Shown in pieces: positions 1 to 64,000 of a stretch of 64,000 nt of DNA (position 1 is the first letter of the stretch; each line of letters starts with the position of its first letter). The notes below the pieces were generated by a model. It was not told where the DNA came from and did no database searches. It saw only the letters and a list, made by a program, of their open reading frames with translations. Source of the DNA: Natronosalvus halobius (GTDB lineage Archaea > Halobacteriota > Halobacteria > Halobacteriales > Natrialbaceae); assembly GCF_024138145.1 (NCBI RefSeq), contig NZ_CP099997.1, positions 1,736,001-1,800,000 on the forward strand, in the 5' to 3' direction. Both the position numbers and the translations under genes were made by a program.

Positions 1-1
1 C

Positions 2-1108
2 CTGTTCCAGAACACCCTCCGACCGATCACCGGCAACGGCATCCTCAACAGCGAGGGCGCGGTCTGGCGACGCAACCGCCACCTCCTCCAGCCCGCGTTT
101 CACCCGGATCGGATCCGGGAGTACGCGACGATGATGACCGACATCGGTCTCGAGACGACCGAATCCTGGACTGACGGCGAGACAGTCCCGTTCCACGAGG
201 AGATGTCGACACTGACCCTCAGAATCGTCGCTCGCGCGCTCTTCGGCGTCGGCATCGACGACCGTCTCGGCGTCGTCTCCTCGGCGCTCGACGACTTCAT
301 GCTGGCTTCGGAGACCCTCTCACACTACATCCTGCCGCCGGGAATCCCGACGCCCTCGAGGCGGCGGATCGAGCGCGCACGCGAGCGCCTCGATTCGCTG
401 ATCTACGACCTCATCGACGAACGGCGAGCGAACCCGACCGACAACGACGTCATCTCGAAACTGCTCGAGGTCGAGACTGAGGGCGGCGACCACCTTTCGG
501 ACGAGCAGATCCGCGACGAGGTGACGACCCTCCTGCTCGCGGGCCACGAGACGACCGCGCTCTCGCTGACCTTCACGGCGTACTTGCTCTCGACCCATCC
601 CGCCGTGGAGGGGCGACTGGTCGAGGAACTCGAGACCGTCCTGGAGGGCGAGCCGCCGACGATGGCCGACCTCGAGGACCTGACCTACACTGAGCGCGTC
701 GTGAAGGAGTCGATGCGACTGTACCCGCCGGTTCCGAGCATCGTTCGCGAAGCGGTCAAGCCGGACCTGATCGGCGGGTACGAGATTCCGCCGGGGGCGA
801 CCGTCCAGATGCACCAGTGGGTCGTCCACCGGGACCCACGGTGGTACGACGATCCGCTGGCGTTTCGGCCCGAGCGCTGGACCGACGAGATGCGTTCGGC
901 GTTACCGAAACTGGCCTACTTCCCGTTCGCCGCGGGACCACGCCGCTGTATCGGTGACCGGTTCGCAATGCTCGAGGCGCGACTCCTGTTGGCGACGATC
1001 TATCAACGTCACCATCTCGAGCTGGTCCCCGGTACCGAACTGGACCTGATGGCGACGATCACGGCGCGGCCCAGGAAGGAGATTCCGATGACGGTGCGCC
1101 AACGGTAA
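2..1108 (+). CDS. Cytochrome P450, 5' end outside window
   Basis: The frame is open from base 2, so the true start lies upstream; about 368 C-terminal residues are present. Diagnostic P450 elements appear in order: a WRRNRHLLQPAF stretch typical of helix C (bases 68-103), the I-helix oxygen-activation motif AGHETT, the K-helix ExxR (ESMR, Glu codon at 707), the PERW segment, and the heme loop FAAGPRRCIG with the axial cysteine codon at 947-949. It would be a cytoplasmic heme monooxygenase that needs a ferredoxin-type redox partner. The substrate cannot be inferred and no partner gene is visible. The next gene is convergent. Confidence 0.95.
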   Translation: MFQNTLRPITGNGILNSEGAVWRRNRHLLQPAFHPDRIREYATMMTDIGLETTESWTDGETVPFHEEMSTLTLRIVARALFGVGIDDRLGVVSSALDDFMLASETLSHYILPPGIPTPSRRRIERARERLDSLIYDLIDERRANPTDNDVISKLLEVETEGGDHLSDEQIRDEVTTLLLAGHETTALSLTFTAYLLSTHPAVEGRLVEELETVLEGEPPTMADLEDLTYTERVVKESMRLYPPVPSIVREAVKPDLIGGYEIPPGATVQMHQWVVHRDPRWYDDPLAFRPERWTDEMRSALPKLAYFPFAAGPRRCIGDRFAMLEARLLLATIYQRHHLELVPGTELDLMATITARPRKEIPMTVRQR

Positions 1109-1129
1109 CCGTTTGTCGTCACCACTATC

Positions 1130-1612
1130 CTACGCTGCGTCGTCCCAGTATTCGACTTCGTCTTCGAGCCGGTAGTACCCGTGGACTGACCGTTCGTCGC
1201 GCCCGCCCGGCGGAGAGCCGGCGTAGACGCCGATTTTTCTCATCTCGGGGTAGACCGTCACGTCCGGCTCGTTCATCGTCGAGAGTAGCAGGTACCGAAG
1301 CGGCTGGTCGCCCTCGTTGACGATTCGATGGCCGCCCGCCTCGCTCGCTGGAAACGCCGCGAAGTCGCCCGACTCGAGCGGGACGGACCCGTCTTCACAC
1401 CGGAGCGTTCCCTCGCCGTCCAGGACGAACAGCGCCTCCTCGTTGCCGGTGTGATAGTGGTACGGCCACGAGCGCTCGCCCGCCGGGAGTTCGTAGAGGC
1501 TACAGCCGAGGTCGGTGGCGTCGGCGGCTTCCGAGAGCTGTTTCCGGCGGAATCGTGCGTCGCCGCGGTCGTACTCGGTCCACTCGAGGTCGGCTTTGTT
1601 GATCGGTTGCAT
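1130..1612 (-). CDS. Cupin-domain protein
   Basis: A 160-residue protein with a single small beta-barrel. The first metal-binding cupin motif is visible as [19 protein letters not shown] (His, His, Glu) and the second as [18 protein letters not shown], so metal ligands appear complete. The length and motif spacing fit stand-alone cupin_2 proteins, which can be isomerases, dioxygenases or sugar-binding proteins; nothing here selects among these. It is transcribed divergently from aspS, with about 110 bp of shared promoter region, and converges on the P450. The start ATG at 1612 gives MQPINKADL, a normal beginning. Confidence 0.85.
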
Positions 1613-1690
1613 GCAGTGTCTCCCGGTACGTGTGGCAGTGTCAAAAATGAGAACGGGCAGAGTCTCGTTTCCGGCTCGAGCACGAAAGAT

Positions 1691-1700
1691 TGCGCTTAAG
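1691..1700 (+). promoter_or_regulatory. TATA-like box of aspS
   Basis: The sequence around CTTAAG is centred about 28 bp before the aspS ATG at 1725. That spacing is the usual archaeal promoter distance for a leaderless transcript, and it supports the 1725 start over the longer open frame. Confidence 0.45.
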
Positions 1701-1724
1701 TCCCGGCTACGAGAATCGGTGGGT

Positions 1725-3026
1725 ATGCAGGACCGAACCTACACGGCAGACGCCGAGCCGGGCGACCACGTGACGGTCGCCGGCTGGGTCCACGAGGTGC
1801 GCGACCTCGGCGGAATCGCCTTCCTGATCCTCCGGGACACCTCGGGCAAGATCCAGATCAAGTTCGAGAAGGACGAGATGGACGAAGACCTCGTCGAGAC
1901 CGGCCTCGACGTCGCCCGCGAGAGCGTCATCAGCGTCACCGGCGAGGTCGCCGAGGAGCCCCGCGCGCCAACGGGCGTCGAGATCACGCCCGAGGACCTC
2001 GATGTCGTCGCTCCCGCCGATCCGCAGCTCCCGCTCGATCCTTCCGAGAAGGTCGACGCGGAGCTGTCGACGCGCCTGGACAACCGGACGCTCGACCTCC
2101 GCAAGGACGACGTGCAGGCGATCTTCGAGATCCGCGCCGAGATTCTGCGGGCCGTCCGCGAGCACTTCCGCGAGGTCGGCTGTACCGAGATCACGACGCC
2201 GAAGATCGTCGCCACCGGGACCGAGGGCGGCACCGAACTCTTCCCCATCACGTACTTTGGCGAGGAGGCGTTCATGAACCAGAGCCCGCAGCTGTTCAAG
2301 CAGCTGATGGTCGGCTCCGGCCTCGAACGCGTCTTCGAGATCGGGCCCATCTTCCGCGCCGAGGAGCACAACACGCCCCGTCACCTCAACGAGGCGACGA
2401 TGATCGACTTCGAGTCGGCGTTCATCGACCACCACGAGGCGATGGACGTCTGCGAGGGCACGCTCAAGGCCGCCTACCAGGCGGTCGCCGAGAACTGCGA
2501 AGCGCAGCTCTCCCTGCTCGGCTACGACGACTTCGAGCCGCTCGACGAGGCGTTCCCCCGCCTCACCTACGAGGAGGCCATCGAGCGCGTCAACGCGACC
2601 GGCGAGGTCGACGAGCAGCTGGTCTGGGGCGACGACCTCTCGACGGAGGCCGAGAAGGCACTCGGCGAGGACATCGGCAGCCACTACTTCGTCACCGACT
2701 GGCCTAGCGAGATCAAGCCGTTCTACATCCAGGACCACGACGACGACCCCGACCTCTCGAAGGGGTTCGACCTGATGCACCCACGGATGGAACTGGTCTC
2801 GGGCGGCCAGCGCGAGCACCGCTACGAGAACCTCGTCGCCGGCTTCGAACAGCAAGGCCTCGACCCCGAGCAGTTCGACTACTACACGAAGATGTTCCGC
2901 TACGGGATGCCGCCCCACGCCGGGTGGGCCTACGGCGTCGAGCGCGTCGTGATGACGATGCTGGGGCTCGAGAACATTCGAGAGGCTGTTCTCTTCCCGC
3001 GAGATCGGCAACGTCTGAGTCCGTAG
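1725..3026 (+). CDS. aspS: Aspartyl-tRNA synthetase (archaeal type)
   Basis: A 433-residue class IIb aminoacyl-tRNA synthetase, the usual length for archaeal AspRS. The N-terminal OB-fold anticodon-binding domain (about residues 15-100) begins with [12 protein letters not shown]. The catalytic core has motif 2 ([15 protein letters not shown]) and motif 3 ([14 protein letters not shown]), and the protein ends in the conserved [10 protein letters not shown]. The open frame extends upstream, but ATG 1725 starts the conserved domain and has a TATA-like box at leaderless spacing. In the WVHEV segment a His stands where discriminating AspRS have Trp, suggesting that tRNA-Asn is also charged; this rests on recalled determinants. 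The gene end is repeated downstream. Confidence 0.97.
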
Positions 3027-3187
3027 GACGAAGACCTGGGAGCCAGCGAGACGAGCCGTGTGAGTCTCGCCGGACCGGCAGCGTCTGTCGCCGTAAGGCG
3101 ACGACGCAACTGTCGAGTGGGAGTTCGCAGGATCTCTGATCCTGCGTTATTCCCGAGAGATCGACAGAGGCTGAGCCCGTAAGGGCT
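3003..3187 (+). repeat. Three degenerate copies of the aspS 3' end with hairpins
   Basis: An element of about 29 nt that contains the aspS stop codon (3003-3031) recurs at 3073-3101 and 3159-3187. All copies share GAYCGRCA, then a CTG, then CCGTARGG. In copies 2 and 3 the centre folds into perfect 6-bp hairpins closed by GTAA, a GNRA-type tetraloop: GTCGCC-gtaa-GGCGAC and GAGCCC-gtaa-GGGCTC. A further 8-bp hairpin (GCAGGATC-tct-GATCCTGC) lies between them. It could act in termination or 3'-end stability; the function is unknown. The rest of 3027-3298 holds no gene. Confidence 0.7.
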
Positions 3188-3298
3188 CGCCGAAGCGACG
3201 AACTCGAGACGGGCGAGATACTGATATTGGTACGGGAGTTGGTCCTCCAGACCCCGCTTCAACGCTCGAGCGAGAGACGAGTACGGGGGCGAAACCGA

Positions 3299-4681
3299 CT
3301 ATCGTCGTTCGAGCACGGTCCCACCATCTCCGACAGCAACTGCTCGACCAGGACTGATCGCGACACCGTAGAGAGGACCGCTTGCGCCGGTCACGGCGTG
3401 TTTCCAGTCGGCTGCGAGGTTGGGACGATCGTGGACGCCACCCTGGTCGTCGATCGCCACGAGGTGACTCCCTGCTCGAGCGAGGGCGGTGATCGCGTCG
3501 TCGCCGACGCGGTCGGGCGTCCAGGTGGACGGAGACTCGTCGTATCGGTAGACGAAGCCGGCGTCGGTGCTCGCGTGACACGCCGTTTCTTCGCCTCCGC
3601 CTTCGCCCTCTCCCTCACCCCCGCCCGCCACGACGTCGGTCAGCGTTCCCTCTGACCCGTCGATTCCAATCGCGTCGAACGTTCGGCCGCCGTCGTCGGT
3701 CCGGAACACGCCGTCGTTGGTGTCACAGCAGTATCCGGTCTCGTCGTCGAGCAGGGTCACACCGGACAGGCTCGAGCCGCTGCCGGGCGTGACGGGTTCG
3801 GCCCACGCGAGGTCGCCGTCCCGGTATCGGCCCCTGACGACCACTCCCGACCCGGTGATCAGGAGGACGGTCTCGTCGCCGGTCGGGCCCGCGGCGGCCA
3901 GGCCGGCCAGGTTGTCGGTCCGGTCGTCCGGGGCGGAGAAGTCCGTGTGGCGCCCGGTCGTGACCTCGAGACGGGCGACTGCGCCGCCATCGCCGGCGAT
4001 CCAGGACACGTCGCCGTCGTCCGTCACGTCGACGCCGTGGAGGTCCTGGTCCTGGCCGGCAGGACCGTGTTCGAGGACTGCTTCCCACCCGTCGTCGGTG
4101 TCCAGGAGGACCGTGCCACCGGTTCCGACGGCGACGGTGCCCGTGCCGACGGCAACGTCGTGAAGGGTGGACTCAGTCGGGCTGTCGACGGCGGTCCAGT
4201 GTGCCTCCTCGGGACGGCTCGAGGTGCCCGAGGTGCCATCGGCGGCAGTATCCACGGCGCTGTCAGTGTCCGTGTCGGTGCTCGTGTCCGAATCTGCATC
4301 TGCGTTCGTGTGCTCGTCAGCGTCCGAACCGGGGCCGGTAGACGTGTCTCTCTCCGAGTTCATTTCACCCATTGTTGTCGACCGTGCCTTCCCGCCGCTC
4401 GAGGCCGGTTCGGGCCGGTCGGCACGTGGACCGGTATTCGCCCTCGACCGAGAGACCTCGTCGTCCGTCGCGATCACGGCCTCGGATCGGCGGCCGCGGG
4501 CGACGTAGAGGGCGACCGGCGGAACGACGTAACTAGCGAGCGCCAGGACGGCGAACCCGCGGTAGAATATGGTCAGCGTGCCGAAGGCAGTCAATCCGGC
4601 CGTCGCGACGGCGTGGACCCAGGTCTTCGTATACCGTCTGAAGAACGCGCCGAAACTGTCGGTGTTCGTGTTCGTGGCCAT
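3299..4681 (-). CDS. Membrane-anchored YCF48/BNR-like beta-propeller protein
   Basis: A protein of about 460 residues. The open frame extends to 4849, but ATG 4681 (MATNTNTDSFGAFF) starts the acidic, protein-like sequence. Residues about 15-65 form two hydrophobic segments, an N-terminal membrane anchor. They are followed by a long Asp/Ser/Thr-rich linker (about 70-165). The C-terminal part has recurring blades such as LHDVAVGTGTVAVGTGG, FRTDDGGRTFD and VAISPGRAVAVGDGG, resembling the YCF48/photosystem II stability-factor and BNR families. A protein-binding or assembly-factor role is only an inference. A GEGEGEGGGEE low-complexity insert is present. It is convergent with aspS and divergent from pantoate kinase. 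Confidence 0.8.
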   Translation of the reverse strand: MATNTNTDSFGAFFRRYTKTWVHAVATAGLTAFGTLTIFYRGFAVLALASYVVPPVALYVARGRRSEAVIATDDEVSRSRANTGPRADRPEPASSGGKARSTTMGEMNSERDTSTGPGSDADEHTNADADSDTSTDTDTDSAVDTAADGTSGTSSRPEEAHWTAVDSPTESTLHDVAVGTGTVAVGTGGTVLLDTDDGWEAVLEHGPAGQDQDLHGVDVTDDGDVSWIAGDGGAVARLEVTTGRHTDFSAPDDRTDNLAGLAAAGPTGDETVLLITGSGVVVRGRYRDGDLAWAEPVTPGSGSSLSGVTLLDDETGYCCDTNDGVFRTDDGGRTFDAIGIDGSEGTLTDVVAGGGEGEGEGGGEETACHASTDAGFVYRYDESPSTWTPDRVGDDAITALARAGSHLVAIDDQGGVHDRPNLAADWKHAVTGASGPLYGVAISPGRAVAVGDGGTVLERR

Positions 4682-4881
4682 CGTGAGAGGCTCCTGGACG
4701 GGTCGCTTGGCTGGGAACCCGGTCACGGCGACTCTCGTCACCCGGGGAACGGCGACCTGCCCAGTTCTCGACCTGATACTGGGCGCTCGGGACGGAAAAG
4801 CCACGTCCATGTGTTTGCCGGAACGGCCTCCGTTGGTCAAAATCTTCAACGTTATATCCGCCGGGCCGAAACGACGACCGT

Positions 4882-5709
4882 ATGCGCGAGGAGGCGACGG
4901 CGTTCGTTCCCGGTCACATCACCGGATTTTTCAGCGCCCACCCGGACGACGACCCGACGAAAGCCGGCTCTCGAGGCGCCGGGCTGACGCTGACCGACGG
5001 CGTCGACGTGACCGTGACGCGGTCCGACGACCCGGCCATCTCCCTCGAGGGCGAGCACGTCGACATCGACCCCGTCTACACGGTGCTCGAGACGCTCGAG
5101 GCGCCGGCACGAGTCGACATCGAGTCCTCGCTCCCGCTCGGGTCCGGGTTCGGCGTCTCCGGGGCGACGGCGCTGGGTGCGGCGATGGCCGCCAACCACG
5201 TCTTCGACCGGCGGCTCTCGTACAACGAACTGGTGACGCTCGCCCACGGCGCGGAGGTTCAGGCCGGGACCGGACTCGGCGACGTCGTCGCCCAGGCCCA
5301 CGGAGGAATTCCGATTCGGCTCGAACCGGGCGCACCAGCCCACAACGTCCTGGATGCGATTCCCGCACGGGCACGCGTGGAATATATCTCGTTCGGCGGG
5401 CTGTCGACGGCGGACGTCATCACGGGCGACACGGACGTACTGTCGGCGGCCGGGCAGGAGGCGCTCTCACTGGTCGTCGACGAACCGACGCTCACGTCGT
5501 TCATTTACGCCTCCAGGCGGTTCGCCCGCGAGGCGAGATTGCTCACCGACGAGGTGCGGGACGTGCTCGAGGCTGTCGCGGACGTCGAGGGCCAGGCGTC
5601 GATGGCGATGCTCGGCAACACGGTGTTCGCGCTCGGCACGGGCCTGTCGGATGCGGGCTACGAGCCGTCGGTGTGTGGGACCCACTCGGCCGGGGCCGTG
5701 TTGAAGTGA
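4882..5709 (+). CDS. Pantoate kinase (archaeal CoA biosynthesis)
   Basis: A 275-residue GHMP-superfamily kinase. It matches archaeal pantoate kinase in length and in its start, FVPGHITGFFSAHP. The GHMP ATP-binding motif is the SSLPLGSGFGVSGATALG stretch at about residues 82-99. GTGLGDVVAQAHGGIPIR follows in the position of the conserved substrate-side loop. With phosphopantothenate synthetase it replaces the bacterial PanC/CoaA route, phosphorylating pantoate before beta-alanine is added. That partner enzyme is encoded at 10346-11122, separated here by two unrelated genes. A TATA-like GTTATATC lies near 4849-4856. Confidence 0.92.
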   Translation: MREEATAFVPGHITGFFSAHPDDDPTKAGSRGAGLTLTDGVDVTVTRSDDPAISLEGEHVDIDPVYTVLETLEAPARVDIESSLPLGSGFGVSGATALGAAMAANHVFDRRLSYNELVTLAHGAEVQAGTGLGDVVAQAHGGIPIRLEPGAPAHNVLDAIPARARVEYISFGGLSTADVITGDTDVLSAAGQEALSLVVDEPTLTSFIYASRRFAREARLLTDEVRDVLEAVADVEGQASMAMLGNTVFALGTGLSDAGYEPSVCGTHSAGAVLK

Positions 5710-5788
5710 CGCATTGTGGTTTTCGGTGTGATACCGAGACGGATCACGTTCGTCGATGTCATCCCGTGCGTCGAACACGTCGCTCACT

Positions 5789-5904
5789 GAAGCAAAATCA
5801 CCTGATTCTGAAACGGCGAAGCAAAATCACCTGATTCTGAAACGGCGAAGCAAAATCACCTGATTCTGAAACGGCGAAGCAAAATCACCTGATTCTGGAA
5901 CGGC
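5789..5904. repeat. Tandem repeat, 4 x 29 bp
   Basis: Four head-to-tail copies start at 5789, 5818, 5847 and 5876. Each begins GAAGCAAAATCACC and ends in ACGGC. The first three are identical and the fourth differs by a single base. There are no spacers, so this is not a CRISPR array. It starts 80 bp after the pantoate kinase stop. Each unit is AT-richer than the surrounding DNA. Confidence 0.95.
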
Positions 5905-5979
5905 GAAGAGAAACGACGCCCGCTTACATAACGGCTGAAGATATCAGTTCTCCTACACTACCATCGATGCTCGCGACTG

Positions 5980-6166
5980 TTATCGACGTGACTCGCCCAC
6001 TCGAATCGCGTCGTTGAGCGCCGCGTCGTTCGACGATGAGGTACCGACCGCGACGTCAATGGCGTCTCCAGTCGCCGTGACGGCCTCGACTGAATCGGTG
6101 CCGACCAGTTTCGACCCGTCCAGGACGGCGCCATCCGTCGATTTTCGAATATGTAACCTTACTCAT
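5980..6166 (-). pseudogene. Possible frameshifted small gene, about 61 residues
   Basis: On the minus strand an ATG at 6166 begins MSKVTYSKIDG. In the next frame the sequence continues as GAVLDGSKLVGTDSVEAV and so on to a TAA at 5980. The second segment has the G/C third-position bias and acidic composition of local genes but no usable start of its own. The span is 187 nt, one more than a multiple of three, consistent with a one-base insertion near the IDG codons. It may be a broken or mis-sequenced small protein. I do not recognise the family. It is divergent from the repeat protein that starts at 6220. Confidence 0.35.
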
Positions 6167-6219
6167 TGGTAGCCAGAAGTTTATTATGGTTGAGTGTGGT
6201 GATGCACTCGAGTTTCAGA

Positions 6220-9111
6220 ATGTCGTCTTTCAGTGACTTTCACCAAAATTTGTTTCGACTGTACGAACACTACGTCGGCGAGCCCGATTCGCCGAAGGAC
6301 GTGTACGGATTCTGGGTGTTCATCGCCGGTTATCTCCTCGGCGCGGTCGGCGTCATCGTCTTCGTGGTCGGCTACACGGGGGAGGTCGCTCAGTTCGAGT
6401 TCCGCGTGTCGGGCGTCCTGGCCGCCATCGGCCTCGCGCTTTGCCTCTTCGGCATCGTACTCCTGTTACCCGTCCGAAGACGGGGGATTCAGGCGAGCGT
6501 CGTCGGCCTCGTCATCGCACTGGCGGGAGCCGCATCCTTCGGTGCCGTCTATCCCGACCACTGGTACTCATACGGCCGCGAGTTGACCGTCGAAGTCGTC
6601 GGCCTCTACGCGACCGGCATCGCGATCATCGCCGGCGTAACCGCCCTCGTCCCCATCGTGACGGGGCGCAAAGGGATGTTCGTCACGGAAGAGGGTGCAA
6701 CCGAGGAGCCCCCGATCATGACCGGCGATTCCCTCGAGGGTGCCCAGTTCGCCGTCTTCCGCGACGAGGAAGGCGACTGGAAGTGGCACGTGCTCCACCT
6801 CGAGGCGCTCGCCGAGAGCGTGACCAGCGCGGTCACCCGCCCGGAGACGGAGTCGGGCATCGACAACGTCAAATCCCAGATCGGCTCGGCCGGACTGATG
6901 GAGCTGACGACCTCGGCGTTTCGCCTCCACGAGGACCGCGAGGGGACCTGGCAGTGGACGCTGGCTCGAGACGACGGGAGCGTCGTGGGAACCTGCGCGA
7001 GCGAGTTCGACCGACGCGACGACGCCGAACAGTCGGTGAGCTTCCTCAAAGACCGTGGCCCAGGTGCGGACGTGATCGAGATCGACGGCGCGGCCTTCAC
7101 CTACACCGAACGGCGCGACCAGTGGTATTGGCAACTGCTCGACGACGATCGGCGTCCGCTTGCCGAGAGCGAGGAGGGCTACGGGTCGATGGATCGGGCC
7201 GAAGCGGCCGCCCAGACGTTCGCCGAGCAGTTCGATCGGGCGCGACTCCTCGACATCGAGCACGTCGGCGTCGAACTCCTCCAGGAGGCCGACGGCTGGA
7301 CCTGGCGGTTCGTCGACGAGGCCGACGAGGAACTGGCTCGGGCGACGACCGACTTCGAGACCAGGCGTGCCGCTGAGGACGGCGTCGAGGCGCTCCTCTC
7401 GGAACTCGAGTCGGCGGCGGTGACCGTCGCGAGCGAGCCGACCTACGAGTGCTACGAGGTCGACGACGGCTGGAACTGGCGGCTGGTCGACGAGAACGAA
7501 CACGTCGTCGCGGACAGCCCGTCAGTCCACGGGAGCGAAGCGGCGACCACCGAGGAGACCACCGCGTTCGCCGACCACGCGACGGCCGCGTCCGTCGTGG
7601 AGATCGACGACGCCGAGTACGAGATCTATCCGACCCAGCGAACGGCCACCACGGACGGTGGTGAACTGCAACCTGTGGACGCCGCCGACGCCGACAACAC
7701 CGAGACCGACGACGAATCGACCGGCACCGACGAGCCGGCGGTGACTCAGGACTGGCACTGGCGCCTCGTCACGGAGGACCGAGAGGTCATCGCGGCCAGT
7801 ACCGAGGCCCACGTCGGTGAGGACACTGCCCAGGACGCTATCGAGCGCGTCCGCCAGCAGGCCAGCGAGGCCGAGCTCATCGAGTTCGAGAACGCGGCGT
7901 TCCAGGTCTACGAGGCCGACTCCGGCGAGTGGCGCTGGCGGCTGATCGACGAGGACGGCAACGTGCTCGCCGACTCCGGCGAGGAACACACCTCCCGCGG
8001 GGACGCCGCGGAGGCCATGATGACGCTCAAGGAGCAGGCGCCCGAGGCCGAACTCCTCGAGATCGACACGGCCGCGTTCGAAATCTTCACCGAAGATGGC
8101 GAGTGGGGCTGGCGGCTGATCGACGAGGCCGGCAAGATGGTCGCAGAGGACCCAGCCAGCCACCCGACGCGAGTGGCGGCCAAAGAAGCCATGGAGCGCT
8201 TGCTCGCCCACCTCGACTCGAGCGTGCGGACCATGGACGACGCCATCTTCCAGACCTACGCCGACCAGGACTGGCAGTGGCGATTCGTGCTTCCGTCGGG
8301 CGAAACCGTCGCCGTATCCGCCGAGGAGACCTCGACCCGCGACGAACTCGAGCGGGCCATCGACGACGTTCGCCAGACGGCGGCGAACGGTCAGCCTACG
8401 ACCATCGGCGACGTCTCCGTTCAGCTGTACGGCAGCGGGGGCGGCGAGTGGCGCTGGCGGCTCCTCGACCGCGAACGGACGATCGTCACCGACGCCACCC
8501 GGACGTACGACTCGCGCGGTCGCGTGATGTCCGCCGTCAAGGGCCTGAAAGCGCGCGCGGTCGACGCGCCGATCTTCACCATCGACACGGCAGCCATTCG
8601 GCTGACCGACAACGGCGGCTGGGCCTGGGAACTCATCGATTCCGATCGGGAGATACTCGCGAGCGCCGTCGAGACCGAGCGCACCAAGGCGGACGCGATG
8701 TCCGTCGTCGACGAGGTCAGGCGACGGGCACCCATTGCCGGTCGCGTCGACTTCGACGTCGCCTCCTTCGAACTGTTCGCCGACGAGGACGGGCGGTGGC
8801 GCTGGCGGCTGATCGACGAGAACGGACGCACCGTCGCGGTCGGATCGGAGGGCCACGCCTCGAGCGAGTCCGCCCAGGCGGCCCTCGAGGACGTTCGCGG
8901 GCTAATCGCGAACGCGAGCATCCTCGAGATCGACAGCGTTTCGTTCGAACTCCACCGCGCGGAGGACGGCTGGGTCTGGCGGCTGATCGACACCTACGGC
9001 GACGTGCTGGCCGAGAGCACCCAGAGCTACGAGCACCGGACGGACGCTCGGGAGGCGATGATGGCGGTGAAATCGCACGCACCCGAGGGCTGGATCACGT
9101 TCACCGAGTGA
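6220..9111 (+). CDS. Membrane protein with 13 tandem DUF1508-like repeats
   Basis: A 963-residue protein counted from ATG 6220 (MSSFSDFHQNLFRLYEHYVG); an in-frame ATG at 6166 is less likely. Residues 31-52, 64-84, 92-112 and 125-148 are four hydrophobic helices. From about residue 170 to the end there are 13 repeats of roughly 57-60 residues. Each has a SFELH- or AAFQVY-like strand, a W-x-W core (for example WRWRLIDE), an xxVLADS strand and an Ala-rich helix. This is the DUF1508/HVO_2922-like unit, usually found in one or two copies in small soluble proteins. Repeat 6 carries an acidic insert. Topology suggests a large cytoplasmic scaffold; the function is unknown. Confidence 0.88.
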   Translation: MSSFSDFHQNLFRLYEHYVGEPDSPKDVYGFWVFIAGYLLGAVGVIVFVVGYTGEVAQFEFRVSGVLAAIGLALCLFGIVLLLPVRRRGIQASVVGLVIALAGAASFGAVYPDHWYSYGRELTVEVVGLYATGIAIIAGVTALVPIVTGRKGMFVTEEGATEEPPIMTGDSLEGAQFAVFRDEEGDWKWHVLHLEALAESVTSAVTRPETESGIDNVKSQIGSAGLMELTTSAFRLHEDREGTWQWTLARDDGSVVGTCASEFDRRDDAEQSVSFLKDRGPGADVIEIDGAAFTYTERRDQWYWQLLDDDRRPLAESEEGYGSMDRAEAAAQTFAEQFDRARLLDIEHVGVELLQEADGWTWRFVDEADEELARATTDFETRRAAEDGVEALLSELESAAVTVASEPTYECYEVDDGWNWRLVDENEHVVADSPSVHGSEAATTEETTAFADHATAASVVEIDDAEYEIYPTQRTATTDGGELQPVDAADADNTETDDESTGTDEPAVTQDWHWRLVTEDREVIAASTEAHVGEDTAQDAIERVRQQASEAELIEFENAAFQVYEADSGEWRWRLIDEDGNVLADSGEEHTSRGDAAEAMMTLKEQAPEAELLEIDTAAFEIFTEDGEWGWRLIDEAGKMVAEDPASHPTRVAAKEAMERLLAHLDSSVRTMDDAIFQTYADQDWQWRFVLPSGETVAVSAEETSTRDELERAIDDVRQTAANGQPTTIGDVSVQLYGSGGGEWRWRLLDRERTIVTDATRTYDSRGRVMSAVKGLKARAVDAPIFTIDTAAIRLTDNGGWAWELIDSDREILASAVETERTKADAMSVVDEVRRRAPIAGRVDFDVASFELFADEDGRWRWRLIDENGRTVAVGSEGHASSESAQAALEDVRGLIANASILEIDSVSFELHRAEDGWVWRLIDTYGDVLAESTQSYEHRTDAREAMMAVKSHAPEGWITFTE
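6730..9105 (+). repeat. Region of 13 protein repeats (W-x-W unit)
   Basis: Thirteen W-x-W cores can be read in order: WKW, WQW, WYW, WTW, WNW, WHW, WRW, WGW, WQW, WRW, WAW, WRW and WVW. They are about 170-180 bp apart, except for a longer gap at repeat 6. DNA similarity between units is only moderate, so the array is old rather than a recent amplification. Confidence 0.85.
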
Positions 9112-9130
9112 TCACCGGTCGCTGACGCGG

Positions 9131-9160
9131 ATTTCGTTTTACTGGCGAGCTTTTCGTCTT
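9131..9160 (+). terminator. T-rich putative terminator after the repeat protein
   Basis: Two T-runs (TTTCGTTTT and GCTTTTCG) lie 20-50 bp after the stop at 9111, the usual form of an archaeal intrinsic terminator. No stable hairpin is needed or seen. Confidence 0.35.
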
Positions 9161-9238
9161 GAGCGTTCGGTCCGTTTCGCTCGAGGGAATCGCGTCTCGA
9201 GAGCGATATTGAGATCGTGGTCGAAGACGGGCAAAAGC

Positions 9239-10204
9239 TTACGGAACGATCACGAGCTTCCCGAACACGCTGTCTTCCATTACGGCCCGCTGAGCCTCGC
9301 CGGCCTCCTCGAGTCCGTACGTCTCGGCGATTTCGATCGACAGCTTGCCCGTCTCGAGGAGATGGGCGACCCCGCGAAGCGGGACGCGAAGGTCGGGCGT
9401 GTTGAACATACTCATGAACTGGTAGTTGACGTCCTTCGACCGGGCGGCGCCATCGTTCGTGAAGCCGGGGTCGGGGCTGTTCTCCCCGATGCCGACCACC
9501 CGTGCCCCGGTCGCCGCTACGTCGGCGTCGAACTGAAGGTAGTCGTCGAGGCGGTGGTCGAGAATCGCGTCGACGCCGCCGTCGCTGGCCTCGAGGACGG
9601 CATCGGCGAGGTCCTCCCGACCGTAATCGAGGACCGTCTCGGCGCCGAGGTCGGTCAGGGCGTCGTGGTAGTCGGGGCTCGCGGTCGTGAGGACGCGGGC
9701 GCTCACCGCGGCAGCGATCTGGACGGCGGCGTGGCCGACGCCGCCGGAGCCGCCGTGAACGAGGCAGTACTCGGCGGGGTCGAGGGCGGCGTGGTCGATC
9801 AGGGCCCGCCAGGCGGTAACGGTGGCGACGCCGGCCGCGCCCGCCTGCGTGGCGTCGACGCCGTCGGGCAGGTGGACGACGCGATCGGTCGGAATCGTGG
9901 CGTACTCGGCGTAACTCCCCTGGGCCGTCGCGTTGCCGATGCCGGTTCCGAAGACCCGGTCGCCGGGTTCGAAGCCCTCGACGGCGTCGCCGGTCTCGAC
10001 GACGGTTCCCGAGACGTCCACACCCGGCGTAAACGGCAGGGAGACTGGTTCGTAGGATCCATCTCGGAAGTAGGTGTCGACGGGGTTGATGCCCGCTGCG
10101 GCGACCTCGAGGAGGAGTTCGTCGCTTCCCGGGTCGGGGCGGTCGGCGTCGACTACTTCGAGGACGTCCGGTCCACCGTGGGTTTCGAGTCGTATAGCGC
10201 GCAT
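9239..10204 (-). CDS. NADPH:quinone oxidoreductase, zinc-type ADH family
   Basis: A 321-residue MDR-family protein. The start ATG 10204 (MRAIRLETHGGPDVLEVV) is the classic quinone-reductase beginning. A GroES-like fold covers residues about 1-120 (PFTPGVDVSGTV, GDRVFGTG). The Rossmann domain has the nucleotide loop YCLVHGGSGGVGHAAVQ at about residues 140-155. Catalytic zinc ligands are not evident, as in the QOR subfamily. It would reduce quinones or enones with NADPH in the cytoplasm. It is divergent from phosphopantothenate synthetase across about 140 bp. Confidence 0.92.
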   Translation of the reverse strand: MRAIRLETHGGPDVLEVVDADRPDPGSDELLLEVAAAGINPVDTYFRDGSYEPVSLPFTPGVDVSGTVVETGDAVEGFEPGDRVFGTGIGNATAQGSYAEYATIPTDRVVHLPDGVDATQAGAAGVATVTAWRALIDHAALDPAEYCLVHGGSGGVGHAAVQIAAAVSARVLTTASPDYHDALTDLGAETVLDYGREDLADAVLEASDGGVDAILDHRLDDYLQFDADVAATGARVVGIGENSPDPGFTNDGAARSKDVNYQFMSMFNTPDLRVPLRGVAHLLETGKLSIEIAETYGLEEAGEAQRAVMEDSVFGKLVIVP

Positions 10205-10345
10205 GTGCCTCGAGACGGCGCAGGACGGCATAAATGGTGGCCACCGTTCACCGTTCGCCCGGTCTGGGCCGGCGTCCGTGGCGGTCTCGGTCCCACTCGA
10301 GACCCAATCGCGTCGTTTTTGTCCGACCCGCTCGAGGTGACCGGT

Positions 10346-11122
10346 GTGAGCGACCACGAGACCGTCCCGGCCGACGTCGAAGACGAGTCGGAGATCCCCG
10401 AGGACCACCCCCGGTATACCGACCTGGTGACCCGACACCGAATCGAACGCGGCGTCGAGAAGGGGATCACCCACATCCAGGGCATGCACGCCGAGGGCCG
10501 TGGGAGCGCGTTCGACTACCTCCTGGACGAGGAGACGATTCCGAGCGCCGACGACGCCGAACGAGCGGCCGCGGCCCACCTCCTGCTCGCTGACCGGCCG
10601 GTCCTCTCGATCAACGGGAACGTCGCCGCGCTCGTCCCCGAAGAGATGGTCGCGCTTGCCGAAGTCGTCGACGCCGACCTCGAGGTCAACCTCTTCAACC
10701 GGACGCCCGAGCGCATCGACGCCATCACCAGCCACCTCCGCGAGCACGGCGCCGAGGACGTCAAGGGAATCGAGGCGGACGCCCTCATTCCGGGTCTCGA
10801 GCACGAACGCGCGAAGGTCGACGCCGACGGGATCTACGCGGCCGACGTCGTCCTGGTCCCGCTCGAGGACGGAGACCGCGCGGAAGCCCTCGACGCGATG
10901 GGGAAGACGGAGATCGTCATCGACCTGAATCCGCTCTCCCGTTCACCGCGTGTGGCGGACGTCCCGATCGTCGACAACATCGTCCGGGCAGTGCCGAATA
11001 TTACCGCTCACGCGAGGGATCTGATCGACGCCGACGAGGCGACACTCGAGGCCATCGTCGCCGACTTCGACAGAGAAGCGGCGCTCGAGGCTGCCGAAGC
11101 GCGGATTCGGAACGGTTTCTGA
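10346..11122 (+). CDS. 4-phosphopantoate--beta-alanine ligase (phosphopantothenate synthetase)
   Basis: A 258-residue protein that matches the archaeal phosphopantothenate synthetase family (COG1701) along its length. It has the early IPEDHPRYTDLVTRHRIERG, then GITHIQGMHAEGRGSAFDYL, ADRPVLSINGNVAALVP and EIVIDLNPLSRSPR. It joins phosphopantoate to beta-alanine using ATP, the step after pantoate kinase (4882-5709). The start is a GTG at 10346 (reading SDHETVPADVE); an in-frame GTG at 10337 is the alternative, and the T-run near 10313 fits either as a leaderless start. The last 12 nt, including the TGA stop, form the first unit of a 7-copy tandem repeat. Confidence 0.93.
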   Translation: MSDHETVPADVEDESEIPEDHPRYTDLVTRHRIERGVEKGITHIQGMHAEGRGSAFDYLLDEETIPSADDAERAAAAHLLLADRPVLSINGNVAALVPEEMVALAEVVDADLEVNLFNRTPERIDAITSHLREHGAEDVKGIEADALIPGLEHERAKVDADGIYAADVVLVPLEDGDRAEALDAMGKTEIVIDLNPLSRSPRVADVPIVDNIVRAVPNITAHARDLIDADEATLEAIVADFDREAALEAAEARIRNGF

Positions 11123-11275
11123 CCGAGGTTCTGGGAACGGTTTCTGACCGAGGTTCTGGGAACGGTCTCTGAGCGAGGTTCTGGGAACGGTCTCTGAGCG
11201 AGGTATCGAGAACGGTCTCTGAGCGAGGTATCGAGAACGGTCTCTGAGCGAGGTATCGAGAACGGTCTCTGAGCG
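11111..11275. repeat. Tandem repeat, 7 x 25 bp, starting inside the preceding gene
   Basis: Units start at 11111, 11136, 11161, 11186, 11211, 11236 and 11261 (the last truncated), each beginning AACGGTYTCTGA. The first unit is the end of the phosphopantothenate synthetase gene (codons AAC GGT TTC TGA), so the gene's stop codon is copied in each unit. Divergence is graded. Copies 1-2 have TTTCTGACC with GGTTCTGGG, copies 3-4 have TCTCTGAGC with GGTTCTGGG, and copies 5-6 have TCTCTGAGC with GGTATCGAG. This suggests stepwise expansion. Every unit carries an out-of-frame or in-frame TGA. Confidence 0.95.
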
Positions 11276-11425
11276 GGGGCTGGGGGTCGCACGACACTCG
11301 AGTTTTTCTGCGGCTGCTTGAAGCGAAAGTATCGAGAGCGGGGTGTCGCGAGGCGAACCGCTCGTAGATGTCGAACCGAGAGGGTGGAATCGGCACGCAG
11401 ACCGATTCAAGACGGGCTTACGGCC

Positions 11426-11884
11426 TTACCAGGCGACGGAGTCCCAGAACGGGCTGAGCAGGAAGAACAGCGACTGATAGGCGATGTACGCGAGGGCGAC
11501 TGCCGAGGCGGTCATCGCGGCCTTGGGTCGTTCGAGAGGCAGTTCCTGACGAGCTTCGACCAGGCGCGCCTCGAACTCGAAGAAGTCCGCGATGAGCAGG
11601 GTGATGGCAAGCGAGGTGAAGATGACCCCGGGGTGGACCTCGACCGTCAGGTAGTAGAAGCCACCGAGGACGATCAGAAACGTCGATACGTCGAGGATGA
11701 TCGGACGCGCGATCGCTTCGGGATCCTCCTCGCGGGCCGCGGAGACGGTTCGCCGATGTGCGACCGCGCGGACGAGCAGGTTCGCGACGACGAGTCCGAG
11801 CAGAACGAACTCGATGAGCATGACGCCGCCGACGACCTCCTCGGCGAGGATGTCGATCGGGCCGAGCAGCGCTGGTGATAACAT
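11426..11884 (-). CDS. Haloarchaeal multi-pass membrane protein (DUF7313-like)
   Basis: A 152-residue protein beginning MLSPALLGPIDILAEEVVGG. It has four hydrophobic stretches at roughly residues 17-40, 66-84, 84-104 and 125-148, with a short charged loop around 43-62 (HRRTVSAAREEDPEAIA). I associate it from memory with the haloarchaeal family DUF7313; no function is known to me. It stands alone, facing the phosphopantothenate synthetase repeat tract on one side and the NAD-kinase-like gene on the other. Confidence 0.8.
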   Translation of the reverse strand: MLSPALLGPIDILAEEVVGGVMLIEFVLLGLVVANLLVRAVAHRRTVSAAREEDPEAIARPIILDVSTFLIVLGGFYYLTVEVHPGVIFTSLAITLLIADFFEFEARLVEARQELPLERPKAAMTASAVALAYIAYQSLFFLLSPFWDSVAW

Positions 11885-12020
11885 ACTCGAAACACGGTGG
11901 TTCGTGCATTAGAATTTTTCCAATGTCGCGCGCGACCGCCAATTCTCGGCTTTCGTTCCGATACTCCATCAGCTGAGGCTGCTACGGCGGGTATAGGCGC
12001 TCGGTCGACGTCGGCTACGG

Positions 12021-12896
12021 CTACGGGCCAGTGAACGGCCCGCGACTCACCGGCGTCTCGAGACAGGCGAGCGCGCGTTCGGGATCGATCCGGATCGAGA
12101 CGGCCGTGCCGACGCCGACCGACTCGAGACAGCGGTCGTCGACGCAGAGCGAGACGGCGACCTCGTCGCGCTCGACGGCGAGCGTGAGGTCGTCGTCCGG
12201 CACCACCCAGTGGCGCGTCCGGGTGGTGAACGGGGCGATCGGGACCACAGAAAGGGCGTTCACGGCCGCCGACAGCGAGGGGCCGGAGGCAGCGGCTGCG
12301 TAGGCGTGGCTCCCAGCCGGCGTCGCCGCGACCACGCCGTCCGCGCGGAACGTCGCGAGCGCGCTCCCGCGGCTGTGGACGCTGTACTCCGATATCTGGG
12401 CCGGTTCGTCGGTGACGAGCGAGACGTCGAAGACGGCCCTCGAGACGACCGAGCCGTCGACGACAACCGAGACGAGCGGGTGGTGCGTGATCGTCGCCTC
12501 GCTACGAACGAAGGCGTTCACGGCCTCCTGGACGTCGGCCAGGGCGACGGGAGCGACCCCGGCGCTGGTCGACACGGGGAGGATCGGCGCGTCGACGGCG
12601 TTCTCGAGCCTGGCGAGCGACGACAGCGCGCGATCACCGACTGCGACGACGAGGTCCGGAGCGGCGTCACGGACCTCGGCCGGCGTTCCGGTGACGACCT
12701 CGGGGGAGCCGCCGAGCGCGGTGAGCGCGTCTTCGAGCGCCTCTTCGCGTTCGCCGGCTCCTGCGCTCTCGTCCGTCGCGCCGTCCTCGCCGGCGAGCGT
12801 GCCGGAGCCGGCCGCTCGAATCGAATCATCCGTCACATCGTCCGCGACGACCCCAATTTGGGGCGTGTCGCCTGGCGTCCACCCGTCCTCGACCAT
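12021..12896 (-). CDS. NAD-kinase-like protein with degenerate active site
   Basis: A 291-residue protein from ATG 12896 (MVEDGWTPGDTPQIGVV). The C-terminal half matches the NAD kinase beta-sandwich: FRADGVVAATPAGSHAYAAA, then VVPIAPFTTRTRHWVVP. However, the catalytic GGDGT loop of NAD kinases reads AVGDRALSSL, and the Asn-Glu of the nucleotide site is replaced by FDVS. It may therefore have lost kinase activity or bind another nucleotide. An in-frame GTG at 13040 would add 48 residues made mostly of YDGGEYDS-type repeats; I regard those as part of an intergenic repeat tract. It lies downstream of the M28 peptidase on the same strand, probably co-transcribed. Confidence 0.75.
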   Translation of the reverse strand: MVEDGWTPGDTPQIGVVADDVTDDSIRAAGSGTLAGEDGATDESAGAGEREEALEDALTALGGSPEVVTGTPAEVRDAAPDLVVAVGDRALSSLARLENAVDAPILPVSTSAGVAPVALADVQEAVNAFVRSEATITHHPLVSVVVDGSVVSRAVFDVSLVTDEPAQISEYSVHSRGSALATFRADGVVAATPAGSHAYAAAASGPSLSAAVNALSVVPIAPFTTRTRHWVVPDDDLTLAVERDEVAVSLCVDDRCLESVGVGTAVSIRIDPERALACLETPVSRGPFTGP

Positions 12897-12939
12897 ACGA
12901 ACCTGTTCCCGGTGATCGACCAAAAACGTGCGGTTCCGA

Positions 12940-13056
12940 GCGCCGCTGTCGTACTCGCCACCATCGTACCCGTCATCGCCGTACCCGTCACTGTCGTACT
13001 CGCCGCCGTCGTACCCGTCCCCGAGCGCGTCGGCGGTCACACCACCGTTGCCATCA
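12940..13056 (-). repeat. Degenerate repeats spanning the M28 stop codon
   Basis: Read on the minus strand, the M28 gene ends TAC GAC GAG TGA. The next 115 nt contain repeated TACGACGGCGGCGAGTACGA-like units; two 30-nt blocks encoding DGYDGGEYDS are nearly identical. The tract stays open in the frame of the NAD-kinase-like gene and so looks like an N-terminal extension of it. Confidence 0.6.
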
Positions 13057-14364
13057 CTCGTCGTAGGGCCAGTCGCCGGTAATCTGCATCCCCTCGGCGA
13101 GGTCCTCGGCCTCGAGTCGCTCGACGATCTCGTCGGTCGACTTCGGCTCGGTGGTCACGTCGTCGCTCGCGAGCGTAACGACGTACTCGGTGAGAAGGAT
13201 GGCCTGCTCGAGGAGGTCGCGCTTCTCGAGTTTCTCGAACGTGTCGGCGAAGGTGTGGCCCCAGCCGCGACCGACCTCGTCGGACGTGCTCATCACGTGG
13301 GTGCCGGGGACGCCCCACCGGACGAACGGCCAATGGTCGCTGTGGGGACCCAACTTCGGGATCGTCTCGATGGGATGGCCGAACCGGTCGGACACCTCGT
13401 CCGCGACGTCCTGGAGGGAGTCAAAGCCGTGGGTCGTCAGCGAGAGCGTTCGTCCGCGGACGACGCCGTCGTTGTTGACGACGGCCTTGATCTGGTCGTG
13501 GTCGGCGGCCTCGGCGTGGTATCCAGAGCCGACGAGACCGACCTCTTCGGCGCCGTAGGCGACGAATTCGACGCGTGTCTCGAGGTCGTCCTCGCGGATG
13601 GCGAGGGCGTTCGCGAGTTCGATAACCATCGCGGTGCCGGCACCGTTGTCCAGGGCGCCCTCCGCGATGTCGTGGGCGTCGACGTGGCTCGTGACGAGCA
13701 CGCGCTCGTCGGTCTCGGGACCGAGCTCGGCGTGGACGTTCTGACTCTCGGCGTCCTCGATCGTCGCCTCGACTGCGACCTCGATCTCCTCGCCGTCGAA
13801 CCGCCGGGCCAGCCTGGCGCCGACCTCGCTCGAGACGCCGACGGCCGGAACCTCGCCGACGGGATTTTCAGGCGTTCCGACGCTTCCCGTGGGCGGAAGA
13901 CAGCCCTCGACGTGGTTGCGGTAGACGAATCCGGACGCCCCGTTTTCGACCGCATGATAGTACTTCTCGCGCCGGTGGACGTATCGATCGTAGTAGTCCG
14001 GAATGTCGCTTCGAACCATGACGACCGCGCCCTCGACGTCGGCGTCCTCGAACTGCTCGGGCAGACCGTACCCCAGGTCGACCAGCGGAGCCGTCGTCGA
14101 CGCCGCGGGGCTGCGGGGAAGCGCGATGCACTCGAGTTCCAGGTCGTTCGCTCGAATTGCGCTCGAGCCGCGTTCCCAGCCCTGAATCTCGTAGGTTTCG
14201 AGCCTCGCATTTCGGGCGCCAGCAGCTTCGAGTGCGTCGCGCGTCAGTTCCGCCGCCTCGCGTTCGCCCGGCGAGCCGGCCATGCGGTTGCCGATGTCGA
14301 CGAGGGCCTCGAGGTGGTTCCAGCCGCGATCACTGGTGAATACGTCGCCGATCCACGTGGACAT
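13054..14364 (-). CDS. M28-family zinc aminopeptidase with PA insert
   Basis: A 436-residue peptidase. Metal-binding segments of clan MH are in order: TSHVDAHDIAEGALDNGAG (His, bridging Asp), AYGAEEVGLVGS (catalytic and ligand Glu pair), VVNNDGV (Asp) and HSDHWPFVRWGVPG (His). A protease-associated-like domain occupies roughly residues 90-200. There is no clear signal peptide, so it is probably cytoplasmic or non-classically localised. ATG 14364 (MSTWIGDVFTSDRGW) is chosen over 14427 because homology-like sequence begins there. The NAD-kinase-like gene follows. Confidence 0.92.
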   Translation of the reverse strand: MSTWIGDVFTSDRGWNHLEALVDIGNRMAGSPGEREAAELTRDALEAAGARNARLETYEIQGWERGSSAIRANDLELECIALPRSPAASTTAPLVDLGYGLPEQFEDADVEGAVVMVRSDIPDYYDRYVHRREKYYHAVENGASGFVYRNHVEGCLPPTGSVGTPENPVGEVPAVGVSSEVGARLARRFDGEEIEVAVEATIEDAESQNVHAELGPETDERVLVTSHVDAHDIAEGALDNGAGTAMVIELANALAIREDDLETRVEFVAYGAEEVGLVGSGYHAEAADHDQIKAVVNNDGVVRGRTLSLTTHGFDSLQDVADEVSDRFGHPIETIPKLGPHSDHWPFVRWGVPGTHVMSTSDEVGRGWGHTFADTFEKLEKRDLLEQAILLTEYVVTLASDDVTTEPKSTDEIVERLEAEDLAEGMQITGDWPYDE

Positions 14365-14536
14365 GTGCCGGAGTAGGTTTGCCCGGTAGCCTAACTGTTG
14401 GGAATCCGGCCGTCCGGAACGAGCCATGGTCGACAGATCGTCAAAAATTGCCCGAATCTACGGACTATTCTCGACAAATCGTTGTAGTGGTTTAAGTAGA
14501 AATGAGTTATCTTTACCATACCGGGTCAAAGCCCAT

Positions 14537-14546
14537 CATTTATTAG
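14537..14546 (+). promoter_or_regulatory. TATA-like element of the E1-alpha gene
   Basis: CATTTATTAG lies about 45 bp before the ATG at 14587, within an AT-richer stretch (14430-14560). It implies a short leader of about 15-20 nt. Confidence 0.4.
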
Positions 14547-14586
14547 CTAGGACGGCATCTTCCCTGATAGACCGTTGGAATCTACT

Positions 14587-15660
14587 ATGGCCAGTCACGT
14601 CGATGAAATCGTTCGTGTGTTGCCGGAACTCGAAGCCGACGAGGACGAGGGCCCACAGTACTCCCTCACCCACTCCGAGGAGACGCTCCTCGAACTCTAC
14701 GAGACACAGGTACTCGCCCGAACATTCGACGAGAAAGCGATCAGCCTCCACCGACAGGGGCGGATCGGTACCTACGCCCCCATGCGGGGCCAGGAGGCCG
14801 CCCAGATCGGCGCCGCGATGGCGCTTCGTGACGAGGACTACCTCTTTCCGACCTACCGCGACCACGCGATGTACCTCTCGCGCGGCCTCCCACTCTCGGA
14901 GGTCATCCGTCACCTGATGGGGCGAGGTAATTACATCGACCGCCAGGACGAGGCGGACCTTCGGACGTTCCCGATCACCATCCCCATCGCGACCCAGCTC
15001 CCACACGCCGTCGGCATGGGCATGGCCTCGAACCTCAAAGGCGACGACGTCGTCTCGATGGCCAGCCTGGGCGACGGCGCCACGAGCGAGGGCGACTTCC
15101 ACGAAGCCCTCAACTTCGCGGGCGTCTTCGAGGCACCGACCGTCTTCTTCTGCCAGAACAACGGCTACGCCATCTCGGTGCCACGGGAGCGCCAGACGGC
15201 GAGTGCCACCATCGCCCAGAAGGCCGACGCCTACGGCATCGAGGGCGTCCGCGTCGACGGCAACGACGTCCTGGCCGTCTACGACGTCGTGAACGAGGCC
15301 CTCGAACGTGCCCGGAACGGCGACGGCGCGACCCTCATCGAGGCCGTCACCTACCGGCGCGGACCGCACACGACCACCGACGACCCCGACGTCTACCGCG
15401 ACGAGGACGAAGCCGAGGAGTGGACCGACCCCCTCGAGCGCACCCGCGAGTACCTCGAATCGACCGTCGGCTGGACCGAGGAGGACGAGCAGGCCGTTCG
15501 CGAGCGCGCAACGGAGCGCGTCCAGTCGGCAGTCGAGACGGCCGAATCCGAGTCCGACCCCGACGCCGAGACGATGTTCGATCACGTCTACGCGGGCGAG
15601 CACCCGCGCTACGCCCGCCAGCGTCGGCAGGTTCCCGACGACCCGTCCCTCGAACACTGA
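14587..15660 (+). CDS. 2-oxoacid dehydrogenase E1 alpha subunit (orphan)
   Basis: A 357-residue thiamine-diphosphate enzyme subunit. The TPP/Mg motif runs from GDGATSEGDFHEALNFAG to FFCQNNGYAIS at about residues 165-200. The phosphorylation-loop region TYRRGPHTTTDDP is also present. E1-alpha normally works with an E1-beta, an E2 and an E3, converting pyruvate or branched-chain 2-oxoacids to acyl-CoA. None of those partners is in this window, so this is either an orphan paralog or works with subunits encoded elsewhere. A TTG at 14575 is an unlikely alternative start. Upstream DNA is AT-rich. Confidence 0.92.
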   Translation: MASHVDEIVRVLPELEADEDEGPQYSLTHSEETLLELYETQVLARTFDEKAISLHRQGRIGTYAPMRGQEAAQIGAAMALRDEDYLFPTYRDHAMYLSRGLPLSEVIRHLMGRGNYIDRQDEADLRTFPITIPIATQLPHAVGMGMASNLKGDDVVSMASLGDGATSEGDFHEALNFAGVFEAPTVFFCQNNGYAISVPRERQTASATIAQKADAYGIEGVRVDGNDVLAVYDVVNEALERARNGDGATLIEAVTYRRGPHTTTDDPDVYRDEDEAEEWTDPLERTREYLESTVGWTEEDEQAVRERATERVQSAVETAESESDPDAETMFDHVYAGEHPRYARQRRQVPDDPSLEH

Positions 15661-15839
15661 GTCGGTCCCGGGCCGTTTTCCGGTGTGTCGCTGTCGCCGT
15701 CGCCGTCCAATTCTCGAACGGTTTTCGAAATCGCGAGCGTACTCGTCGACTCGTGCCCACGGTATCGACGGGAGCGCCCGAGTCTCCGCACTGTTCCGCT
15801 TTCCCGGTAATTATTAGCGCGCCACACCCATGCTCTGGC

Positions 15840-17039
15840 ATGGAGATCGATCTGTCACCACTCACAGACTTCCTCGCCGCCGAGGAACTCGACGGCTACC
15901 TCATCGACGACGACGCGACCGACTCCGACCAGCGCTACGTCTCCGGATTCTCGGCGCCGGACGCCTACCAGACGCTCGTCACGCCCGACGGCGCGGTCCA
16001 CCTGCTCGTCTCAGGCCTCGAATATGGCCGAGCCGTCAAGGAGTCGGGGGCCGACACCGTCACACGGTACGCGACGTACGACTCCCAGGAACTCATCGCC
16101 GAGCACGGCCGCTACGAGGGATTCCTCCGCGTCCAGGAGCGGTTCCTGGACGATCGGGAGATCGCTTCGGTTGGCGTTCCGCGCAGTTTCCCGACCGGGA
16201 CGGCCGACGGTCTCCGCGCCCGCGGCCTCGAGGTAACCGTCGAGCCCGATGGAATCGTCGGTGAGATTCGCTCGGTCAAACACGACGAGGAGATCGAGCA
16301 CGTCCACCGCACGCAGCGAGCGAACCAGTCGGCGATGGCCGTCGCCGAGAGCCTGATCGGCGGGGCCAACGTCGAGGACGACGTCCTCTACCACGAGGGC
16401 GAACCGCTGACCAGCGAACGCGTCACCGAGGAGATCGAGGTCGCGCTCCTGCGAAATGGATGTTCGCTCGACGAAACCATCGTCGCGTGCGGGGAACACG
16501 GCGCCGACCCCCACGACCGCGGGAGCGGCCCGCTCGAAGCGAACGAGTTGATCGTGATCGACATCTTCCCGCGGGACAAGGAGACGAAGTACTTCGGCGA
16601 CATGACCAGGACGTTCTGTCGGGGCGACCCGACCGACGAGATGCGCCGTCGCTACGAGGTCACTCGTGAGGCATTCGAGGCCGCCCTCGAAGCGATCGAA
16701 CCCGGCGTCACCGGCGCGGCCGTCCACGACGCCGTCTGCGACGTCATCGAGGACGCCGGCTACGCCACCTTCCGGAGCGATCCCGGCACCGAAACGGGAT
16801 TCATCCACAGCACCGGCCACGGCGTCGGTCTCGACATCCACGAGTCGCCGAGTCTCTCGCCGTCGGGCGAGGAACTCGAGGTCGGCCACGTCGTGACGGT
16901 CGAACCCGGCATCTACGATCCCGCGGTCGGCGGCGTCCGAATCGAGGACCTCGTCGTCGTCACCGAAGATGGCTACGAGAATCTCACCGACTATCCGATC
17001 GACCTTGAGCCGTCGATTCGCACCGAACCGGCCGAGTGA
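15840..17039 (+). CDS. M24-family Xaa-Pro dipeptidase/aminopeptidase
   Basis: A 399-residue protein. Residues 1-140 form the creatinase-type N-terminal domain (YVSGFSAPDAYQTLVTPDG). The pita-bread domain shows the five metal ligands: Asp in VIDIFPRDKETKYFGDMTR (two Asp), His in STGHGVGLDIHESP, Glu in VEPGIY and Glu in GVRIEDLVVV. It would cleave Xaa-Pro peptides in the cytoplasm. ATG 15840 is selected over the longer open frame because the conserved domain starts there and a TATA-like TAATTATTAG is about 30 bp upstream. Its last codons, including TGA, resemble the downstream repeats. Confidence 0.92.
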   Translation: MEIDLSPLTDFLAAEELDGYLIDDDATDSDQRYVSGFSAPDAYQTLVTPDGAVHLLVSGLEYGRAVKESGADTVTRYATYDSQELIAEHGRYEGFLRVQERFLDDREIASVGVPRSFPTGTADGLRARGLEVTVEPDGIVGEIRSVKHDEEIEHVHRTQRANQSAMAVAESLIGGANVEDDVLYHEGEPLTSERVTEEIEVALLRNGCSLDETIVACGEHGADPHDRGSGPLEANELIVIDIFPRDKETKYFGDMTRTFCRGDPTDEMRRRYEVTREAFEAALEAIEPGVTGAAVHDAVCDVIEDAGYATFRSDPGTETGFIHSTGHGVGLDIHESPSLSPSGEELEVGHVVTVEPGIYDPAVGGVRIEDLVVVTEDGYENLTDYPIDLEPSIRTEPAE

Positions 17040-17072
17040 ACGAGCGCGCGCCGAATCGACCGAGGGAGTCGA

Positions 17073-17160
17073 GCATACCGAACACTGAGTGAATCGGTGC
17101 ATACCGAACACTGAGTGAATCGGTGCATACCGAACACTGAATGAGTCGGTGCACGCCGAA
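17073..17160. repeat. Tandem repeat, 3-4 x 26 bp after the M24 gene
   Basis: Copies begin at 17073, 17099, 17125 and (diverged) 17151, each GCATACCGAACACTGAGTGA-like. The element ACCGAAC...GAGTGAA also occurs at the end of the M24 gene, where the TGA is its stop codon, so the array again looks seeded by a gene terminus. It sits between convergent genes. Confidence 0.85.
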
Positions 17161-17185
17161 CTCGAGCGGTCGCTCAGATTCGGAT

Positions 17186-17692
17186 TCAGTCGTCCGAATC
17201 AGCGTCCGTCTCCGCATCCTCGCCTGCCTCCCCGTCCGTCTCCGCGAACTCACGCTTGAGCGAAAGGACGGTTCGGGAGAACGAGCAGACGAGATCGTCG
17301 TCCTGGTTGAAGACTTCGACGTCCATCGTGACGATGCCACGCTCGCCGTCGCTGGTCTCGCGTTTGTCGGTCACCGTCGACTGGACGCGGATCGTGTCCC
17401 CATGAAACACCGGCGTCGGGTGCTCGACGTCGTCGTAGCTCAGATTCGCGACGATCGTGCCGTCCGTCGTCTCGGGAATCGAGATGCCGACGGCTAGCGC
17501 CATCGTGTAGATGCCGTTGACCAAGCGTTCGCCGAACTGGGTTCCCTCGGCGAAGGTCTCGTCGAGGTGCAACGGCTGCTGGTTCATCGTCATGTCACAG
17601 AATCGCTGGTTGTCGCCTTCGGAAATTGTCCGTCGGCGCTGGTGCTCGATCGTCTCGCCCACCTCGAACTCCTCGTAGTACAGGCCAGTCAT
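17186..17692 (-). CDS. MaoC-family (R)-enoyl-CoA hydratase-like protein
   Basis: A 168-residue single hot-dog domain protein beginning MTGLYYEEFEVGETIEHQRR. The hydratase-2 signature appears as SEGDNQRFCDMTMNQQPLH with the catalytic Asp and His, followed by RLVNGIYTMALAVG. The C-terminus is a short acidic tail. It would hydrate a 2-enoyl-CoA. Its neighbours (glutamate dehydrogenases and a CitE-like lyase, divergent) make a link with mesaconyl/methylmalyl-CoA chemistry conceivable, but known mesaconyl-CoA hydratases are about twice this length. ATG 17692 is preferred over 17800. Confidence 0.88.
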   Translation of the reverse strand: MTGLYYEEFEVGETIEHQRRRTISEGDNQRFCDMTMNQQPLHLDETFAEGTQFGERLVNGIYTMALAVGISIPETTDGTIVANLSYDDVEHPTPVFHGDTIRVQSTVTDKRETSDGERGIVTMDVEVFNQDDDLVCSFSRTVLSLKREFAETDGEAGEDAETDADSDD

Positions 17693-17926
17693 CGTCTCGA
17701 GCGTCGACGGGGGCGAGTAAAATGACACCGATCGATCCCTGCTCGACGCCGAGGCCGTGGCCGGGGTGCAAGTATTGCCCAATCCAGAGAGTAATAGCAA
17801 GGGTTAAGCGTCGGCCTCGGGAAATCCGAACGAATGCGTCGACACGCTCGTCCGCTCTCGACGAGGTCGTCGACGGGTTGGTCCAGACACCGTCCGTGAC
17901 GGACCGTGTCCGCTCCCAGAGATACC

Positions 17927-19213
17927 ATGGTAACCGCTGAATCCACATCCGAACCAGAACGCAACACGGAGGCAGAGTCAGCCGTCGAAACCGCTCGCAC
18001 GCAACTCGAGCGCGCTGCTGCGCACCTCAACGTCGACGACGGCATCATCGAGCGACTCCGGCACCCCGACTCGGTCTACCGGGTGGCGGTTCCGCTCAAG
18101 CGCGACGACGGGACGACCGATATTCTCACCGGCTACCGGGCCCACCACGACGACGCCCGCGGCCCCTACAAGGGTGGCATCCGCTATCACCCCGACGTCT
18201 CCGAGGACGAGTGCGTCGCGCTCTCGATGTGGATGACCTGGAAGTGTGCCGTCATGAACATCCCCTTCGGCGGCGCCAAAGGCGGCATCGTCGTCGATCC
18301 CAAGGACCTGAGCGAGACGGAAGAAGAGCGACTCACGCGCCGGCTCGCCGAGGAGTTCCGACCGGTCATCGGCCCGATGAAGGACATCCCCGCACCTGAC
18401 ATGGGCACGAACCCGCAGATAATGGCGTGGTTCATGGACGCCTACTCGATGCAAGAAGGCGAGACCCAGCCCGGAATCGTCACCGGAAAGCCGCCCGCCG
18501 TCGGCGGCAGCAAGGGCCGTGAGGATGCCCCCGGACGGAGCGTGGGAATCATCGCGGAGAAGGCAATCGAACACTACGGTTGGGACATTACAGACACGAC
18601 CGTCGCCGTCCAGGGCTTCGGGAGCGTCGGCGCCTACGCCGCCCGTTACCTCGACGACCACGGCGCTAGGGTCGTCGCCGTCAGCGACGTCGACGGAGCG
18701 ATCTACGACCCCGACGGACTCGACACCAACGACGTCGAGGACCACGACGCCCGCCCGGGAATGGTTTCGGGGTACGACGCCCCCGAACAGCTCACCAACG
18801 CCGAACTGCTCGAGCTGGACGTCGACGTCCTGATCCCTGCAGCAATCGGAAACGTGCTCACGAGTGACAACGCCAACGACGTGCAGGCGGAGATGATCGT
18901 CGAGGGCGCCAACGGGCCGACCACCTCGCGAGCGGACTCGGTCTTCGAACAGCGCGAAATTCCGGTGGTTCCCGACATCCTCGCGAACGCCGGCGGCGTC
19001 ACCGTCTCGTACTTCGAGTGGCTCCAGAACACGAACCGCCGCACCTGGTCGCTCGAGCGCGTCCACGACGAACTCGAGAGCGAGATGCTCCAGGCCTGGA
19101 GCGCCGTACGAACTGAGTACGAGGCTCGAGATGTCACCTGGCGCGACGCCGCCTACATCGTCGCGCTCCAACGGGTCGCCGAAACCCACGACGTTCGCGG
19201 CCTCTGGCCCTGA
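17927..19213 (+). CDS. Glu/Leu/Phe/Val dehydrogenase (glutamate dehydrogenase), first copy
   Basis: A 428-residue dehydrogenase. The catalytic Lys region reads [17 protein letters not shown], then [12 protein letters not shown]; the Rossmann loop is [17 protein letters not shown]. The conserved tail [19 protein letters not shown] is present. It interconverts 2-oxoglutarate plus ammonia and glutamate. Start ATG 17927 ([11 protein letters not shown]); a GTG at 17906 is in frame. It is followed 45 bp later by a CitE-like lyase and then a second GDH, all on the same strand. Compared with the second copy, residues around the substrate site differ ([12 protein letters not shown] against [12 protein letters not shown]), so the two may differ in cofactor or substrate. 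Confidence 0.93.
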
Positions 19214-19258
19214 CTGGAAGTCCGCAGATTCACGTTCCTTCTCCTCGAAACGACGGAT

Positions 19259-20137
19259 ATGACACGTCGAAGCGTCCTGTTCACGCCCGGTGATCGACCC
19301 GAAATGCTGCGGAAAGCGCCGACTGCTGGCGCCGACGTCCTCGTCTTTGATCTCGAAGACGCCGTCTCACCCGCCCGAACCCACGAGGCACGGACGATCG
19401 TTCGCGATGTACTCACCGACCCGGAATTCGACCCCGACTGCGAGGTGTGCGTGCGGGTCAACGCCACACCGGACCAGGCACGAGCCGACCTCGAGTCCGT
19501 CCTCGGCGACGACGCGAATGGAGAGCTTCGCCTCGACACCATCATGCAGCCGAAAGTCGAGTCGGCGGCGGACGTCGACCACTTGGCGGGCGTACTGAGC
19601 AAACACGACGCTGCCGTGCCGATCCTGGCGCTAATCGAAACTGCCGGCGGCGTCCTGAACGCACCCGACATCGCTGCGGCGGCGGCGACCGACGCCCTCG
19701 TCTTCGGGGCCGAGGACCTCTCGGCGGACATCGGCGCGACGCGGACCGACGAGGGACTCGAGGTGCTCTACGCTCGCGAGCGCGTGGTAATCGCCGCGGC
19801 GGCCAACGGCATCGACGCCATTGACACCGTCTACACCGACTTCGGCGACGAGCGCGGACTGGTCGAGGAAACCGAGTTCGCCATTCAGTTGGGGTACGAC
19901 GGGAAGATGGCGATTCACCCGGCACAGGTCGGGCCGATCAACGACGCGTTCACCCCTGAACCCACAGACGTCGAGTGGGCCGAGGCCGTCCTGGAGGGAA
20001 AACGCGAGGCCGACGCGGACGGTCGAGGCGTCTTCGAGGTCGACGGACAGATGATCGACGCCCCGCTGATCGCCCAGGCCGAACGGATCCTCGAACGTGC
20101 GGAGGCGGCAGCCGACTCCGCCGCCGGCGGCGAGTGA
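19259..20137 (+). CDS. HpcH/HpaI aldolase / CitE-like CoA-ester lyase
   Basis: A 292-residue TIM-barrel protein of the citrate-lyase-beta/malyl-CoA lyase family. Features are RRSVLFTPGDRPEMLRKA (N-terminal CoA-binding signature), DVLVFDLEDAVSP (metal-binding), MQPKVESAAD, the Glu of ALIETAGGVLN and LVFGAEDLSAD. KMAIHPAQVGPIN closes the CoA site. Such enzymes cleave beta-methylmalyl-CoA or malyl-CoA to glyoxylate plus acyl-CoA. Position between two GDH genes fits a role in the haloarchaeal methylaspartate cycle, in which both activities occur; that is inference. The stop region is repeated 37 bp downstream. Confidence 0.9.
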   Translation: MTRRSVLFTPGDRPEMLRKAPTAGADVLVFDLEDAVSPARTHEARTIVRDVLTDPEFDPDCEVCVRVNATPDQARADLESVLGDDANGELRLDTIMQPKVESAADVDHLAGVLSKHDAAVPILALIETAGGVLNAPDIAAAAATDALVFGAEDLSADIGATRTDEGLEVLYARERVVIAAAANGIDAIDTVYTDFGDERGLVEETEFAIQLGYDGKMAIHPAQVGPINDAFTPEPTDVEWAEAVLEGKREADADGRGVFEVDGQMIDAPLIAQAERILERAEAAADSAAGGE

Positions 20138-20184
20138 ATCCCGTCTCGCGTACAATTCCGACGGTGGCGAGTGAACCATCTCGG
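20126..20184. repeat. Direct repeat containing the CitE-like stop codon
   Basis: GGCGGCGAGTGAATCCC (20126 onwards, with the gene's TGA at 20135-20137) recurs as GGTGGCGAGTGAACC at 20163. Both are followed by TCTCG. The period is 37 bp. Confidence 0.55.
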
Positions 20185-20276
20185 GCGCACGTGCAGACGC
20201 CGTCCCGTCGAAGCAGTGTTCGCGGGTACCGGTGACGAGCGCCGCCTACTCATCTAATATTCTCCCTTGTCGACGC

Positions 20277-20285
20277 GCTTTTACC
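20277..20285 (+). promoter_or_regulatory. TATA-like box of the second GDH gene
   Basis: GCTTTTACC is centred about 27 bp before ATG 20308, giving a leaderless or near-leaderless transcript and implying that this GDH has its own promoter. Confidence 0.45.
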
Positions 20286-20307
20286 GGCTTCTCCAGAATA
20301 GAATTGT

Positions 20308-21564
20308 ATGACTGAGTCCGCAAATCCATTCGAGAGCCTCCAGTCACAGATCGACGACGCCGCGGCCCACATCGAGGTCGGCGACGACGTTCTCGACCGC
20401 CTCAAACATCCCGAACGGGTGCTCGAGACGAACCTCACCGTAGAACTCGACGACGGCACGCTCGAGCGATTCAAAGCGTTCCGGTCGCAGTTCAACGGTG
20501 ACCGCGGGCCGTACAAGGGCGGAATCCGCTATCACCCCGGCGTCACCCGCGACGAGGTGAAGGCGCTCTCGGGGTGGATGGCCTACAAGTGCGCCGTGGT
20601 CAACATCCCCTACGGCGGCGGGAAGGGGGGTATCGTCATCGACCCTGCCGACTACTCAGAGAGCGAACTCGAGCGGATCACGCGCGCGTTCGCGACGGAA
20701 CTGCGCCCGTTCATCGGCGAGGACCGGGACATTCCAGCGCCCGACGTGAACACCGGCCAGCGCGAGATGAACTGGATCAAGGACACCTACGAGACTCTCG
20801 AGAACACGACCGAACCGGGCGTAATCACCGGAAAAGCGCTCGAGTCGGGCGGCAGCGAGGGCCGCGTCGAGGCGACGGGACGGTCGACGATGCTCGCAAC
20901 TCGCGAGGCCTACGACTACCTCGGTCGGGACATCGAGGGTGCAACGGTCGCCGTCCAGGGCTACGGTAACGCCGGCTGGATCGCCGCGAACCTGCTCGAA
21001 GACCTCGGAGGCAGCGTCGTCGCCGTCTCGGACTCGAGCGGGGCGATCTACGCCGAGGACGGCTTCGACACGGCGGCCGTCAAGACGTTCAAGACCGATA
21101 CCGGGACCGTCAACGGGTACGAAGGCGCCGACGAGGAGTTCTCGAACGAGGATCTCCTCACGCTCGACGTCGACGTGTTGATCCCGGCCGCCCTGGAGAA
21201 CGCGATCGACGAGGACCTCGCCCGCGATGTCGAGGCCGACCTGATCGTCGAAGCCGCGAACGGACCGTTGACGCCAGGGGCCGACGACGTGCTGGCAGAG
21301 CGTGACGTCCACGTCATCCCCGACATCCTCGCGAACGCCGGCGGCGTCACCGTCTCATACTTCGAGTGGGTGCAGAACCGCCAGCGCTTTTACTGGTCAG
21401 AAGAGCGCGTCAACGACGAACTCGAGACGATGATCGTCGACGCCTTCGACGAGTTGACGAGCGCCTACGAGGCGAACGACCTCGAGAACTTCCGGACGGC
21501 GGCCTACGTCGTCGCTATGCAGCGGGTCGTCAATGCGTTCGAGGAAGGTGGCACCTTCCCCTGA
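20308..21564 (+). CDS. Glu/Leu/Phe/Val dehydrogenase (glutamate dehydrogenase), second copy
   Basis: A 418-residue paralog of the enzyme at 17927-19213. It has [33 protein letters not shown], the nucleotide loop [16 protein letters not shown] and the same [16 protein letters not shown] tail. The paralogs are clearly diverged along their length, so the pair is not a recent duplication. It would catalyse reversible oxidative deamination of glutamate in the cytoplasm. It has its own TATA-like box and converges on an uncharacterised gene that begins at 22169. Confidence 0.93.
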
Positions 21565-21575
21565 CTTCCTGATCG

Positions 21576-22169
21576 CTAATCGCTCTCGTCGTCCGCCGAT
21601 TCCGTCTCACCCTCGAGCAACGCGTACAGCTCGACACCCAGCCGCGCCATTTCGAGGTCCGCCTCGAGTCGCTCGAGGTGACGTTCGAGGGATTCGGGGT
21701 CGATTTCGTCGAGGGGCTGCTCCAGGAGCCTCGCCAGCGCGGGGTCGAGGCCGACCAGGTCCGATCCGGGTCGGTATGGGGCACACGACCGACCGGCCTC
21801 GACCGCAGCGAGGAGTTCCTGGAGGGTGATGACCGTCCGTCGGAGGGCGCGAATGTCGGTTTCGTCAGCGGGAGACTGGAGGGTCGCCGCGAGGGCGGCT
21901 TCGGCCTCGGCGACCGCTTCGGGGTTCATCGCGAGCGCGTCGCAGGCGGCTCCCCGCTCGAGGGGCGAACGGGAACCCCGGCTGCGGCGGGTGAGCACTG
22001 AAAGCGTGGCGACGGTCAGCACCCCGCGGTCGTACTGGCACCCGAGTACCGCTTCGGCGCGAGCGACGACAGCTCGAGCGTCCTCCGCAACGCCGGCACA
22101 CCCCAGGTCCCGGCTGATGCGTTCGACGGTCGAGTCGTCCGTGGCCACCGATTCGGTATTCCACAGCAT
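21576..22169 (-). CDS. Uncharacterised haloarchaeal helical protein
   Basis: A 197-residue acidic protein from ATG 22169 (MLWNTESVATDDSTVERI). It is Ala/Glu/Leu-rich and predicted almost entirely helical, with no membrane segment. A single hydrophobic patch (CQYDRGVLTVATLSVLTRR) occurs at about residues 45-65, and the C-terminal third (LERHLERLEADLEMARLGVE) looks coiled-coil. I do not recognise a functional family; DUF7114 is a guess from memory. It is divergent from 3-dehydroquinate synthase II across about 214 bp that hold both promoters. Confidence 0.75.
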   Translation of the reverse strand: MLWNTESVATDDSTVERISRDLGCAGVAEDARAVVARAEAVLGCQYDRGVLTVATLSVLTRRSRGSRSPLERGAACDALAMNPEAVAEAEAALAATLQSPADETDIRALRRTVITLQELLAAVEAGRSCAPYRPGSDLVGLDPALARLLEQPLDEIDPESLERHLERLEADLEMARLGVELYALLEGETESADDESD

Positions 22170-22383
22170 ACCTACGTCTCGTTTCCGTTGTATCTTATTG
22201 ATATCCAAGATAGTGTCGTGACTATCGTAACTATCGATACTTTCTCCACATTCATTGTAATCCGCAGCGTCCGGATAGGTCGTCTCGAACGCGACCGTCG
22301 ACGGTCGGTCGCCGAAATGGTGACCGAAGGCGAGCACTGACAAATCCGCCACGTTGAAGCCAGTTCCCTTCGAGGGTGGAGCC

Positions 22384-23562
22384 ATGACGAGAGCAGTCTG
22401 GGTGAAAGCCGACGGCACCGTCGGCGACTGGGACGCCCGCCGAAGACGAATCACCGCCGCCCTCGAGGCCGGCGCCGACTGGGTACTGGTCGACGAGGAC
22501 GATGTCGCCCGCGTGCGCGAACTGGGCGACGTCTCAGTCGCCGCCTTCCGAACCGACGGCGACGTGACGTTGATCGACGACGCCGAGAGCCAAGAGCACG
22601 AGGAGCGACCGGACGCCTACGTTACCGGCAAGGACGGCGAGGGCGACGGCACGATCGATCTCCCCAACGACTTCTCAGGATCGGCCGACCTCTCGACGCT
22701 GCGTCGAAACGGCGCCGTCGACCAGGGGGCCTACGTTCGCATCCTCGGAACGGAGTACGAGTCGTTCGCGGAAGCTGCCGCCAAGACCGCGGAGTACACC
22801 GTCGTCATCGGCGACGACTGGACGATCATCCCCCTCGAGAACCTGATCGCCAGGATCGGCGACGAGACGACCCTCGTTGCGGGCGTCACGGACGCCGCGG
22901 AGGCCAAAACCGCGTTCGAGACCCTCGAGCACGGCGCCGACGCCGTCCTGCTCGATTCGGACGATCCCGACGAAATCCGCCGAACCGTCGAGGTTCGAGA
23001 CGAGTCCGAGCGCGAATCGCTCGACCTGGAGTGGGGCACCGTCGTCGAAATCGAACCCGTCGGCTCGGCCGACCGGGTCTGTGTCGACACCGGAAACCTG
23101 TTCGAACACGAAGAGGGGATGCTCGTCGGATCGATGGCCCGCGGTCTCGTGTTCGTCCACGCCGAGACCGCCGAGTCGCCGTACGTCGCCTCCCGTCCGT
23201 TCCGGGTCAACGCGGGCGCCGTCCACGCCTACGTCCGGACGCCCGACGGCGGCACGAAGTACCTCTCGGAACTCACCAGCGGCGACGAAGTACAGGTCGT
23301 CGATACGAACGGTCACACTCGAGAGGCGATCGTGGGCCGGGTCAAAATCGAGAAGCGCCCGATGTTCCGGGTCGCTCTCGAGACCGGCTCCGGCGACCGG
23401 GTCGAGACGCTCCTCCAGAACGCCGAGACGATCAAGGTGTCGACCAGGGACGGGCGCCGAGCGGTGACCGACCTCTCGGCCGGCGACGAACTCCTCCTCT
23501 ACTACGAGGACACAGCGCGACACTTCGGGGAGGCCGTCGAGGAGAGCATTATCGAAAAGTAA
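22384..23562 (+). CDS. 3-dehydroquinate synthase II (archaeal shikimate pathway)
   Basis: A 392-residue protein. It matches the archaeal-type dehydroquinate synthase that converts 2-amino-3,7-dideoxy-D-threo-hept-6-ulosonate to 3-dehydroquinate with NAD. Recognisable segments include TRAVWVKADGTVGDWDARR, EYTVVIGDDWTIIPLENLIA, LEWGTVVEIEPVGSADRVCV, GMLVGSMARGLVFVHAET and PFRVNAGAVHAYV. ATG 22384 is used rather than the upstream in-frame ATG 22354. The next shikimate enzyme, aroD, is encoded 0.6 kb away on the opposite strand. The stop codon falls inside a 14-bp direct repeat. Confidence 0.93.
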   Translation: MTRAVWVKADGTVGDWDARRRRITAALEAGADWVLVDEDDVARVRELGDVSVAAFRTDGDVTLIDDAESQEHEERPDAYVTGKDGEGDGTIDLPNDFSGSADLSTLRRNGAVDQGAYVRILGTEYESFAEAAAKTAEYTVVIGDDWTIIPLENLIARIGDETTLVAGVTDAAEAKTAFETLEHGADAVLLDSDDPDEIRRTVEVRDESERESLDLEWGTVVEIEPVGSADRVCVDTGNLFEHEEGMLVGSMARGLVFVHAETAESPYVASRPFRVNAGAVHAYVRTPDGGTKYLSELTSGDEVQVVDTNGHTREAIVGRVKIEKRPMFRVALETGSGDRVETLLQNAETIKVSTRDGRRAVTDLSAGDELLLYYEDTARHFGEAVEESIIEK

Positions 23563-23592
23563 CTGGTGACTGGCAACTGGTAACCGGCAACC
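23561..23592. repeat. 14-bp direct repeat overlapping the stop codon
   Basis: AACTGGTGACTGGC (23561-23574) is followed directly by AACTGGTAACCGGC (23575-23588) and AACC. The first copy contains the last two bases of the TAA stop of the 3-dehydroquinate synthase gene. Confidence 0.65.
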
Positions 23593-23605
23593 GTCTCGAC
23601 TCGGG

Positions 23606-24010
23606 CTACGGCGTCGAATCCGGCTCCACGCGCTCGAGACGCGTTGTACACCAGTGACAGAACTCGAGGTCCGTATCGAGCGGGCGGCCGCAGTGAGGAC
23701 AGGTCGGCCCCTCGGTGCCGTCGTGGCCGATCGTCCCAAGCCCGCGAAAGAGCGCGTCGGTCGCCGCGAAGAGGGCGATCGAAGCGAGCACGAACCGATC
23801 GATCACGCTCGTCTCTTCGGTCACGACCGTCCAGGTCCCCTCGAGCGACGACATCGCGGCGAGCTGGTCCGTCGAAAACGAGAGCGCAACGGCCGTGACG
23901 AACAGCCCCGAGAAGAAAAGCGCACGCACCCACTCGCGGAGAACGGCGTGGCCAATCCCGGGGAACAGCAGCGAACACGCGGCGGCGACGAGGGCACGGA
24001 CCAGCGTCAT
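23606..24010 (-). CDS. Membrane protein with C-terminal zinc ribbon
   Basis: A 134-residue protein. It has three hydrophobic segments (about residues 5-22, 28-45 and 68-90) and a cytoplasmic C-terminal zinc ribbon with paired cysteines, CPHCGRPL and FCHWCTTRLE. I recall this architecture as the haloarchaeal DUF7575 family next to aroD. The role is unknown; the metal site could act in redox sensing or protein contacts. It follows aroD on the same strand with a gap of about 145 bp and converges on 3-dehydroquinate synthase II. Confidence 0.8.
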   Translation of the reverse strand: MTLVRALVAAACSLLFPGIGHAVLREWVRALFFSGLFVTAVALSFSTDQLAAMSSLEGTWTVVTEETSVIDRFVLASIALFAATDALFRGLGTIGHDGTEGPTCPHCGRPLDTDLEFCHWCTTRLERVEPDSTP

Positions 24011-24088
24011 TCGTGTGTGCGTTCGGTGTCGACTCCGTTAACATTCCGGTTTCGCTCGAGGTTCTACGGTGCGATTCCTGGGTCCATT

Positions 24089-24140
24089 TCCGATACCCGA
24101 TACCTGAAACCCGATGCTCGATACCCGATACCCGATACCG
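24089..24140. repeat. Short CGATACC-type tandem repeats
   Basis: Seven or so imperfect copies of a CCGATAC(C) 7-8-mer lie between the membrane zinc-ribbon gene (24010) and aroD (24155). Confidence 0.7.
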
Positions 24141-24154
24141 CCGCCAACGCGGCG

Positions 24155-24874
24155 TCAATCCGTCGACTCGAGTGCCGCGACCAGCCGCGAAAGCGTCTCG
24201 AGGTCGTACTGTCCCGGTGCGGTCGCCTGCTCGGGGTCGACCGGCGCGTACCCAATCTTCGAGCCGTACACCGGGGCCACGGCCCGGGTGTGCCGGCCGA
24301 CCTCGCCCATCGCCATCGTCGCCACCCGGTCGCCGTGCGCCGTCAGCTGTTCGGTCGCCGAGAGCAACGCCAGCGCGTCGCCGTTCGTCTCCGCCGTCAC
24401 CGCTAGCTTCGCCACGTCGGCGTGCTTCCCCGCTTCGGTGAGCGTTCGTACCAGCTCGGATCTCGGCGGCGTCCCCTCGAAATCGTGCGTCGAGGCGACG
24501 ACGGCGACGCCGCGCTCGCGGGCCACTTCGAGCAAGTCGTCCGCGTCTCCTGCGAGTACCGACTCGAGTTCGACGTCGACCGCCCCGACGGCCTCGATGG
24601 CGGTCGCCTCGACGAGCGCCTCGAGTCGCCCCTCGTCGTCCGCTTCGCCGCCCTCCCAGGCCGCACGATTCGTCGCCAGGATCGGTAGCTCGCCGTCGTA
24701 GGACTCGAGCGCTGCGAGCGGCGCGTCGGCGAGGTCCATCCGAAACTCGAGGCAGTCCGCACGGCCTCGAGCCGCCGGCTCTTCGCTCAAATCGGCCGTC
24801 GAGGCGGCGAGCGTAAACGTCTCGAACGCGAGGGTCCTGTTCTCGTCCCAACCCCCGTCCCTGTTCGTGCCCAT
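24155..24874 (-). CDS. aroD: 3-dehydroquinate dehydratase, type I
   Basis: A 239-residue class I dehydroquinase. It shows LEFRMDLADAPLAAL (conserved Glu-x-Arg substrate site), VVASTHDFEGTPP (the active-site His) and KHADVAKLAV (the Schiff-base Lys), and ends with a YGSKIGYAPVDPEQATAPGQ loop. It removes water from 3-dehydroquinate through the lysine imine. The length is typical of stand-alone archaeal enzymes. The first approximately 14 residues (MGTNRDGGWDENRT) are unconserved, so a slightly later start is possible. It is probably transcribed with the zinc-ribbon gene downstream; tfb lies upstream on the same strand. Confidence 0.93.
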   Translation of the reverse strand: MGTNRDGGWDENRTLAFETFTLAASTADLSEEPAARGRADCLEFRMDLADAPLAALESYDGELPILATNRAAWEGGEADDEGRLEALVEATAIEAVGAVDVELESVLAGDADDLLEVARERGVAVVASTHDFEGTPPRSELVRTLTEAGKHADVAKLAVTAETNGDALALLSATEQLTAHGDRVATMAMGEVGRHTRAVAPVYGSKIGYAPVDPEQATAPGQYDLETLSRLVAALESTD

Positions 24875-24962
24875 GTGCGTCGCTCGAGGGCAGCGGTGAA
24901 AAAAGACGCGTCGGCGGCGATGCTCGCGCGTCGAGTGAAACGAGAGAGGATAGCTGGGAGAC

Positions 24963-24983
24963 GGGAAACAGGAAAAACGAAAC
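24963..24983 (-). terminator. T-rich putative terminator after tfb
   Basis: Read on the minus strand, GGTTTCGTTTTTCCTGTTTC begins about 5 nt after the TFB stop codon (24989). Runs of T of this kind are the usual archaeal intrinsic terminators. Confidence 0.45.
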
Positions 24984-24988
24984 CGCGA

Positions 24989-25969
24989 TCAGGCCAGACC
25001 CAGCGTCTCCTCAGCCTCGAGCAATTCGTGGTAGCGGTTTCGGATCGTGACCTCGGAGATATCAGCGACGTCGCTGACGGCTGCCTGGGTAGTCTTCTCG
25101 TTGGTCAACAGGGCAGCGGCGTACACCGCGGCGGCCGCGAGGCCGACCGGCGACTTGCCGCTGTGGACGCCCTTCTCCTTGGCGTTTCGCAGGAGGCTGC
25201 GGGCGCGGTGCTCGGCCTCGTCGGACAGTTCGAGTCCCGAGGCAAAGCGGGGGACGTAGCTCTCGGGGTCGGCCGGCTGGACCTCGAGGCCGAGTTCGCG
25301 GACGACGTAGCGGTAGGTGCGCGCGATTTCGTTCTTCTCGACGCGGCTTACGTCGGCGATCTCGTCGAGGCTGCGCGGGACGCCGGCCTGGCGGGCGGCG
25401 GCGTAGACACAGGACGTGGAGACGCCCTCGATGGACCGGCCGGGCAGGAGGTCCTCGTTGAGCGCCCGCCTGTAGATCACGCTGGCGGTCTCACGGACGT
25501 TGTTCGGGAGGCCGAGCGCGCTGGCCATACGGTCGATCTCGCCGAGGGCCTGCTTGAGGTTGCGCTCCTTGCTGTCGCGCGTGCGGAAGCGCTCGTTCCA
25601 CTTTCGCAGGCGCTGCATCTTCTCGCGCTGGCGACTGCCCAGGGAGTTGCCGTAAGCGTCCTTGTTCCGCCAGTCGATGTTGGTCGAGAGACCCTTGTCG
25701 TGCATCGTGTTCGTCGTGGGCGCGCCGACGCGGGACTTCTTGTTCTTCTCGGCGGAGTCGAACGCGCGCCACTCCGGGCCGCGGTCGACGGAATCTTCCT
25801 CGACGACGAGGCCACAGTCCTCACAGATAGTCTCGCCGTGTTCGTCGTCGACGACCAGCTGGCCGGTACACTCCGGACAGGCGAGGTCGCTGTCTGCGAC
25901 GTCCTCTGATTCGGTTTCGGTCTCGGTTTCGGTGCGTCGGGCTCTGGCGGATAGTCGTGCGTTGGTCAT
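24989..25969 (-). CDS. tfb: Transcription initiation factor IIB (TFB)
   Basis: A 326-residue general transcription factor. The N-terminal zinc ribbon spans about residues 31-56 (CPECTGQLV with GETICEDCGLV). The B-reader/linker region has RGPEWRAFDSAEKNKKSRVG. Two cyclin-like repeats follow (about 125-220 and 225-320), with SVIYRRALNEDLLPGRS and GLAAAAVYAAALLTNEKTT. TFB bridges TBP at the TATA/BRE and RNA polymerase. Haloarchaea normally carry several TFB paralogs, and which one this is cannot be told. A strong TATA element about 80 bp upstream implies a leader of roughly 50 nt. Confidence 0.97.
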   Translation of the reverse strand: MTNARLSARARRTETETETESEDVADSDLACPECTGQLVVDDEHGETICEDCGLVVEEDSVDRGPEWRAFDSAEKNKKSRVGAPTTNTMHDKGLSTNIDWRNKDAYGNSLGSRQREKMQRLRKWNERFRTRDSKERNLKQALGEIDRMASALGLPNNVRETASVIYRRALNEDLLPGRSIEGVSTSCVYAAARQAGVPRSLDEIADVSRVEKNEIARTYRYVVRELGLEVQPADPESYVPRFASGLELSDEAEHRARSLLRNAKEKGVHSGKSPVGLAAAAVYAAALLTNEKTTQAAVSDVADISEVTIRNRYHELLEAEETLGLA

Positions 25970-26045
25970 ACGATGATAACTCTCCCCGGCCGAACGAAAT
26001 CGGAAAAGCTCGGACGGATTCGTTACCTACTGGGTTCAGAGGTGC

Positions 26046-26055
26046 TATATATAAA
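26046..26055 (-). promoter_or_regulatory. Strong TATA box for tfb
   Basis: On the minus strand TTTATATATA is the best TATA box in the area. It lies about 80 bp before the tfb ATG at 25969, so the transcript should carry a leader, unlike most genes here. Confidence 0.5.
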
Positions 26056-26201
26056 CATTTCGAAAGCATACGCCGAGAGTGCGCGAAACCTGGTTATTCG
26101 TCGGGAATGGCATTATCAATCCAAACATTAAAATATGTGCGTGCGCCCCACTCGCACGATTTTCGGACCGGCTTTAGGCGCTGAACGCCACCGTCGAACC
26201 G

Positions 26202-26717
26202 ATGCACGTCGCCGTGGGCAGTACGAACCCGGTCAAAGTCCAGGCTACCGAACGCGCCCTCGAGCGGTACGACCCGTCCGTCGCCGATGTCACCGTCGAC
26301 TCCGGCGTGGCCGAACAGCCGACCGGCCAACGCGAGACCATCACCGGCGCAAAAACGCGAGCGAGGCGCGCCCTCGAGGCGATCGACGCCGACTGGGGCG
26401 TCGGCCTGGAAGGCGGCATCGCTCGAATCGACGGCACCGACGACCTGTACCTGATTATGTGGGCAGCCATCACGGATGGCGAGCGGGATGGCCTCGGGAG
26501 CGGGCCAAGCCTTCGACTCCCGACCGTCGTCGCCGAACGCCTCGAGCGAGGCGCCGAACTCGGACCCGTGATGAACGATCTGCTGGGGACGACCGACATC
26601 GCCGAAACCGAGGGCGCTGCCGGCGCACTCACTGACGGATTGACCGACCGAACGACGGCACTCGCGGCTGCCGTTTCCTGCGCCGCAGGGCCGTTCGTGA
26701 CGCCGTACTACGACTAG
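26202..26717 (+). CDS. DUF84 / inosine-xanthosine triphosphatase
   Basis: A 171-residue protein of the YjjX/DUF84 family. It starts MHVAVGSTNPVKVQATERAL (phosphate-binding loop), continues with SGVAEQPTGQRETITGAKTR and WGVGLEGGI, and ends near GPFVTPYYD. These enzymes hydrolyse non-canonical ITP/XTP to the diphosphates, cleaning the nucleotide pool. Length and motifs agree with the family. It stands alone, divergent from tfb. Confidence 0.92.
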   Translation: MHVAVGSTNPVKVQATERALERYDPSVADVTVDSGVAEQPTGQRETITGAKTRARRALEAIDADWGVGLEGGIARIDGTDDLYLIMWAAITDGERDGLGSGPSLRLPTVVAERLERGAELGPVMNDLLGTTDIAETEGAAGALTDGLTDRTTALAAAVSCAAGPFVTPYYD

Positions 26718-26855
26718 TCGGATAAGTCACGATTACCCGTCGCTCGCGTCGCCTCGATACCTTCGAATCGTTCGCCGACTGGCTCGACCACCGAGGCCCC
26801 GTTCGCGAACGTGGGTATCGTTCAATTACCGGCGATCGTCACGTAAAAGAACGTA

Positions 26856-26952
26856 TTAACCGGCCGTACCAAGAGCGCCCGCCGGGTGGAGTAGTGGCCG
26901 GTTTACCGACCCGAAAACCGGGAGACTACAACGGGTTAACCGGGTGTACCAA
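26856..26952 (+). promoter_or_regulatory. Direct and inverted repeats upstream of the small winged-helix gene
   Basis: A 17-bp motif, TTAACCGGnnGTACCAA, occurs at 26856-26872 and again at 26936-26952, exactly 80 bp apart; the two copies differ at only two positions. Between them CCGGTTT (26898-26904) pairs with AAACCGG (26915-26921), a 7-bp inverted repeat with a 10-nt loop. The second direct repeat ends 35 bp before the start at 26987, where promoter elements should lie. Candidate operator, possibly autoregulatory. Confidence 0.5.
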
Positions 26953-26986
26953 ACCCCCTAAGTCGGCGCCTGACCTCGAGTGCAGT

Positions 26987-27220
26987 ATGAGCACAGCAGT
27001 CGCCGCCGACCTCACGAGCAAACAAACCCGTATCCTGCGGTACCTCCGCGAACACGCCGCGACCAAGACCTACTTCAAGTCCCGACTGATCGGCGAGGAA
27101 CTCGGGATGACCGCGAAGGAAGTCGGCGCGAACATCACAGCAATCCAGGACGGCGACTACGACATCGAGATCGAGAAGTGGGGGTACTCTTCGAGTACGA
27201 CCTGGAAAGTACTCCTGTAA
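26987..27220 (+). CDS. Small winged-helix protein (DUF7123-like)
   Basis: A 77-residue protein (MSTAVAADLTSKQTRILRYL). A winged-helix fold is suggested by KQTRILRYLREHAATKTYFK (helices 1-2), RLIGEELGMTAKEVGANITA (helix-turn-helix with recognition helix) and a wing, IEIEKWGYSSSTTWKVLL. It is very well conserved in haloarchaea as I recall (DUF7123) and likely binds DNA. ATG 26987 is chosen because the upstream in-frame sequence is not protein-like. Its upstream region has unusually organised repeats, and a T-run follows the stop. Confidence 0.85.
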   Translation: MSTAVAADLTSKQTRILRYLREHAATKTYFKSRLIGEELGMTAKEVGANITAIQDGDYDIEIEKWGYSSSTTWKVLL

Positions 27221-27238
27221 TAGGGTTCGATACCATAG

Positions 27239-27251
27239 GTCGGTTTTTCGC
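27239..27251 (+). terminator. T-run after the small winged-helix gene
   Basis: GTCGGTTTTTCG lies about 20 nt after the stop at 27220; a probable archaeal intrinsic terminator. Confidence 0.4.
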
Positions 27252-27388
27252 GCCAATTCGTTTGTATTTCACGTACTCGATAGCGGCGCGACTCGTTGTA
27301 CTGACTGCGTCTCGGAATCGGAAACCGGAAATTAGAATCGAAACTGACCCGTCGATACCGACTCTCGGGTTTGAGCCCCCCGTCCGGG

Positions 27389-28006
27389 CTACCCGTCGTA
27401 CCTGATCAACGCGTCCGCGTCCCGCGCCAGCGTCACCGCTCGCTCACCGAACGAATCGGCGTACCGAACGAGTAACAGCAGGACTGTTTCGGGTCGTTCG
27501 ACTGCGTACCCATCCTCGCGCGACAGCAGGCCGGCCTCCTCGAGTTCGCCCGCGTACTTGCTCACCGTCGGTGGGGACACCTCGAGGGCGGCCGCGAGGT
27601 CGCTCGCCGTTGCGTCCGGATTCGAGAGGAGTTCGACGAGCATGCCTCGCGGGGTCGCTCGCCGGAGGTATCCGAGGGCGTTCTTCTCGAAGCCGTCGAA
27701 CCGGGCGGCGGGGACGAATCGCTTGTAGTCGCCGTCGCTGTACGATTCGACGAGGTCCAGTTCCTCGAGTCGGCGCAGGTGGTGCTGGGTCTCGCCGGTT
27801 CCGAGCTGGAGGTCGTCTCTGACCTTCGAGAAGTGTGCGCCGGGAGTCGTCGAGAGGTAGCCGACGATGGCGTCTCGGGCGTCGCTCTCGCCCGTGTCGG
27901 CGGCGGCTGACTCCGAAAACCGCGTGAGCGGCGAGGCCGCACCGACGGCGGCGAACCGCCGGAGCGTGGCTCGTTTCTTCTCGTCGACCCCATCGGAACC
28001 CGTCAT
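27389..28006 (-). CDS. Transcriptional regulator with two winged-helix domains
   Basis: A 205-residue protein from ATG 28006 (MTGSDGVDEKKRATLRRF). The first winged helix is at about residues 45-110 (IVGYLSTTPGAHFSKVRDDL, ETQHHLRRLEELDLVESY). The second is at about 118-180 (LLSNPDATASDLAAALEV, SPPTVSKYAGELEEAGLL). The paired arrangement is common in haloarchaeal MarR/ArsR-like regulators. No ligand domain or cysteine switch is visible. The target is unknown; the next gene on the same strand upstream is a stomatin-like protein. Confidence 0.88.
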   Translation of the reverse strand: MTGSDGVDEKKRATLRRFAAVGAASPLTRFSESAAADTGESDARDAIVGYLSTTPGAHFSKVRDDLQLGTGETQHHLRRLEELDLVESYSDGDYKRFVPAARFDGFEKNALGYLRRATPRGMLVELLSNPDATASDLAAALEVSPPTVSKYAGELEEAGLLSREDGYAVERPETVLLLLVRYADSFGERAVTLARDADALIRYDG

Positions 28007-28130
28007 ATGCTGCGTATCGTTTGAAAAGCGACGGAGGGTAAAACGCGTTTCGCTCCACCGCGTGTAGAGAAAATCGAGCGATGCTCGTACCTGGCCGGCG
28101 AACGCCGCCGACCGAGGCGACTCCTTCGAC

Positions 28131-29288
28131 TCAGTCGTTTTCCGGCGAGGTCGGCTCCTCACTCGAGGAGTCGAAGTCCTTGTCGATTCCGCCGATGCTC
28201 TCCTCGGTCTCGGTCTCCGAGACCGTCCCGGTGTCCTTCCCTTCTTTGATCGCCTGGGCCTGCTGTTCCATCGCTTCGAGGTCCATCTCGGCTTCCTGGT
28301 CGATCTCGCCGATGATCTCGGCGATGTCGTCGAGGCCGATGAGTTCGCGCGTCTCCTCGTCGAACGCGAGACTATCGAGGCTCTCGCCGTCGGCTTTCAC
28401 GTCGCTGCCGGTGAGGTGCTTGCCGTAGCGCCCGACCATCGAGGACAGTTCCTGGGGCAGGACGAACGTCGTCGAGTCGCTCTGTCCGATCTCCGCGAGC
28501 GTCTCCAGACCCTTGTCGATGACGGCGCGTTCGCCCATCGACTCGGCCGAGCGGGCCCGGAGGACGGTCGAAATGGAGTCACCCTGGGCCTCGAGGATCT
28601 GACTCTGCTTTTCACCCTGTGCGCGGATGATCTGGCTCTGTTTGTCACCTTCGGCCTTCTCGACGGCACTGCGGCGTTCACCCTGTGCCTCGAGGATCAT
28701 GGCACGGCGTTTCCGCTCGGCGGAAGTCTGTTGCTCCATCGCGCGCTGGACGTCCTTCGAGGGGTTGACCTCGCGAACCTCGACGGACTCGACGCGGATC
28801 CCCCACTCGTCGGTGGGTTCGTCGAGTTCCGTACGGATGCGCGCGTTGATCGCCTGGCGCTTGTTCAGCGTCTCGTCGAGTTCCATGTCACCCAGCACGG
28901 CCCGCAGGGTGGTCTGGGCGAGGTTCGAGACGGCAGTCTTGTAGTTGTCGACCTCGAGGAACGCCTTTTTGGCGTCCATAACGCGGATATAGACGACGGC
29001 GTCGGCGGTCACCGGCGAGTTGTCGCGCGTGATCGCCTCCTGGCGGGGGACGTCGAGCGTCTGGGTCCGCATGTCGAACGTGTACGTCTGAGAGACGAAC
29101 GGCGGAATCACGTTGATACCGGGCTCGAGCAGTTTTCGGTATTCCCCAAAGACCGTCAGCGCGCGCTTTTCGTACGCGTTGACGATCTCGATGGCACTCA
29201 GGAGCGCCGCGAGGACTACGATCAGGAGGAGGGCGCCGATGAAGAGCCCAACCGTTGCCGCTTGTGCGAATATTAGCTCCGGAACCAT
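28131..29288 (-). CDS. SPFH/stomatin-prohibitin family membrane protein
   Basis: A 385-residue protein with an N-terminal hydrophobic anchor (about residues 10-35). The SPFH/band 7 domain follows, running from YEKRALTVFGEYRKLLEPGI to GIRVESVEVREVNPSKDVQRAM. A long Glu/Ala/Arg coiled-coil comes next (QTSAERKRRAMILEAQGERR), then an acidic tail. It likely oligomerises on the inner membrane face as a scaffold or regulator of proteases. The gene lies 57 bp downstream of an nfeD homolog on the same strand, the standard stomatin/NfeD operon pairing. Confidence 0.94.
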   Translation of the reverse strand: MVPELIFAQAATVGLFIGALLLIVVLAALLSAIEIVNAYEKRALTVFGEYRKLLEPGINVIPPFVSQTYTFDMRTQTLDVPRQEAITRDNSPVTADAVVYIRVMDAKKAFLEVDNYKTAVSNLAQTTLRAVLGDMELDETLNKRQAINARIRTELDEPTDEWGIRVESVEVREVNPSKDVQRAMEQQTSAERKRRAMILEAQGERRSAVEKAEGDKQSQIIRAQGEKQSQILEAQGDSISTVLRARSAESMGERAVIDKGLETLAEIGQSDSTTFVLPQELSSMVGRYGKHLTGSDVKADGESLDSLAFDEETRELIGLDDIAEIIGEIDQEAEMDLEAMEQQAQAIKEGKDTGTVSETETEESIGGIDKDFDSSSEEPTSPEND

Positions 29289-29345
29289 ACGCGGAACTTA
29301 TGTCGGTGGGACTAAAAGCGTTCCCTTATTTCACTAACATTTCTC

Positions 29346-29918
29346 TCAGCCTGATCCTTCCGTCTCGGAGACGGTATCTCGGGACGAGGAGTTTTCGGCG
29401 TCCGCCTGCCTGGCTTCTCGGGCCAGTTCCCGGTCGATGCTGTCGGTCTCGAGCGCCTCGAGCGACGCCACGGTCAGGACGTTCCCGCCGCCAGGGTCTA
29501 GGACGATGATCTCCTCGCCCTCCTCGATCGTCCCGTCGTGTGATCGCGCGGAGTAGTACGGGGCGAACCCGCCGTCGTCGAGTTTGACCTCGCCGCTTCG
29601 GTTTGTAACCGTCTTGGTGACGTAGCCGGTCGATCCCGACAGCGAATCCGAGTCGCGAGTCTGGGCCGTTCCCTTCCCACCGTAGAAGTCGAACTCGCGG
29701 TAGACGTAGGTGGCGATCACGCCGATGACCAGCGTCAACGCGACGAGGATGAATGGGCTGAGCGTCAGGGGGAGAAGCATCCCGACGAGCCCCGCGCCGG
29801 CGAGGGCGACCCCGATGACGATGAGGTGCGCGCCCGGGGAAATCGCCTCGAGCACCATTAATCCGAGTCCGGCCGCCAGGAGCACCACGGGGAGATTGTC
29901 GACGAGGAATTCGACCAT
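29346..29918 (-). CDS. nfeD: NfeD-family membrane protein
   Basis: A 190-residue short-type NfeD. Transmembrane helices occupy about residues 8-28 and 30-70 (two or three spans, AGLVGMLLPLTLSPFILVAL). A C-terminal OB-fold domain includes GSTGYVTKTVTNRSGEVKLD, then GEEIIVLDPGGGNVLTVASL. There is no serine-protease domain, as expected for short NfeD. It works with the stomatin partner encoded immediately downstream. The C-terminal tail is Ser/Glu-rich. Confidence 0.92.
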   Translation of the reverse strand: MVEFLVDNLPVVLLAAGLGLMVLEAISPGAHLIVIGVALAGAGLVGMLLPLTLSPFILVALTLVIGVIATYVYREFDFYGGKGTAQTRDSDSLSGSTGYVTKTVTNRSGEVKLDDGGFAPYYSARSHDGTIEEGEEIIVLDPGGGNVLTVASLEALETDSIDRELAREARQADAENSSSRDTVSETEGSG

Positions 29919-29968
29919 GCGTGAGGGTTAGGTCTCAGCCCGATTAAAGGTTTACCGCGGCCGGCCAC

Positions 29969-30322
29969 TCAGATGGCGAAGATCGACCCGAGTCTCACCA
30001 TCACGAGCACCATGGCGATTGCCCCGAGCAAGACGAAGACGGCGCTCTCCAGGGACGGGTCGCCCGATCGGACCGGTTGGTCGTTCGGCTCTGGTTCGGA
30101 CGCGGACGGGTCGCCGGGGGCGACGGTATCGTCGTCCTCGGTATGCTGGCGTCGCGAGGCCGGATCCGAGATGGGAATGCGGCCCCACGCGCCCTCGTCT
30201 TCGTCCTCGTTGTATTCGTCGTCCGCGTCAGCACGTCGCTCGAGTCCATCGGACTGGGCCTGCGCGCGCTCGGTCCGGTCGCTCGCTCGGTCCGAGACAC
30301 GATCCGATTTCCTGTCGTCCAT
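29969..30322 (-). CDS. Small acidic tail-anchored membrane protein (DUF7312-like)
   Basis: A 117-residue protein from ATG 30322 (MDDRKSDRVSDRASD). About 90 residues are hydrophilic and Asp/Glu/Arg-rich, including DEYNEDEDEGAWGRIPISDP. They are followed by one C-terminal hydrophobic helix (SAVFVLLGAIAMVLVMVRLG). The layout is that of a tail-anchored protein with its bulk in the cytoplasm, a possible client of the Get3-like ATPase at 54150, though nothing links them directly. The DUF7312 label is from memory. Confidence 0.75.
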   Translation of the reverse strand: MDDRKSDRVSDRASDRTERAQAQSDGLERRADADDEYNEDEDEGAWGRIPISDPASRRQHTEDDDTVAPGDPSASEPEPNDQPVRSGDPSLESAVFVLLGAIAMVLVMVRLGSIFAI

Positions 30323-30392
30323 ACCCCGGCTTCGATCGCTGCAGGCAAAAAGCCGCGGTTCGACGCTCCGTCGTCCTGGACGTCGATCCAAC

Positions 30393-32150
30393 CTAGTTTC
30401 GCGTCGATCGACCGCGAACGTCCCCATCGTAGACGACACCGCGCTCGCCGTCGATCGTCACCGTCCGCCCGTCCTGGAGGTGGGTGACGTCGGCGTCGCT
30501 CACCATCGGGACGCCCGTCTCGCGTGCGATGAGCGCCGGATACCCCGTCATACCGGGCCTGGCGTCGACGATGCCGCCGATCTTCCCGACGTCGCCGGTG
30601 AACTCGGCGTCGAAGTCCGCAGAGAGGGCGATGATCGCGCCGTCGGGAATCGCCGCGAGGTCGCCGTCCGTGACGCGGGCGATCGGTCCCGTCGCGCGAC
30701 CGTCGACGACCACGCGCCCCGTCTCGAGGGCGTCCGCCGCGACGTGGACCTTCATCATGTTCGTCGTGTTCGCACCCTCGAGTTCGGTCATCATGCCACA
30801 GAGCACGACGACGGTGTCGCCGCTCTCGGCCACTCCGGCGTCGAGCGCCGACTGAACCGCCCGCGAGACGACGGCGTCGGCCCCCTGATCCGAGACGCTG
30901 GCGTAGAGCGGCGTCACGCCCCAGGTGAGCGCGAGTTGGCGCCGGACGCGGTGGCTCGGCGTCGAGGCGACCACGGGCACGCCGGGGCGGTACTTCGCCG
31001 TCTTCAGTGCCGTGTAGCCGGATTCGGTCGCCGCGACGACGGCGTCGGCGCCGATGTCACGCGCCAGATATCGCGCCGAGCGGGCCAGTGCGTCCGTCCG
31101 GGCCTCGCCAGCGGTCGGCACGCGCTGTTCGAGCAGTTCGGCGTACTCTCCCGAGCGTTCGACCTGGCGGATGATGCTGTCCATGGCCTCGACGACGGCC
31201 GTCGGGTGGTCGCCGACGGCGGTTTCGGCCGAGAGCATGACCGCGTCGGTCCCGTCCAGGACGGCGTTCGCCACGTCTGAGGCCTCCGCCCGCGTCGGTC
31301 GGCGGGAGTGAACCATCGAATCGAGCATCTCCGTCGCCGTGATGACCGGGCGTCCCGCCTCCCTGGCCTTCCGGATGATACGCTTCTGGATCATCGGAAC
31401 GTCCTCCATCGGACACTCGACGCCCAGGTCTCCACGAGCGACCATGATCCCGTAGGAGGCCTCGATGATCTCGTCGAGATTGTCGACTGCGCCTGCGCGT
31501 TCGATCTTCGAGATGATCGGAATCTCCGCCCCGAATGACTCGAGAGCCTCGCTGACCTCGTAGACGTCGTCGGCGTTCCGGACGAAACTCGCCGCGACGA
31601 AGTCGACGTCCTTCTCCGCGGCCAACTCGAGGTCACGACGGTCCTTCTCGGTGACGACGTCGAGGTCGAGGGCGACGCCCGGCAGGTTGACCCCCTTTCG
31701 CCCGCCGAGTTCGCCACCGGTCTCGACGCGGGCGAGGACCGCCTCCCCGTCGACTCCGGTGACGGTCGTCTCGATCAACCCGTCGTCCAGCAGGATGTGG
31801 TCGCCGGGTTCGACGCTGGTGAGCGGGACGGACAGGCCGACTTCCTCGGCGGAGGCGTTCGTCCCTTCGACGAACCGAATCTCGCTCCCGGTCTCGAGGG
31901 TCACCGTCTCCCCGCCGGGAAGCGGCGCCGTTCGAATCTCCGGTCCCTTCGTATCGAGCATCACGGCGACGGGATTTGGCGTCGCCTCGTCGACGCGTCG
32001 AACCCGGTCGATCAACTCTGCGCGATCCTCGAGTGACCCGTGACTGGCGTTCAACCGGGCGACGGCCATTCCCGCCTCTGAGAGATCCCGGATAGCCGAG
32101 CGACTGTTCGTCGCCGGCCCCAGGGTACAGACGATCTTCGCGTTTCGCAT
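30393..32150 (-). CDS. pyk: Pyruvate kinase with C-terminal PEP-utiliser domain
   Basis: A 585-residue enzyme. The barrel begins MRNAKIVCTLGPATNSR and holds MLDTKGPEIRTAPL, KIERAGAVDNLDEII, the signature region MVARGDLGVECPMEDVP and TATEMLDSMVHSRRPTRAE. After the usual C-terminal domain (about residue 470) there are a further 110 residues (GRVVVDGRATGPIARVTDGD, AIIALSADFDAEFTGDVGKI), matching the mobile phosphohistidine-type domain of PEP-utilising enzymes, as in some bacilli. It transfers phosphate from PEP to ADP. ATG 32150 is chosen because the conserved core begins there. Confidence 0.95.
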   Translation of the reverse strand: MRNAKIVCTLGPATNSRSAIRDLSEAGMAVARLNASHGSLEDRAELIDRVRRVDEATPNPVAVMLDTKGPEIRTAPLPGGETVTLETGSEIRFVEGTNASAEEVGLSVPLTSVEPGDHILLDDGLIETTVTGVDGEAVLARVETGGELGGRKGVNLPGVALDLDVVTEKDRRDLELAAEKDVDFVAASFVRNADDVYEVSEALESFGAEIPIISKIERAGAVDNLDEIIEASYGIMVARGDLGVECPMEDVPMIQKRIIRKAREAGRPVITATEMLDSMVHSRRPTRAEASDVANAVLDGTDAVMLSAETAVGDHPTAVVEAMDSIIRQVERSGEYAELLEQRVPTAGEARTDALARSARYLARDIGADAVVAATESGYTALKTAKYRPGVPVVASTPSHRVRRQLALTWGVTPLYASVSDQGADAVVSRAVQSALDAGVAESGDTVVVLCGMMTELEGANTTNMMKVHVAADALETGRVVVDGRATGPIARVTDGDLAAIPDGAIIALSADFDAEFTGDVGKIGGIVDARPGMTGYPALIARETGVPMVSDADVTHLQDGRTVTIDGERGVVYDGDVRGRSTRN

Positions 32151-32237
32151 GGCCGTCCGTTGGCCGAGCGCTGTGAAAAAAGGCACGTCCTGGACGACGG
32201 TCGACGGGGCGGTCGCGATGGCACCTGCCTGCCAAAC

Positions 32238-32246
32238 GATTTACTT
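32238..32246 (+). promoter_or_regulatory. TATA-like box of the GYD gene
   Basis: GATTTACTT is centred about 27 bp before ATG 32269, fitting a leaderless transcript and the 95-residue start. Confidence 0.45.
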
Positions 32247-32268
32247 CCGTGGCAAAGTGGTCGGACAC

Positions 32269-32556
32269 ATGCCGCTCTACGCATCGTTCGTCGACGTTGG
32301 CGACCGAGACGTCCAGAACGCACAGGAACTCGCATCGATCTGGGGGGAGGTGCAGTCGGAGTTCGAGGAACACAACGCCGAACTCAGGGATTCTTACGCC
32401 GTCCTCGGGAGTCACGACTTTCTGATTATCTTCGACGCACCGGACCACGAGAAGGCGTTTACGTCGGCACTGACCCTCCATCGCCACGGACTGGACTGCG
32501 AGACGATGGAAATTCTCGATACCGACGACTTCGCGTCGATCGTCGACGAGATTTGA
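32269..32556 (+). CDS. GYD-domain protein
   Basis: A 95-residue ferredoxin-like-fold protein (MPLYASFVDVGDRDVQNAQE). The family's SYAVLGSHDFLIIFDAPDHE segment is the GYD-motif region, here GSHD in place of GxYD. It belongs to the COG4274-type small proteins found as dimers, whose function is not established. It is divergent from pyk across about 118 bp. Confidence 0.85.
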   Translation: MPLYASFVDVGDRDVQNAQELASIWGEVQSEFEEHNAELRDSYAVLGSHDFLIIFDAPDHEKAFTSALTLHRHGLDCETMEILDTDDFASIVDEI

Positions 32557-32573
32557 GTACGCGCCGCCCCCAG

Positions 32574-33059
32574 TCATCGGAACACATCGTACCGGAGGAG
32601 ATAACGAATCAGACCGAGCAGGTACGCCAGCAGCCAGAAGAACACGTAGCCGAAGACGCCCACGCGGAGTCGTCGCCGCCAGGCGCCCATGTGCTCGTGG
32701 AGGTCATCGAGGTCGACGTCCTGGTCGGGGTCGCCGTAGAGGTCGTGGGTGAGTTTGACCTGAAGTATGCGAACGATCCCGGTCAGCGCGACGAGTAACA
32801 TCGCGTACGCCTGGAGCCCGAAGAACGCGTGGACGGCCGCCAGACCGCTTATCTGCTCGAGCACCCGCGGTGCCATCCAGAAGACGACGGGAATCGTGTT
32901 CAAGGTCAGGCCTACGGCGATGACCTTCAGGTGGTAGACCAGGACGTCCCAGGTGACGACCGCCGTGTCGATCATGATCCAGGCGCCGTAGAGATAGAAG
33001 GGAAAACTGGCGGTGACCATCACGAGCGCAACGGTGGCTGTCGCCAGCTCAGAGACCAT
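32574..33059 (-). CDS. Haloarchaeal four-helix membrane protein (DUF7321-like)
   Basis: A 161-residue protein with four hydrophobic helices (about residues 5-28, 42-65, 78-100 and 135-158). A charged loop (LYGDPDQDVDLDDLHEHMG) precedes the last helix. Several His residues lie at membrane edges (YHLKVIAVG, AVHAFFGLQ), which would allow heme or quinone binding, but this is only suggestive. I associate it from memory with DUF7321. It is convergent with the GYD gene, 17 bp apart. Confidence 0.78.
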   Translation of the reverse strand: MVSELATATVALVMVTASFPFYLYGAWIMIDTAVVTWDVLVYHLKVIAVGLTLNTIPVVFWMAPRVLEQISGLAAVHAFFGLQAYAMLLVALTGIVRILQVKLTHDLYGDPDQDVDLDDLHEHMGAWRRRLRVGVFGYVFFWLLAYLLGLIRYLLRYDVFR

Positions 33060-33439
33060 ACTGAATGTCGGGAGGGTGAACGAATAAACGAAGCGAAAGC
33101 GTTCCGGGACGTGGCCACGGTGACGACTTGTAGGGTTCGAGAGGGTTCGAGAGCCTTCGAGAGAGGGCGATCAGGATCTTCGTGAACGGAACGTACGTTC
33201 TCTGGACGAGAAACGTTGCCGGATGCAAAACGTGAAACGCTACTGGACACGGAACGTAAAACGCCGACTGAAGCGGAGAGACCGGTCCTCGAGGAGACCG
33301 GAGGGACCGTTCCGGCAAATCGGACGCACTCGCTGTCACTCGCGTTAGAACGCGAGGGAGACACGATCTTCGTCACGCAGACCGACCGCTTCGCGACCGG
33401 CCGCCCCGCGACCGGCCACCTGGAGGGGCGAAAACGCCG
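33060..33439. other. Intergenic region with small repeats and a palindrome
   Basis: No credible gene: open frames here are basic and lack the local codon bias. It holds three copies of a GTTCGAGAG/CTTCGAGAG 9-10-mer (33131-33165) and a perfect 12-bp palindrome, GAACGTACGTTC, at 33189-33200. Several AACGT-containing motifs follow between 33210 and 33270. A role as a regulator site is possible but unsupported. Confidence 0.5.
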
Positions 33440-33802
33440 TCACGCCACACCGGCGTTCTCGTCGCACTCGGTGGACTCGTGGAATGCCCTGGAAGCCTCG
33501 AGTACGGGATGGTCCCGCCGTCGGACGTGCTTGCTCCGCTCGTCGTACTCGAGGAGACCGACGTTGGCTAATCTCGGGAGTCCGGCGTGATGCAGGTAGA
33601 TCGTAACGTCTCGCGACGATTCCGCCGCACAGTCGAACTGGCCGTCGACGATGTAGTCGGCGAGTTCGTCGAGCGAGGCGACATCGTCGGTGCAGCGGTG
33701 GAAGTAGTCTACGACACCACGGGTGTACCCGTTCGAGAGTATCGATTGCAGATCGTCGATCGTCTCGGGCTCGAACTCGTCCTCGAGGGTTGGTCTCGAC
33801 AT
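33440..33802 (-). CDS. DUF7344-type winged-helix protein
   Basis: A 120-residue acidic protein. The fold is suggested by IDDLQSILSNGYTRGVVDYF, TDDVASLDELADYIVDGQ, SSRDVTIYLHHAGLPRLANV and GLLEYDERSKHVRRRDHP, the pattern of the haloarchaeal DUF7344 winged-helix family. It is probably a transcriptional regulator. Another member of the family is encoded at 46449-46853. It lies 72 bp downstream of a bacterio-opsin-activator-type regulator on the same strand. Confidence 0.85.
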   Translation of the reverse strand: MSRPTLEDEFEPETIDDLQSILSNGYTRGVVDYFHRCTDDVASLDELADYIVDGQFDCAAESSRDVTIYLHHAGLPRLANVGLLEYDERSKHVRRRDHPVLEASRAFHESTECDENAGVA

Positions 33803-33874
33803 AGCCTGATTAGGCGTATTTGATCCATCGAGAAATGAATCATCATTGTTGAGACAACCCTCTTAAGACGGGGC

Positions 33875-34534
33875 TCAGTCGAAGTCGGCCGCAGTCGAGA
33901 GTAACATCTCACTGAGCACCTGTTTCGTGCCCCGACGAACGCGATTGGAGACGGCCTGCTGGGAGATGCCGAGTTCGTCGGCGAGCTCGTCCAGGCTCGC
34001 CTCGCTCGGCGTGTCGAAGTACCCGCGACGGAGTCCGAGGACGAGGGCTTCGCGTTGCTCGTCCGAGAGGCCGAACTGGTGGACGCTTTCGGTTCGTTCG
34101 GTGACCGTATAGGTTCGGTTGATGTGGATAGAAATGCCGCTGTCGGTGGTGTAGTTGTGAAACTGTGAGAGTTTGTCGTGGTCTGGAAATCGAACGTGGA
34201 ACTCCCAGCTGCCGTTGCTGAAAGCCTGTAACACCGTCCCCTGCGCGTCCGTGATCCCTCGAATCAGGTCGGTGTGATCCTCGTGCCACGTGACGCGGTA
34301 CAGAACCGCGTTCTCGACGCGGTCGATGGCGATGATGTCGTCGACGAAGCGGTGCGAGACGACCTTCTCCTCGAACGAGGCGTAGTCGTCGCCGGCCACC
34401 CACAGAAACGGCATCGCGGAGGTTCCCGTGGGTACGATCCGCTCGAGTTCAATGCGCATCGACGGCGGCCCGGACAGCACCTGTCCGAGGGTGAACTGGT
34501 CGTTCTCGACGGTAAACTCCAGCGTGACACTCAT
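33875..34534 (-). CDS. Bacterio-opsin activator-type HTH regulator
   Basis: A 219-residue regulator (MSVTLEFTVENDQFTLGQVL). Residues 1-155 are the N-terminal sensor-like domain seen in Bat-type proteins. Residues about 160-215 are the HTH_10 domain: LSDEQREALVLGLRRGYFDT, then LDELADELGISQQAVSNRVR. No PAS or GAF domain is present. It is transcribed away from the cytochrome complex operon, whose first gene starts 150 bp away, so control of respiration genes is a reasonable guess. Confidence 0.9.
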   Translation of the reverse strand: MSVTLEFTVENDQFTLGQVLSGPPSMRIELERIVPTGTSAMPFLWVAGDDYASFEEKVVSHRFVDDIIAIDRVENAVLYRVTWHEDHTDLIRGITDAQGTVLQAFSNGSWEFHVRFPDHDKLSQFHNYTTDSGISIHINRTYTVTERTESVHQFGLSDEQREALVLGLRRGYFDTPSEASLDELADELGISQQAVSNRVRRGTKQVLSEMLLSTAADFD

Positions 34535-34683
34535 TGCTAGCCAACGGTACGACGGCCACGTACGTATTGGTGTTGCCTGATTCCGCTCTCCGTTTCCCCG
34601 GCCCAGTGAGCCTGGGCGCCACTAGCGGTGTTCGTCAGCGAACGTCGCGGCGCTTATGCGGCTACGGGTCCCATCGTCGAACG

Positions 34684-35502
34684 ATGACCGACGCTTCGGA
34701 CGAACCGCCCGCCGGCCGAACGACCGAGCCGTCGGCCGACGGTTCAGCGACTGGAGACGACGACCAGTCCGTCGAGGACCTCCGCCGGCAGGTCGAGTCG
34801 AAGTACGACTTCGAGAACTTCGGCGAGGCCGACATGGCCGAGATGACCCCGGAGGAGTGGGATGTCGCCTTCGACCCGGACACCTGGATCACCGGCGACG
34901 AACTCCTCGATCGCGTCGAGCGGGAACTCAAAACCCGAATCGCCTACCGGGAGGTGTTCGCGATGCTCGAGTACGCCGTCGTCGACGGCCGACGAAGCCT
35001 CGTCGCGTACTCCGACACCGACTACGCGATCATCTTCCAGGACGGGACCGTCGAAGGTCGCGGAACGGTTGTTCGCGACGTCAAGCCCACGGTTGCCCTG
35101 TGTTCGATGGAGAGCTACGAGGTCGAGGAACCGCCCGCCGACTGGCACCTCCCCGAGCCCGCCGACCTCTCGGGCGACCACAGCGAACTCGGCAACTGGA
35201 TGCTCCAGTTGCTGGCGGCTGCACAGCTCGTCATCGGGATCGTCGCGATTGGGATCTGGTTCGTGCAGGGACTCCAGTCCCAGCTCGTCCTCGGCGTCGT
35301 GGGCGTCGTGCTCGTCGTCATCTCGCTCGTGCTGTTCTTGATGGTGGCGAACGCTCGACTCTCAGATCGATTCCGGACCGAAGCATACGAGTCGCGCCTG
35401 CGGACGATCGGTTCCGGGGACCGGCCCTCGTTTCTCCCCATCGACGACGAGGCCTTCGAGCGCGACTCACCTCCCCGAAATCGGTCGCCGCTCGAGGAGT
35501 AA
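34684..35502 (+). CDS. Membrane protein at the head of the bc-complex operon (DUF7319-like)
   Basis: A 272-residue protein from ATG 34684 (MTDASDEPPAGRTTEPSA). It has a disordered acidic N-terminus, then a soluble domain of about 110 residues (YDFENFGEADMAEMTPEEWD, LVAYSDTDYAIIFQDGTVEG). Two hydrophobic helices follow at about residues 180-200 and 205-225, then an Arg-rich tail. I recall the family (DUF7319) as a constant companion of the haloarchaeal cytochrome b/Rieske genes. It may be an assembly factor or accessory subunit. The halocyanin gene follows after 75 bp. Confidence 0.82.
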   Translation: MTDASDEPPAGRTTEPSADGSATGDDDQSVEDLRRQVESKYDFENFGEADMAEMTPEEWDVAFDPDTWITGDELLDRVERELKTRIAYREVFAMLEYAVVDGRRSLVAYSDTDYAIIFQDGTVEGRGTVVRDVKPTVALCSMESYEVEEPPADWHLPEPADLSGDHSELGNWMLQLLAAAQLVIGIVAIGIWFVQGLQSQLVLGVVGVVLVVISLVLFLMVANARLSDRFRTEAYESRLRTIGSGDRPSFLPIDDEAFERDSPPRNRSPLEE

Positions 35503-35544
35503 CCCCACGATACCGCGGGGCACGGCCAGCGTCTGCATCGGTGG

Positions 35545-35552
35545 GTTTAAGC
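35545..35552 (+). promoter_or_regulatory. TATA-like box of the halocyanin gene
   Basis: GTTTAAGC is centred about 30 bp before ATG 35578, suggesting that a bc-complex transcript begins here in addition to any from upstream. Confidence 0.4.
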
Positions 35553-35577
35553 GAACACGTTCCTGAGTCCACACTGT

Positions 35578-36252
35578 ATGAAGAGGCGGGAGTTTATGGT
35601 AGCGGCCAGCGGCGTGTCCGGGGGTGCCGTAGCCGCCACTGCTGCGACACCCGTCGTAGCCCAGGAAGATGAGGACGGTAACGACACCGAAACAGGCGAT
35701 GGTGGCGACGGAAACGACACCGAAGCCGGCGAAGGCGGCGGAGACGGCGAAGAAGGCGGCAACGAGTCGGCCGACGGTGGCGGCGGAGGCGGCGGAGGCG
35801 GTGGCACCGAAACCGTCGAAGTTGACGACAACGAGTACGTTCCCGCAGATCTGACCATCGAACCCGGCACCACGGTCGTCTGGGAGTGGGTCGGCTCCGG
35901 CCAACACAACATCAACCCCGGAAGCCAGCCAGAGGAGGCAGGCTGGGAAGGCCACACGGACCTCCAGTCTGAAGGAACCTACGAACACACGTTCGAGGTC
36001 GAGGGAACCTACGAGTACGTCTGTGATCCCCACGTGAGCGTTGGGATGACCGGCTCGGTCGAAGTGACCCAGGACGCAGGCGGTGAAGGAGCAGCGGCCG
36101 CCGACGTCGACATCCACGACCTCGGCGTCCCGATCCAGAAGCACTTCGTCGGGGTCGCGTCGTTCTTCGCGATCTTCATCGCCCTCGTCTTCACGTTCTA
36201 CCTGTTGAAGTACGGTGAATCGGCCAATACCAGCAGCCCAGGGAGGAAATAA
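35578..36252 (+). CDS. Halocyanin-like blue copper protein with C-terminal anchor
   Basis: A 224-residue protein. The Tat-type signal MKRREFMVAASGVSGGAVAA ends near TPVVAQ. A long Gly/Asp/Glu linker (about 30-78) precedes a plastocyanin fold. Type-1 copper ligands are His in VGSGQHN (about residue 110) and Cys-His-Met in YVCDPHVSVGMTG (about 149-158). A C-terminal helix (FVGVASFFAIFIALVFTFYL) anchors it, so the copper domain is held outside the membrane at the complex. It probably accepts electrons from the Rieske protein. It is followed by DUF7318-like, Rieske and cytochrome b genes with almost no gaps. Confidence 0.93.
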   Translation: MKRREFMVAASGVSGGAVAATAATPVVAQEDEDGNDTETGDGGDGNDTEAGEGGGDGEEGGNESADGGGGGGGGGGTETVEVDDNEYVPADLTIEPGTTVVWEWVGSGQHNINPGSQPEEAGWEGHTDLQSEGTYEHTFEVEGTYEYVCDPHVSVGMTGSVEVTQDAGGEGAAAADVDIHDLGVPIQKHFVGVASFFAIFIALVFTFYLLKYGESANTSSPGRK

Positions 36253-36254
36253 CC

Positions 36255-36659
36255 ATGTCATCGTCTGGAAGTACCTACGGCGACATTCACCGCTACGAAC
36301 CCGCGCGTGAGAGCACCGCAGCGGCGATCGCGATCGTCCTGTTGACGTTCGTCCAGATAATCTTCGTCTCGCTGTTCGTGTACGGTCTCTCGGCGAACTG
36401 GGCGATCGCTGGACTCGACGCCGGCGTCGGAAACACGTTCCTCGGCTTCTTGCTGTCGGCGATCTTCCTCAACCTCGGGTTCATCCTTCTGCTGTACCGC
36501 AAGGAGTTCCTGCCGGACGTGATGATCGTCAAGAAGCGCCGTCGCAAGTGGGAAGACCTCTACGTTCGGGAATCGGACGTCGAAGGGCAGACGCTGACCG
36601 ACGATACCGGTGCATGGGACACGATCAAACGCGCAATCTACCCCTACTACAAACGATAA
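36255..36659 (+). CDS. Small membrane subunit of the bc complex (DUF7318-like)
   Basis: A 134-residue protein with two helices (about residues 22-45 and 58-80), then a basic stretch VIVKKRRRKWEDLYVRES and a C-terminus ending AIYPYYKR. It begins 2 nt after the halocyanin stop and ends 2 nt before the Rieske start, so translation is coupled. A structural or assembly role in the complex is implied by position only. DUF7318 is recalled, not searched. Confidence 0.85.
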   Translation: MSSSGSTYGDIHRYEPARESTAAAIAIVLLTFVQIIFVSLFVYGLSANWAIAGLDAGVGNTFLGFLLSAIFLNLGFILLLYRKEFLPDVMIVKKRRRKWEDLYVRESDVEGQTLTDDTGAWDTIKRAIYPYYKR

Positions 36660-36661
36660 CA

Positions 36662-37537
36662 ATGGCTAACGACGACAAATATCCAGTCGAATCCGATCGT
36701 CGCCGCTTCGTCAAGGGCGTCGTCGGTGGCTCCGCGCTCGCCGGCGTACTGACGACCGGCGCAGTCGCCGTCTCCAGCGCGACCGCCCCCTCGAGTGGCG
36801 GCGGCGGATTCGTCAACTACTTCGGTGCAGAACGGCTCGCTGGTCCAGCCCCCCGCGGACTTCCGCAAATCCCCCTCGAAATCGACGACGAGGGACAGCT
36901 GCTCGGGGTGTGGCCCGAACCGGAAACGCAAACCCTCCCCGACGGGTCCGAATTTACCGAAGCGAGCATGGAACTCGGCGGCGTCGATTACACGACCGAG
37001 TGGTACCAGTACTGCGGGCTCCAGACCTTCGGTGGACTCGTCCCCGATGCAGACGGCGAAGATCAGGTGATTCGTTACGACGCCGGTTCCTACGAGTGGA
37101 TGTCGGACGTCGAAAATGGCGACCCGATGCTCACCGAACACTTCGAGGACTACGACGAGTGGACCAACGACATCGGGGAGCCGGGCCAGGGCAAACCCGC
37201 GACGGGAACCTGGCGATCACAGAACGTTCCCCCGGAACAGACCGTTCCCGTGCTGGTGATCAAGACGGATCAACTCGAGGTCGACAACATGGACGACCGC
37301 ATCCGCGAGTGGGTCGAAGCGTCCTGCCCCGAGGACGAAGACGGCGGCCGCTACCTCGGCTACGTCAACAAGTGTACGCACTTCTGCTGTGCACCGGGTT
37401 ACCGTTCTCTCGACGACGCGGCCGCCTTCGGCGCCGCGAACGAAATCTTCTGTAACTGCCACAACTCCGTCTACGACCCGTTCAGCATCAGCGAACAGCA
37501 GTTCGTTGCGCTCCCGCGGTCGGGTGATGAAGAATGA
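36662..37537 (+). CDS. Rieske 2Fe-2S protein
   Basis: A 291-residue Rieske protein. RRRFVKGVVGGSALAGVLTT is a Tat-like uncleaved membrane anchor. The cluster boxes are CTHFCCAPGY and CNCHNSVYDPF, giving the Cys/His ligands plus the disulfide cysteines. It is larger than most Rieske proteins because of an insertion of about 100 residues before the cluster domain (SEFTEASMELGGVDYTTEWY region). It passes electrons from quinol at cytochrome b to halocyanin. Its stop overlaps the cytochrome b start by 4 nt (ATGA). Confidence 0.95.
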   Translation: MANDDKYPVESDRRRFVKGVVGGSALAGVLTTGAVAVSSATAPSSGGGGFVNYFGAERLAGPAPRGLPQIPLEIDDEGQLLGVWPEPETQTLPDGSEFTEASMELGGVDYTTEWYQYCGLQTFGGLVPDADGEDQVIRYDAGSYEWMSDVENGDPMLTEHFEDYDEWTNDIGEPGQGKPATGTWRSQNVPPEQTVPVLVIKTDQLEVDNMDDRIREWVEASCPEDEDGGRYLGYVNKCTHFCCAPGYRSLDDAAAFGAANEIFCNCHNSVYDPFSISEQQFVALPRSGDEE

Positions 37538-38328
37538 GCTTAGAGCGCAAAGACGAACACGACCACGGCGCGTGGCTCGCGGAGAAGGACCTCTCGCTCA
37601 TCGAGAAGTCCTACCTAATGATGCTAATCTGGTTCGACCGACGACTCCGGCTCGTCGACTACCTCGAGTTGCTGGAGGATATGTACTACAAGATCAACCT
37701 CCAGATGCCAAAGAGCCACACCGAACAGTACAACCTGGACAACAAATTCTGGTACTGGTATCCGCTCTATGCACTAGGTTCGTTCTCGCTGCTCGCGTAC
37801 ATCGTCGCCGCGTTGAGCGGCGCGTTGCTGGGATTTTACTACTCCCCGTCGACGGCCGGCGAGACGCCGGTTGCCTACCAGACCGTCGAGGCAATTATGG
37901 CCGATCTCAACTTCGGGTTCATGCTCCGGAGCATCCACCGCTGGGCAGCCCAGGTGATGGTCGCAGCGGTCTTCCTGCACATGCTTCGCGTCTACTTTAC
38001 GGGCGCGTACAAAGAACCCCGAGAGGTCAACTGGCTGCTCGGCGTGGTACTCCTGGCACTGACCGTCCTCTTCGGGTACACCGGCTACCTCCTGCCCTGG
38101 AACCAGCTCGCGTTCTGGGCGGGACAGATTGGCGTCGAAATGGCGATTTCGGTCCCCATCGTCGGCGAGTGGACAGCGAACCTGCTGTTCGGCGGTCTCA
38201 GCCTCGGCCAACCGACGCTACAACGGATGTACATCCTGCACGTGTTCGTCCTGCCGTTCGTCGTCACGGCGCTAATCGCACTTCACATCGGCATCGTCTG
38301 GATGCAGGGCATCGCCGAACCACACTGA
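37534..38328 (+). CDS. Cytochrome b N-terminal subunit (b6-like)
   Basis: A 264-residue, four-helix cytochrome b. Two bis-His heme pairs are present: IHRWAAQVMVAAVFLHMLR (13 residues between His) and LHVFVLPFVVTALIALH (14 between). The 14-residue second spacing is that of b6f-type proteins. An N-terminal extension of about 80 residues precedes the first helix. I see no cysteine in the N-terminal region, so the covalent heme cn of b6f complexes is unlikely. The C-terminal half is a separate gene immediately downstream, again as in b6f. Confidence 0.95.
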   Translation: MSLERKDEHDHGAWLAEKDLSLIEKSYLMMLIWFDRRLRLVDYLELLEDMYYKINLQMPKSHTEQYNLDNKFWYWYPLYALGSFSLLAYIVAALSGALLGFYYSPSTAGETPVAYQTVEAIMADLNFGFMLRSIHRWAAQVMVAAVFLHMLRVYFTGAYKEPREVNWLLGVVLLALTVLFGYTGYLLPWNQLAFWAGQIGVEMAISVPIVGEWTANLLFGGLSLGQPTLQRMYILHVFVLPFVVTALIALHIGIVWMQGIAEPH

Positions 38329-38334
38329 TCCACC

Positions 38335-39108
38335 ATGACTGATACAGACACCGACGCAAACAACGACGTCCGAACCGACGGAAGCGGCACCGGCATCGTC
38401 GCCCCCGACGACGAGGTGCCATCCTGGAGCGAACGGAAAGAGCGAACGACCGGGCTCTCGCGGCTCACCTACGAGTACTTCGAGCGGGCCCGCCGGGAGG
38501 ACCAGGACCTCCGCCAGGAGTCGAGTTACGTCGAGCGCGACGTACTTGGTTTCCCCGCCTGGCCTCACGAGACGATCCGAAACATCGCGCTCGCGAGTTT
38601 CTTCGTCGGTATGTTGCTGTTCCTCGCGGCGCTGTTGCCGCCGACGATCGAGGACCCGGCAAATCCATCCGAGACGCCGTCGGTCATCCTGCCCGACTGG
38701 TATCTCTACTGGTCGTTCGGCCTGTTGCACCTCGAGTCGCTGAACCCCGAACTGGCGCTTGCCGGGGGCGAGAAGATCATGTCCGACCAGCTCTACGGTG
38801 TGCTGGCGAATGGCGTCGTCTTCGGGGCGATCGCGATCCTCCCGTTCCTGAACAAGGGGAGCGCTCGGCGACCCGTCGAGGAGCCGTTCTGGGCGTCGAT
38901 TGGCGTGGGGGGCGTCATCTTCGCGTTCACGCTGTCGCTCCTGCCAATCGAGGCCATGTTCCCCTGGGACGTCCACATCACGTTCGACATGGCGTTTTTC
39001 CTGCCCGTTATCGGCGCGATCATCACCTACGCGGTGTTGAAGACGATGCGGGAGGGGTACATGTACAATCTCAACAAGCGATACTACCGATTACGACCGC
39101 CGCGGTAG
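38335..39108 (+). CDS. Cytochrome b C-terminal subunit (subunit IV/PetD-like)
   Basis: A 257-residue protein with an acidic cytoplasmic N-terminus of about 80 residues. Helices follow at about 85-105, 130-150, 155-175, 185-205 and 215-240. The quinol-oxidation motif reads PDWYLYWSFGLL, that is PDWY in place of the common PEWY, a variant associated with menaquinone-using organisms. It forms the Qo site with the upstream cytochrome b. It starts 6 nt after that gene. Confidence 0.93.
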   Translation: MTDTDTDANNDVRTDGSGTGIVAPDDEVPSWSERKERTTGLSRLTYEYFERARREDQDLRQESSYVERDVLGFPAWPHETIRNIALASFFVGMLLFLAALLPPTIEDPANPSETPSVILPDWYLYWSFGLLHLESLNPELALAGGEKIMSDQLYGVLANGVVFGAIAILPFLNKGSARRPVEEPFWASIGVGGVIFAFTLSLLPIEAMFPWDVHITFDMAFFLPVIGAIITYAVLKTMREGYMYNLNKRYYRLRPPR

Positions 39109-39229
39109 GTCGTCACGCTCAATGACGGTGCTTCGTTTCCGCTTTTGAACCCTCGAGTTACCCTTCTCGACTCGAGATCGATCGACGCGGAGTCACAGTA
39201 CTCATTTTGCGTCGCCGCGTAGCCCGGCT

Positions 39230-39667
39230 ATGAGCGGCTCAGAATCGGGATCGGACCCGCCGACGGAGGAGGCACGGACGGAGCGGTTCGAACGAGGCCT
39301 CCGGGGCGAGGACGAGAACGAAAACGAGAGCGAGAGCAAGAACAAGAGCGGTGCTAACGCCGAAGAGGGGCCTCGAGTCGGCGCCTCGGGCCAGCGCGAG
39401 GTCGTCGTTCCCATGCGGTTGTACAAGACGATCACCGTCTTTTCGACACTGCTCGCGGTGATCGGCATTCTCGGCGGGTTCATCGTGCTCGACGTCGCGA
39501 CCGATCGAGCCCAGGCGGCAGCCTCGGACGTGAGCATCGGGCTGGCGTTGCTCGGCGTGGCGCTGATCGCAAGCGGGGCCGGGGCCTACGCGTTTTCGAC
39601 GCGATTTCGGACGGCAGGAATGGGAAACGCTAAAGACGACGCCGACGAAGGACCACACAATGGCTGA
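39230..39667 (+). CDS. Small membrane protein of the bc operon (DUF7315-like)
   Basis: A 145-residue protein. The first about 60 residues are extremely acidic and low-complexity (FERGLRGEDENENESESKNK). Two helices follow (about 68-90 and 100-122), then a short tail. It overlaps the next gene by 8 nt. It is inferred to be part of the respiratory complex operon, since it follows cytochrome b on the same strand after about 120 bp. The function is unknown. Confidence 0.8.
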   Translation: MSGSESGSDPPTEEARTERFERGLRGEDENENESESKNKSGANAEEGPRVGASGQREVVVPMRLYKTITVFSTLLAVIGILGGFIVLDVATDRAQAAASDVSIGLALLGVALIASGAGAYAFSTRFRTAGMGNAKDDADEGPHNG

Positions 39668-39923
39668 CGAATTCGTCAAGGGCTTCGTAATCCTGTCCCT
39701 CGGATTACTGGTGTGGATGACGTTCGCAGGCTGGTACAACACGCCATCGTTCTACGACACCCAGCTCGTCGGACCGAACCCCGAAGACCCCGGTACGTAC
39801 ACGATGCTAGCACTGGTCGTCAAGGAAGCGGCGTTCTACTTCGGTATCCTGGGCGCGGTCACGTTCTGGGCGCTCATCCCGGCTGGCCGTCGCGTACGAA
39901 CCCACTACGCCGAGAACAACTGA
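39660..39923 (+). CDS. Small membrane protein of the bc operon (DUF7314-like)
   Basis: An 87-residue protein (MADEFVKGFVILSLGLLVWM) with two transmembrane helices at about residues 6-24 and 50-75, joined by a loop containing GWYNTPSFYDTQLVGPNPED. It is the last gene of the operon and overlaps its predecessor by 8 nt. A small-subunit role in the complex is inferred from position. Confidence 0.82.
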   Translation: MADEFVKGFVILSLGLLVWMTFAGWYNTPSFYDTQLVGPNPEDPGTYTMLALVVKEAAFYFGILGAVTFWALIPAGRRVRTHYAENN

Positions 39924-40059
39924 ACCACCTCTCGTCGCGTCTTTTTCCGGCTCCCGATCGGTTTCCTGTTCATCTGTCCATCGAGCGTCTGCGTTCTCGA
40001 GGACGGGCTACCGTCGGTTACGCTGGTACTCGTGGTGGCTCAGGTCGGTGGTCAAAAGT

Positions 40060-40117
40060 AGTGGCTCGAGCTAGTGGTTCGGAGTCGCTGGCTCGAATCA
40101 GTGGCCCGAGACGGATC
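40060..40117. repeat. Imperfect 13-14-bp repeats after the bc operon
   Basis: Four degenerate copies of an AGTGGCTCGAG-like unit run between 40060 and 40117, downstream of the bc operon and before the convergent flippase gene. Nothing else is seen in 39924-40144. Confidence 0.45.
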
Positions 40118-40144
40118 GGGTCGAGCAGTCACGGTCGCCATCCA

Positions 40145-41661
40145 TCACTGTTCGCCCCGCCTCGGTAACCAGGATCGGAGATTGAACCCGAACTCGTTGG
40201 CGAGCTGGATGTCCTTGTCCGTGAACGCATCAGTGACGACGAGGGTCGCCACGTAGACGAAGAGAACTACGAGCGGGAGCGTGGCGACGATGAGGAGGTG
40301 CGAATCGACGAGGAGGACGATCGGAAGCCCGGCGAGGGCGGCCGGGATCCCCGCGAACACGACGGTGCCGAAATCTCGAGTGAAGGGGTGGATGCCGTCG
40401 ACGACGTGGAGTTCGCCCAGGGTCAAGAGGCCGACGACCACGAGCGCGGACGCCGACCCAATAGCGGCCCCGTTGATGCCGTAAATCGGAACGAGGAGGA
40501 ACGAGACGACGAGGTTGGTACCGAAGAGTGCGAGGGTGTTGGCGAAGACGATACGGGAATAGCCCATCCCTGCAGGAGAGTGCCGTCAGGGCCGCCGAAG
40601 GTGACGTTGAACAGGAAGGCCATCGCGAGGAGGGCGACGACGGCGCTGGCTTCGCCGTACTGGGGTGTGTACATCACGGAGAGAAACGCCTCTGCGCCGA
40701 GGGAGATGATGATCGCGAACGGGAGGGTGATGCCAACGATCCAGCGAGCGGCGACGCGAAAGCGCTCCTGGACGAGAGCGGTGTCGTCTCGCGTTTCGGC
40801 GATGAGGGGTTTGAACACGGGCGAGAGGGAGTTGAAGATAATCATCAACCCGGAGCCGAGCATGTAGCCGACGCGGTAGATGCCGACCTCGCCCGAGTCG
40901 AGGAAGTATCCGAGTACGAAGTAATCGACGTGGCCCATCAGGACGAAGACGACGCTCGTCATGGCCAGCGGCACCGAGTACCGGATCATCGGCCCCGGCG
41001 CGACGGGTTCGAACGTCGCCGACATGATCTCCCAGGCGCGGTAGGTAAAGAGGAGGGCGCCGACCACGATGCACACGAAGAGCCCGACAACGTAGCCGCC
41101 CACGAGCCCGAGTAACCCGAAGCCGGCCAGGAGGAGTGCCGCGGTGACGACGAACCGAACCACCGGGCGCACGATGTCGCGCATCACGACCCGGTACTGG
41201 AGCTTCTTGATGCTGTAGAAGGATTTGAGCAGGACGTTGTACATCGCGAGCATCGGAATCGTCACTGCCAGCAACAGGAGTGCGACCTCGAGCGAGGGCT
41301 CTCGGAAGAAGACCCCGAACCGCTCGGCCGTCATCGCGAGGGCGAGCGCGACCAGCGACGACGTGACCAGGACGGTCGCCGTCACCTGCACGATGACGCC
41401 CTTGGCCTTCCCGGGTTCGTCCGCCTCGAGGTACTGCGGGACGAAGTAATCGATGGCCAGCGGCAATCCGAGGTTCGCGAACACCTGCATGAAGAGGATG
41501 ACCGACGTCGCGAGTACCCACAGGCCGTAGACAGAGGGGCTGACGAACCGCGTCATCAGCATCACGATGGCGAATGCGAGGACGCCGTTGAGCACGTTCC
41601 CGACGAACGTGATACTCCCCTGTTTCGCCAGCGTGGAAACCCCTGAATCGTGTTCGGTCAT
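40145..41661 (-). pseudogene. Wzx-type polysaccharide flippase, disrupted by a frameshift
   Basis: A protein of about 500 residues split over two frames. From 41661 the first frame (MTEHDSGVSTLAKQGSITFV) runs through 10 or so helices to FGGPDGTLLQ. Flippase sequence then continues in another frame from MGYSRIVFANTLALFGTNLV (40567) to the stop at 40145. Restoring one base near 40568-40570 (CAG-G.G-ATG) joins the frames as LLQ-A-MGYS. It may be a real mutation, inactivating the last four helices, or a sequencing error in a G-run. Intact, it would flip lipid-linked oligosaccharide for surface glycans. Confidence 0.85.
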
Positions 41662-41742
41662 GTCCTCGAGAGTCGTGTATTGGGTCGACTGCTGGGTTGG
41701 CGGTTCGGCTCGAGTCGGTACCTGGAGTAGATATCGACTCGC

Positions 41743-42135
41743 TTAGACGCTCGTCGCTGGTTCGAGTTCGTAGCTGGCGACCTCTCTGGCCGCCTCGCCG
41801 AAGTGGGGAAACTCCACTTCGAACGGCCAGTCGGTTCCCTCCGTCGTGTCGTCGATGAGTTCGATGACGGTGTCGAGTTCCTCGCCGTCAGCGTCGAAGA
41901 ACGTTGCCCGAATCTCGACGTAAGTCGGTTCACGTTCCCCCTCGTTGCGGACGAGTCCCCAGACGGAAACGCGCTCGTCGTCGGTCCAGGGGTTCTCCCG
42001 AAGGAGGTCCGACCAGACGACCACCAGGTCTGTCGGCTGGAGGATGTCCTCGCCGTTGTCCGTCAGGAGGTCGAGACACCCCGAGAGGGACAGCGAGGCG
42101 AAGGCGGTCGACGCGAGGAGCGCGCGGCGTTTCAT
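41743..42135 (-). CDS. Small secreted lipoprotein
   Basis: A 130-residue protein. MKRRALLASTAFASLSLSGC is a Tat-type lipoprotein signal with lipobox LSGC. The mature part is an acidic beta-rich domain (VVWSDLLRENPWTDDERVSV, NEGEREPTYVEIRATFFDAD) resembling FxLYD-type extracellular domains. It is probably anchored outside the membrane by a lipidated cysteine. It lies 81 bp upstream of the flippase on the same strand and is divergent from thi4. Confidence 0.85.
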   Translation of the reverse strand: MKRRALLASTAFASLSLSGCLDLLTDNGEDILQPTDLVVVWSDLLRENPWTDDERVSVWGLVRNEGEREPTYVEIRATFFDADGEELDTVIELIDDTTEGTDWPFEVEFPHFGEAAREVASYELEPATSV

Positions 42136-42286
42136 ACGCGAGTCAGCTACCAGTTCGACGGGTCGACTCTTCAGCCTTCGGGAACAGCCGCGTCGAGTGA
42201 ACGACGTCGGCCGCTCGGTAATCGGGCGTCTCGAGCCGAACGAACGGCTCCTCGGTGATCGGTGTGTGCTCGAGCGGATTCGATAC

Positions 42287-42295
42287 GTTTTACTA
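42287..42295 (+). promoter_or_regulatory. TATA-like box of thi4
   Basis: GTTTTACTA is centred about 27 bp before ATG 42318, which supports that start and a leaderless transcript. No TPP riboswitch is visible in so short a leader. Confidence 0.45.
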
Positions 42296-42317
42296 CCTGG
42301 TCGTACCACTTGTGAAT

Positions 42318-43244
42318 ATGAGCGAGTTCGAACCGTTCAGCGACGTTGGCGAAGCAGACGTAACCCGAGCGATTGGACAGGAGTGGACCAAGGAGTTCAT
42401 GGACTTCTCCGATTCGGACGTCATCATCGTCGGCGGCGGCCCCTCCGGGTTGACCGCCGCGAAGGAACTCGCCGAGCGCGGCGTGAAGACGATGGTCGTC
42501 GAGAAGAACAACTACCTCGGCGGCGGTTTCTGGCTCGGCGGCTTCCTGATGAACAAGGTCACCGTCCGCTCTCCTGCACAGCGGGTGCTCGAGGAGCTGG
42601 ACGTCGAGTACAAGCCGGCGGCCGACACCGAGGGGCTGTACGTCGCCAACGGTCCCCACGCCTGCTCCGCGCTGATCAAGGCCGCCTGTGACGCGGGCGC
42701 GAAGATGCAGAACATGACGGAGTTCACGGACATCGTCATCCGCGAGGACCACCGTGTCGCCGGCATCGTGATGAACTGGACGCCGGTCCACGCCCTGCCC
42801 CGCGAGATCACCTGCGTCGACCCCATCGCCGTCGAGGCGGACCTGGTGATCGACGCGACGGGCCACGATGCGATGGCGATCACCAAACTGGACGAGCGTG
42901 GCGTCCTGGACGCGCCCGGAATCCGGGACGCTCGCGAGCGCGGCACGGTGATGGATCAGACCGACGGCGACACCTACGGCGCCCCCGGTCACGATTCGCC
43001 CGGCCACGACTCGATGTGGGTCGGCAAGAGCGAGGACGCCGTCGTCGAACACACCGGCCTCGTCCACGACGGACTCATCGCGACTGGTATGGCGACCGCG
43101 ACCGCCTACGGCCTGCCGCGTATGGGCCCGACTTTCGGCGCCATGCTCGTCTCCGGCAAGCGCGCCGCTCAAGTTGCTCTCGATGAACTCGAGGTCGACG
43201 CCGACCCGGTAGAGTTGACGAGCCGAGTCCCCGCGGACGATTGA
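42318..43244 (+). CDS. thi4: Thiazole synthase Thi4
   Basis: A 308-residue FAD/NAD-fold protein. The dinucleotide loop is [20 protein letters not shown] (about residues 34-53), followed by [16 protein letters not shown]. The [10 protein letters not shown] segment carries Cys166, equivalent to the sulfur-donor cysteine of yeast and Haloferax Thi4; methanogen enzymes have His there. It makes the ADP-thiazole precursor of thiamine from NAD and glycine. With the cysteine the enzyme would be a single-turnover (suicide) or haloarchaeal cysteine-dependent type. The inserted [12 protein letters not shown] near residue 235 is a local duplication. Confidence 0.95.
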
Positions 43245-43283
43245 ACAGTAACTCGTATTACGCTGAATCCACGACGGTGGAAA

Positions 43284-43442
43284 TCATTCTCGGATTCCTC
43301 GGGTGAACGCGACCGTTCCGATAACAAGAACGAGGATACCAACTGCACCTACGTTACTACTGGTTCCTGGATGGCTTGAAATAGCTACAATTGCTGTTCC
43401 AATAACACTAAGCTGCGTTCCTATTAAAGCGTTCTTCATCAT
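43284..43442 (-). CDS. 52-residue two-helix membrane protein, possible immunity-type partner
   Basis: A short gene in the AT-rich island. It begins with two consecutive ATGs (43442 and 43439) and reads MMKNALIGTQLSVIGTAIVA, then ISSHPGTSSNVGAVGILVL, ending VAFTRGIRE before a TGA. Two hydrophobic helices (about residues 5-21 and 31-47) are joined by a polar turn, a helical hairpin. It starts 43 bp after the secreted-protein gene on the same strand, so they are probably co-transcribed. Small membrane proteins next to secreted peptides are often immunity factors; here that is only a hypothesis. Confidence 0.6.
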   Translation of the reverse strand: MMKNALIGTQLSVIGTAIVAISSHPGTSSNVGAVGILVLVIGTVAFTRGIRE

Positions 43443-43485
43443 AATATCCCTTTAAATTATATTTTCCAATTAGGTTTAAATATTT

Positions 43486-44274
43486 CTAATCAATAAGGAT
43501 TGCTCTCTCAATGTCCCAAGCTGTCGAAGCCCCCCACGGGAGTGTAACACAAAGAGCGCCAGCACAAATCGAAATTGATGCACTGCCCGTGATATAGCTA
43601 AAGGCATAATTATGTTTATAATTAAATTGCACTGCATTAGCTCCGGGCCTTATTCGTTCTATCGGGACACCCATTCCAACAATGGTATGTTGTGGCATCG
43701 AATAAGTGATATCTACAGAGCCGGCAACGCCGGTTCCAGTATCATAATCTTCATGACTTATATCATGTGTGGGAGGGGCAATGTCATGCTCACTATTGTC
43801 ATAAGTTGACCAATAATTAACACCATCAGAATCGGGACGTTCTCCCGTCCAATCTGAGTCAGGCCATGTGATTCCTATGGCATCTGCGATTTGAGTAACA
43901 TCTCGGACGGTAGATTTTGCTCCAATAAATATTACATTCCCTGCTGCATACCATAAATTATCTCCTCTCGATAATCGGCCTATGATTACATCAATCTCGC
44001 TCTCAGTTTTAGTATAACGGCCTTCTGTCGAGAAATCTGAACCAACGAGATCTCTCCCAGTTATTTTTGATTTGTTATGTACACACTCAACATTGTTCTT
44101 CTCTAAGATTTCAGTGGCTTTTTCAACGCCTTGTTCTTGCAGCACTTCAATATATTCGTTTTCCAATCCTAATTCTCTGATCGCCGCCTTCTCTGTTACA
44201 GCATTAGCCGTCCCAACTACATTGAGCGTTGATAGTCCGATACCTGAGGCTAAAACCTGCCTTCTATTGACCAT
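43486..44274 (-). CDS. Unknown Tat-type secreted protein in AT-rich island
   Basis: A 262-residue protein. MVNRRQVLASGIGLSTLNVV is an RR-containing signal, with probable cleavage after GTANA (residue 25). The mature part starts with a charged helical region (EKAAIRELGLENEYIEVLQE), then a mixed domain with EIDVIIGRLSRGDNLWYAAG. The C-terminus is hydrophobic, glycine-rich and has two cysteines (SASISICAGALCVTLPWGAS). Codon use is AT-rich, unlike all neighbours, indicating recent acquisition. I do not recognise the family. A halocin-like precursor is one possibility: the N-terminal part could be a pro- or immunity region and the C-terminus the active peptide. Confidence 0.75.
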   Translation of the reverse strand: MVNRRQVLASGIGLSTLNVVGTANAVTEKAAIRELGLENEYIEVLQEQGVEKATEILEKNNVECVHNKSKITGRDLVGSDFSTEGRYTKTESEIDVIIGRLSRGDNLWYAAGNVIFIGAKSTVRDVTQIADAIGITWPDSDWTGERPDSDGVNYWSTYDNSEHDIAPPTHDISHEDYDTGTGVAGSVDITYSMPQHTIVGMGVPIERIRPGANAVQFNYKHNYAFSYITGSASISICAGALCVTLPWGASTAWDIERAILID

Positions 44275-44500
44275 AGAAAATACTTAACTCGAGAATTTAT
44301 ATAATTTTCTATTTTATATTATAATATTTTATAAAAGTGCGATTCATATATCGTATTTTGAGTGTCGATTATTTTTCGATGATAATATTAAGAATACGTT
44401 TGGTATATGTCGCACAAGAGTAGTAGCCCACTCCAATCAATAGCAGCGGCGCGGTGTGGGTACCCACACGGTTTTCGTCACCCGTACACACTGTCCGCAC

Positions 44501-45415
44501 ATGAAATTCGTCGTCACCGGCGCGACCGGCGGCGCTGGTAGCTGGATCGTCGAGGACCTCGCGCGAGACGGCCACGACGTCGTCGGCGTCGACCTCGAGC
44601 GTCCGCCCCGGGCCCGCGAGAACGTCACGTTCCTCGAGGCCGATCTCAGGGAGCAGGGCCAGACGTGGGAACTCGTCCAAACGTACGAACCCGACGCCGT
44701 GGTCCACTTCGCCGCGATTCCGCGTAACGGGATCAAACCGGGAGCCGAGACCTTCCTGACGAACGTCGAGAGTACCTACCACGTCTTCGAATCCGCAGGC
44801 CGAATCGGCGCGGACGTCGTCTGGGCCTCGAGCGAGAGCATCTACGGGTCGGTCTTCGCCGACGAACCGTGGCTCCCCGAGTACCTCCCGATCGACGAGG
44901 ACCACCCGCTGCGACCGGAGGACCCCTACGCCACGTCGAAACTCGTCGGCGAAGACCTCGCCGCGGCGACCGCCCGCAAATACGGCATCTCGGTGACCTC
45001 GATCCGGCCCTCCTGGATCACGTATCCGGGGAGCCAGCAGACGGCCCGGGGTCGGGAGACGTTCGATCCGGAGACGGCGGACCCGAACGGTAACTTCTGG
45101 TCGTACGTCGACGTTCGCGACGTCGTCTCGATCGTTCGAGCGGTGCTCGAGGCGGACCCCGAGGCCGGCCCCGAGGGCCACGACCACGGAAGCCACGAGG
45201 TGTACCTCGCGGCGGCCGAGAACAACTTCCTCGATCGCCCGACCGCCGAGGTGATCGAGTCGGTCTTCGGCGATCTGCCCGAGTCCTGTGCCCTCGAAGG
45301 GGACCAGTCGGCGTTCAGCACAGAGAAGGCGAGGCGGGAACTCGGCTGGCAGCCGGAGCACACGTGGGAGGATGCGGAACTCGAGCAGGTGGCGGGACCG
45401 CTGTTTCTGGAGTGA
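44501..45415 (+). CDS. NAD-dependent epimerase/dehydratase (extended SDR)
   Basis: A 304-residue extended SDR. The Rossmann motif is VVTGATGGAGSWIVEDL (residues 4-20). The catalytic region is WASSESIYGS, then DPYATSKLVGEDL with the YxxxK. IRPSWITYPGSQQ follows. It would act on a nucleotide sugar or similar substrate. ATG 44501 (MKFVVTGATGG) is taken over 44456 because the fold begins directly there. It marks the return to high-G+C DNA after the island. Confidence 0.92.
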   Translation: MKFVVTGATGGAGSWIVEDLARDGHDVVGVDLERPPRARENVTFLEADLREQGQTWELVQTYEPDAVVHFAAIPRNGIKPGAETFLTNVESTYHVFESAGRIGADVVWASSESIYGSVFADEPWLPEYLPIDEDHPLRPEDPYATSKLVGEDLAAATARKYGISVTSIRPSWITYPGSQQTARGRETFDPETADPNGNFWSYVDVRDVVSIVRAVLEADPEAGPEGHDHGSHEVYLAAAENNFLDRPTAEVIESVFGDLPESCALEGDQSAFSTEKARRELGWQPEHTWEDAELEQVAGPLFLE

Positions 45416-45473
45416 GTCGCACCAGCCGATTCTCGTATCGTCGTTCCGTCGCTGACCGTAACGACTACACTCG

Positions 45474-45496
45474 ATGGTACCACTACGTTGTACCAT
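45474..45496. promoter_or_regulatory. Inverted repeat over a start codon
   Basis: ATGGTAC (45474-45480) and GTACCAT (45490-45496) form a perfect 7-bp inverted repeat with a 9-nt spacer. The right arm includes the first bases of the start codon at 45495. It could be an operator, or a hairpin that hides the start. Confidence 0.4.
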
Positions 45497-46265
45497 GGTC
45501 GAGCACGTCGCCATCTATCGCGCACCGACCACCGTCGTCGACGCAGACGCCGTCGCCGCGTGGCTCGAGTCGCGACTCGAGGCGTCGGTAACGGTACGAG
45601 AACGGTTTCTGGACGACGTTCGGAGCGACGGTCTGGCGGAACGGTTCGCGGCCGCCCGAATTCGACGGCCGCGCGAACGAGAGACTGGGAACACCATGCT
45701 CGGAACCGTTCGCTACGAGAAGCGCGTTCTCGAGCATCCCGAGCGGGAAGGCGGCGTACTCTACGACGGCGCGCAGATTGGTCGCGCGCTCAACCGTGAA
45801 CTGCCGGCCGGCGAGCGAGGACTCGGGTGGGCACACGTGGTCCTTCTCGACCGCGCACTCGCGACGTGGGGCGACCACGACGGACGCTGGCACAAGCGGG
45901 TGACGGTTCCCGGCCAGCCGGCGCTCGTCTCGGTTCCTGGACTGTACGAGGCGCCAGCCAAACCCGAATCGTACTACCAGGAACAACAGCGACGGGCGCT
46001 GGTTTCGGGCGACGTGCCACCGAGAGAGATTCTCGAGCGCGACGTCGCGGACGACTTCCTCCTCGAAGACGACCCCCGGACGACCGACGCGATTTGCGGG
46101 TACGTGCTCCAGGCCGTTCACTACCTCGCGACTGGGGAGCCGTTCTGTGCGAAGCCGACCTGCCGCCTGTTCAATGCCCACACCCACGAGGCTGTCGTTC
46201 GAGCCCAGTTAGTGGGGACGGCGTTCTGTGCCGAGCACGCCACGGTTTATGCGGATGCGGACTGA
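45495..46265 (+). CDS. DUF6775-like protein, possible degenerate archaemetzincin relative
   Basis: A 256-residue protein from ATG 45495 (MVEHVAIYRAPTTVVDADAV). The C-terminus has TGEPFCAKPTCRLFNAHTHE and later FCAEHATVY, a Cys-x4-Cys ... Cys-x2-His pattern. This resembles the structural part of the archaemetzincin signature (GxxHCx4Cx...CxxC), but the HExxH zinc-protease core that should precede it reads AVHYLATGEPF, so catalytic His/Glu residues are absent. I recall a haloarchaeal family, DUF6775, labelled a putative metallopeptidase. Catalysis looks doubtful; zinc binding by the cysteines is likely. The stop codon is inside a direct repeat. Confidence 0.7.
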   Translation: MVEHVAIYRAPTTVVDADAVAAWLESRLEASVTVRERFLDDVRSDGLAERFAAARIRRPRERETGNTMLGTVRYEKRVLEHPEREGGVLYDGAQIGRALNRELPAGERGLGWAHVVLLDRALATWGDHDGRWHKRVTVPGQPALVSVPGLYEAPAKPESYYQEQQRRALVSGDVPPREILERDVADDFLLEDDPRTTDAICGYVLQAVHYLATGEPFCAKPTCRLFNAHTHEAVVRAQLVGTAFCAEHATVYADAD

Positions 46266-46284
46266 GGCGGATGCGGACGCTGAG
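46251..46284. repeat. Direct repeat spanning a stop codon, then low-complexity DNA
   Basis: GCGGATGCGGACTGAG (46251-46266, with the TGA stop) is followed at once by GCGGATGCGGACGCTGAG (46267-46284). Degenerate GCGGATGCGG-like sequence goes on to about 46400. Confidence 0.7.
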
Positions 46285-46448
46285 GCAGGTGCGGCCGATG
46301 GTGAGGATGTAGTTGTGGATGCCGAAGAAGATGCGAGCGACGGCCCGGGTGCAGTTGCGAATGCTGAGGCGGACGCGGGTGACGGCGCGGATGCGGGTGC
46401 AGGTACGGGTGCAGTCGCTCGCGTTCGCACTCGCACTCGCTCAGGCGA

Positions 46449-46853
46449 TCATTCGTCGTCGAGTGCGAGGGACGATTCCGGACGGTAAGCGCTACCGACC
46501 GGCGAGGCGGGTGCCACCGGTACTGACTCGTCCAGTTCGATCGCTCGCTCGACGATGCGCTGCGTCTCGAGGTCGACGTCGGCTCGAGCGACGCGTCCGG
46601 TCTCGACGTCGTAGTCGACCAGCCCCAGGTCGTCGAGTTTTGGCAAGTGATTGTGCACCAGCGAAATGGTGATTACTGATTCTCGCACGACGGCGCCTTC
46701 GGCCCCCGTTCGCTCCCAGGCGACGACCTCGTCGCAAAGCTCCTCGACGCTCACCTGTGGACGGGACAGTAGCAGCGACATCACGTACCGGCGTCGAGCA
46801 TCCGAAAGCGCCTCGAAGAGCGGCTCCACCGACGGTGTTCGCACGGTTGACAT
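46449..46853 (-). CDS. DUF7344-type winged-helix protein
   Basis: A 134-residue acidic protein. It has LFEALSDARRRYVMSLLLSR (helix 1), VSVEELCDEVVAWE (helix 2), SVITISLVHNHLPKLDDLGL (recognition helix) and VDYDVETGRVARADVD (wing). This is the classic haloarchaeal DUF7344 pattern and makes a DNA-binding regulator likely. The target is unknown. It lies 55 bp from alaX, which is on the same strand. Confidence 0.88.
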   Translation of the reverse strand: MSTVRTPSVEPLFEALSDARRRYVMSLLLSRPQVSVEELCDEVVAWERTGAEGAVVRESVITISLVHNHLPKLDDLGLVDYDVETGRVARADVDLETQRIVERAIELDESVPVAPASPVGSAYRPESSLALDDE

Positions 46854-46908
46854 AACTACTACCGGGACCCTCTTCCCCTCAATAATTGCGCCAAAAATTT
46901 TTGGGCAG

Positions 46909-47679
46909 CTACTCGAGAAGTCGAAACCTGATACGTTCCTCCCCGCTCCCGGCAGTTTCGCGGCCAGTGATCTCGAGCGTGCCGAGGTCAGCGGTCGACT
47001 GGACGTGCGTGCCGGCGCACGCGACCCGGTCGAAGGGATCGTCCGTGTCCCCGATCTCGACGATCCGTATCTCCGTGATACTGTCGGGCAGGAGATCGAT
47101 GCGCGTCCGCTCGAGGTCCAGATCGGCTTCGGCGACGTCGCGTTCGAGTTCGTACCAGCGAACGGGAAGGCCGTCGTGGATCAGGTCGTTGACGGCCGCC
47201 TCGATCGTCGCGAGGTCGTCGTCCTGGAAGCGCTCGTACGCGCAGTCGAGGCGGGCCCGGTCGGCGTAGAGCTGGTTGCCCGTCGTCGGCGCGTCGTAGG
47301 CCTCGAGCAGGTACGCCGAGAGGAGGTGCTGGGCCGTGTGATAGCGCATGTGCGCGTACCGTCGATCCCAGTCGAGTTCGCCGGTTACCGTCGTTCCGGG
47401 CTCCAGGACGTCCGCGATTGGCGCGGCCGTCGAATTCGTGCCCGCCTCGAGATCCAGGACGTGGTACACCGTGTCGCGTTTCTGAACGTCAGCGACGGGC
47501 CACTCGAGCCTCCCTCCGTCGGAATCGACGCGGAGGGTTCCCGTGTCCGCCGGCTGACCCCCACCTTCGGGGTAGAAGTGCGTTCGATCGAGGACGACGC
47601 GGCCGTCCTCGAGAACCCGCTCGACGGTGGCGTCGAACGTTCGGACGGTCGAGTCCTCGAGATACAGGAGGTCGGTCAT
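46909..47679 (-). CDS. Alanyl-tRNA editing protein (AlaX)
   Basis: A 256-residue stand-alone editing domain related to the C-terminal half of AlaRS. It has THFYPEGGGQPADTG, the zinc-ligand motif HTAQH (in MRYHTAQHLLSAYLL) and the second pair in ACAGTHVQ. It hydrolyses Ser- or Gly-tRNA-Ala. ATG 47679 (MTDLLYLEDSTVRTF) is chosen because the family's N-terminus matches there. The length indicates the larger AlaX form with the glycine-rich motif. Confidence 0.93.
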   Translation of the reverse strand: MTDLLYLEDSTVRTFDATVERVLEDGRVVLDRTHFYPEGGGQPADTGTLRVDSDGGRLEWPVADVQKRDTVYHVLDLEAGTNSTAAPIADVLEPGTTVTGELDWDRRYAHMRYHTAQHLLSAYLLEAYDAPTTGNQLYADRARLDCAYERFQDDDLATIEAAVNDLIHDGLPVRWYELERDVAEADLDLERTRIDLLPDSITEIRIVEIGDTDDPFDRVACAGTHVQSTADLGTLEITGRETAGSGEERIRFRLLE

Positions 47680-47775
47680 AGGCGAGCCCAGGGGCTCGAG
47701 GGAGATATAAGCTGGCGAGTGTCGTCGACCGTGACAAAACCCAACGTCTGTCCATCGCCCCGAACCAAAGGCTAA

Positions 47776-47790
47776 AGAGTGAATCACTCT
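47776..47790. promoter_or_regulatory. 15-bp palindrome upstream of the HD gene
   Basis: AGAGTGA-a-TCACTCT is a perfect palindrome about 50 bp before the GTG at 47838, in the divergent region between alaX and the HD gene. It is a candidate operator. Confidence 0.4.
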
Positions 47791-47824
47791 AATGTTCGTG
47801 TAATGACTATCGTTCGTATATTGC

Positions 47825-47829
47825 GGAGG
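47825..47829 (+). promoter_or_regulatory. Shine-Dalgarno site for the HD gene
   Basis: GGAGG ends 8 nt before a GTG start (47838). A clear SD is unusual here, where most genes look leaderless, and it decides the GTG start. Confidence 0.6.
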
Positions 47830-47837
47830 GATCTATC

Positions 47838-48512
47838 GTGGGTGTCGAGATAACCGAGACCACGGTCACCGACGCCGAGTTCGAGGCCATGAAACAGTTC
47901 GTCTTCGAGTACCTCGCCGCCAGCGTCGAGAAAGAAGACGAGGGCGGTCGGATGCGGTGGTACCCCTGGCACTCCGCCGAGTACCGACACAATCACATCC
48001 TCAACGTCGTCGATCTGGCGACCGAGATCGCCGAAAAGGAAGGCGCCGACGTCGACGTCACGCGCGTGGCTGCGCTGTTTCACGACGTTGCCAAACTCGA
48101 GACCGACCAGGAGCTCCACGCCGAGGCCGGCGCTCGCGTCGCTCGCGAGTACCTCGAGGCCCAGAGCGAGTATCCGGAGTCGTTCATCGCCCAGGTCACT
48201 CGCGCCATCGAGTACCACTCCTACCAGGGCGACGTGACCGACCTCTCGATGGAGAGCCAGTGTGTCATCGAGGCCGATCTGCTCGACAAGATCGGTGCCA
48301 ACGGGACGGCGCTCATGCTGTTGCGGATGGGGTACGAAGCGCGGACGCACATGGACGCCGACGAGATGGTCGACCGGGTCCTCGAGCGCGGCCTCGACGC
48401 CGCCTCGCGCGTCCGAAGCGATACCGCTGACTCGATCGCCCATCGCAGGCTCAAGCGTGTGAAGTGGTTCCGCGAGTGGCTCGAGGACGAAATTGCAGCG
48501 CTGGGCGAGTAG
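47838..48512 (+). CDS. HD-domain metal-dependent phosphohydrolase
   Basis: A 224-residue protein. HD motifs are RHNHILNVVDLATEIAEKEG (first His), then VAALFHDVAKLE (the HD pair), and a later AIEYHSYQGD and IEADLLDKIGANG (final Asp). These give a typical metal-dependent phosphohydrolase, of the family of small archaeal HD proteins that can act on nucleotides. The start is GTG 47838, supported by an SD sequence; the upstream ATGs are out of frame. No operon partner follows closely. Confidence 0.92.
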   Translation: MGVEITETTVTDAEFEAMKQFVFEYLAASVEKEDEGGRMRWYPWHSAEYRHNHILNVVDLATEIAEKEGADVDVTRVAALFHDVAKLETDQELHAEAGARVAREYLEAQSEYPESFIAQVTRAIEYHSYQGDVTDLSMESQCVIEADLLDKIGANGTALMLLRMGYEARTHMDADEMVDRVLERGLDAASRVRSDTADSIAHRRLKRVKWFREWLEDEIAALGE

Positions 48513-48627
48513 CGGATAGTCGGTCCACTGGCTTGGCCTGTGATCGATACCGCGCGTCACCAACCGTGCGTACCGTCACCAGCGTGCGAACGGTAGCGAT
48601 TTGGGGATTCGGGCCAGATTTCGAACT

Positions 48628-49191
48628 ATGACTGCAGTTACTCGAGGTCGCGTGCCCCACCTGACGGCCCTGCTCTCGCTCGTTTCCCTGGCGCTCGTGT
48701 TCGGCGCCGCTGGCGGCGTGATTCCACAGACGGCCGTTCCGAGGCCGCCCGCGTGGCTACTCGAGGCGATTCCCACGGTGAACGTCCTCCTGAGTCTGAC
48801 CGCCATCGTGACGATCACGACGGGGTGGCGCGCGATCAGACGCGGAAACGTCGACCGCCACCGCTTGCTGATGGGTATCTCGGCCGTGCTGTTCGCGACC
48901 TTTCTCGTCCTGTACCTGTATCGGCTGATCGTCCTCGGCGGCTCCCAGCCGTTTCCGGGCCCGGACGCGATCCGACTGTACGTCTATTTACCCGTCCTGG
49001 CGATCCACATCCTGCTCGCGGTCGTCTGCATTCCCCTGCTGTACTACGTCCTCCTGCTCGCCGCGAGTCACAGCGTGCCGGAACTTCGACGAACCGCGCA
49101 CGCGCGTGTCGGGCGAATCGCCGCGGCGCTCTGGCTCGTCTCGTTCAGCCTCGGCGTCGTCGTCTACGTGTTGTTGCACGTGATCTACTGA
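48628..49191 (+). CDS. DUF420 membrane protein
   Basis: A 187-residue protein with five hydrophobic helices. It has the DUF420 pattern: GNVDRHRLLMGISAVLFATF, YLPVLAIHILLAVVCIPLLY and RTAHARVGRIAAALWLVSFS, with conserved His at helix ends. DUF420 genes are usually near cytochrome oxidase and heme A/O genes and are thought to help oxidase assembly. Here the heme A/O synthase fusion lies 6.7 kb away. ATG 48628 is preferred over 48601. Confidence 0.9.
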   Translation: MTAVTRGRVPHLTALLSLVSLALVFGAAGGVIPQTAVPRPPAWLLEAIPTVNVLLSLTAIVTITTGWRAIRRGNVDRHRLLMGISAVLFATFLVLYLYRLIVLGGSQPFPGPDAIRLYVYLPVLAIHILLAVVCIPLLYYVLLLAASHSVPELRRTAHARVGRIAAALWLVSFSLGVVVYVLLHVIY

Positions 49192-49273
49192 CCGGCGCCC
49201 GATGAACGCCCACACCAGCTTCACTCGAGACCGACACCCGACACAACAGCTCGACTCGAGTACAGCCGCCCGC

Positions 49274-50785
49274 TCAGTCGTCCGCGTCGACGGTCGCCTG
49301 CCCGATCTGCGGGCGAGTCACGTCCCGGTCGGTCGCCTCGCCGTCGATGTCGTAGGGGTACTCGCCGGTGACACAGCCCAGACAGAGGTCGTCCCGATCG
49401 GTCTCGAGCACCTCGGCGACGGCGTCTGGCGAGAGGTACGCGAGGCTGTCGGCATCGATTTCGTCGCCGATTTCGGGGATCGTCTTGTCCGAGGCGATGA
49501 GTTCCTCGCGGGTCGCCATGTTGATCCCCATGTAACAGGGAGCGACGATCGGCGGCGCGCCGATGCGCATGTGGACCTCTTCAGCCCCGGAGTTCTTGAG
49601 GAGTTCGACGAGCTGGTTCGAGGTCGTCCCGCGGACGATGGAGTCGTCGATGAGGGTGACGGTCTTGCCCTCGACGGTCGAGGTGATCGGGTTGAGTTTG
49701 AGTCGCACGGCGCGCTCGCGTTCGTCCTGGGTCGGCATGATGAACGTCCGGCCGACGTAGCGATTCTTCATCAGGCCCTCCGCGAACTCGACGCCCTCGT
49801 CGTCCTCCTCCCGGGGCTCTCCCTGAGCGGTCGTCTCGTCGGCGGCGTCGGCGTACCCCGAGGCGAACGCGCGCCCGGAGTCGGGGACCGGCATGACGAC
49901 GTCGGTCTCGACGCCGCTTTCCTCCCAGAGTTTGCGCCCGAGTCTGCGTCGGGCCTCGTAGACCAGCGTGCCGTCGATCTGTGAGTCCGGACGGGCGAAG
50001 TAGACGTGTTCGAAGAAACAGTGAGCAGTCGCCTCGGCCTCGACCAGCTGGTAGGAGTCGAACCCGGAGCCGTCCTCCTCCAGGACGACGAGTTCCCCGG
50101 GCCGGACGTCGCGGACGAACTCGCCGCCGAGGGTGTCGATCGCCGCGGATTCGGAGGCCAGCACGTAGCCGTCCTCGAGTTCGCCGAGACACAGCGGGCG
50201 ATTCCCTTGCGGATCGCGAACGCCCATGACGGTCTCGTCGTGCATGATCGTCAGCGAGTACGAGCCGTGAATCCGCTGCATCGTCCGCTTGACCGCCCGG
50301 ATCAGGTCCTCCTCGAGCAGGTTGCGCGCGAGGTCGTGGGCGATCACCTCGGTGTCGCCGTCGGAGGTGAAGGCGTGACCGAGCGCGGCGAGGTCGTCTC
50401 GAATCTCGTCGGCGTTGACGAGGTTCCCGTTGTGGCTGAGTCCGAGCGAGCCGGACTTGAACGAGACCGAGAACGGCTGGGCGCAGGAGGTGTCGATGCT
50501 CCCGGCGGTGGGATAGCGAACGTGACCGATCCCCGCCGAGCCCGCGAGCGACTCGAGGTCGTCCTCGTCGAAGGCGTCGCCGACGAGTCCCAGTTCGACG
50601 TGGCTGTGTTGCTGGAAGCCGTCGTGGGTGACGATGCCGGCGGACTCCTGGCCGCGGTGCTGGAGCGCGTAGAGTCCGTAGTAGAGCGGTCGCGCGACGT
50701 TGCGGTCCGCGAGCGCGACGCCGACGACGCCGCACTTCTCGGTCATCCCTGTTCGCCGGGGTGTCTCGCCCCGCCCATCAGTCAT
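49274..50785 (-). CDS. purF: Amidophosphoribosyltransferase
   Basis: A 503-residue enzyme. The glutaminase domain opens TEKCGVVGVALADRN (nucleophilic Cys after a propeptide) and has YALQHRGQESAGI and GHVRYPTAGS. The PRTase domain has DVVMPVPDSGR and the PRPP loop VTLIDDSIVRGTTSNQLV. Cysteines in IVAPCYMGIN and DLCLGCVTGEYP fit the 4Fe-4S, B. subtilis-type enzyme. It makes phosphoribosylamine, the first step of purine synthesis. ATG 50785 is favoured by the upstream TATA box; an in-frame ATG at 50746 would shorten the propeptide to four residues. Confidence 0.95.
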   Translation of the reverse strand: MTDGRGETPRRTGMTEKCGVVGVALADRNVARPLYYGLYALQHRGQESAGIVTHDGFQQHSHVELGLVGDAFDEDDLESLAGSAGIGHVRYPTAGSIDTSCAQPFSVSFKSGSLGLSHNGNLVNADEIRDDLAALGHAFTSDGDTEVIAHDLARNLLEEDLIRAVKRTMQRIHGSYSLTIMHDETVMGVRDPQGNRPLCLGELEDGYVLASESAAIDTLGGEFVRDVRPGELVVLEEDGSGFDSYQLVEAEATAHCFFEHVYFARPDSQIDGTLVYEARRRLGRKLWEESGVETDVVMPVPDSGRAFASGYADAADETTAQGEPREEDDEGVEFAEGLMKNRYVGRTFIMPTQDERERAVRLKLNPITSTVEGKTVTLIDDSIVRGTTSNQLVELLKNSGAEEVHMRIGAPPIVAPCYMGINMATREELIASDKTIPEIGDEIDADSLAYLSPDAVAEVLETDRDDLCLGCVTGEYPYDIDGEATDRDVTRPQIGQATVDADD

Positions 50786-50808
50786 GGCTGAACCTACCGG
50801 GCCAAGGC

Positions 50809-50818
50809 GATAAAAATC
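50809..50818 (-). promoter_or_regulatory. TATA-like box of purF
   Basis: On the minus strand GATTTTTATC is centred about 28 bp before ATG 50785, a leaderless spacing that supports the longer PurF. Confidence 0.45.
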
Positions 50819-50928
50819 CCCCGTGTTCGTGCTCGCATCCGCGATTCTGAGAGGGAGAATATTCACGCCCGTGCATATGCGAGCGCCGTCGCCGAGTTTC
50901 TGAGCAGCGCCGAGTTTTCGCGAACGGG

Positions 50929-51414
50929 CTACAGCCCGAGCATCGCGCGTGCCGTCTCGCTCGCCCAGACGTCCGCCCGGTAGATGACGGCCCCGGCAAT
51001 CAGCAGTTCGCCGGCCGTGACCAGGACAGTTACCAGGTCCGCCTGCCGACTCGTGACGGCGACGCCGACGGGCAGACCGAACTCCTTCTTCCAGACCGGG
51101 TAGAATAGCGCGATACCACGCTTGCTTCCGGCCACGTCGAGCACGTAGTGAGTCAGGATGCCGAGCCAGACCCACTCGAGGTTGCCGAAGTAGAACGGGA
51201 AGGCAGCGAACCCCACCAGGATGGGCAGGTTGTGCAGCGTCTTGCGGTGTCTCCCGAACGCCGTATCCACGTCCGGGAACAGCGCCCCGAGCGTGACGGG
51301 CACGCCCACCTGGAGCACCGTCGCGAAGGTCGTCTCGTCCCCGGCCGGCTCGAGGAGGTACGCCAGCCCGATGCTCAGGAGGACGGCGTTGAGCACGTGT
51401 CCTTTCTTGTTCAT
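50929..51414 (-). CDS. Membrane-bound metal-dependent hydrolase (DUF457/YdjM-like)
   Basis: A 161-residue protein with four hydrophobic helices. It has the family's early His, MNKKGHVLNAVLLSIGLAYL, the LGALFPDVDTAFGRHRKTLH segment (Asp-x-Asp ... His-Arg) and LTHYVLDVAGSKRG. These acidic and His positions define the YdjM-type inner-membrane proteins, described as hydrolases without a proven substrate. It stands alone between purF and cinA on the same strand. Confidence 0.9.
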   Translation of the reverse strand: MNKKGHVLNAVLLSIGLAYLLEPAGDETTFATVLQVGVPVTLGALFPDVDTAFGRHRKTLHNLPILVGFAAFPFYFGNLEWVWLGILTHYVLDVAGSKRGIALFYPVWKKEFGLPVGVAVTSRQADLVTVLVTAGELLIAGAVIYRADVWASETARAMLGL

Positions 51415-51522
51415 CGACTCGCTCTGTGTAGCCGAGGGAGAAAAGCCTGTCTTCGTGACGGTCAGGGCAACCAGAGCGCGCCCGCGTACGGCCGGTCGCG
51501 AACCGCTTCGCCCCGAGTGACG

Positions 51523-51590
51523 TCAGGTGTTCTGGTCACCGTTCACTCAGGTGTTCTGGTCACCGTTCACTCAGGTGTTCTGGACCCCGG
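51523..51590. repeat. Tandem repeat, 3 x 24 bp
   Basis: TCAGGTGTTCTGG units begin at 51523, 51547 and 51571. The first two are identical and the third is cut short. They lie in the 260-bp gap 51415-51674, which also holds an AT-rich patch (51627-51665) but no gene. Confidence 0.9.
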
Positions 51591-51674
51591 CTGCTCGAGG
51601 TATCGTCCACATCGTCGGGCAGTTCACTTTTACTATACATACTATATTGTATTAGTATCGTTAGTGTAGTGAAG

Positions 51675-52301
51675 TCAGGAGGTCGATTCGCACTCGGAAT
51701 CGGGTCCGGACTCGAGCACCGCCACCAGTCGCTCGAGAGCGGTTCGAACCGTCTGCATGCGAACGTCGTGGCGATCGCCGTCGAACTGGTGGCGCGTCGC
51801 CGTCGCGAACGAGGTTTCGGTCCCCCAGGGACCGGCGTAGGCGACCCCAACGAAGACCGTCCCGACCGGCGTCTCCGCGGTCCCGCCGCTGGGCCCAGCG
51901 ACGCCCGTGATCGAGACCCCCCACGTGGCGTCCGTGACGTCGCGCACCCCGCGAGCCATCTCGAGGGCGACGGGTTCGGAGACGGCCCCGTGTTCGTCCA
52001 GCGATTCCCGGGAGACGCCGAGGTGGCGACGCTTGGCGTCGTAGGCGTAGACGACGTGCCCGCTGTCGAAGTAGTCGCTCGAGCCGGGAACCGCGGTGAT
52101 CGCGCCCCCGAGGAGGCCGCCGGTGCAGGATTCGGCGACCGCGAGGGTGTCCCCGCGTTCGCGGAGTCGTTGGCCGACCCCGGAGACGAGATCGAGCGGC
52201 GCGTCGAACTGCATCGCTCCAGACGCCGAACCAGTTCGGGTGGCGGGATCCGTCGGCGACGATTCGGCAGGTTGGTCCGAATCGACGTTGGCGTTGCTCA
52301 T
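51675..52301 (-). CDS. CinA-family nicotinamide-nucleotide amidase
   Basis: A 208-residue single CinA C-terminal domain. The conserved [39 protein letters not shown] and the [19 protein letters not shown] region are present. Such stand-alone domains deamidate NMN to NaMN in NAD salvage. The first about 35 residues are disordered and acidic; an internal Met ([12 protein letters not shown]) is an alternative start, after which the family match begins. The N-terminal molybdopterin-binding half of full CinA is absent. Confidence 0.92.
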
Positions 52302-52398
52302 ATCTCCCCAGACGGGAGCCAGCGTCGTGAATCGTGGGGTCGCCAGGTCGAGACGAGGTCGGGAGGCCGCGCGAGCCCGAACCAATGCGACTCGAGCG

Positions 52399-52824
52399 CT
52401 AGACCGTGTCGCGATCCGTGTACGTCCAGCGGGTCTCGATTACGCCCTCCGTGTTCATCTCGTGGAAATCGGCGAAGCCGAACGAAACGGGATCGCCGTC
52501 CTGGACGCCCGAGAACCGGCCACGAACGGCTACCCGGTCGCCGTCGCCGATTGCAGCATCGACGTCGGTTTCTCCAGTATCGCCAGCGTCGACGATCACG
52601 GCGTCGAGGCTATGCTCGCCGTCCTTGAGCGGGCGGTCGCGCTCGTAGAACGCCCGAAGGTCCGCTCGACCCTCGATCGGATCCTGTCCAGGACGTTCGT
52701 AGGTAATCGTCTCCGAGAAGAGTTCGAGCAGCCCCTCGACGTCGTCGGCGTCGACGCGGTCGTAGTAGCGCCGCACGAGTGCCTCGGGGTCAATTCCGTT
52801 AGGCGTGTCATCCAGCGGAGGCAT
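52399..52824 (-). CDS. NTF2-like/SnoaL-type protein
   Basis: A 141-residue cone-shaped alpha+beta fold protein. [20 protein letters not shown] is the first helix, [20 protein letters not shown] the first strand with its pocket, and [20 protein letters not shown] the end strand. This is typical of SnoaL/ketosteroid-isomerase-like proteins, whose substrates vary. It is divergent from the aminotransferase and 97 bp upstream of cinA. Confidence 0.88.
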
Positions 52825-52927
52825 GACACATCACACGCACTCGAGGGCAATGGTTCTATGGCATCGCCCGCCCGGATCGGAACCGCGTGACGAAAGAATC
52901 ACCATCTCCGACCGCGCACGAGCGCAC

Positions 52928-54028
52928 ATGGAGTACGAAACGCCTCTCTTCTTTCACGTCATGAGTTACGCCGCCGAGGCCGACCGGGACGTCGTCGACA
53001 TGGTTAGCGGCAACCCCGACTGGGAGCCGCCTCAGGCACTCAGGGACGGCCTTCACGAGTACGCCGACCTCGAGAGCGAGTACTTCCAGTACCCGCCCAG
53101 CGAAGGGCTTCGAAGCCTCCGCGAGGAGATCGCGACCCGCCGCGGCGTCGACATCGAGCAGGTCGTCGTCACGAACGGAGCCGGCGAGGCGAACTACCTG
53201 GCGATGGCCCGGGCGCTCGAGCGTGACGCGGGCTCCGAGGTGATCCTGACCGATCCCGTCTACTCGTACTACCCGGGCAAGACGACGATGCTCGGCGGCG
53301 AGCCGACGTACGTCGAGGCGGCCGAAGACGGCCAGCTCGATCCCGAGGCGGCCCGCGAAGCGGCGAGCGAGGAGACGGCCGCCATCGTCGTCAACACCCC
53401 GAACAACCCCACCGGCGCGGTCTACCCCGAGTCGACGGTTCGCGAACTCGTCGCCATCGCCGAGGAGAACGACGCGATCCTCGTCGCCGACGAGGTGTAC
53501 GATCACTACGACCTCTCCGGAACGTTCTCGAGCGCGCTCGAGGTCGACTCCGACCACCGGATCGTCACCAACGCGTTCTCGAAGTCGCTGGCGATCACGG
53601 GCTTTCGCGTCGGCTACGCGATCTTCCCGCCCCATCTCGTCGAGGACGCCAAGAGTCGACACATGCTGGTGAACGTCGCCGGGAGCGCCCCGGCCCAGTA
53701 CGCTGTCCTCCAGGCGCTCCGGGAGACCGGTCCGGAGTACTACGAGGCCAATCGCGAACTGCTCCGCGAGCGCGTTGACACCTTCACCGCTGCGCTCGAG
53801 GCGGCCGGCGCCGAGTACACCCGCCCGGACGGCGCGTTCTACGTGCTGGCCAGGTTCGAGGGATATCCGGGCACGCTCGAGAACGTCGAGCGCCTGATCG
53901 ACGAGGCCGGCGTCGCCGGGATGCCCGGCGAGGCCTTCGGCACCGCCCGCGAGGACTGGCTCCGATTCGCGCTCGTGACGCCACGCCTCCAGGAGGCGGC
54001 CGATCGGTTGGCCGAGTACTTCGGTTGA
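52928..54028 (+). CDS. PLP-dependent class I/II aminotransferase
   Basis: A 366-residue fold-type I aminotransferase. It has VDMVSGNPDWEPPQALRDGL near the start, TNGAGEANYLAMARAL (PLP phosphate region), NTPNNPTGAVYPE, VADEVYDHYDL (Asp-Tyr for the PLP ring) and NAFSKSLAITGFRVGYA with the Schiff-base Lys. The substrate is undetermined, probably aspartate or aromatic amino acids. The start ATG 52928 (MEYETPLFFHVMSYAAEA) is preferred because sequence upstream of it is not conserved-looking. TGA and the next nine bases are repeated 21 bp later. Confidence 0.93.
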   Translation: MEYETPLFFHVMSYAAEADRDVVDMVSGNPDWEPPQALRDGLHEYADLESEYFQYPPSEGLRSLREEIATRRGVDIEQVVVTNGAGEANYLAMARALERDAGSEVILTDPVYSYYPGKTTMLGGEPTYVEAAEDGQLDPEAAREAASEETAAIVVNTPNNPTGAVYPESTVRELVAIAEENDAILVADEVYDHYDLSGTFSSALEVDSDHRIVTNAFSKSLAITGFRVGYAIFPPHLVEDAKSRHMLVNVAGSAPAQYAVLQALRETGPEYYEANRELLRERVDTFTAALEAAGAEYTRPDGAFYVLARFEGYPGTLENVERLIDEAGVAGMPGEAFGTAREDWLRFALVTPRLQEAADRLAEYFG

Positions 54029-54108
54029 TCGTTGCTCCCTGAGCGCTGATCGTTACTCGCCACTCGCTGCTCGCTGCTCGTTTATCGCCACTCGCCACTC
54101 GCTGCTCG
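54026..54108. repeat. Repeats starting at the aminotransferase stop codon
   Basis: TGATCGTTGCTC (54026, the stop itself) recurs as TGATCGTTACTC (54047). CGCCACTCGCTGCTCG then occurs at 54058 and 54093. The block fills most of the 121-bp gap before the ArsA/Get3 gene. Confidence 0.65.
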
Positions 54109-54149
54109 CAACCGACGAGTACTCGTGGCTTCGTCCGATAGCCACGGGC

Positions 54150-55307
54150 ATGAGCGGACTCGATGTCGATCCCGTCGACGAGACCGACGCGACGAACGAG
54201 GACAACACGATCGAAGTGACGCCGACGGAATCAGTCGACGACGGGGCCGACGAAGATGTGGACGCGGACGCGGACACAGACCGACAGACCATCGACGTCG
54301 AGCCATCCGACGAACCCGTCGACGGCCCCGCCTACGTCCTCTACGGCGGGAAAGGCGGCGTTGGCAAGACGACCATGGCCGCCGCGACGGCACTCGACAG
54401 CGCGAAACGTGGAACCGCGACGCTCGTCGTCTCGACCGACCCGGCTCACTCCCTCTCGGACACCTTCGAGACCGAGATCGGGACCCGGCCCGAGCGCCTT
54501 CGGGAGGACATTCCGCTGTTCGCTGCCGAGATCGACCCCGATGCGGCCTTAGAGGAGGGGCAGGCCGCATTTATGGCCGAGGGCGGCCCCGACGCCCTGG
54601 GCGGCCTCGGCCAGTTCATGGGTGAGGACACGCCGATGGACATGCTCTTCGGAGGAACGATGCCGGGCGCCGACGAGGCCGCTGCGATGCAGACCCTCCT
54701 CGAGTACCTCGACGACGACCGGTTCGACCGCGTAGTGGTCGACACCGCGCCCACGGGCCACACCCTCCGGTTGCTCCAGTTGCCGGAGATCATGGACACC
54801 ATGATGGGCCGGATCATCAGCTTTCGCCAGCGCGTCGGGAGCATGGTCGACGGGATCAAGGGAATGTTCGGCGATGCCGGCGAGGCAGACGAAAACGACC
54901 TCCAGGACCTCGAGATCCTCCGGGAGCGCATCGAACGCCTTCGTGCCGTGTTGCAGGACCCCGAGCGAACCGACTTCCGGATCGTCATGGTCCCCGAGGA
55001 GATGAGCGTCCTGGAGTCGAAGCGACTGCGCGCCCAGTTGAACGAGTTCGACATTCCGGTCGGCACCGTCGTCGTCAATCGGGTGATGGAGCCGCTGGCT
55101 GAGGTCACCGACGACGTCGAGGGCGAGTTTCTGCAGCCAGATCTCGACTCCTGTGCGTTCTGCCAGCGCCGCTGGGACGTCCAGCAGAACGCACTGATGG
55201 AGGCCCAGGACCTCTTTCGCGTGACCGACGTGCGGCGAGTGCCGCTGTTCGCCGAGGAGGTCAAGGGCGAGTCGATGCTCGAGGTCGTGGCGGCCTGTTT
55301 GCGGTGA
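54150..55307 (+). CDS. ArsA/Get3-family ATPase
   Basis: A 385-residue P-loop ATPase. The deviant Walker A GGKGGVGKTT is at residues 66-75, switch I is STDPAHSLSDTFE, and switch II is VVDTAPTGHTLRLL. A C-terminal CAFCQRRWDVQ has the CxxC that binds zinc in Get3 dimers. It lacks the tandem duplication of bacterial ArsA. An N-terminal acidic extension of about 60 residues precedes the fold. It may target tail-anchored membrane proteins; there is no ars operon nearby. Confidence 0.94.
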   Translation: MSGLDVDPVDETDATNEDNTIEVTPTESVDDGADEDVDADADTDRQTIDVEPSDEPVDGPAYVLYGGKGGVGKTTMAAATALDSAKRGTATLVVSTDPAHSLSDTFETEIGTRPERLREDIPLFAAEIDPDAALEEGQAAFMAEGGPDALGGLGQFMGEDTPMDMLFGGTMPGADEAAAMQTLLEYLDDDRFDRVVVDTAPTGHTLRLLQLPEIMDTMMGRIISFRQRVGSMVDGIKGMFGDAGEADENDLQDLEILRERIERLRAVLQDPERTDFRIVMVPEEMSVLESKRLRAQLNEFDIPVGTVVVNRVMEPLAEVTDDVEGEFLQPDLDSCAFCQRRWDVQQNALMEAQDLFRVTDVRRVPLFAEEVKGESMLEVVAACLR

Positions 55308-55309
55308 AC

Positions 55310-55525
55310 TCAGCTAACGCCAAGGAGAACCAGTCCGAACCCGACGAGCGTAATCACCACGCCCGACCCCTTCATCACGCGAATTCGGTCATCTCGCGAG
55401 ACGCCGGCCGAGGCCGCGGCGCCGACCCCGCGTTCGGCCTGCGCGTCGACCATCCGCGGTGCCATCCGAATTCCGGCGACGCCGCTTAGCACTAATGCTG
55501 CGCCGACGACGGCGAGGACGTTCAT
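55310..55525 (-). CDS. Small two-helix membrane protein
   Basis: A 71-residue protein (MNVLAVVGAALVLSGVAGIR) with helices at about residues 3-22 and 52-70 and a polar Ala/Arg loop (DAQAERGVGAAASAGVSRDD). It is convergent with the Get3-like gene, leaving only 2 nt between the stops. The family is not recognised and the function unknown. Codon bias is typical of the genome. Confidence 0.65.
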   Translation of the reverse strand: MNVLAVVGAALVLSGVAGIRMAPRMVDAQAERGVGAAASAGVSRDDRIRVMKGSGVVITLVGFGLVLLGVS

Positions 55526-55696
55526 CGACGTCCGGCCTCCGTTCGGGGTAGTTCTCTGGATGGAGCAGGTCTCGAGGAGCGGAGGATTCGTCGAGCGATC
55601 ATACGTGTCTGGACGGGGCACCTCGAGGGGCAAAGGCGCCCCGATATCGAGTACCGTTCGTCGAACGTACGACCGGCGCCGTGGGTGGTCGGACAG

Positions 55697-55764
55697 CCGA
55701 GTGACGAATCCGACGACCGAGTGACGAATCCGACGACCGAGTGACGAATCCGACGGCCGAGTGG
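55697..55764. repeat. Tandem repeat, 3 x 20 bp plus partial
   Basis: CCGAGTGACGAATCCGACGA units begin at 55697, 55717 and 55737, with a fourth partial unit. They lie in the 328-bp divergent gap 55526-55853, whose other content is the promoter before 55854. Confidence 0.9.
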
Positions 55765-55816
55765 GCGCCGAATCGAGTGCCGCGAACGGTGGACGGCCGG
55801 GCGAAAAAACGGGACC

Positions 55817-55825
55817 CCTAAATAC
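55817..55825 (+). promoter_or_regulatory. TATA-like box of the heme A/O synthase gene
   Basis: CCTAAATAC is centred about 32 bp before the GTG at 55854. Confidence 0.4.
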
Positions 55826-55853
55826 GCGGAGACGAACCCTCCTCTAGAGACAC

Positions 55854-57275
55854 GTGTCATCGCCGCCGTTCCCTCGTCCGATCGAGACGCGCTCGCGGTT
55901 CGCCGGATTGCTGGCAGCGACCGCCGTCGGCGTCTACCTCCTGGTGATCGTCGGCGCGACCACGTCGCTGACGAACGCCGTCACCGCGTGCACATCCTGG
56001 CCGGTGTGTGCCCCACCCACCAACCCACTGAGCCAGACCGAACTCGCGATCGCGTGGGGCCACCGCATCGCCGCCGTCCTCGTCGGCCTCCTGCTGATCG
56101 GCACGACCCTCGTGGCCGCAATCGGCGACGCCACCCAGCGCGTCCGTTACGCCCTGTACGCCGCCGTCGCCCTGTACCCGGTCCAGGTCGCCGTCGGTGC
56201 CGCCACAGCGACGATGGGACCACAGGCGCTGATCCCTGGACTGCACCTCACCATCGGCGTCACCATCTTCGCGTTCGTCGTCCTCGCGCTCGCGTGGGAC
56301 CTCGAGGTCACCACCGGCTCGAGCGACGACCGAATGGAGCCGCCGGAACCGATCGACACCGGCGACGCCCCGCCCCGACAGCTTCCCGACGGCGGGCTCG
56401 CCAGAGTCCGGCTCACCGCCTACGCCTACTTCAAGATGATGAAGCCGCGGCTCATGTGGCTGCTGTGCCTGGTCGCCGCCGCTGGTATGGCGCTGGCCGC
56501 TGGCCCGGACCTCGAGGCCTCGACCATCGTCGCGACCCTCGGCGGCGGCGTCCTCGCCATCGGCGCCTCGGGAACGTTCAACCACGTCCTCGAGCGCGAC
56601 GTCGACCAGCAGATGTCCAGGACGGCCGACCGGCCGCTGGCGACCGACCTGATTCCGGTTCGGAACGCCCTGCTGTTCGGATTGTTCCTCACGGCTGCGT
56701 CGATGACGGTCTTCCTGTCGATCAACGTGCTGGCGGCCGCCCTCGGTCTCGTGGCCATCCTGTTCTACAGCGTCGTCTACACGCTGTTGCTCAAGCCGAA
56801 TACCGTTCAGAACACGGTCATCGGCGGGTTCGCCGGCGCGCTTCCGGCGCTCATCGGCTGGGCCGCCGTCACCAACGAGATCGGCGTCCCCGCCCTGGCA
56901 CTGGCGGGCCTGATCTTCCTCTGGACGCCCGCGCACTTCTACAACCTCGCGCTGGCCTACCAGGACGACTACGCCCGCGGCGGGTTCCCGATGATGCCCG
57001 TCGTTCGAGGCGAAACCGTCACACGAAAGCACATCCTCTACTACATCGGGGCGACGCTCGTCGGCGCGGTTGCACTCGTCTGGCTCACGGATCTCGGCGC
57101 ACTCTACTCCGTCACCGTCGTGTGCTTCGGCGGTCTCTTCCTCTGGTTCGCCGTCGACCTCCACTTCGAGCAGACCGAACGGGCCGCGTTCCGCGCGTTC
57201 CACGCCTCGAACGCGTTCCTCGGGGCTGTCCTCGTGGCGATCCTGGTCGACGCGCTCGTCGCTGTCGGCGCGTGA
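55854..57275 (+). CDS. Heme A synthase-heme O synthase (CtaA-CtaB) fusion
   Basis: A 473-residue membrane protein. Residues 1-155 are a four-helix CtaA/COX15-like half with the Cys pair CTSWPVC and WGHRIAAVL. After a hydrophilic linker (about 157-185), residues 190-473 are a UbiA-type prenyltransferase. Its two Asp-rich motifs are NHVLERDVDQQMSRTADRPL and the AYQDDYARGG loop. The CtaB half farnesylates heme B to heme O and the CtaA half oxidises it to heme A for the terminal oxidase. The start is GTG 55854. The full eight-helix bacterial CtaA is halved here, as in archaeal forms. Confidence 0.94.
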   Translation: MSSPPFPRPIETRSRFAGLLAATAVGVYLLVIVGATTSLTNAVTACTSWPVCAPPTNPLSQTELAIAWGHRIAAVLVGLLLIGTTLVAAIGDATQRVRYALYAAVALYPVQVAVGAATATMGPQALIPGLHLTIGVTIFAFVVLALAWDLEVTTGSSDDRMEPPEPIDTGDAPPRQLPDGGLARVRLTAYAYFKMMKPRLMWLLCLVAAAGMALAAGPDLEASTIVATLGGGVLAIGASGTFNHVLERDVDQQMSRTADRPLATDLIPVRNALLFGLFLTAASMTVFLSINVLAAALGLVAILFYSVVYTLLLKPNTVQNTVIGGFAGALPALIGWAAVTNEIGVPALALAGLIFLWTPAHFYNLALAYQDDYARGGFPMMPVVRGETVTRKHILYYIGATLVGAVALVWLTDLGALYSVTVVCFGGLFLWFAVDLHFEQTERAAFRAFHASNAFLGAVLVAILVDALVAVGA

Positions 57276-57515
57276 TTTCGGGGAGTAACCAGCTGTTATC
57301 GATTCCGACGCACTCGAACCGACCGTGTCCCTCGAGCCCGCGTTTTCCTGATCCCCTGACTCGTCGATAATGGCTGATTAGTCGTCCAGGCCGCCGATCG
57401 TCGACCCCTGTGGCAGTCGCAGTCCGCAGAGCAAACCTTCGAAGCCGCGAGACGGCGGGTCGAACGGTCGTCCGCCTTTTTGGGCGTCCTGGTCGGAGCC
57501 GACTCGAGGATCACT

Positions 57516-57977
57516 ATGAGCGACTCATCACACGGTTCGACAGACGCGGGAACCGACGACCGAACGACCCGAACGGCGACGCGGGGGAATGCGAGTGGCC
57601 AGAAGTGGCTCAGCGGACTCGTCTCGTTGATCGGGATCTGGATCGCGGTCTCGCCGTTCGTTTACGGGACGGCGGAGACGGCCACCTGGAACAACGTGCT
57701 CGTGGGCGCGTCGATCTTCCTGCTCGCCGGCTACAACTACTACCGGATCCAGACGGCTCACCCCTCCAGTACGCCCGCGATGTCACTCGTGGCCATCCTG
57801 GGACTGTGGGTGTTACTCTCGCCGTTCGTGCTCGCGTACGGGACCGATACCGGTGGCGCCTCCTGGAGCACCATCGTCTCGGGTGCCCTGACGGCGCTGC
57901 TCGCTGGGTACGTCGCCTACGCTGGGGGCCGCACGCCGACCGGCGCTGGAGCGGACGCGGCCGACGGTGCCCGGTGA
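57516..57977 (+). CDS. SPW-repeat membrane protein
   Basis: A 153-residue protein. A polar N-terminus of about 30 residues is followed by two SPW repeats. The first is LSGLVSLIGIWIAVSPFVYG, then TATWNNVLVGASIFLLAGYN. The second is AILGLWVLLSPFVLAYG, then GASWSTIVSGALTALLAGYV. There are four helices. The family has no established role. ATG 57516 is preferred over 57480. The bases around its stop recur twice downstream. Confidence 0.9.
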   Translation: MSDSSHGSTDAGTDDRTTRTATRGNASGQKWLSGLVSLIGIWIAVSPFVYGTAETATWNNVLVGASIFLLAGYNYYRIQTAHPSSTPAMSLVAILGLWVLLSPFVLAYGTDTGGASWSTIVSGALTALLAGYVAYAGGRTPTGAGADAADGAR

Positions 57978-58055
57978 CGGCGTCCATCAGCGGGACGGTC
58001 GAGGGTGCTCGCTGACAGTGTCTGCCTGGCGAGACGGCCGAGGGCGTCTCGAGGA
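57963..58055. repeat. Degenerate repeats starting at the SPW stop codon
   Basis: GACGGTGCCCGGTGAC (57963-57978, containing the TGA) recurs as GAGGGTGCTCGCTGAC at 58001. A GACGGTCGAGGGTG / GACGGCCGAGGGCG pair begins at about 57994 and 58032. Confidence 0.45.
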
Positions 58056-58104
58056 TGTGACCGATCGCACCGAGCGCGACCCGACACCGCCCTCGGACCC
58101 AAAT

Positions 58105-59061
58105 CTACCTGACTTCCGGCAGCACCGTCTCCGCGTAGAACTCGATCGCGCGCTCTTCCTCGTCGCCGATCTGGTGGACGTAGACGTGGTCGAATCCGGC
58201 CTCCACCGCCTCCTCGAGCGAGTCGACGTGTGCGTCGGGATCGGGATCGGTCACCGTCGATCCCTCCGCGATGTCCTCCTTCTCGACCATCTGGGTGGCC
58301 TGCTCGAAGTGGGCTGGACTCGGAAGCGCCTGGCTCAACTCGCCCGGGAGCGCGCCGTTCGGCCACATTTCGTACACCGTGTCGACCGCCTCCTCCTCGC
58401 TGTCGGCGTAACAGACGTCGAGCTGGGTGTAGGTCGGTCCGTCTCCGCCGGCGTCCTCGTAGGCCTCGATGACCTCCTCCTGCGGGCCGACGGTCCAGAG
58501 GCCATCACCTTCCGCGGCGGCCATCCTGGCAGTTTTTGGACCGAACGCCGAGACCACCACGTCGGGGTCCTCGTCGGGCACGGTGTAGAGCCTCGCGTCC
58601 TCGACCGTGAAGTGCTCCCCGTGGAAGCTTATCGGCTCGCCCGTCCAGAGTTCGCGCATGACGTGGATGGCCTCGTCGAGCATCTCGAGGCGAACCGAGT
58701 GCTCGGGCCAGCGCTCGCCGACGACGTGCTCGTTCAGGTTCTCGCCGGTTCCGACCCCGAAGGTGAACCGGCCGTCGGCCAGTTCCTGGACCGTCGCGAC
58801 GGCCTGGGCGACGTTGACCGGGTGGATGCGGACGATGGGACAGGTGACGCCGACGCCAATTTCGATCTCCTCGGTTTCGCGGGCGATCGCGCCGAGCGTG
58901 CTCCAGACGAACGGGGACTCGCCCTGGGCGCTAATCCAGGGGTGGAAGTGATCCGAGATGGAGACGAAGTCGAAGCCGGCCTCCTCGGCGGCGACCGCGA
59001 GGTCGACGAGTCGGTCGGGGCCCTGTTCCTCGCTCGAGAGCGTGTACCCGAACTGGGTCAT
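58105..59061 (-). CDS. LLM-class (F420-dependent) oxidoreductase
   Basis: A 318-residue TIM-barrel luciferase-like protein (MTQFGYTLSSEEQGPDRLVD). It has FDFVSISDHFHPWISAQGES, the IGVGVTCPIVRIHPVNVAQA segment, GRFTFGVGTGENLNEHVVG and VVSAFGPKTARMAAAEGDG. The layout is that of F420-dependent glucose-6-phosphate dehydrogenase-like enzymes, common in haloarchaea, which make F420. The substrate is uncertain. ATG 59061 is chosen over 59112. Confidence 0.92.
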   Translation of the reverse strand: MTQFGYTLSSEEQGPDRLVDLAVAAEEAGFDFVSISDHFHPWISAQGESPFVWSTLGAIARETEEIEIGVGVTCPIVRIHPVNVAQAVATVQELADGRFTFGVGTGENLNEHVVGERWPEHSVRLEMLDEAIHVMRELWTGEPISFHGEHFTVEDARLYTVPDEDPDVVVSAFGPKTARMAAAEGDGLWTVGPQEEVIEAYEDAGGDGPTYTQLDVCYADSEEEAVDTVYEMWPNGALPGELSQALPSPAHFEQATQMVEKEDIAEGSTVTDPDPDAHVDSLEEAVEAGFDHVYVHQIGDEEERAIEFYAETVLPEVR

Positions 59062-59284
59062 AGTCACCCATTTCACCGGGACGTGCGTAGTCGCTTCACT
59101 TGCACTCGCCACTCGCCTGCGGTGATCGTCTCGAGGCTAGCCGGGACTCGAGCAGCCGATTCGGACGCGTTCAGCAAGCCGAGACGGGCCCGATCGGCGG
59201 CGTGAATGGCGGCGATGTCGGAACCCGCTCGCGCGAGCGTCCCGCGATGGGACGTAAAACTGGAGAACGTCGCTCGGGGCCGGA

Positions 59285-60364
59285 CTACCCCGAGACGCCG
59301 CCGAAGGAGAGCCCGCTCTCGATGTAGCGCTGAGCGAACATGTAGACGAAGACGATGGGCGAGGCGTACACCAGTGCGAACGCCGAGAACCGCCCCCACG
59401 GCACCGTGTAGGTGTCGACCAGGCTAAACAGCCCGACGGGGAGCGTGTAGTTCTCGGGGCGCAACACCAGCTGGGCGACGATGAACTCCATCCACCCGGT
59501 GAGGAAGATGAAGATGAAGATCGTCGCCAGCCCCGGCTTCGCCAGCGGCAGGACGATCTCCCAGGCGACGCGGAACGGGGAGGCCCCGTCCATGATCGCC
59601 GCCTCCTCGTAGGAGACCGGGATCGAGTCCATGTACGTCTTCAACAGCCAGGTGTTGAACGGTACGGCCATCGCCGCGTAGTAGACCGCCAGCACGAGTT
59701 TGTTGTTGGTGAGCCCGGTGCTCGAGAAGATCGTGTACAGGGCGATCAGCGCCGCGATGCCGAGGCCACCGCCGATCTGGGTGAACAGAATGTAGCCGTA
59801 GAGCAGTTTCATCCGGCCCGCGAACTCCCGGCGGGAGAACGCGTACGACGCTGGAACGATGAGCGACATGGCGATCACGACAGTGGCGACGCCGATGTAC
59901 AGGCTGTTCCAGAAGTACCTGGGGAAGTCAGACGTCGTGTCGACGTAGTTGCTCGCGTCGAGGAAGACGATTCGTGGCCACTCGAAGTAGTACACGACGT
60001 CGGTGAAGGGAACGGCGATCCGGACGATTGCGCCGGGAATGAACAGATCGCCGACGACCCAGACGAACGCCTCCGGGCTGAAGTCCTGGGGGATCAGGCC
60101 CGCGCTATCGGTGGAGTACAGCGTGGCACCGTCTCCCTGCAGGGCGATCATGAGCACCCAGTAGATGGGGATCAACAGCACGAAGACGAAGACGAGCGTT
60201 GCGAGCGTCGAGAGGGCGGGAATCAACACGTCCCGCGGCGAGATCGTTCCCCGCTTGACCCCCTCGATCGTGTACTCCACATCGGCCCGGAATTCGGCTG
60301 GTTTGTCGATTGCCGTGCGTACGTCGCGTGCGAGTTTTCGGCGAATGCTTTCGAGCATCGTCAT
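59285..60364 (-). CDS. Sugar ABC transporter permease (MalG-like)
   Basis: A 359-residue CUT1-type permease with six helices. The cytoplasmic EAA loop reads YEEAAIMDGASPFRVAWEI, followed by VLPLAKPGLATIFIFIF. It begins 2 nt after the MalF-like gene and completes a binding protein-permease-permease set. A 140-residue periplasmic-side region sits between helices 1 and 2. No ATPase gene is adjacent; a shared MalK encoded elsewhere may serve it. Confidence 0.94.
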   Translation of the reverse strand: MTMLESIRRKLARDVRTAIDKPAEFRADVEYTIEGVKRGTISPRDVLIPALSTLATLVFVFVLLIPIYWVLMIALQGDGATLYSTDSAGLIPQDFSPEAFVWVVGDLFIPGAIVRIAVPFTDVVYYFEWPRIVFLDASNYVDTTSDFPRYFWNSLYIGVATVVIAMSLIVPASYAFSRREFAGRMKLLYGYILFTQIGGGLGIAALIALYTIFSSTGLTNNKLVLAVYYAAMAVPFNTWLLKTYMDSIPVSYEEAAIMDGASPFRVAWEIVLPLAKPGLATIFIFIFLTGWMEFIVAQLVLRPENYTLPVGLFSLVDTYTVPWGRFSAFALVYASPIVFVYMFAQRYIESGLSFGGVSG

Positions 60365-60366
60365 GG

Positions 60367-61359
60367 TTAGTTCACCCCCTCCGCCAGCTGTCCCTTCCAG
60401 ACCGCGGCGAGCATGAAGATGCCGATGAAGACGACGGCGGTCATCATGATCGCGGCCCCGGCCCCGTAGGCGTCGAACGTGAACGCTTCACGGTAGCCGT
60501 ACAGGATGATGAGTTCGTTCGCTCGACCCGGTCCGCCCCGGTTGAACACGTAGGGAATCAGGAACTGGGTGAACGACGCCGCAGCGGTCAGGATCGCCGC
60601 GAACATCACGGGCCGTTTGATCGACGGCACGGTCACGTTCAGGAACCGGTGAACGAAGCCGGCGCCGTCGACCTTCGCGGCGTCGATCAGATCGTCCGGG
60701 ACGGCCTGGAGTGCGCTCACGGTGATGATGACCATGAAGGGATACGCCAGCCACATCTCGGTCAGCAGGTAGGTCCCGAACGCGAGCCATCGGTCGTTGA
60801 ACCACGATTTCGGCGCCATGCCGAAGACGGCAATCGCCTGGTTCGCCAGGCCGAATCGGGCCGAACTGAATACGCCCCTCCAGATCGTGATCGTGAAAAT
60901 CGGCGGGAGCGCCCACGGGATGATGATGATCGACCGGAGATACCGCTTCCCGCGGACGCGGTCGCTCGTCACGAGCATCGCGAGGAACAGTCCGAACGCC
61001 ACTTTGAGTGTGACGCTTATCGCGACGAACAGCCACGTGATTCCGAGCGAGTTCCAGAACGCAGGATCGGACAGAACTGACACGTAATTTTCCAGACCGA
61101 CGAAGTTCTCCACCCCACGCAGGCCGAAGAAGCCGGTTATTCCGCCGGGGCCGTCCTGGAAGACAGTCGCCGGTTCGGCGTCCGTAAAGGAGAGGTAGAT
61201 TGTAAACAGAAGCGGGAAGAACATGAACAGCGAGAAGAAAAACAGGCCCGGTAAGACCAGGAGCAACGCGCTGTTTTCACTGATCCACTCCTGCGTCGAC
61301 TCCGGTACTATCGCACGGTATCCGTCCCGTGAGCGCGCTCCGACTGAGGAAAGGCTCAT
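60367..61359 (-). CDS. Sugar ABC transporter permease (MalF-like)
   Basis: A 330-residue permease from ATG 61359 (MSLSSVGARSRDGYRAIV). It has six helices, an external loop VFQDGPGGITGFFGLRGVEN and the EAA loop IDAAKVDGAGFVHRFLNVTV with a following PSIKRPVMFA. It pairs with the MalG-like protein to form the channel. It starts 16 nt after the binding-protein gene, so the three are co-transcribed. Confidence 0.93.
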   Translation of the reverse strand: MSLSSVGARSRDGYRAIVPESTQEWISENSALLLVLPGLFFFSLFMFFPLLFTIYLSFTDAEPATVFQDGPGGITGFFGLRGVENFVGLENYVSVLSDPAFWNSLGITWLFVAISVTLKVAFGLFLAMLVTSDRVRGKRYLRSIIIIPWALPPIFTITIWRGVFSSARFGLANQAIAVFGMAPKSWFNDRWLAFGTYLLTEMWLAYPFMVIITVSALQAVPDDLIDAAKVDGAGFVHRFLNVTVPSIKRPVMFAAILTAAASFTQFLIPYVFNRGGPGRANELIILYGYREAFTFDAYGAGAAIMMTAVVFIGIFMLAAVWKGQLAEGVN

Positions 61360-61375
61360 TGTGGTAGTCAGACGT

Positions 61376-62704
61376 TCAGTTCCAGGCGTCCTGAATTTGA
61401 CTCTCGGCGTCGGCCATCGCGTCTTCGACGGACTTGTTGCCGTTGAGGGCCTCGAACCACTCGGTCTCGAGCGGTTCCCAGACGGCCTGGAAGTCGGCGG
61501 CGGTCGGCATCGGGTTGCCCTGGTTGACGGCCGCGGAGAAGCCCTGCAGATTTTCGGACAGTTCACCGGATTCCTCGCCGTCGTCCGCGAAGGCGTTGTG
61601 GACTGGGATGAACCCGTGTTTGTCCGCCTGTTCGGCGATCAGGCTCGTGTTGGTCGTGTACCACTCCGCGAACCCGATCGCCGAGTCGGCTCGCTCCTGG
61701 TCTTCGTCCATTGCGGCGGCGAAGTAGAACAGCTGGACGCCCGTGAACGGGCTGGGCTCGTTGCCCTCGACCTCGGGCCATGGTGCGATGCCGTAGTCGA
61801 GGTCGTTGTCCTCGAAGTTTCCGAGGTTCCACGGGCCGGTGATGAGGAACGGCGAGTTGCCCTCGATGAACACCGACTGCTGGGCCTCTCCGCCGGGGTC
61901 GGCCGGCATGTAGTCCCAGACGTTGTCGATGACGTACTGGAAGCCAGCGATGGTCTCGTCGTTCGTGAGTCCGAGTTCACCCGACTCCTCGTCGTAGTAG
62001 TAGCCACCGAAGCCGTGCGGGAACGCGCTGACGTGGTAGGCGTCCATCGGCCAGGTGAAGCCGTAGGTGTTGTCCTCGGGTGCGTGGTACTCTTCGGCGA
62101 CCTCGAGCACTTCCTCGAACGTCTCGGGCGCCTCGTCGACGTACTCCTTGTTGTAGACGAGAGCGACGGTTTCGGCTGCGAATGGCAGGCCGAGGGTCGC
62201 GCCGTCGTAGCGCGCCGAGTTCGCGTTCTCCCCGAAGTACTCCTCGGGATCGATGTTGAGGTTGTCGCTCTGGTCGCTCAGGAAGCCGTTTTCGTAGTAC
62301 TTGCCGACCCAGTCGTGAGCCCAGACGAACAGTTCGGGACCGTCGCCGGCGGGAATCGACGCCGTCGTCTGGTCCTCGAGTTCCGACACCGCTTCCGGGC
62401 TGATCGTGATGTCGTAGCTGTCGTTGAACTCCTCGATGTACGAGTCGAAGGAGTCCTGCTCACCTTCGCTGAGGTCGTGCCAGAGTTCGGCCTCGCCGGA
62501 GACGCCTTCGGGTTCGACGGTCGGCCAGTCCTCGTCGTCCTCGTACTCGCCGTTGCCGTTGCCGTTTCCATTGCCGTCCCCGTCCCCGTTCCCGTTCCCA
62601 TCACCGTTGCCGCTGGGGTCTTCGGTACTGATACATCCTGCGAGAGCGCCTGCCGCCGAGGCACCCGCGAGATACTTCACCAGCGTTCTCCTGTCCATTG
62701 TCAT
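61376..62704 (-). CDS. Sugar-binding lipoprotein of the ABC transporter
   Basis: A 442-residue extracellular solute-binding protein. The Tat/lipobox signal is MTMDRRTLVKYLAGASAAGA, then LAGC. A Gly/Asn/Asp-rich spacer follows before the type I binding fold (ELWHDLSEGEQDSFDSYIEE, GLPFAAETVALVYNKEYVDE, SPFLITGPWNLGNFEDND). It matches maltose/maltodextrin-type CUT1 binders. ATG 62704 or 62698 may be used. It lies between the GH15 gene and the permeases, so an alpha-glucan oligosaccharide is the likely ligand. Confidence 0.94.
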   Translation of the reverse strand: MTMDRRTLVKYLAGASAAGALAGCISTEDPSGNGDGNGNGDGDGNGNGNGNGEYEDDEDWPTVEPEGVSGEAELWHDLSEGEQDSFDSYIEEFNDSYDITISPEAVSELEDQTTASIPAGDGPELFVWAHDWVGKYYENGFLSDQSDNLNIDPEEYFGENANSARYDGATLGLPFAAETVALVYNKEYVDEAPETFEEVLEVAEEYHAPEDNTYGFTWPMDAYHVSAFPHGFGGYYYDEESGELGLTNDETIAGFQYVIDNVWDYMPADPGGEAQQSVFIEGNSPFLITGPWNLGNFEDNDLDYGIAPWPEVEGNEPSPFTGVQLFYFAAAMDEDQERADSAIGFAEWYTTNTSLIAEQADKHGFIPVHNAFADDGEESGELSENLQGFSAAVNQGNPMPTAADFQAVWEPLETEWFEALNGNKSVEDAMADAESQIQDAWN

Positions 62705-62774
62705 GGTGAATACGTGATGAATTATGACTTCACCTATTTAGTCCTTTGGATGCGGATGCCAATCACACACGTGG

Positions 62775-64000
62775 TTACGGAGCGCCTCGTTCCGGGCGAA
62801 GGACCTCAGTCGCCGTCTCGAGGGCCCAGACGTCCTCCCCGACGCTGACGGCGACGACACGCATCGGTGACAGTGCATTGTCCTTCTCGAGCGAGAACCG
62901 TCCATTCGTGACCGCTCTCGTCTCAATTCCTGCGTCCGTCTGCACGACGAGGTAGTCGCCATCGGTGGTGCCCGAGACTGTCTTGCCATCGATCTCGACC
63001 TCGAGCGTCGGGGTTATCGAATCGCTCGATGTGCGGCTCTGACGACCTCGCTCGCGAAAAAAGTCCGCGACGATTTCGGGCGTTTCGACCGGACGTCCGG
63101 CGTCCATCGAGTGAGCGAGCCGAACGTACTGGGCGCAACTCCACGCCAGGGGCGTCGCAGCCGCCGTTCCGCTACCGAACGTCCAGCTGAACTCGGTCGT
63201 CTCCTCGCCGTCCCAGACCTGTTCTGGAAGCATCCGGCCGCTGTTGGCGAAGCCGGTCATCGTCTCCAGGAGGGCCTCCGGCTCGAGGTCGGCGTCGGTC
63301 TCGTCGGCGAGCAGTTCGTACTCGCCGCGCTCGCCTGTGAAGATCGGCCACAGTCGTCCCTTGCCCTCGTGCGTGAGGGACCAGGGTGCACCCGATCCGT
63401 CCGGCCCGTCGGCGGTCTGTTCGCCGTAGCCGTCGCCGTTGTAGCGGTACCAGGCGGGGCCGTGAGGGGTGTCGACGCGAATCGTTCCGTCGACGACGGC
63501 GAGCGAGTTGCGGACGACCTCGTCGTCCCAGGGAACGATTCCCAGCCGAACGAGCTCGAGAAAGCCTGCGTCGACGATTTCGCGTTCGTCGAGCGTTGGG
63601 CCGCCGTTGGCGAGGGTCCGCTCGCTCGCCTCGTCCGGTCGCCCGTCCGCGCTCACGCGAACGTAGTAGGGCGCGTCGTGCTCCTCGGTTCCCGAGTCCG
63701 TGGCGCACCACTCCTCGACGCCGCGCGACCAGTCGTCGGCGACCGCGAGGTAACGGATGGCATCCTCGTCGGCGCCCTCGCGGTCGGCGAACCAGGCCGC
63801 ACAGACGAGCGCGGCGACCTCGGCGGCGATCGTACTCGGGGAGTAACCCGCCTCCTCCTCCCATCGCTCCTGTTCGCTGTCGGGCCCGCTTCGCAAGATG
63901 TACTCCGCGATGGATCGCACGTCCTCGTAGTCGTAGCTGGCTCGATCGAGCCCGTAGCCGTGGCGATTCGCGAGCTGGTAGGCCATGACGGCCGGGAACG
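62775..64000 (-). CDS. GH15 glucoamylase, 5' end outside window
   Basis: The frame is open to the window edge, with VAFPAVMAYQLANRHG as the first visible residues. The C-terminal about 408 residues are present. GH15 features are AWYRYNGDGYGEQTADG, WPIFTGERGEYELLA and the GRMLPEQVWDGEE segment, in which the Glu of PEQVW is the catalytic base. A C-terminal beta domain of about 90 residues follows (TLEVEIDGKTVSGTTDGDYL). It releases glucose from alpha-glucans. The gene lies 70 bp upstream of the binding-protein gene and on the same strand. Confidence 0.9.
   Translation of the reverse strand, partial: FPAVMAYQLANRHGYGLDRASYDYEDVRSIAEYILRSGPDSEQERWEEEAGYSPSTIAAEVAALVCAAWFADREGADEDAIRYLAVADDWSRGVEEWCATDSGTEEHDAPYYVRVSADGRPDEASERTLANGGPTLDEREIVDAGFLELVRLGIVPWDDEVVRNSLAVVDGTIRVDTPHGPAWYRYNGDGYGEQTADGPDGSGAPWSLTHEGKGRLWPIFTGERGEYELLADETDADLEPEALLETMTGFANSGRMLPEQVWDGEETTEFSWTFGSGTAAATPLAWSCAQYVRLAHSMDAGRPVETPEIVADFFRERGRQSRTSSDSITPTLEVEIDGKTVSGTTDGDYLVVQTDAGIETRAVTNGRFSLEKDNALSPMRVVAVSVGEDVWALETATEVLRPERGAP

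What the first reader, a model, noticed from the sequence alone, without database searches (positions are those of the whole stretch)
43250..44440. AT-rich island with a secreted protein and a tiny membrane protein: candidate halocin/immunity pair
The island differs sharply in composition from both flanks. It encodes a Tat-signal protein with a cysteine-containing hydrophobic C-terminus (SICAGALCVTLPWG) and, 43 bp downstream on the same strand, a 52-residue helical hairpin with its own start and stop. Recent acquisition plus secreted/membrane pairing is the layout of toxin-immunity loci. No known family is recognised.
Basis: partly seen in the sequence, partly recalled or inferred. Interest (0 to 1): 0.65.

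Follow-up and report, generated by a model that had tools for sequence, protein, structure and literature searches.

The report
Haloarchaeal secreted protein–membrane partner pair
A salt-loving archaeon carries a recently acquired two-gene cassette encoding an exported protein and a tiny membrane protein; relatives of the pair are linked in many haloarchaea, and the pattern looks like an unrecognised family of antagonistic toxins with their protective partners, though no killing has been shown.

Summary
A ~1.2 kb island (43245–44440, GC ~0.41 against 0.65) encodes a 262-aa Tat-signal protein and, 43 bp downstream, a 52-aa two-helix membrane protein. Six congeners have a 88–279 bp, GC-normal gap at this site, so the cassette was gained here.

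The secreted protein founds an unannotated, very divergent haloarchaeal family with no functional Pfam, NCBIfam, PHROG, PADLOC or PDB match; 67 of 391 genomes have a hit. In 25 of 49 loci a 45–80-aa two-TM ORF starts within 180 bp downstream (shuffles 0.12; other genes 2/106). The small proteins form at least six homology groups that track the secreted-protein clades and stay linked even when inverted. They are under purifying selection. Seven loci have a broken secreted gene beside an intact small gene, and homologous small genes also occur alone.

Best explanation: a polymorphic halocin-like toxin with a dedicated membrane immunity protein (confidence 0.55). Against it, about a third of the secreted genes lack a recognisable partner, no structure could be predicted (pLDDT 40) and nothing shows killing. 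Halocin C8 membership is not supported; halocin H4, S8 and HapP could not be compared.

The parts
43245..44440 (.). AT-rich acquired island between thi4 and an NAD-dependent epimerase gene
   Evidence: GC ~0.41 vs 0.65; empty site in six congeners
43486..44274 (-). 262-aa Tat-signal secreted protein, proposed toxin; conserved RR, D131, Y219-x-H221, W253
44200..44274 (-). Tat signal peptide (about residues 1-25, MVNRRQVLASGIGLSTLNVVGTANA); cleavage after ANA is inferred
   Evidence: sequence; RR nearly invariant in 46 family members; weak TAT_signal hits in members
43284..43442 (-). 52-aa two-TM membrane protein (group A, motif G-x-Q-[LI]-[ST]-x-x-G), proposed immunity protein
44294..44304 (-). 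TTATATAAATT, TATA-like box about 25 nt upstream of the start codon, consistent with a leaderless haloarchaeal promoter (inference)
   Evidence: sequence read directly

Best explanation
The cassette is one member of a polymorphic, horizontally moving haloarchaeal antagonism module. The larger gene encodes a protein exported through the Tat pathway; after signal removal it is ~26 kDa, acidic, with a short helical N-terminal part and a mostly beta remainder (low-confidence model). It is released, or displayed at the cell surface, and inhibits related haloarchaea at the cell envelope. The downstream gene encodes a two-helix protein in the producer's membrane, probably with both ends inside and a short external loop, that blocks the toxin in the producer. 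Shown: the island and its recent gain, the secreted-protein family, the recurrent linkage, the partner groups following secreted-protein clades, purifying selection on the small ORF in relatives, orphan small genes, and decay of the secreted gene with the small gene kept. Inferred: export, envelope target, killing, and neutralisation.
For: Recurrent linkage: 25/49 loci against 0.12 expected in shuffles, 3 on the opposite strand, 0 upstream and 2/106 control genes. Both control hits are spurious: one lies in a frameshifted flippase gene, the other is antisense to the window's own small ORF. Partner homology groups A-F follow secreted-protein clades (Mantel r 0.25 overall and 0.32 for the C-terminal 95 residues, p ~0.001). 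Linkage is kept after inversion: L013, L024 and L029 divergent, L027 convergent. Small ORF dN/dS 0.27-0.58. The secreted gene is broken or reduced while the partner is intact in L002, L043, L066 (own genome), L073, L074, L100 and L107, as expected if the protective gene outlives the toxin. Orphan homologues of the small proteins occur in genomes without the secreted gene beside them. Patchy distribution and empty sites. Strong divergence, 13-35% identity.
Against: About a third of loci with an intact secreted gene (e.g. L004, L015, L018, L019, L022, L044, L046, L050, L057) have no recognisable partner nearby. L030/L031 lack one too, though the same genomes carry a paired paralogue (L048/L047). 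Mantel p-values do not correct for shared ancestry. No catalytic or pore-forming domain is recognised, and no structure could be modelled (pLDDT 40 and 36). Many weak orphan small-protein hits may be unrelated two-TM proteins. No activity data exist.
Confidence: 0.55

Rival explanations
1. The secreted protein is a cell-surface or matrix protein (adhesin, S-layer-associated or lectin-like), and the two-TM protein is its membrane anchor or assembly partner. The pair is swapped between strains because surface proteins are under phage or grazing pressure.
For: Tat export, beta-rich low-confidence secondary structure, and strong divergence are typical of surface proteins. Many members have no partner.
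Against: No C-terminal anchor, lipobox or known surface domain was recognised. A lone anchor is hard to explain, yet small genes stay intact after the secreted gene decays and occur alone.
Confidence: 0.22
2. The pair is a signalling or sensing unit: a secreted factor with a small membrane receptor or regulator.
For: Secreted plus membrane layout and co-variation of partners.
Against: The small proteins have essentially no cytoplasmic output domain (50-75 aa, two TM segments). Seven decayed secreted genes retain the partner. No linked regulator was noticed.
Confidence: 0.1
3. The small protein helps export, folding or processing of the secreted protein (a dedicated secretion accessory) and is not an immunity protein.
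For: Adjacent, mostly downstream, clade-specific partners.
Against: Orphan small genes and losses of the secreted gene with the partner kept are unexpected. Many secreted genes do without a partner.
Confidence: 0.08
4. The two genes are unrelated passengers of AT-rich mobile islands, or the small ORFs are not real genes.
For: AT-rich islands carry many small ORFs; no ribosome profiling or proteomics was available.
Against: Shuffles predict 0.12 loci against 25 seen; homologous partners track secreted-protein clades and survive inversion; dN/dS is about 0.3 in four of the five closely related partner pairs where it could be computed and 0.58 in the fifth.
Confidence: 0.05

Closest known systems
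Protein halocins of haloarchaea (halocin H4 type, Haloferax mediterranei)
   Same: Exported haloarchaeal protein larger than 10 kDa, proposed to inhibit relatives (class described in PMC12893001, PMC6759562).
   Different: No sequence of halocin H4 was at hand, so homology is untested. No separate membrane immunity gene was found for it in the text read.
Halocin C8 (single gene encodes halocin and immunity)
   Same: A haloarchaeal antimicrobial with a defined immunity protein.
   Different: [quoted passage not shown] Here there are two genes and the cysteines are not conserved.
HapP (HFX_0892) protease-activated antagonistic precursor, mBio 2026 (PMC12893001)
   Same: Secreted haloarchaeal precursor of similar size (mature part 705 bp), with activity in an N-terminal two-helix region; the present family also has predicted helices just after the signal.
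   Different: No partner gene was noted in the sections read; the sequence was not compared because it is not in the paper's text. The primers do not suggest relatedness (inference).
Bacterial secreted toxins with small membrane immunity proteins (e.g. TspA/TsaI, PMC9484751; class II bacteriocins)
   Same: Secreted membrane-acting toxin beside a small membrane immunity gene; polymorphism; orphan immunity genes.
   Different: No detectable homology (no Pfam or NCBIfam match); Tat export and restriction to haloarchaea in these searches.
Predicted archaeal conflict systems of Makarova et al. 2019 (mBio 10:e00715-19)
   Same: Same logic: uncharacterised secreted families with small linked proteins were proposed as archaeocin-like (own recollection of the abstract).
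   Different: The paper is not held here, so whether this family is among its candidates could not be checked.

Membership tests
Secreted toxin-immunity module (general kind) | Exported protein linked to a recurrent small partner gene | tested here: met
   25/49 loci on strict criteria; homologous partners at five further loci with a different orientation or start codon
Secreted toxin-immunity module (general kind) | Partner diversifies with the secreted protein | tested here: met
   Groups A-F follow clades; Mantel p ~0.001, strongest for the C-terminus, not phylogenetically corrected
Secreted toxin-immunity module (general kind) | Immunity gene can persist without the toxin; toxin should not persist without immunity | tested here: inconclusive
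   First half met: seven decayed secreted genes with intact partner, plus orphans. Second half not met: about 15 intact secreted genes have no recognisable partner
Secreted toxin-immunity module (general kind) | Growth inhibition and neutralisation | not testable with these tools
   needs bench work
Halocin C8 family | Sequence match to a C8-like or other archaeocin model | tested here: inconclusive
   No functional Pfam or NCBIfam match for P0001 or 46 members, but whether the libraries hold a C8 model was not checked
Halocin C8 family | Cysteine-rich mature peptide and immunity on one polypeptide | tested here: not met
   Cysteines not conserved in alignments A1 and A9; partner is a separate ORF
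Protein halocins (halocin H4 type) | Sequence homology to HalH4 | not tested
   Haloferax mediterranei plasmid records not held
Protein halocins (halocin H4 type) | Exported protein above 10 kDa | tested here: met
   Tat signal, predicted mature mass ~26 kDa; export itself is inferred
Known secreted enzyme families | Match to an enzyme domain | tested here: not met
Viral protein families | Match to PHROGs, phage records or viral contigs | tested here: not met

The most novel reading that the evidence does not exclude
A large, undescribed class of polymorphic haloarchaeal toxins: Tat-exported ~26-30 kDa proteins with a new fold, each neutralised by a cognate 50-75-residue two-TM membrane protein, spread by horizontal transfer with orphan immunity genes as defence. 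It would be the first haloarchaeal secreted-toxin family with separate, interchangeable membrane immunity genes.
Probability: 0.45. Interest if true: 0.8.

Novelty: new variant of a known kind. Interest (0 to 1): 0.62.

Why it matters
Halocin production is said to be very common in haloarchaea, yet few halocin genes and almost no immunity genes are known. This module is seen in up to 67 of 391 sampled haloarchaeal genomes at E <= 0.001, although some of the weakest hits are partial. It offers a ready list of candidate toxin–immunity pairs, with natural orphan-immunity strains to use as controls, and makes the genetic basis of haloarchaeal antagonism directly testable in laboratory hosts.

Tried and rejected
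AlphaFold2 of the secreted protein, with P0001 first and with the Halobiforma nitratireducens homologue first, three sequences each: pLDDT 40 and 36, so no fold search was run. More relatives were not handed to the predictor because its stated rule does not list loci from the genome search. Plasmid and phage tblastn and plasmid megablast: no match. Viral contigs: no relative. Direct or inverted repeats or target-site duplication at the island edges: only 11-bp chance-level matches. Sigma-70 promoter scan: not informative for an archaeon. C-terminal cysteine pair as a functional motif: rejected, not conserved. Halocin H4 comparison: records not held. Makarova 2019: not held. PDB profile hits (endoglucanase 6k98 E 0.05, moesin) were chance level and vanished with the larger profile.

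Full report
OBSERVATION. The window lies in a haloarchaeal genome (G000:C1:1736001–1800000). GC falls to 0.39–0.44 between about 43250 and 44500, against 0.60–0.68 on both sides, and nowhere else in the window below 0.52 per kb. Two ORFs lie on the minus strand: a 262-aa protein with a twin-arginine signal (44274→43486) and a 52-aa protein with two hydrophobic segments (43442→43284), separated by 43 bp. GC3 is 0.33–0.34 in both, against 0.86–0.87 in the neighbours.

RECENT GAIN. The flanking genes, thi4 (PF01946, E 4e-61) and an NAD-dependent epimerase (PF01370, E 2e-32), are adjacent in six congeneric genomes with only 88–279 bp at GC 0.56–0.66 between them, against 1260 bp at GC 0.41 here; thi4 is 99.4% identical to that of two of these congeners. 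No target-site duplication or terminal repeat was found, so the mechanism of gain is unknown.

A FAMILY. The secreted protein matches no functional Pfam, NCBIfam, PHROG, PADLOC or PDB entry. It does have relatives at 23–34% identity in 14 of 125 genomes of its family, counting its own genome, and a profile finds hits in 67 of 391 genomes of the class at E <= 0.001, in 36 of 86 genera (the weakest hits are partial, many of them over the signal region only). In a sample of the whole phylum, hits at E <= 1e-5 came only from the same order. Plasmid, phage and viral-contig collections gave nothing. Among 46 members the nearly invariant positions are the twin arginines, D131, Y219-x-H221 and W253.

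A CONSERVED PARTNER. In 25 of 49 non-redundant loci, a 45–80-aa ORF with at least two hydrophobic segments starts within 180 bp downstream on the same strand. Dinucleotide shuffles give 0.12 loci, the opposite strand 3, the upstream side 0. Among 106 other genes in the window and loci, 2 have such an ORF and both are spurious: one lies in a frameshifted flippase gene and one is antisense to the window's own small ORF. The small proteins form at least six homology groups. Group A contains the window's 52-aa protein and those of L002, L028, L034 and L060, with the motif G-x-Q-[LI]-[ST]-x-x-G. Group B accompanies one well-defined clade of secreted proteins (L026, L032, L033, L037, L047, L048, L049). 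In group C the partner lies downstream in L036, L038 and L039, divergently upstream in L013, L024 and L029, and convergently downstream in L027, so linkage outlasts rearrangement. Similarity of secreted proteins and of partners is correlated (Mantel r 0.25; 0.32 for the last 95 residues; p about 0.001). This test does not correct for shared ancestry. Closely related partner pairs have dN/dS of 0.27–0.58, which indicates that these ORFs are translated and under selection. That test was made on groups B, C and D, not on the window's own ORF, which has no close relative.

DIRECTION OF DEPENDENCE. In seven loci the secreted gene is broken or reduced while the small gene is intact: L002 (TGA), L043 (two stops), L107 (about 140 codons deleted in frame), and L066, L073, L074 and L100 (only the C-terminus remains). 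L066 is in the window's own genome. Small genes without a secreted gene beside them are common, although many of the weak matches may not be true relatives. This is what is expected of immunity genes. On the other hand, about 15 intact secreted genes have no recognisable partner within ~1 kb. Some may be covered by a paralogue's partner: L030 and L031 belong to the clade of L048 and L047, which are paired in the same genomes. Others may use an unrecognised partner. This is the main weakness of the explanation.

MECHANISM. Most likely (0.55) the secreted protein is an antagonistic toxin acting at the envelope of related haloarchaea, and the small protein is its membrane immunity protein. The charges at both ends of the 52-aa protein (MMK…, …TRGIRE) suggest that both ends are inside with the short loop outside, where an external toxin would be met; this is inference. 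A low-confidence model shows two or three short helices after the signal and a beta-rich remainder. The recently described HapP precursor of Haloferax mediterranei is active through two N-terminal helices released by a protease (PMC12893001), so processing is a possibility to test. Whether HapP is related could not be tested. A TATA-like sequence about 25 nt upstream of the start codon fits a leaderless haloarchaeal transcript (inference).

COMPARISON AND NOVELTY. The module works like bacterial secreted toxin–immunity pairs, but no homology to any was found. It is not a halocin C8 relative by the structural features tested. Homology to halocins H4 and S8 was not testable here. The 2019 survey of archaeal conflict systems by Makarova and colleagues used the same reasoning and may list this family; it is not in the library. 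None of the titles and abstracts returned by six literature searches, nor the passages read, describes the pair. I therefore rate it a new variant of a known kind.

Noticed in passing
window 40145-41661 (-): A polysaccharide-flippase-like gene is split into two overlapping frames (412 aa and 140 aa), suggesting a frameshift near 40540-40570, either a pseudogene or a sequencing error.
   Followed up: no
L066 (G000:C1:1014500-1019800): Second family locus in the same genome: a C-terminal remnant of the secreted gene followed 80 bp later by an intact 62-aa two-TM ORF of another type.
   Followed up: partly
L042 and L053 (G019:C1): The family gene occurs twice, 100% identical, about 22.3 kb apart; group-B small genes in the same genome are also 22.3 kb apart, so a segment appears duplicated (or is an assembly artefact).
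   Followed up: no
window 44454-44469: Perfect 16-nt palindrome GTGTGGGTACCCACAC between the island and the epimerase gene, absent from the congeners' empty sites; possible operator or boundary element.
   Followed up: no
window 46240-46440: Low-complexity tract of repeated GCGGATGCGGACGCTGAGG-like units between genes.
   Followed up: no
L020 upstream and L067:4365-4622 (-): Two related secreted-gene loci share a homologous ~84-aa three-helix membrane protein a few hundred bases upstream, perhaps a further partner type.
   Followed up: no
L086, L090-L095: A set of very similar orphan small membrane proteins (...ELLGVQLTLVGLFLVVLFEGV...) widespread in haloarchaea, distantly matching group A but not next to the secreted gene.
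   Followed up: partly
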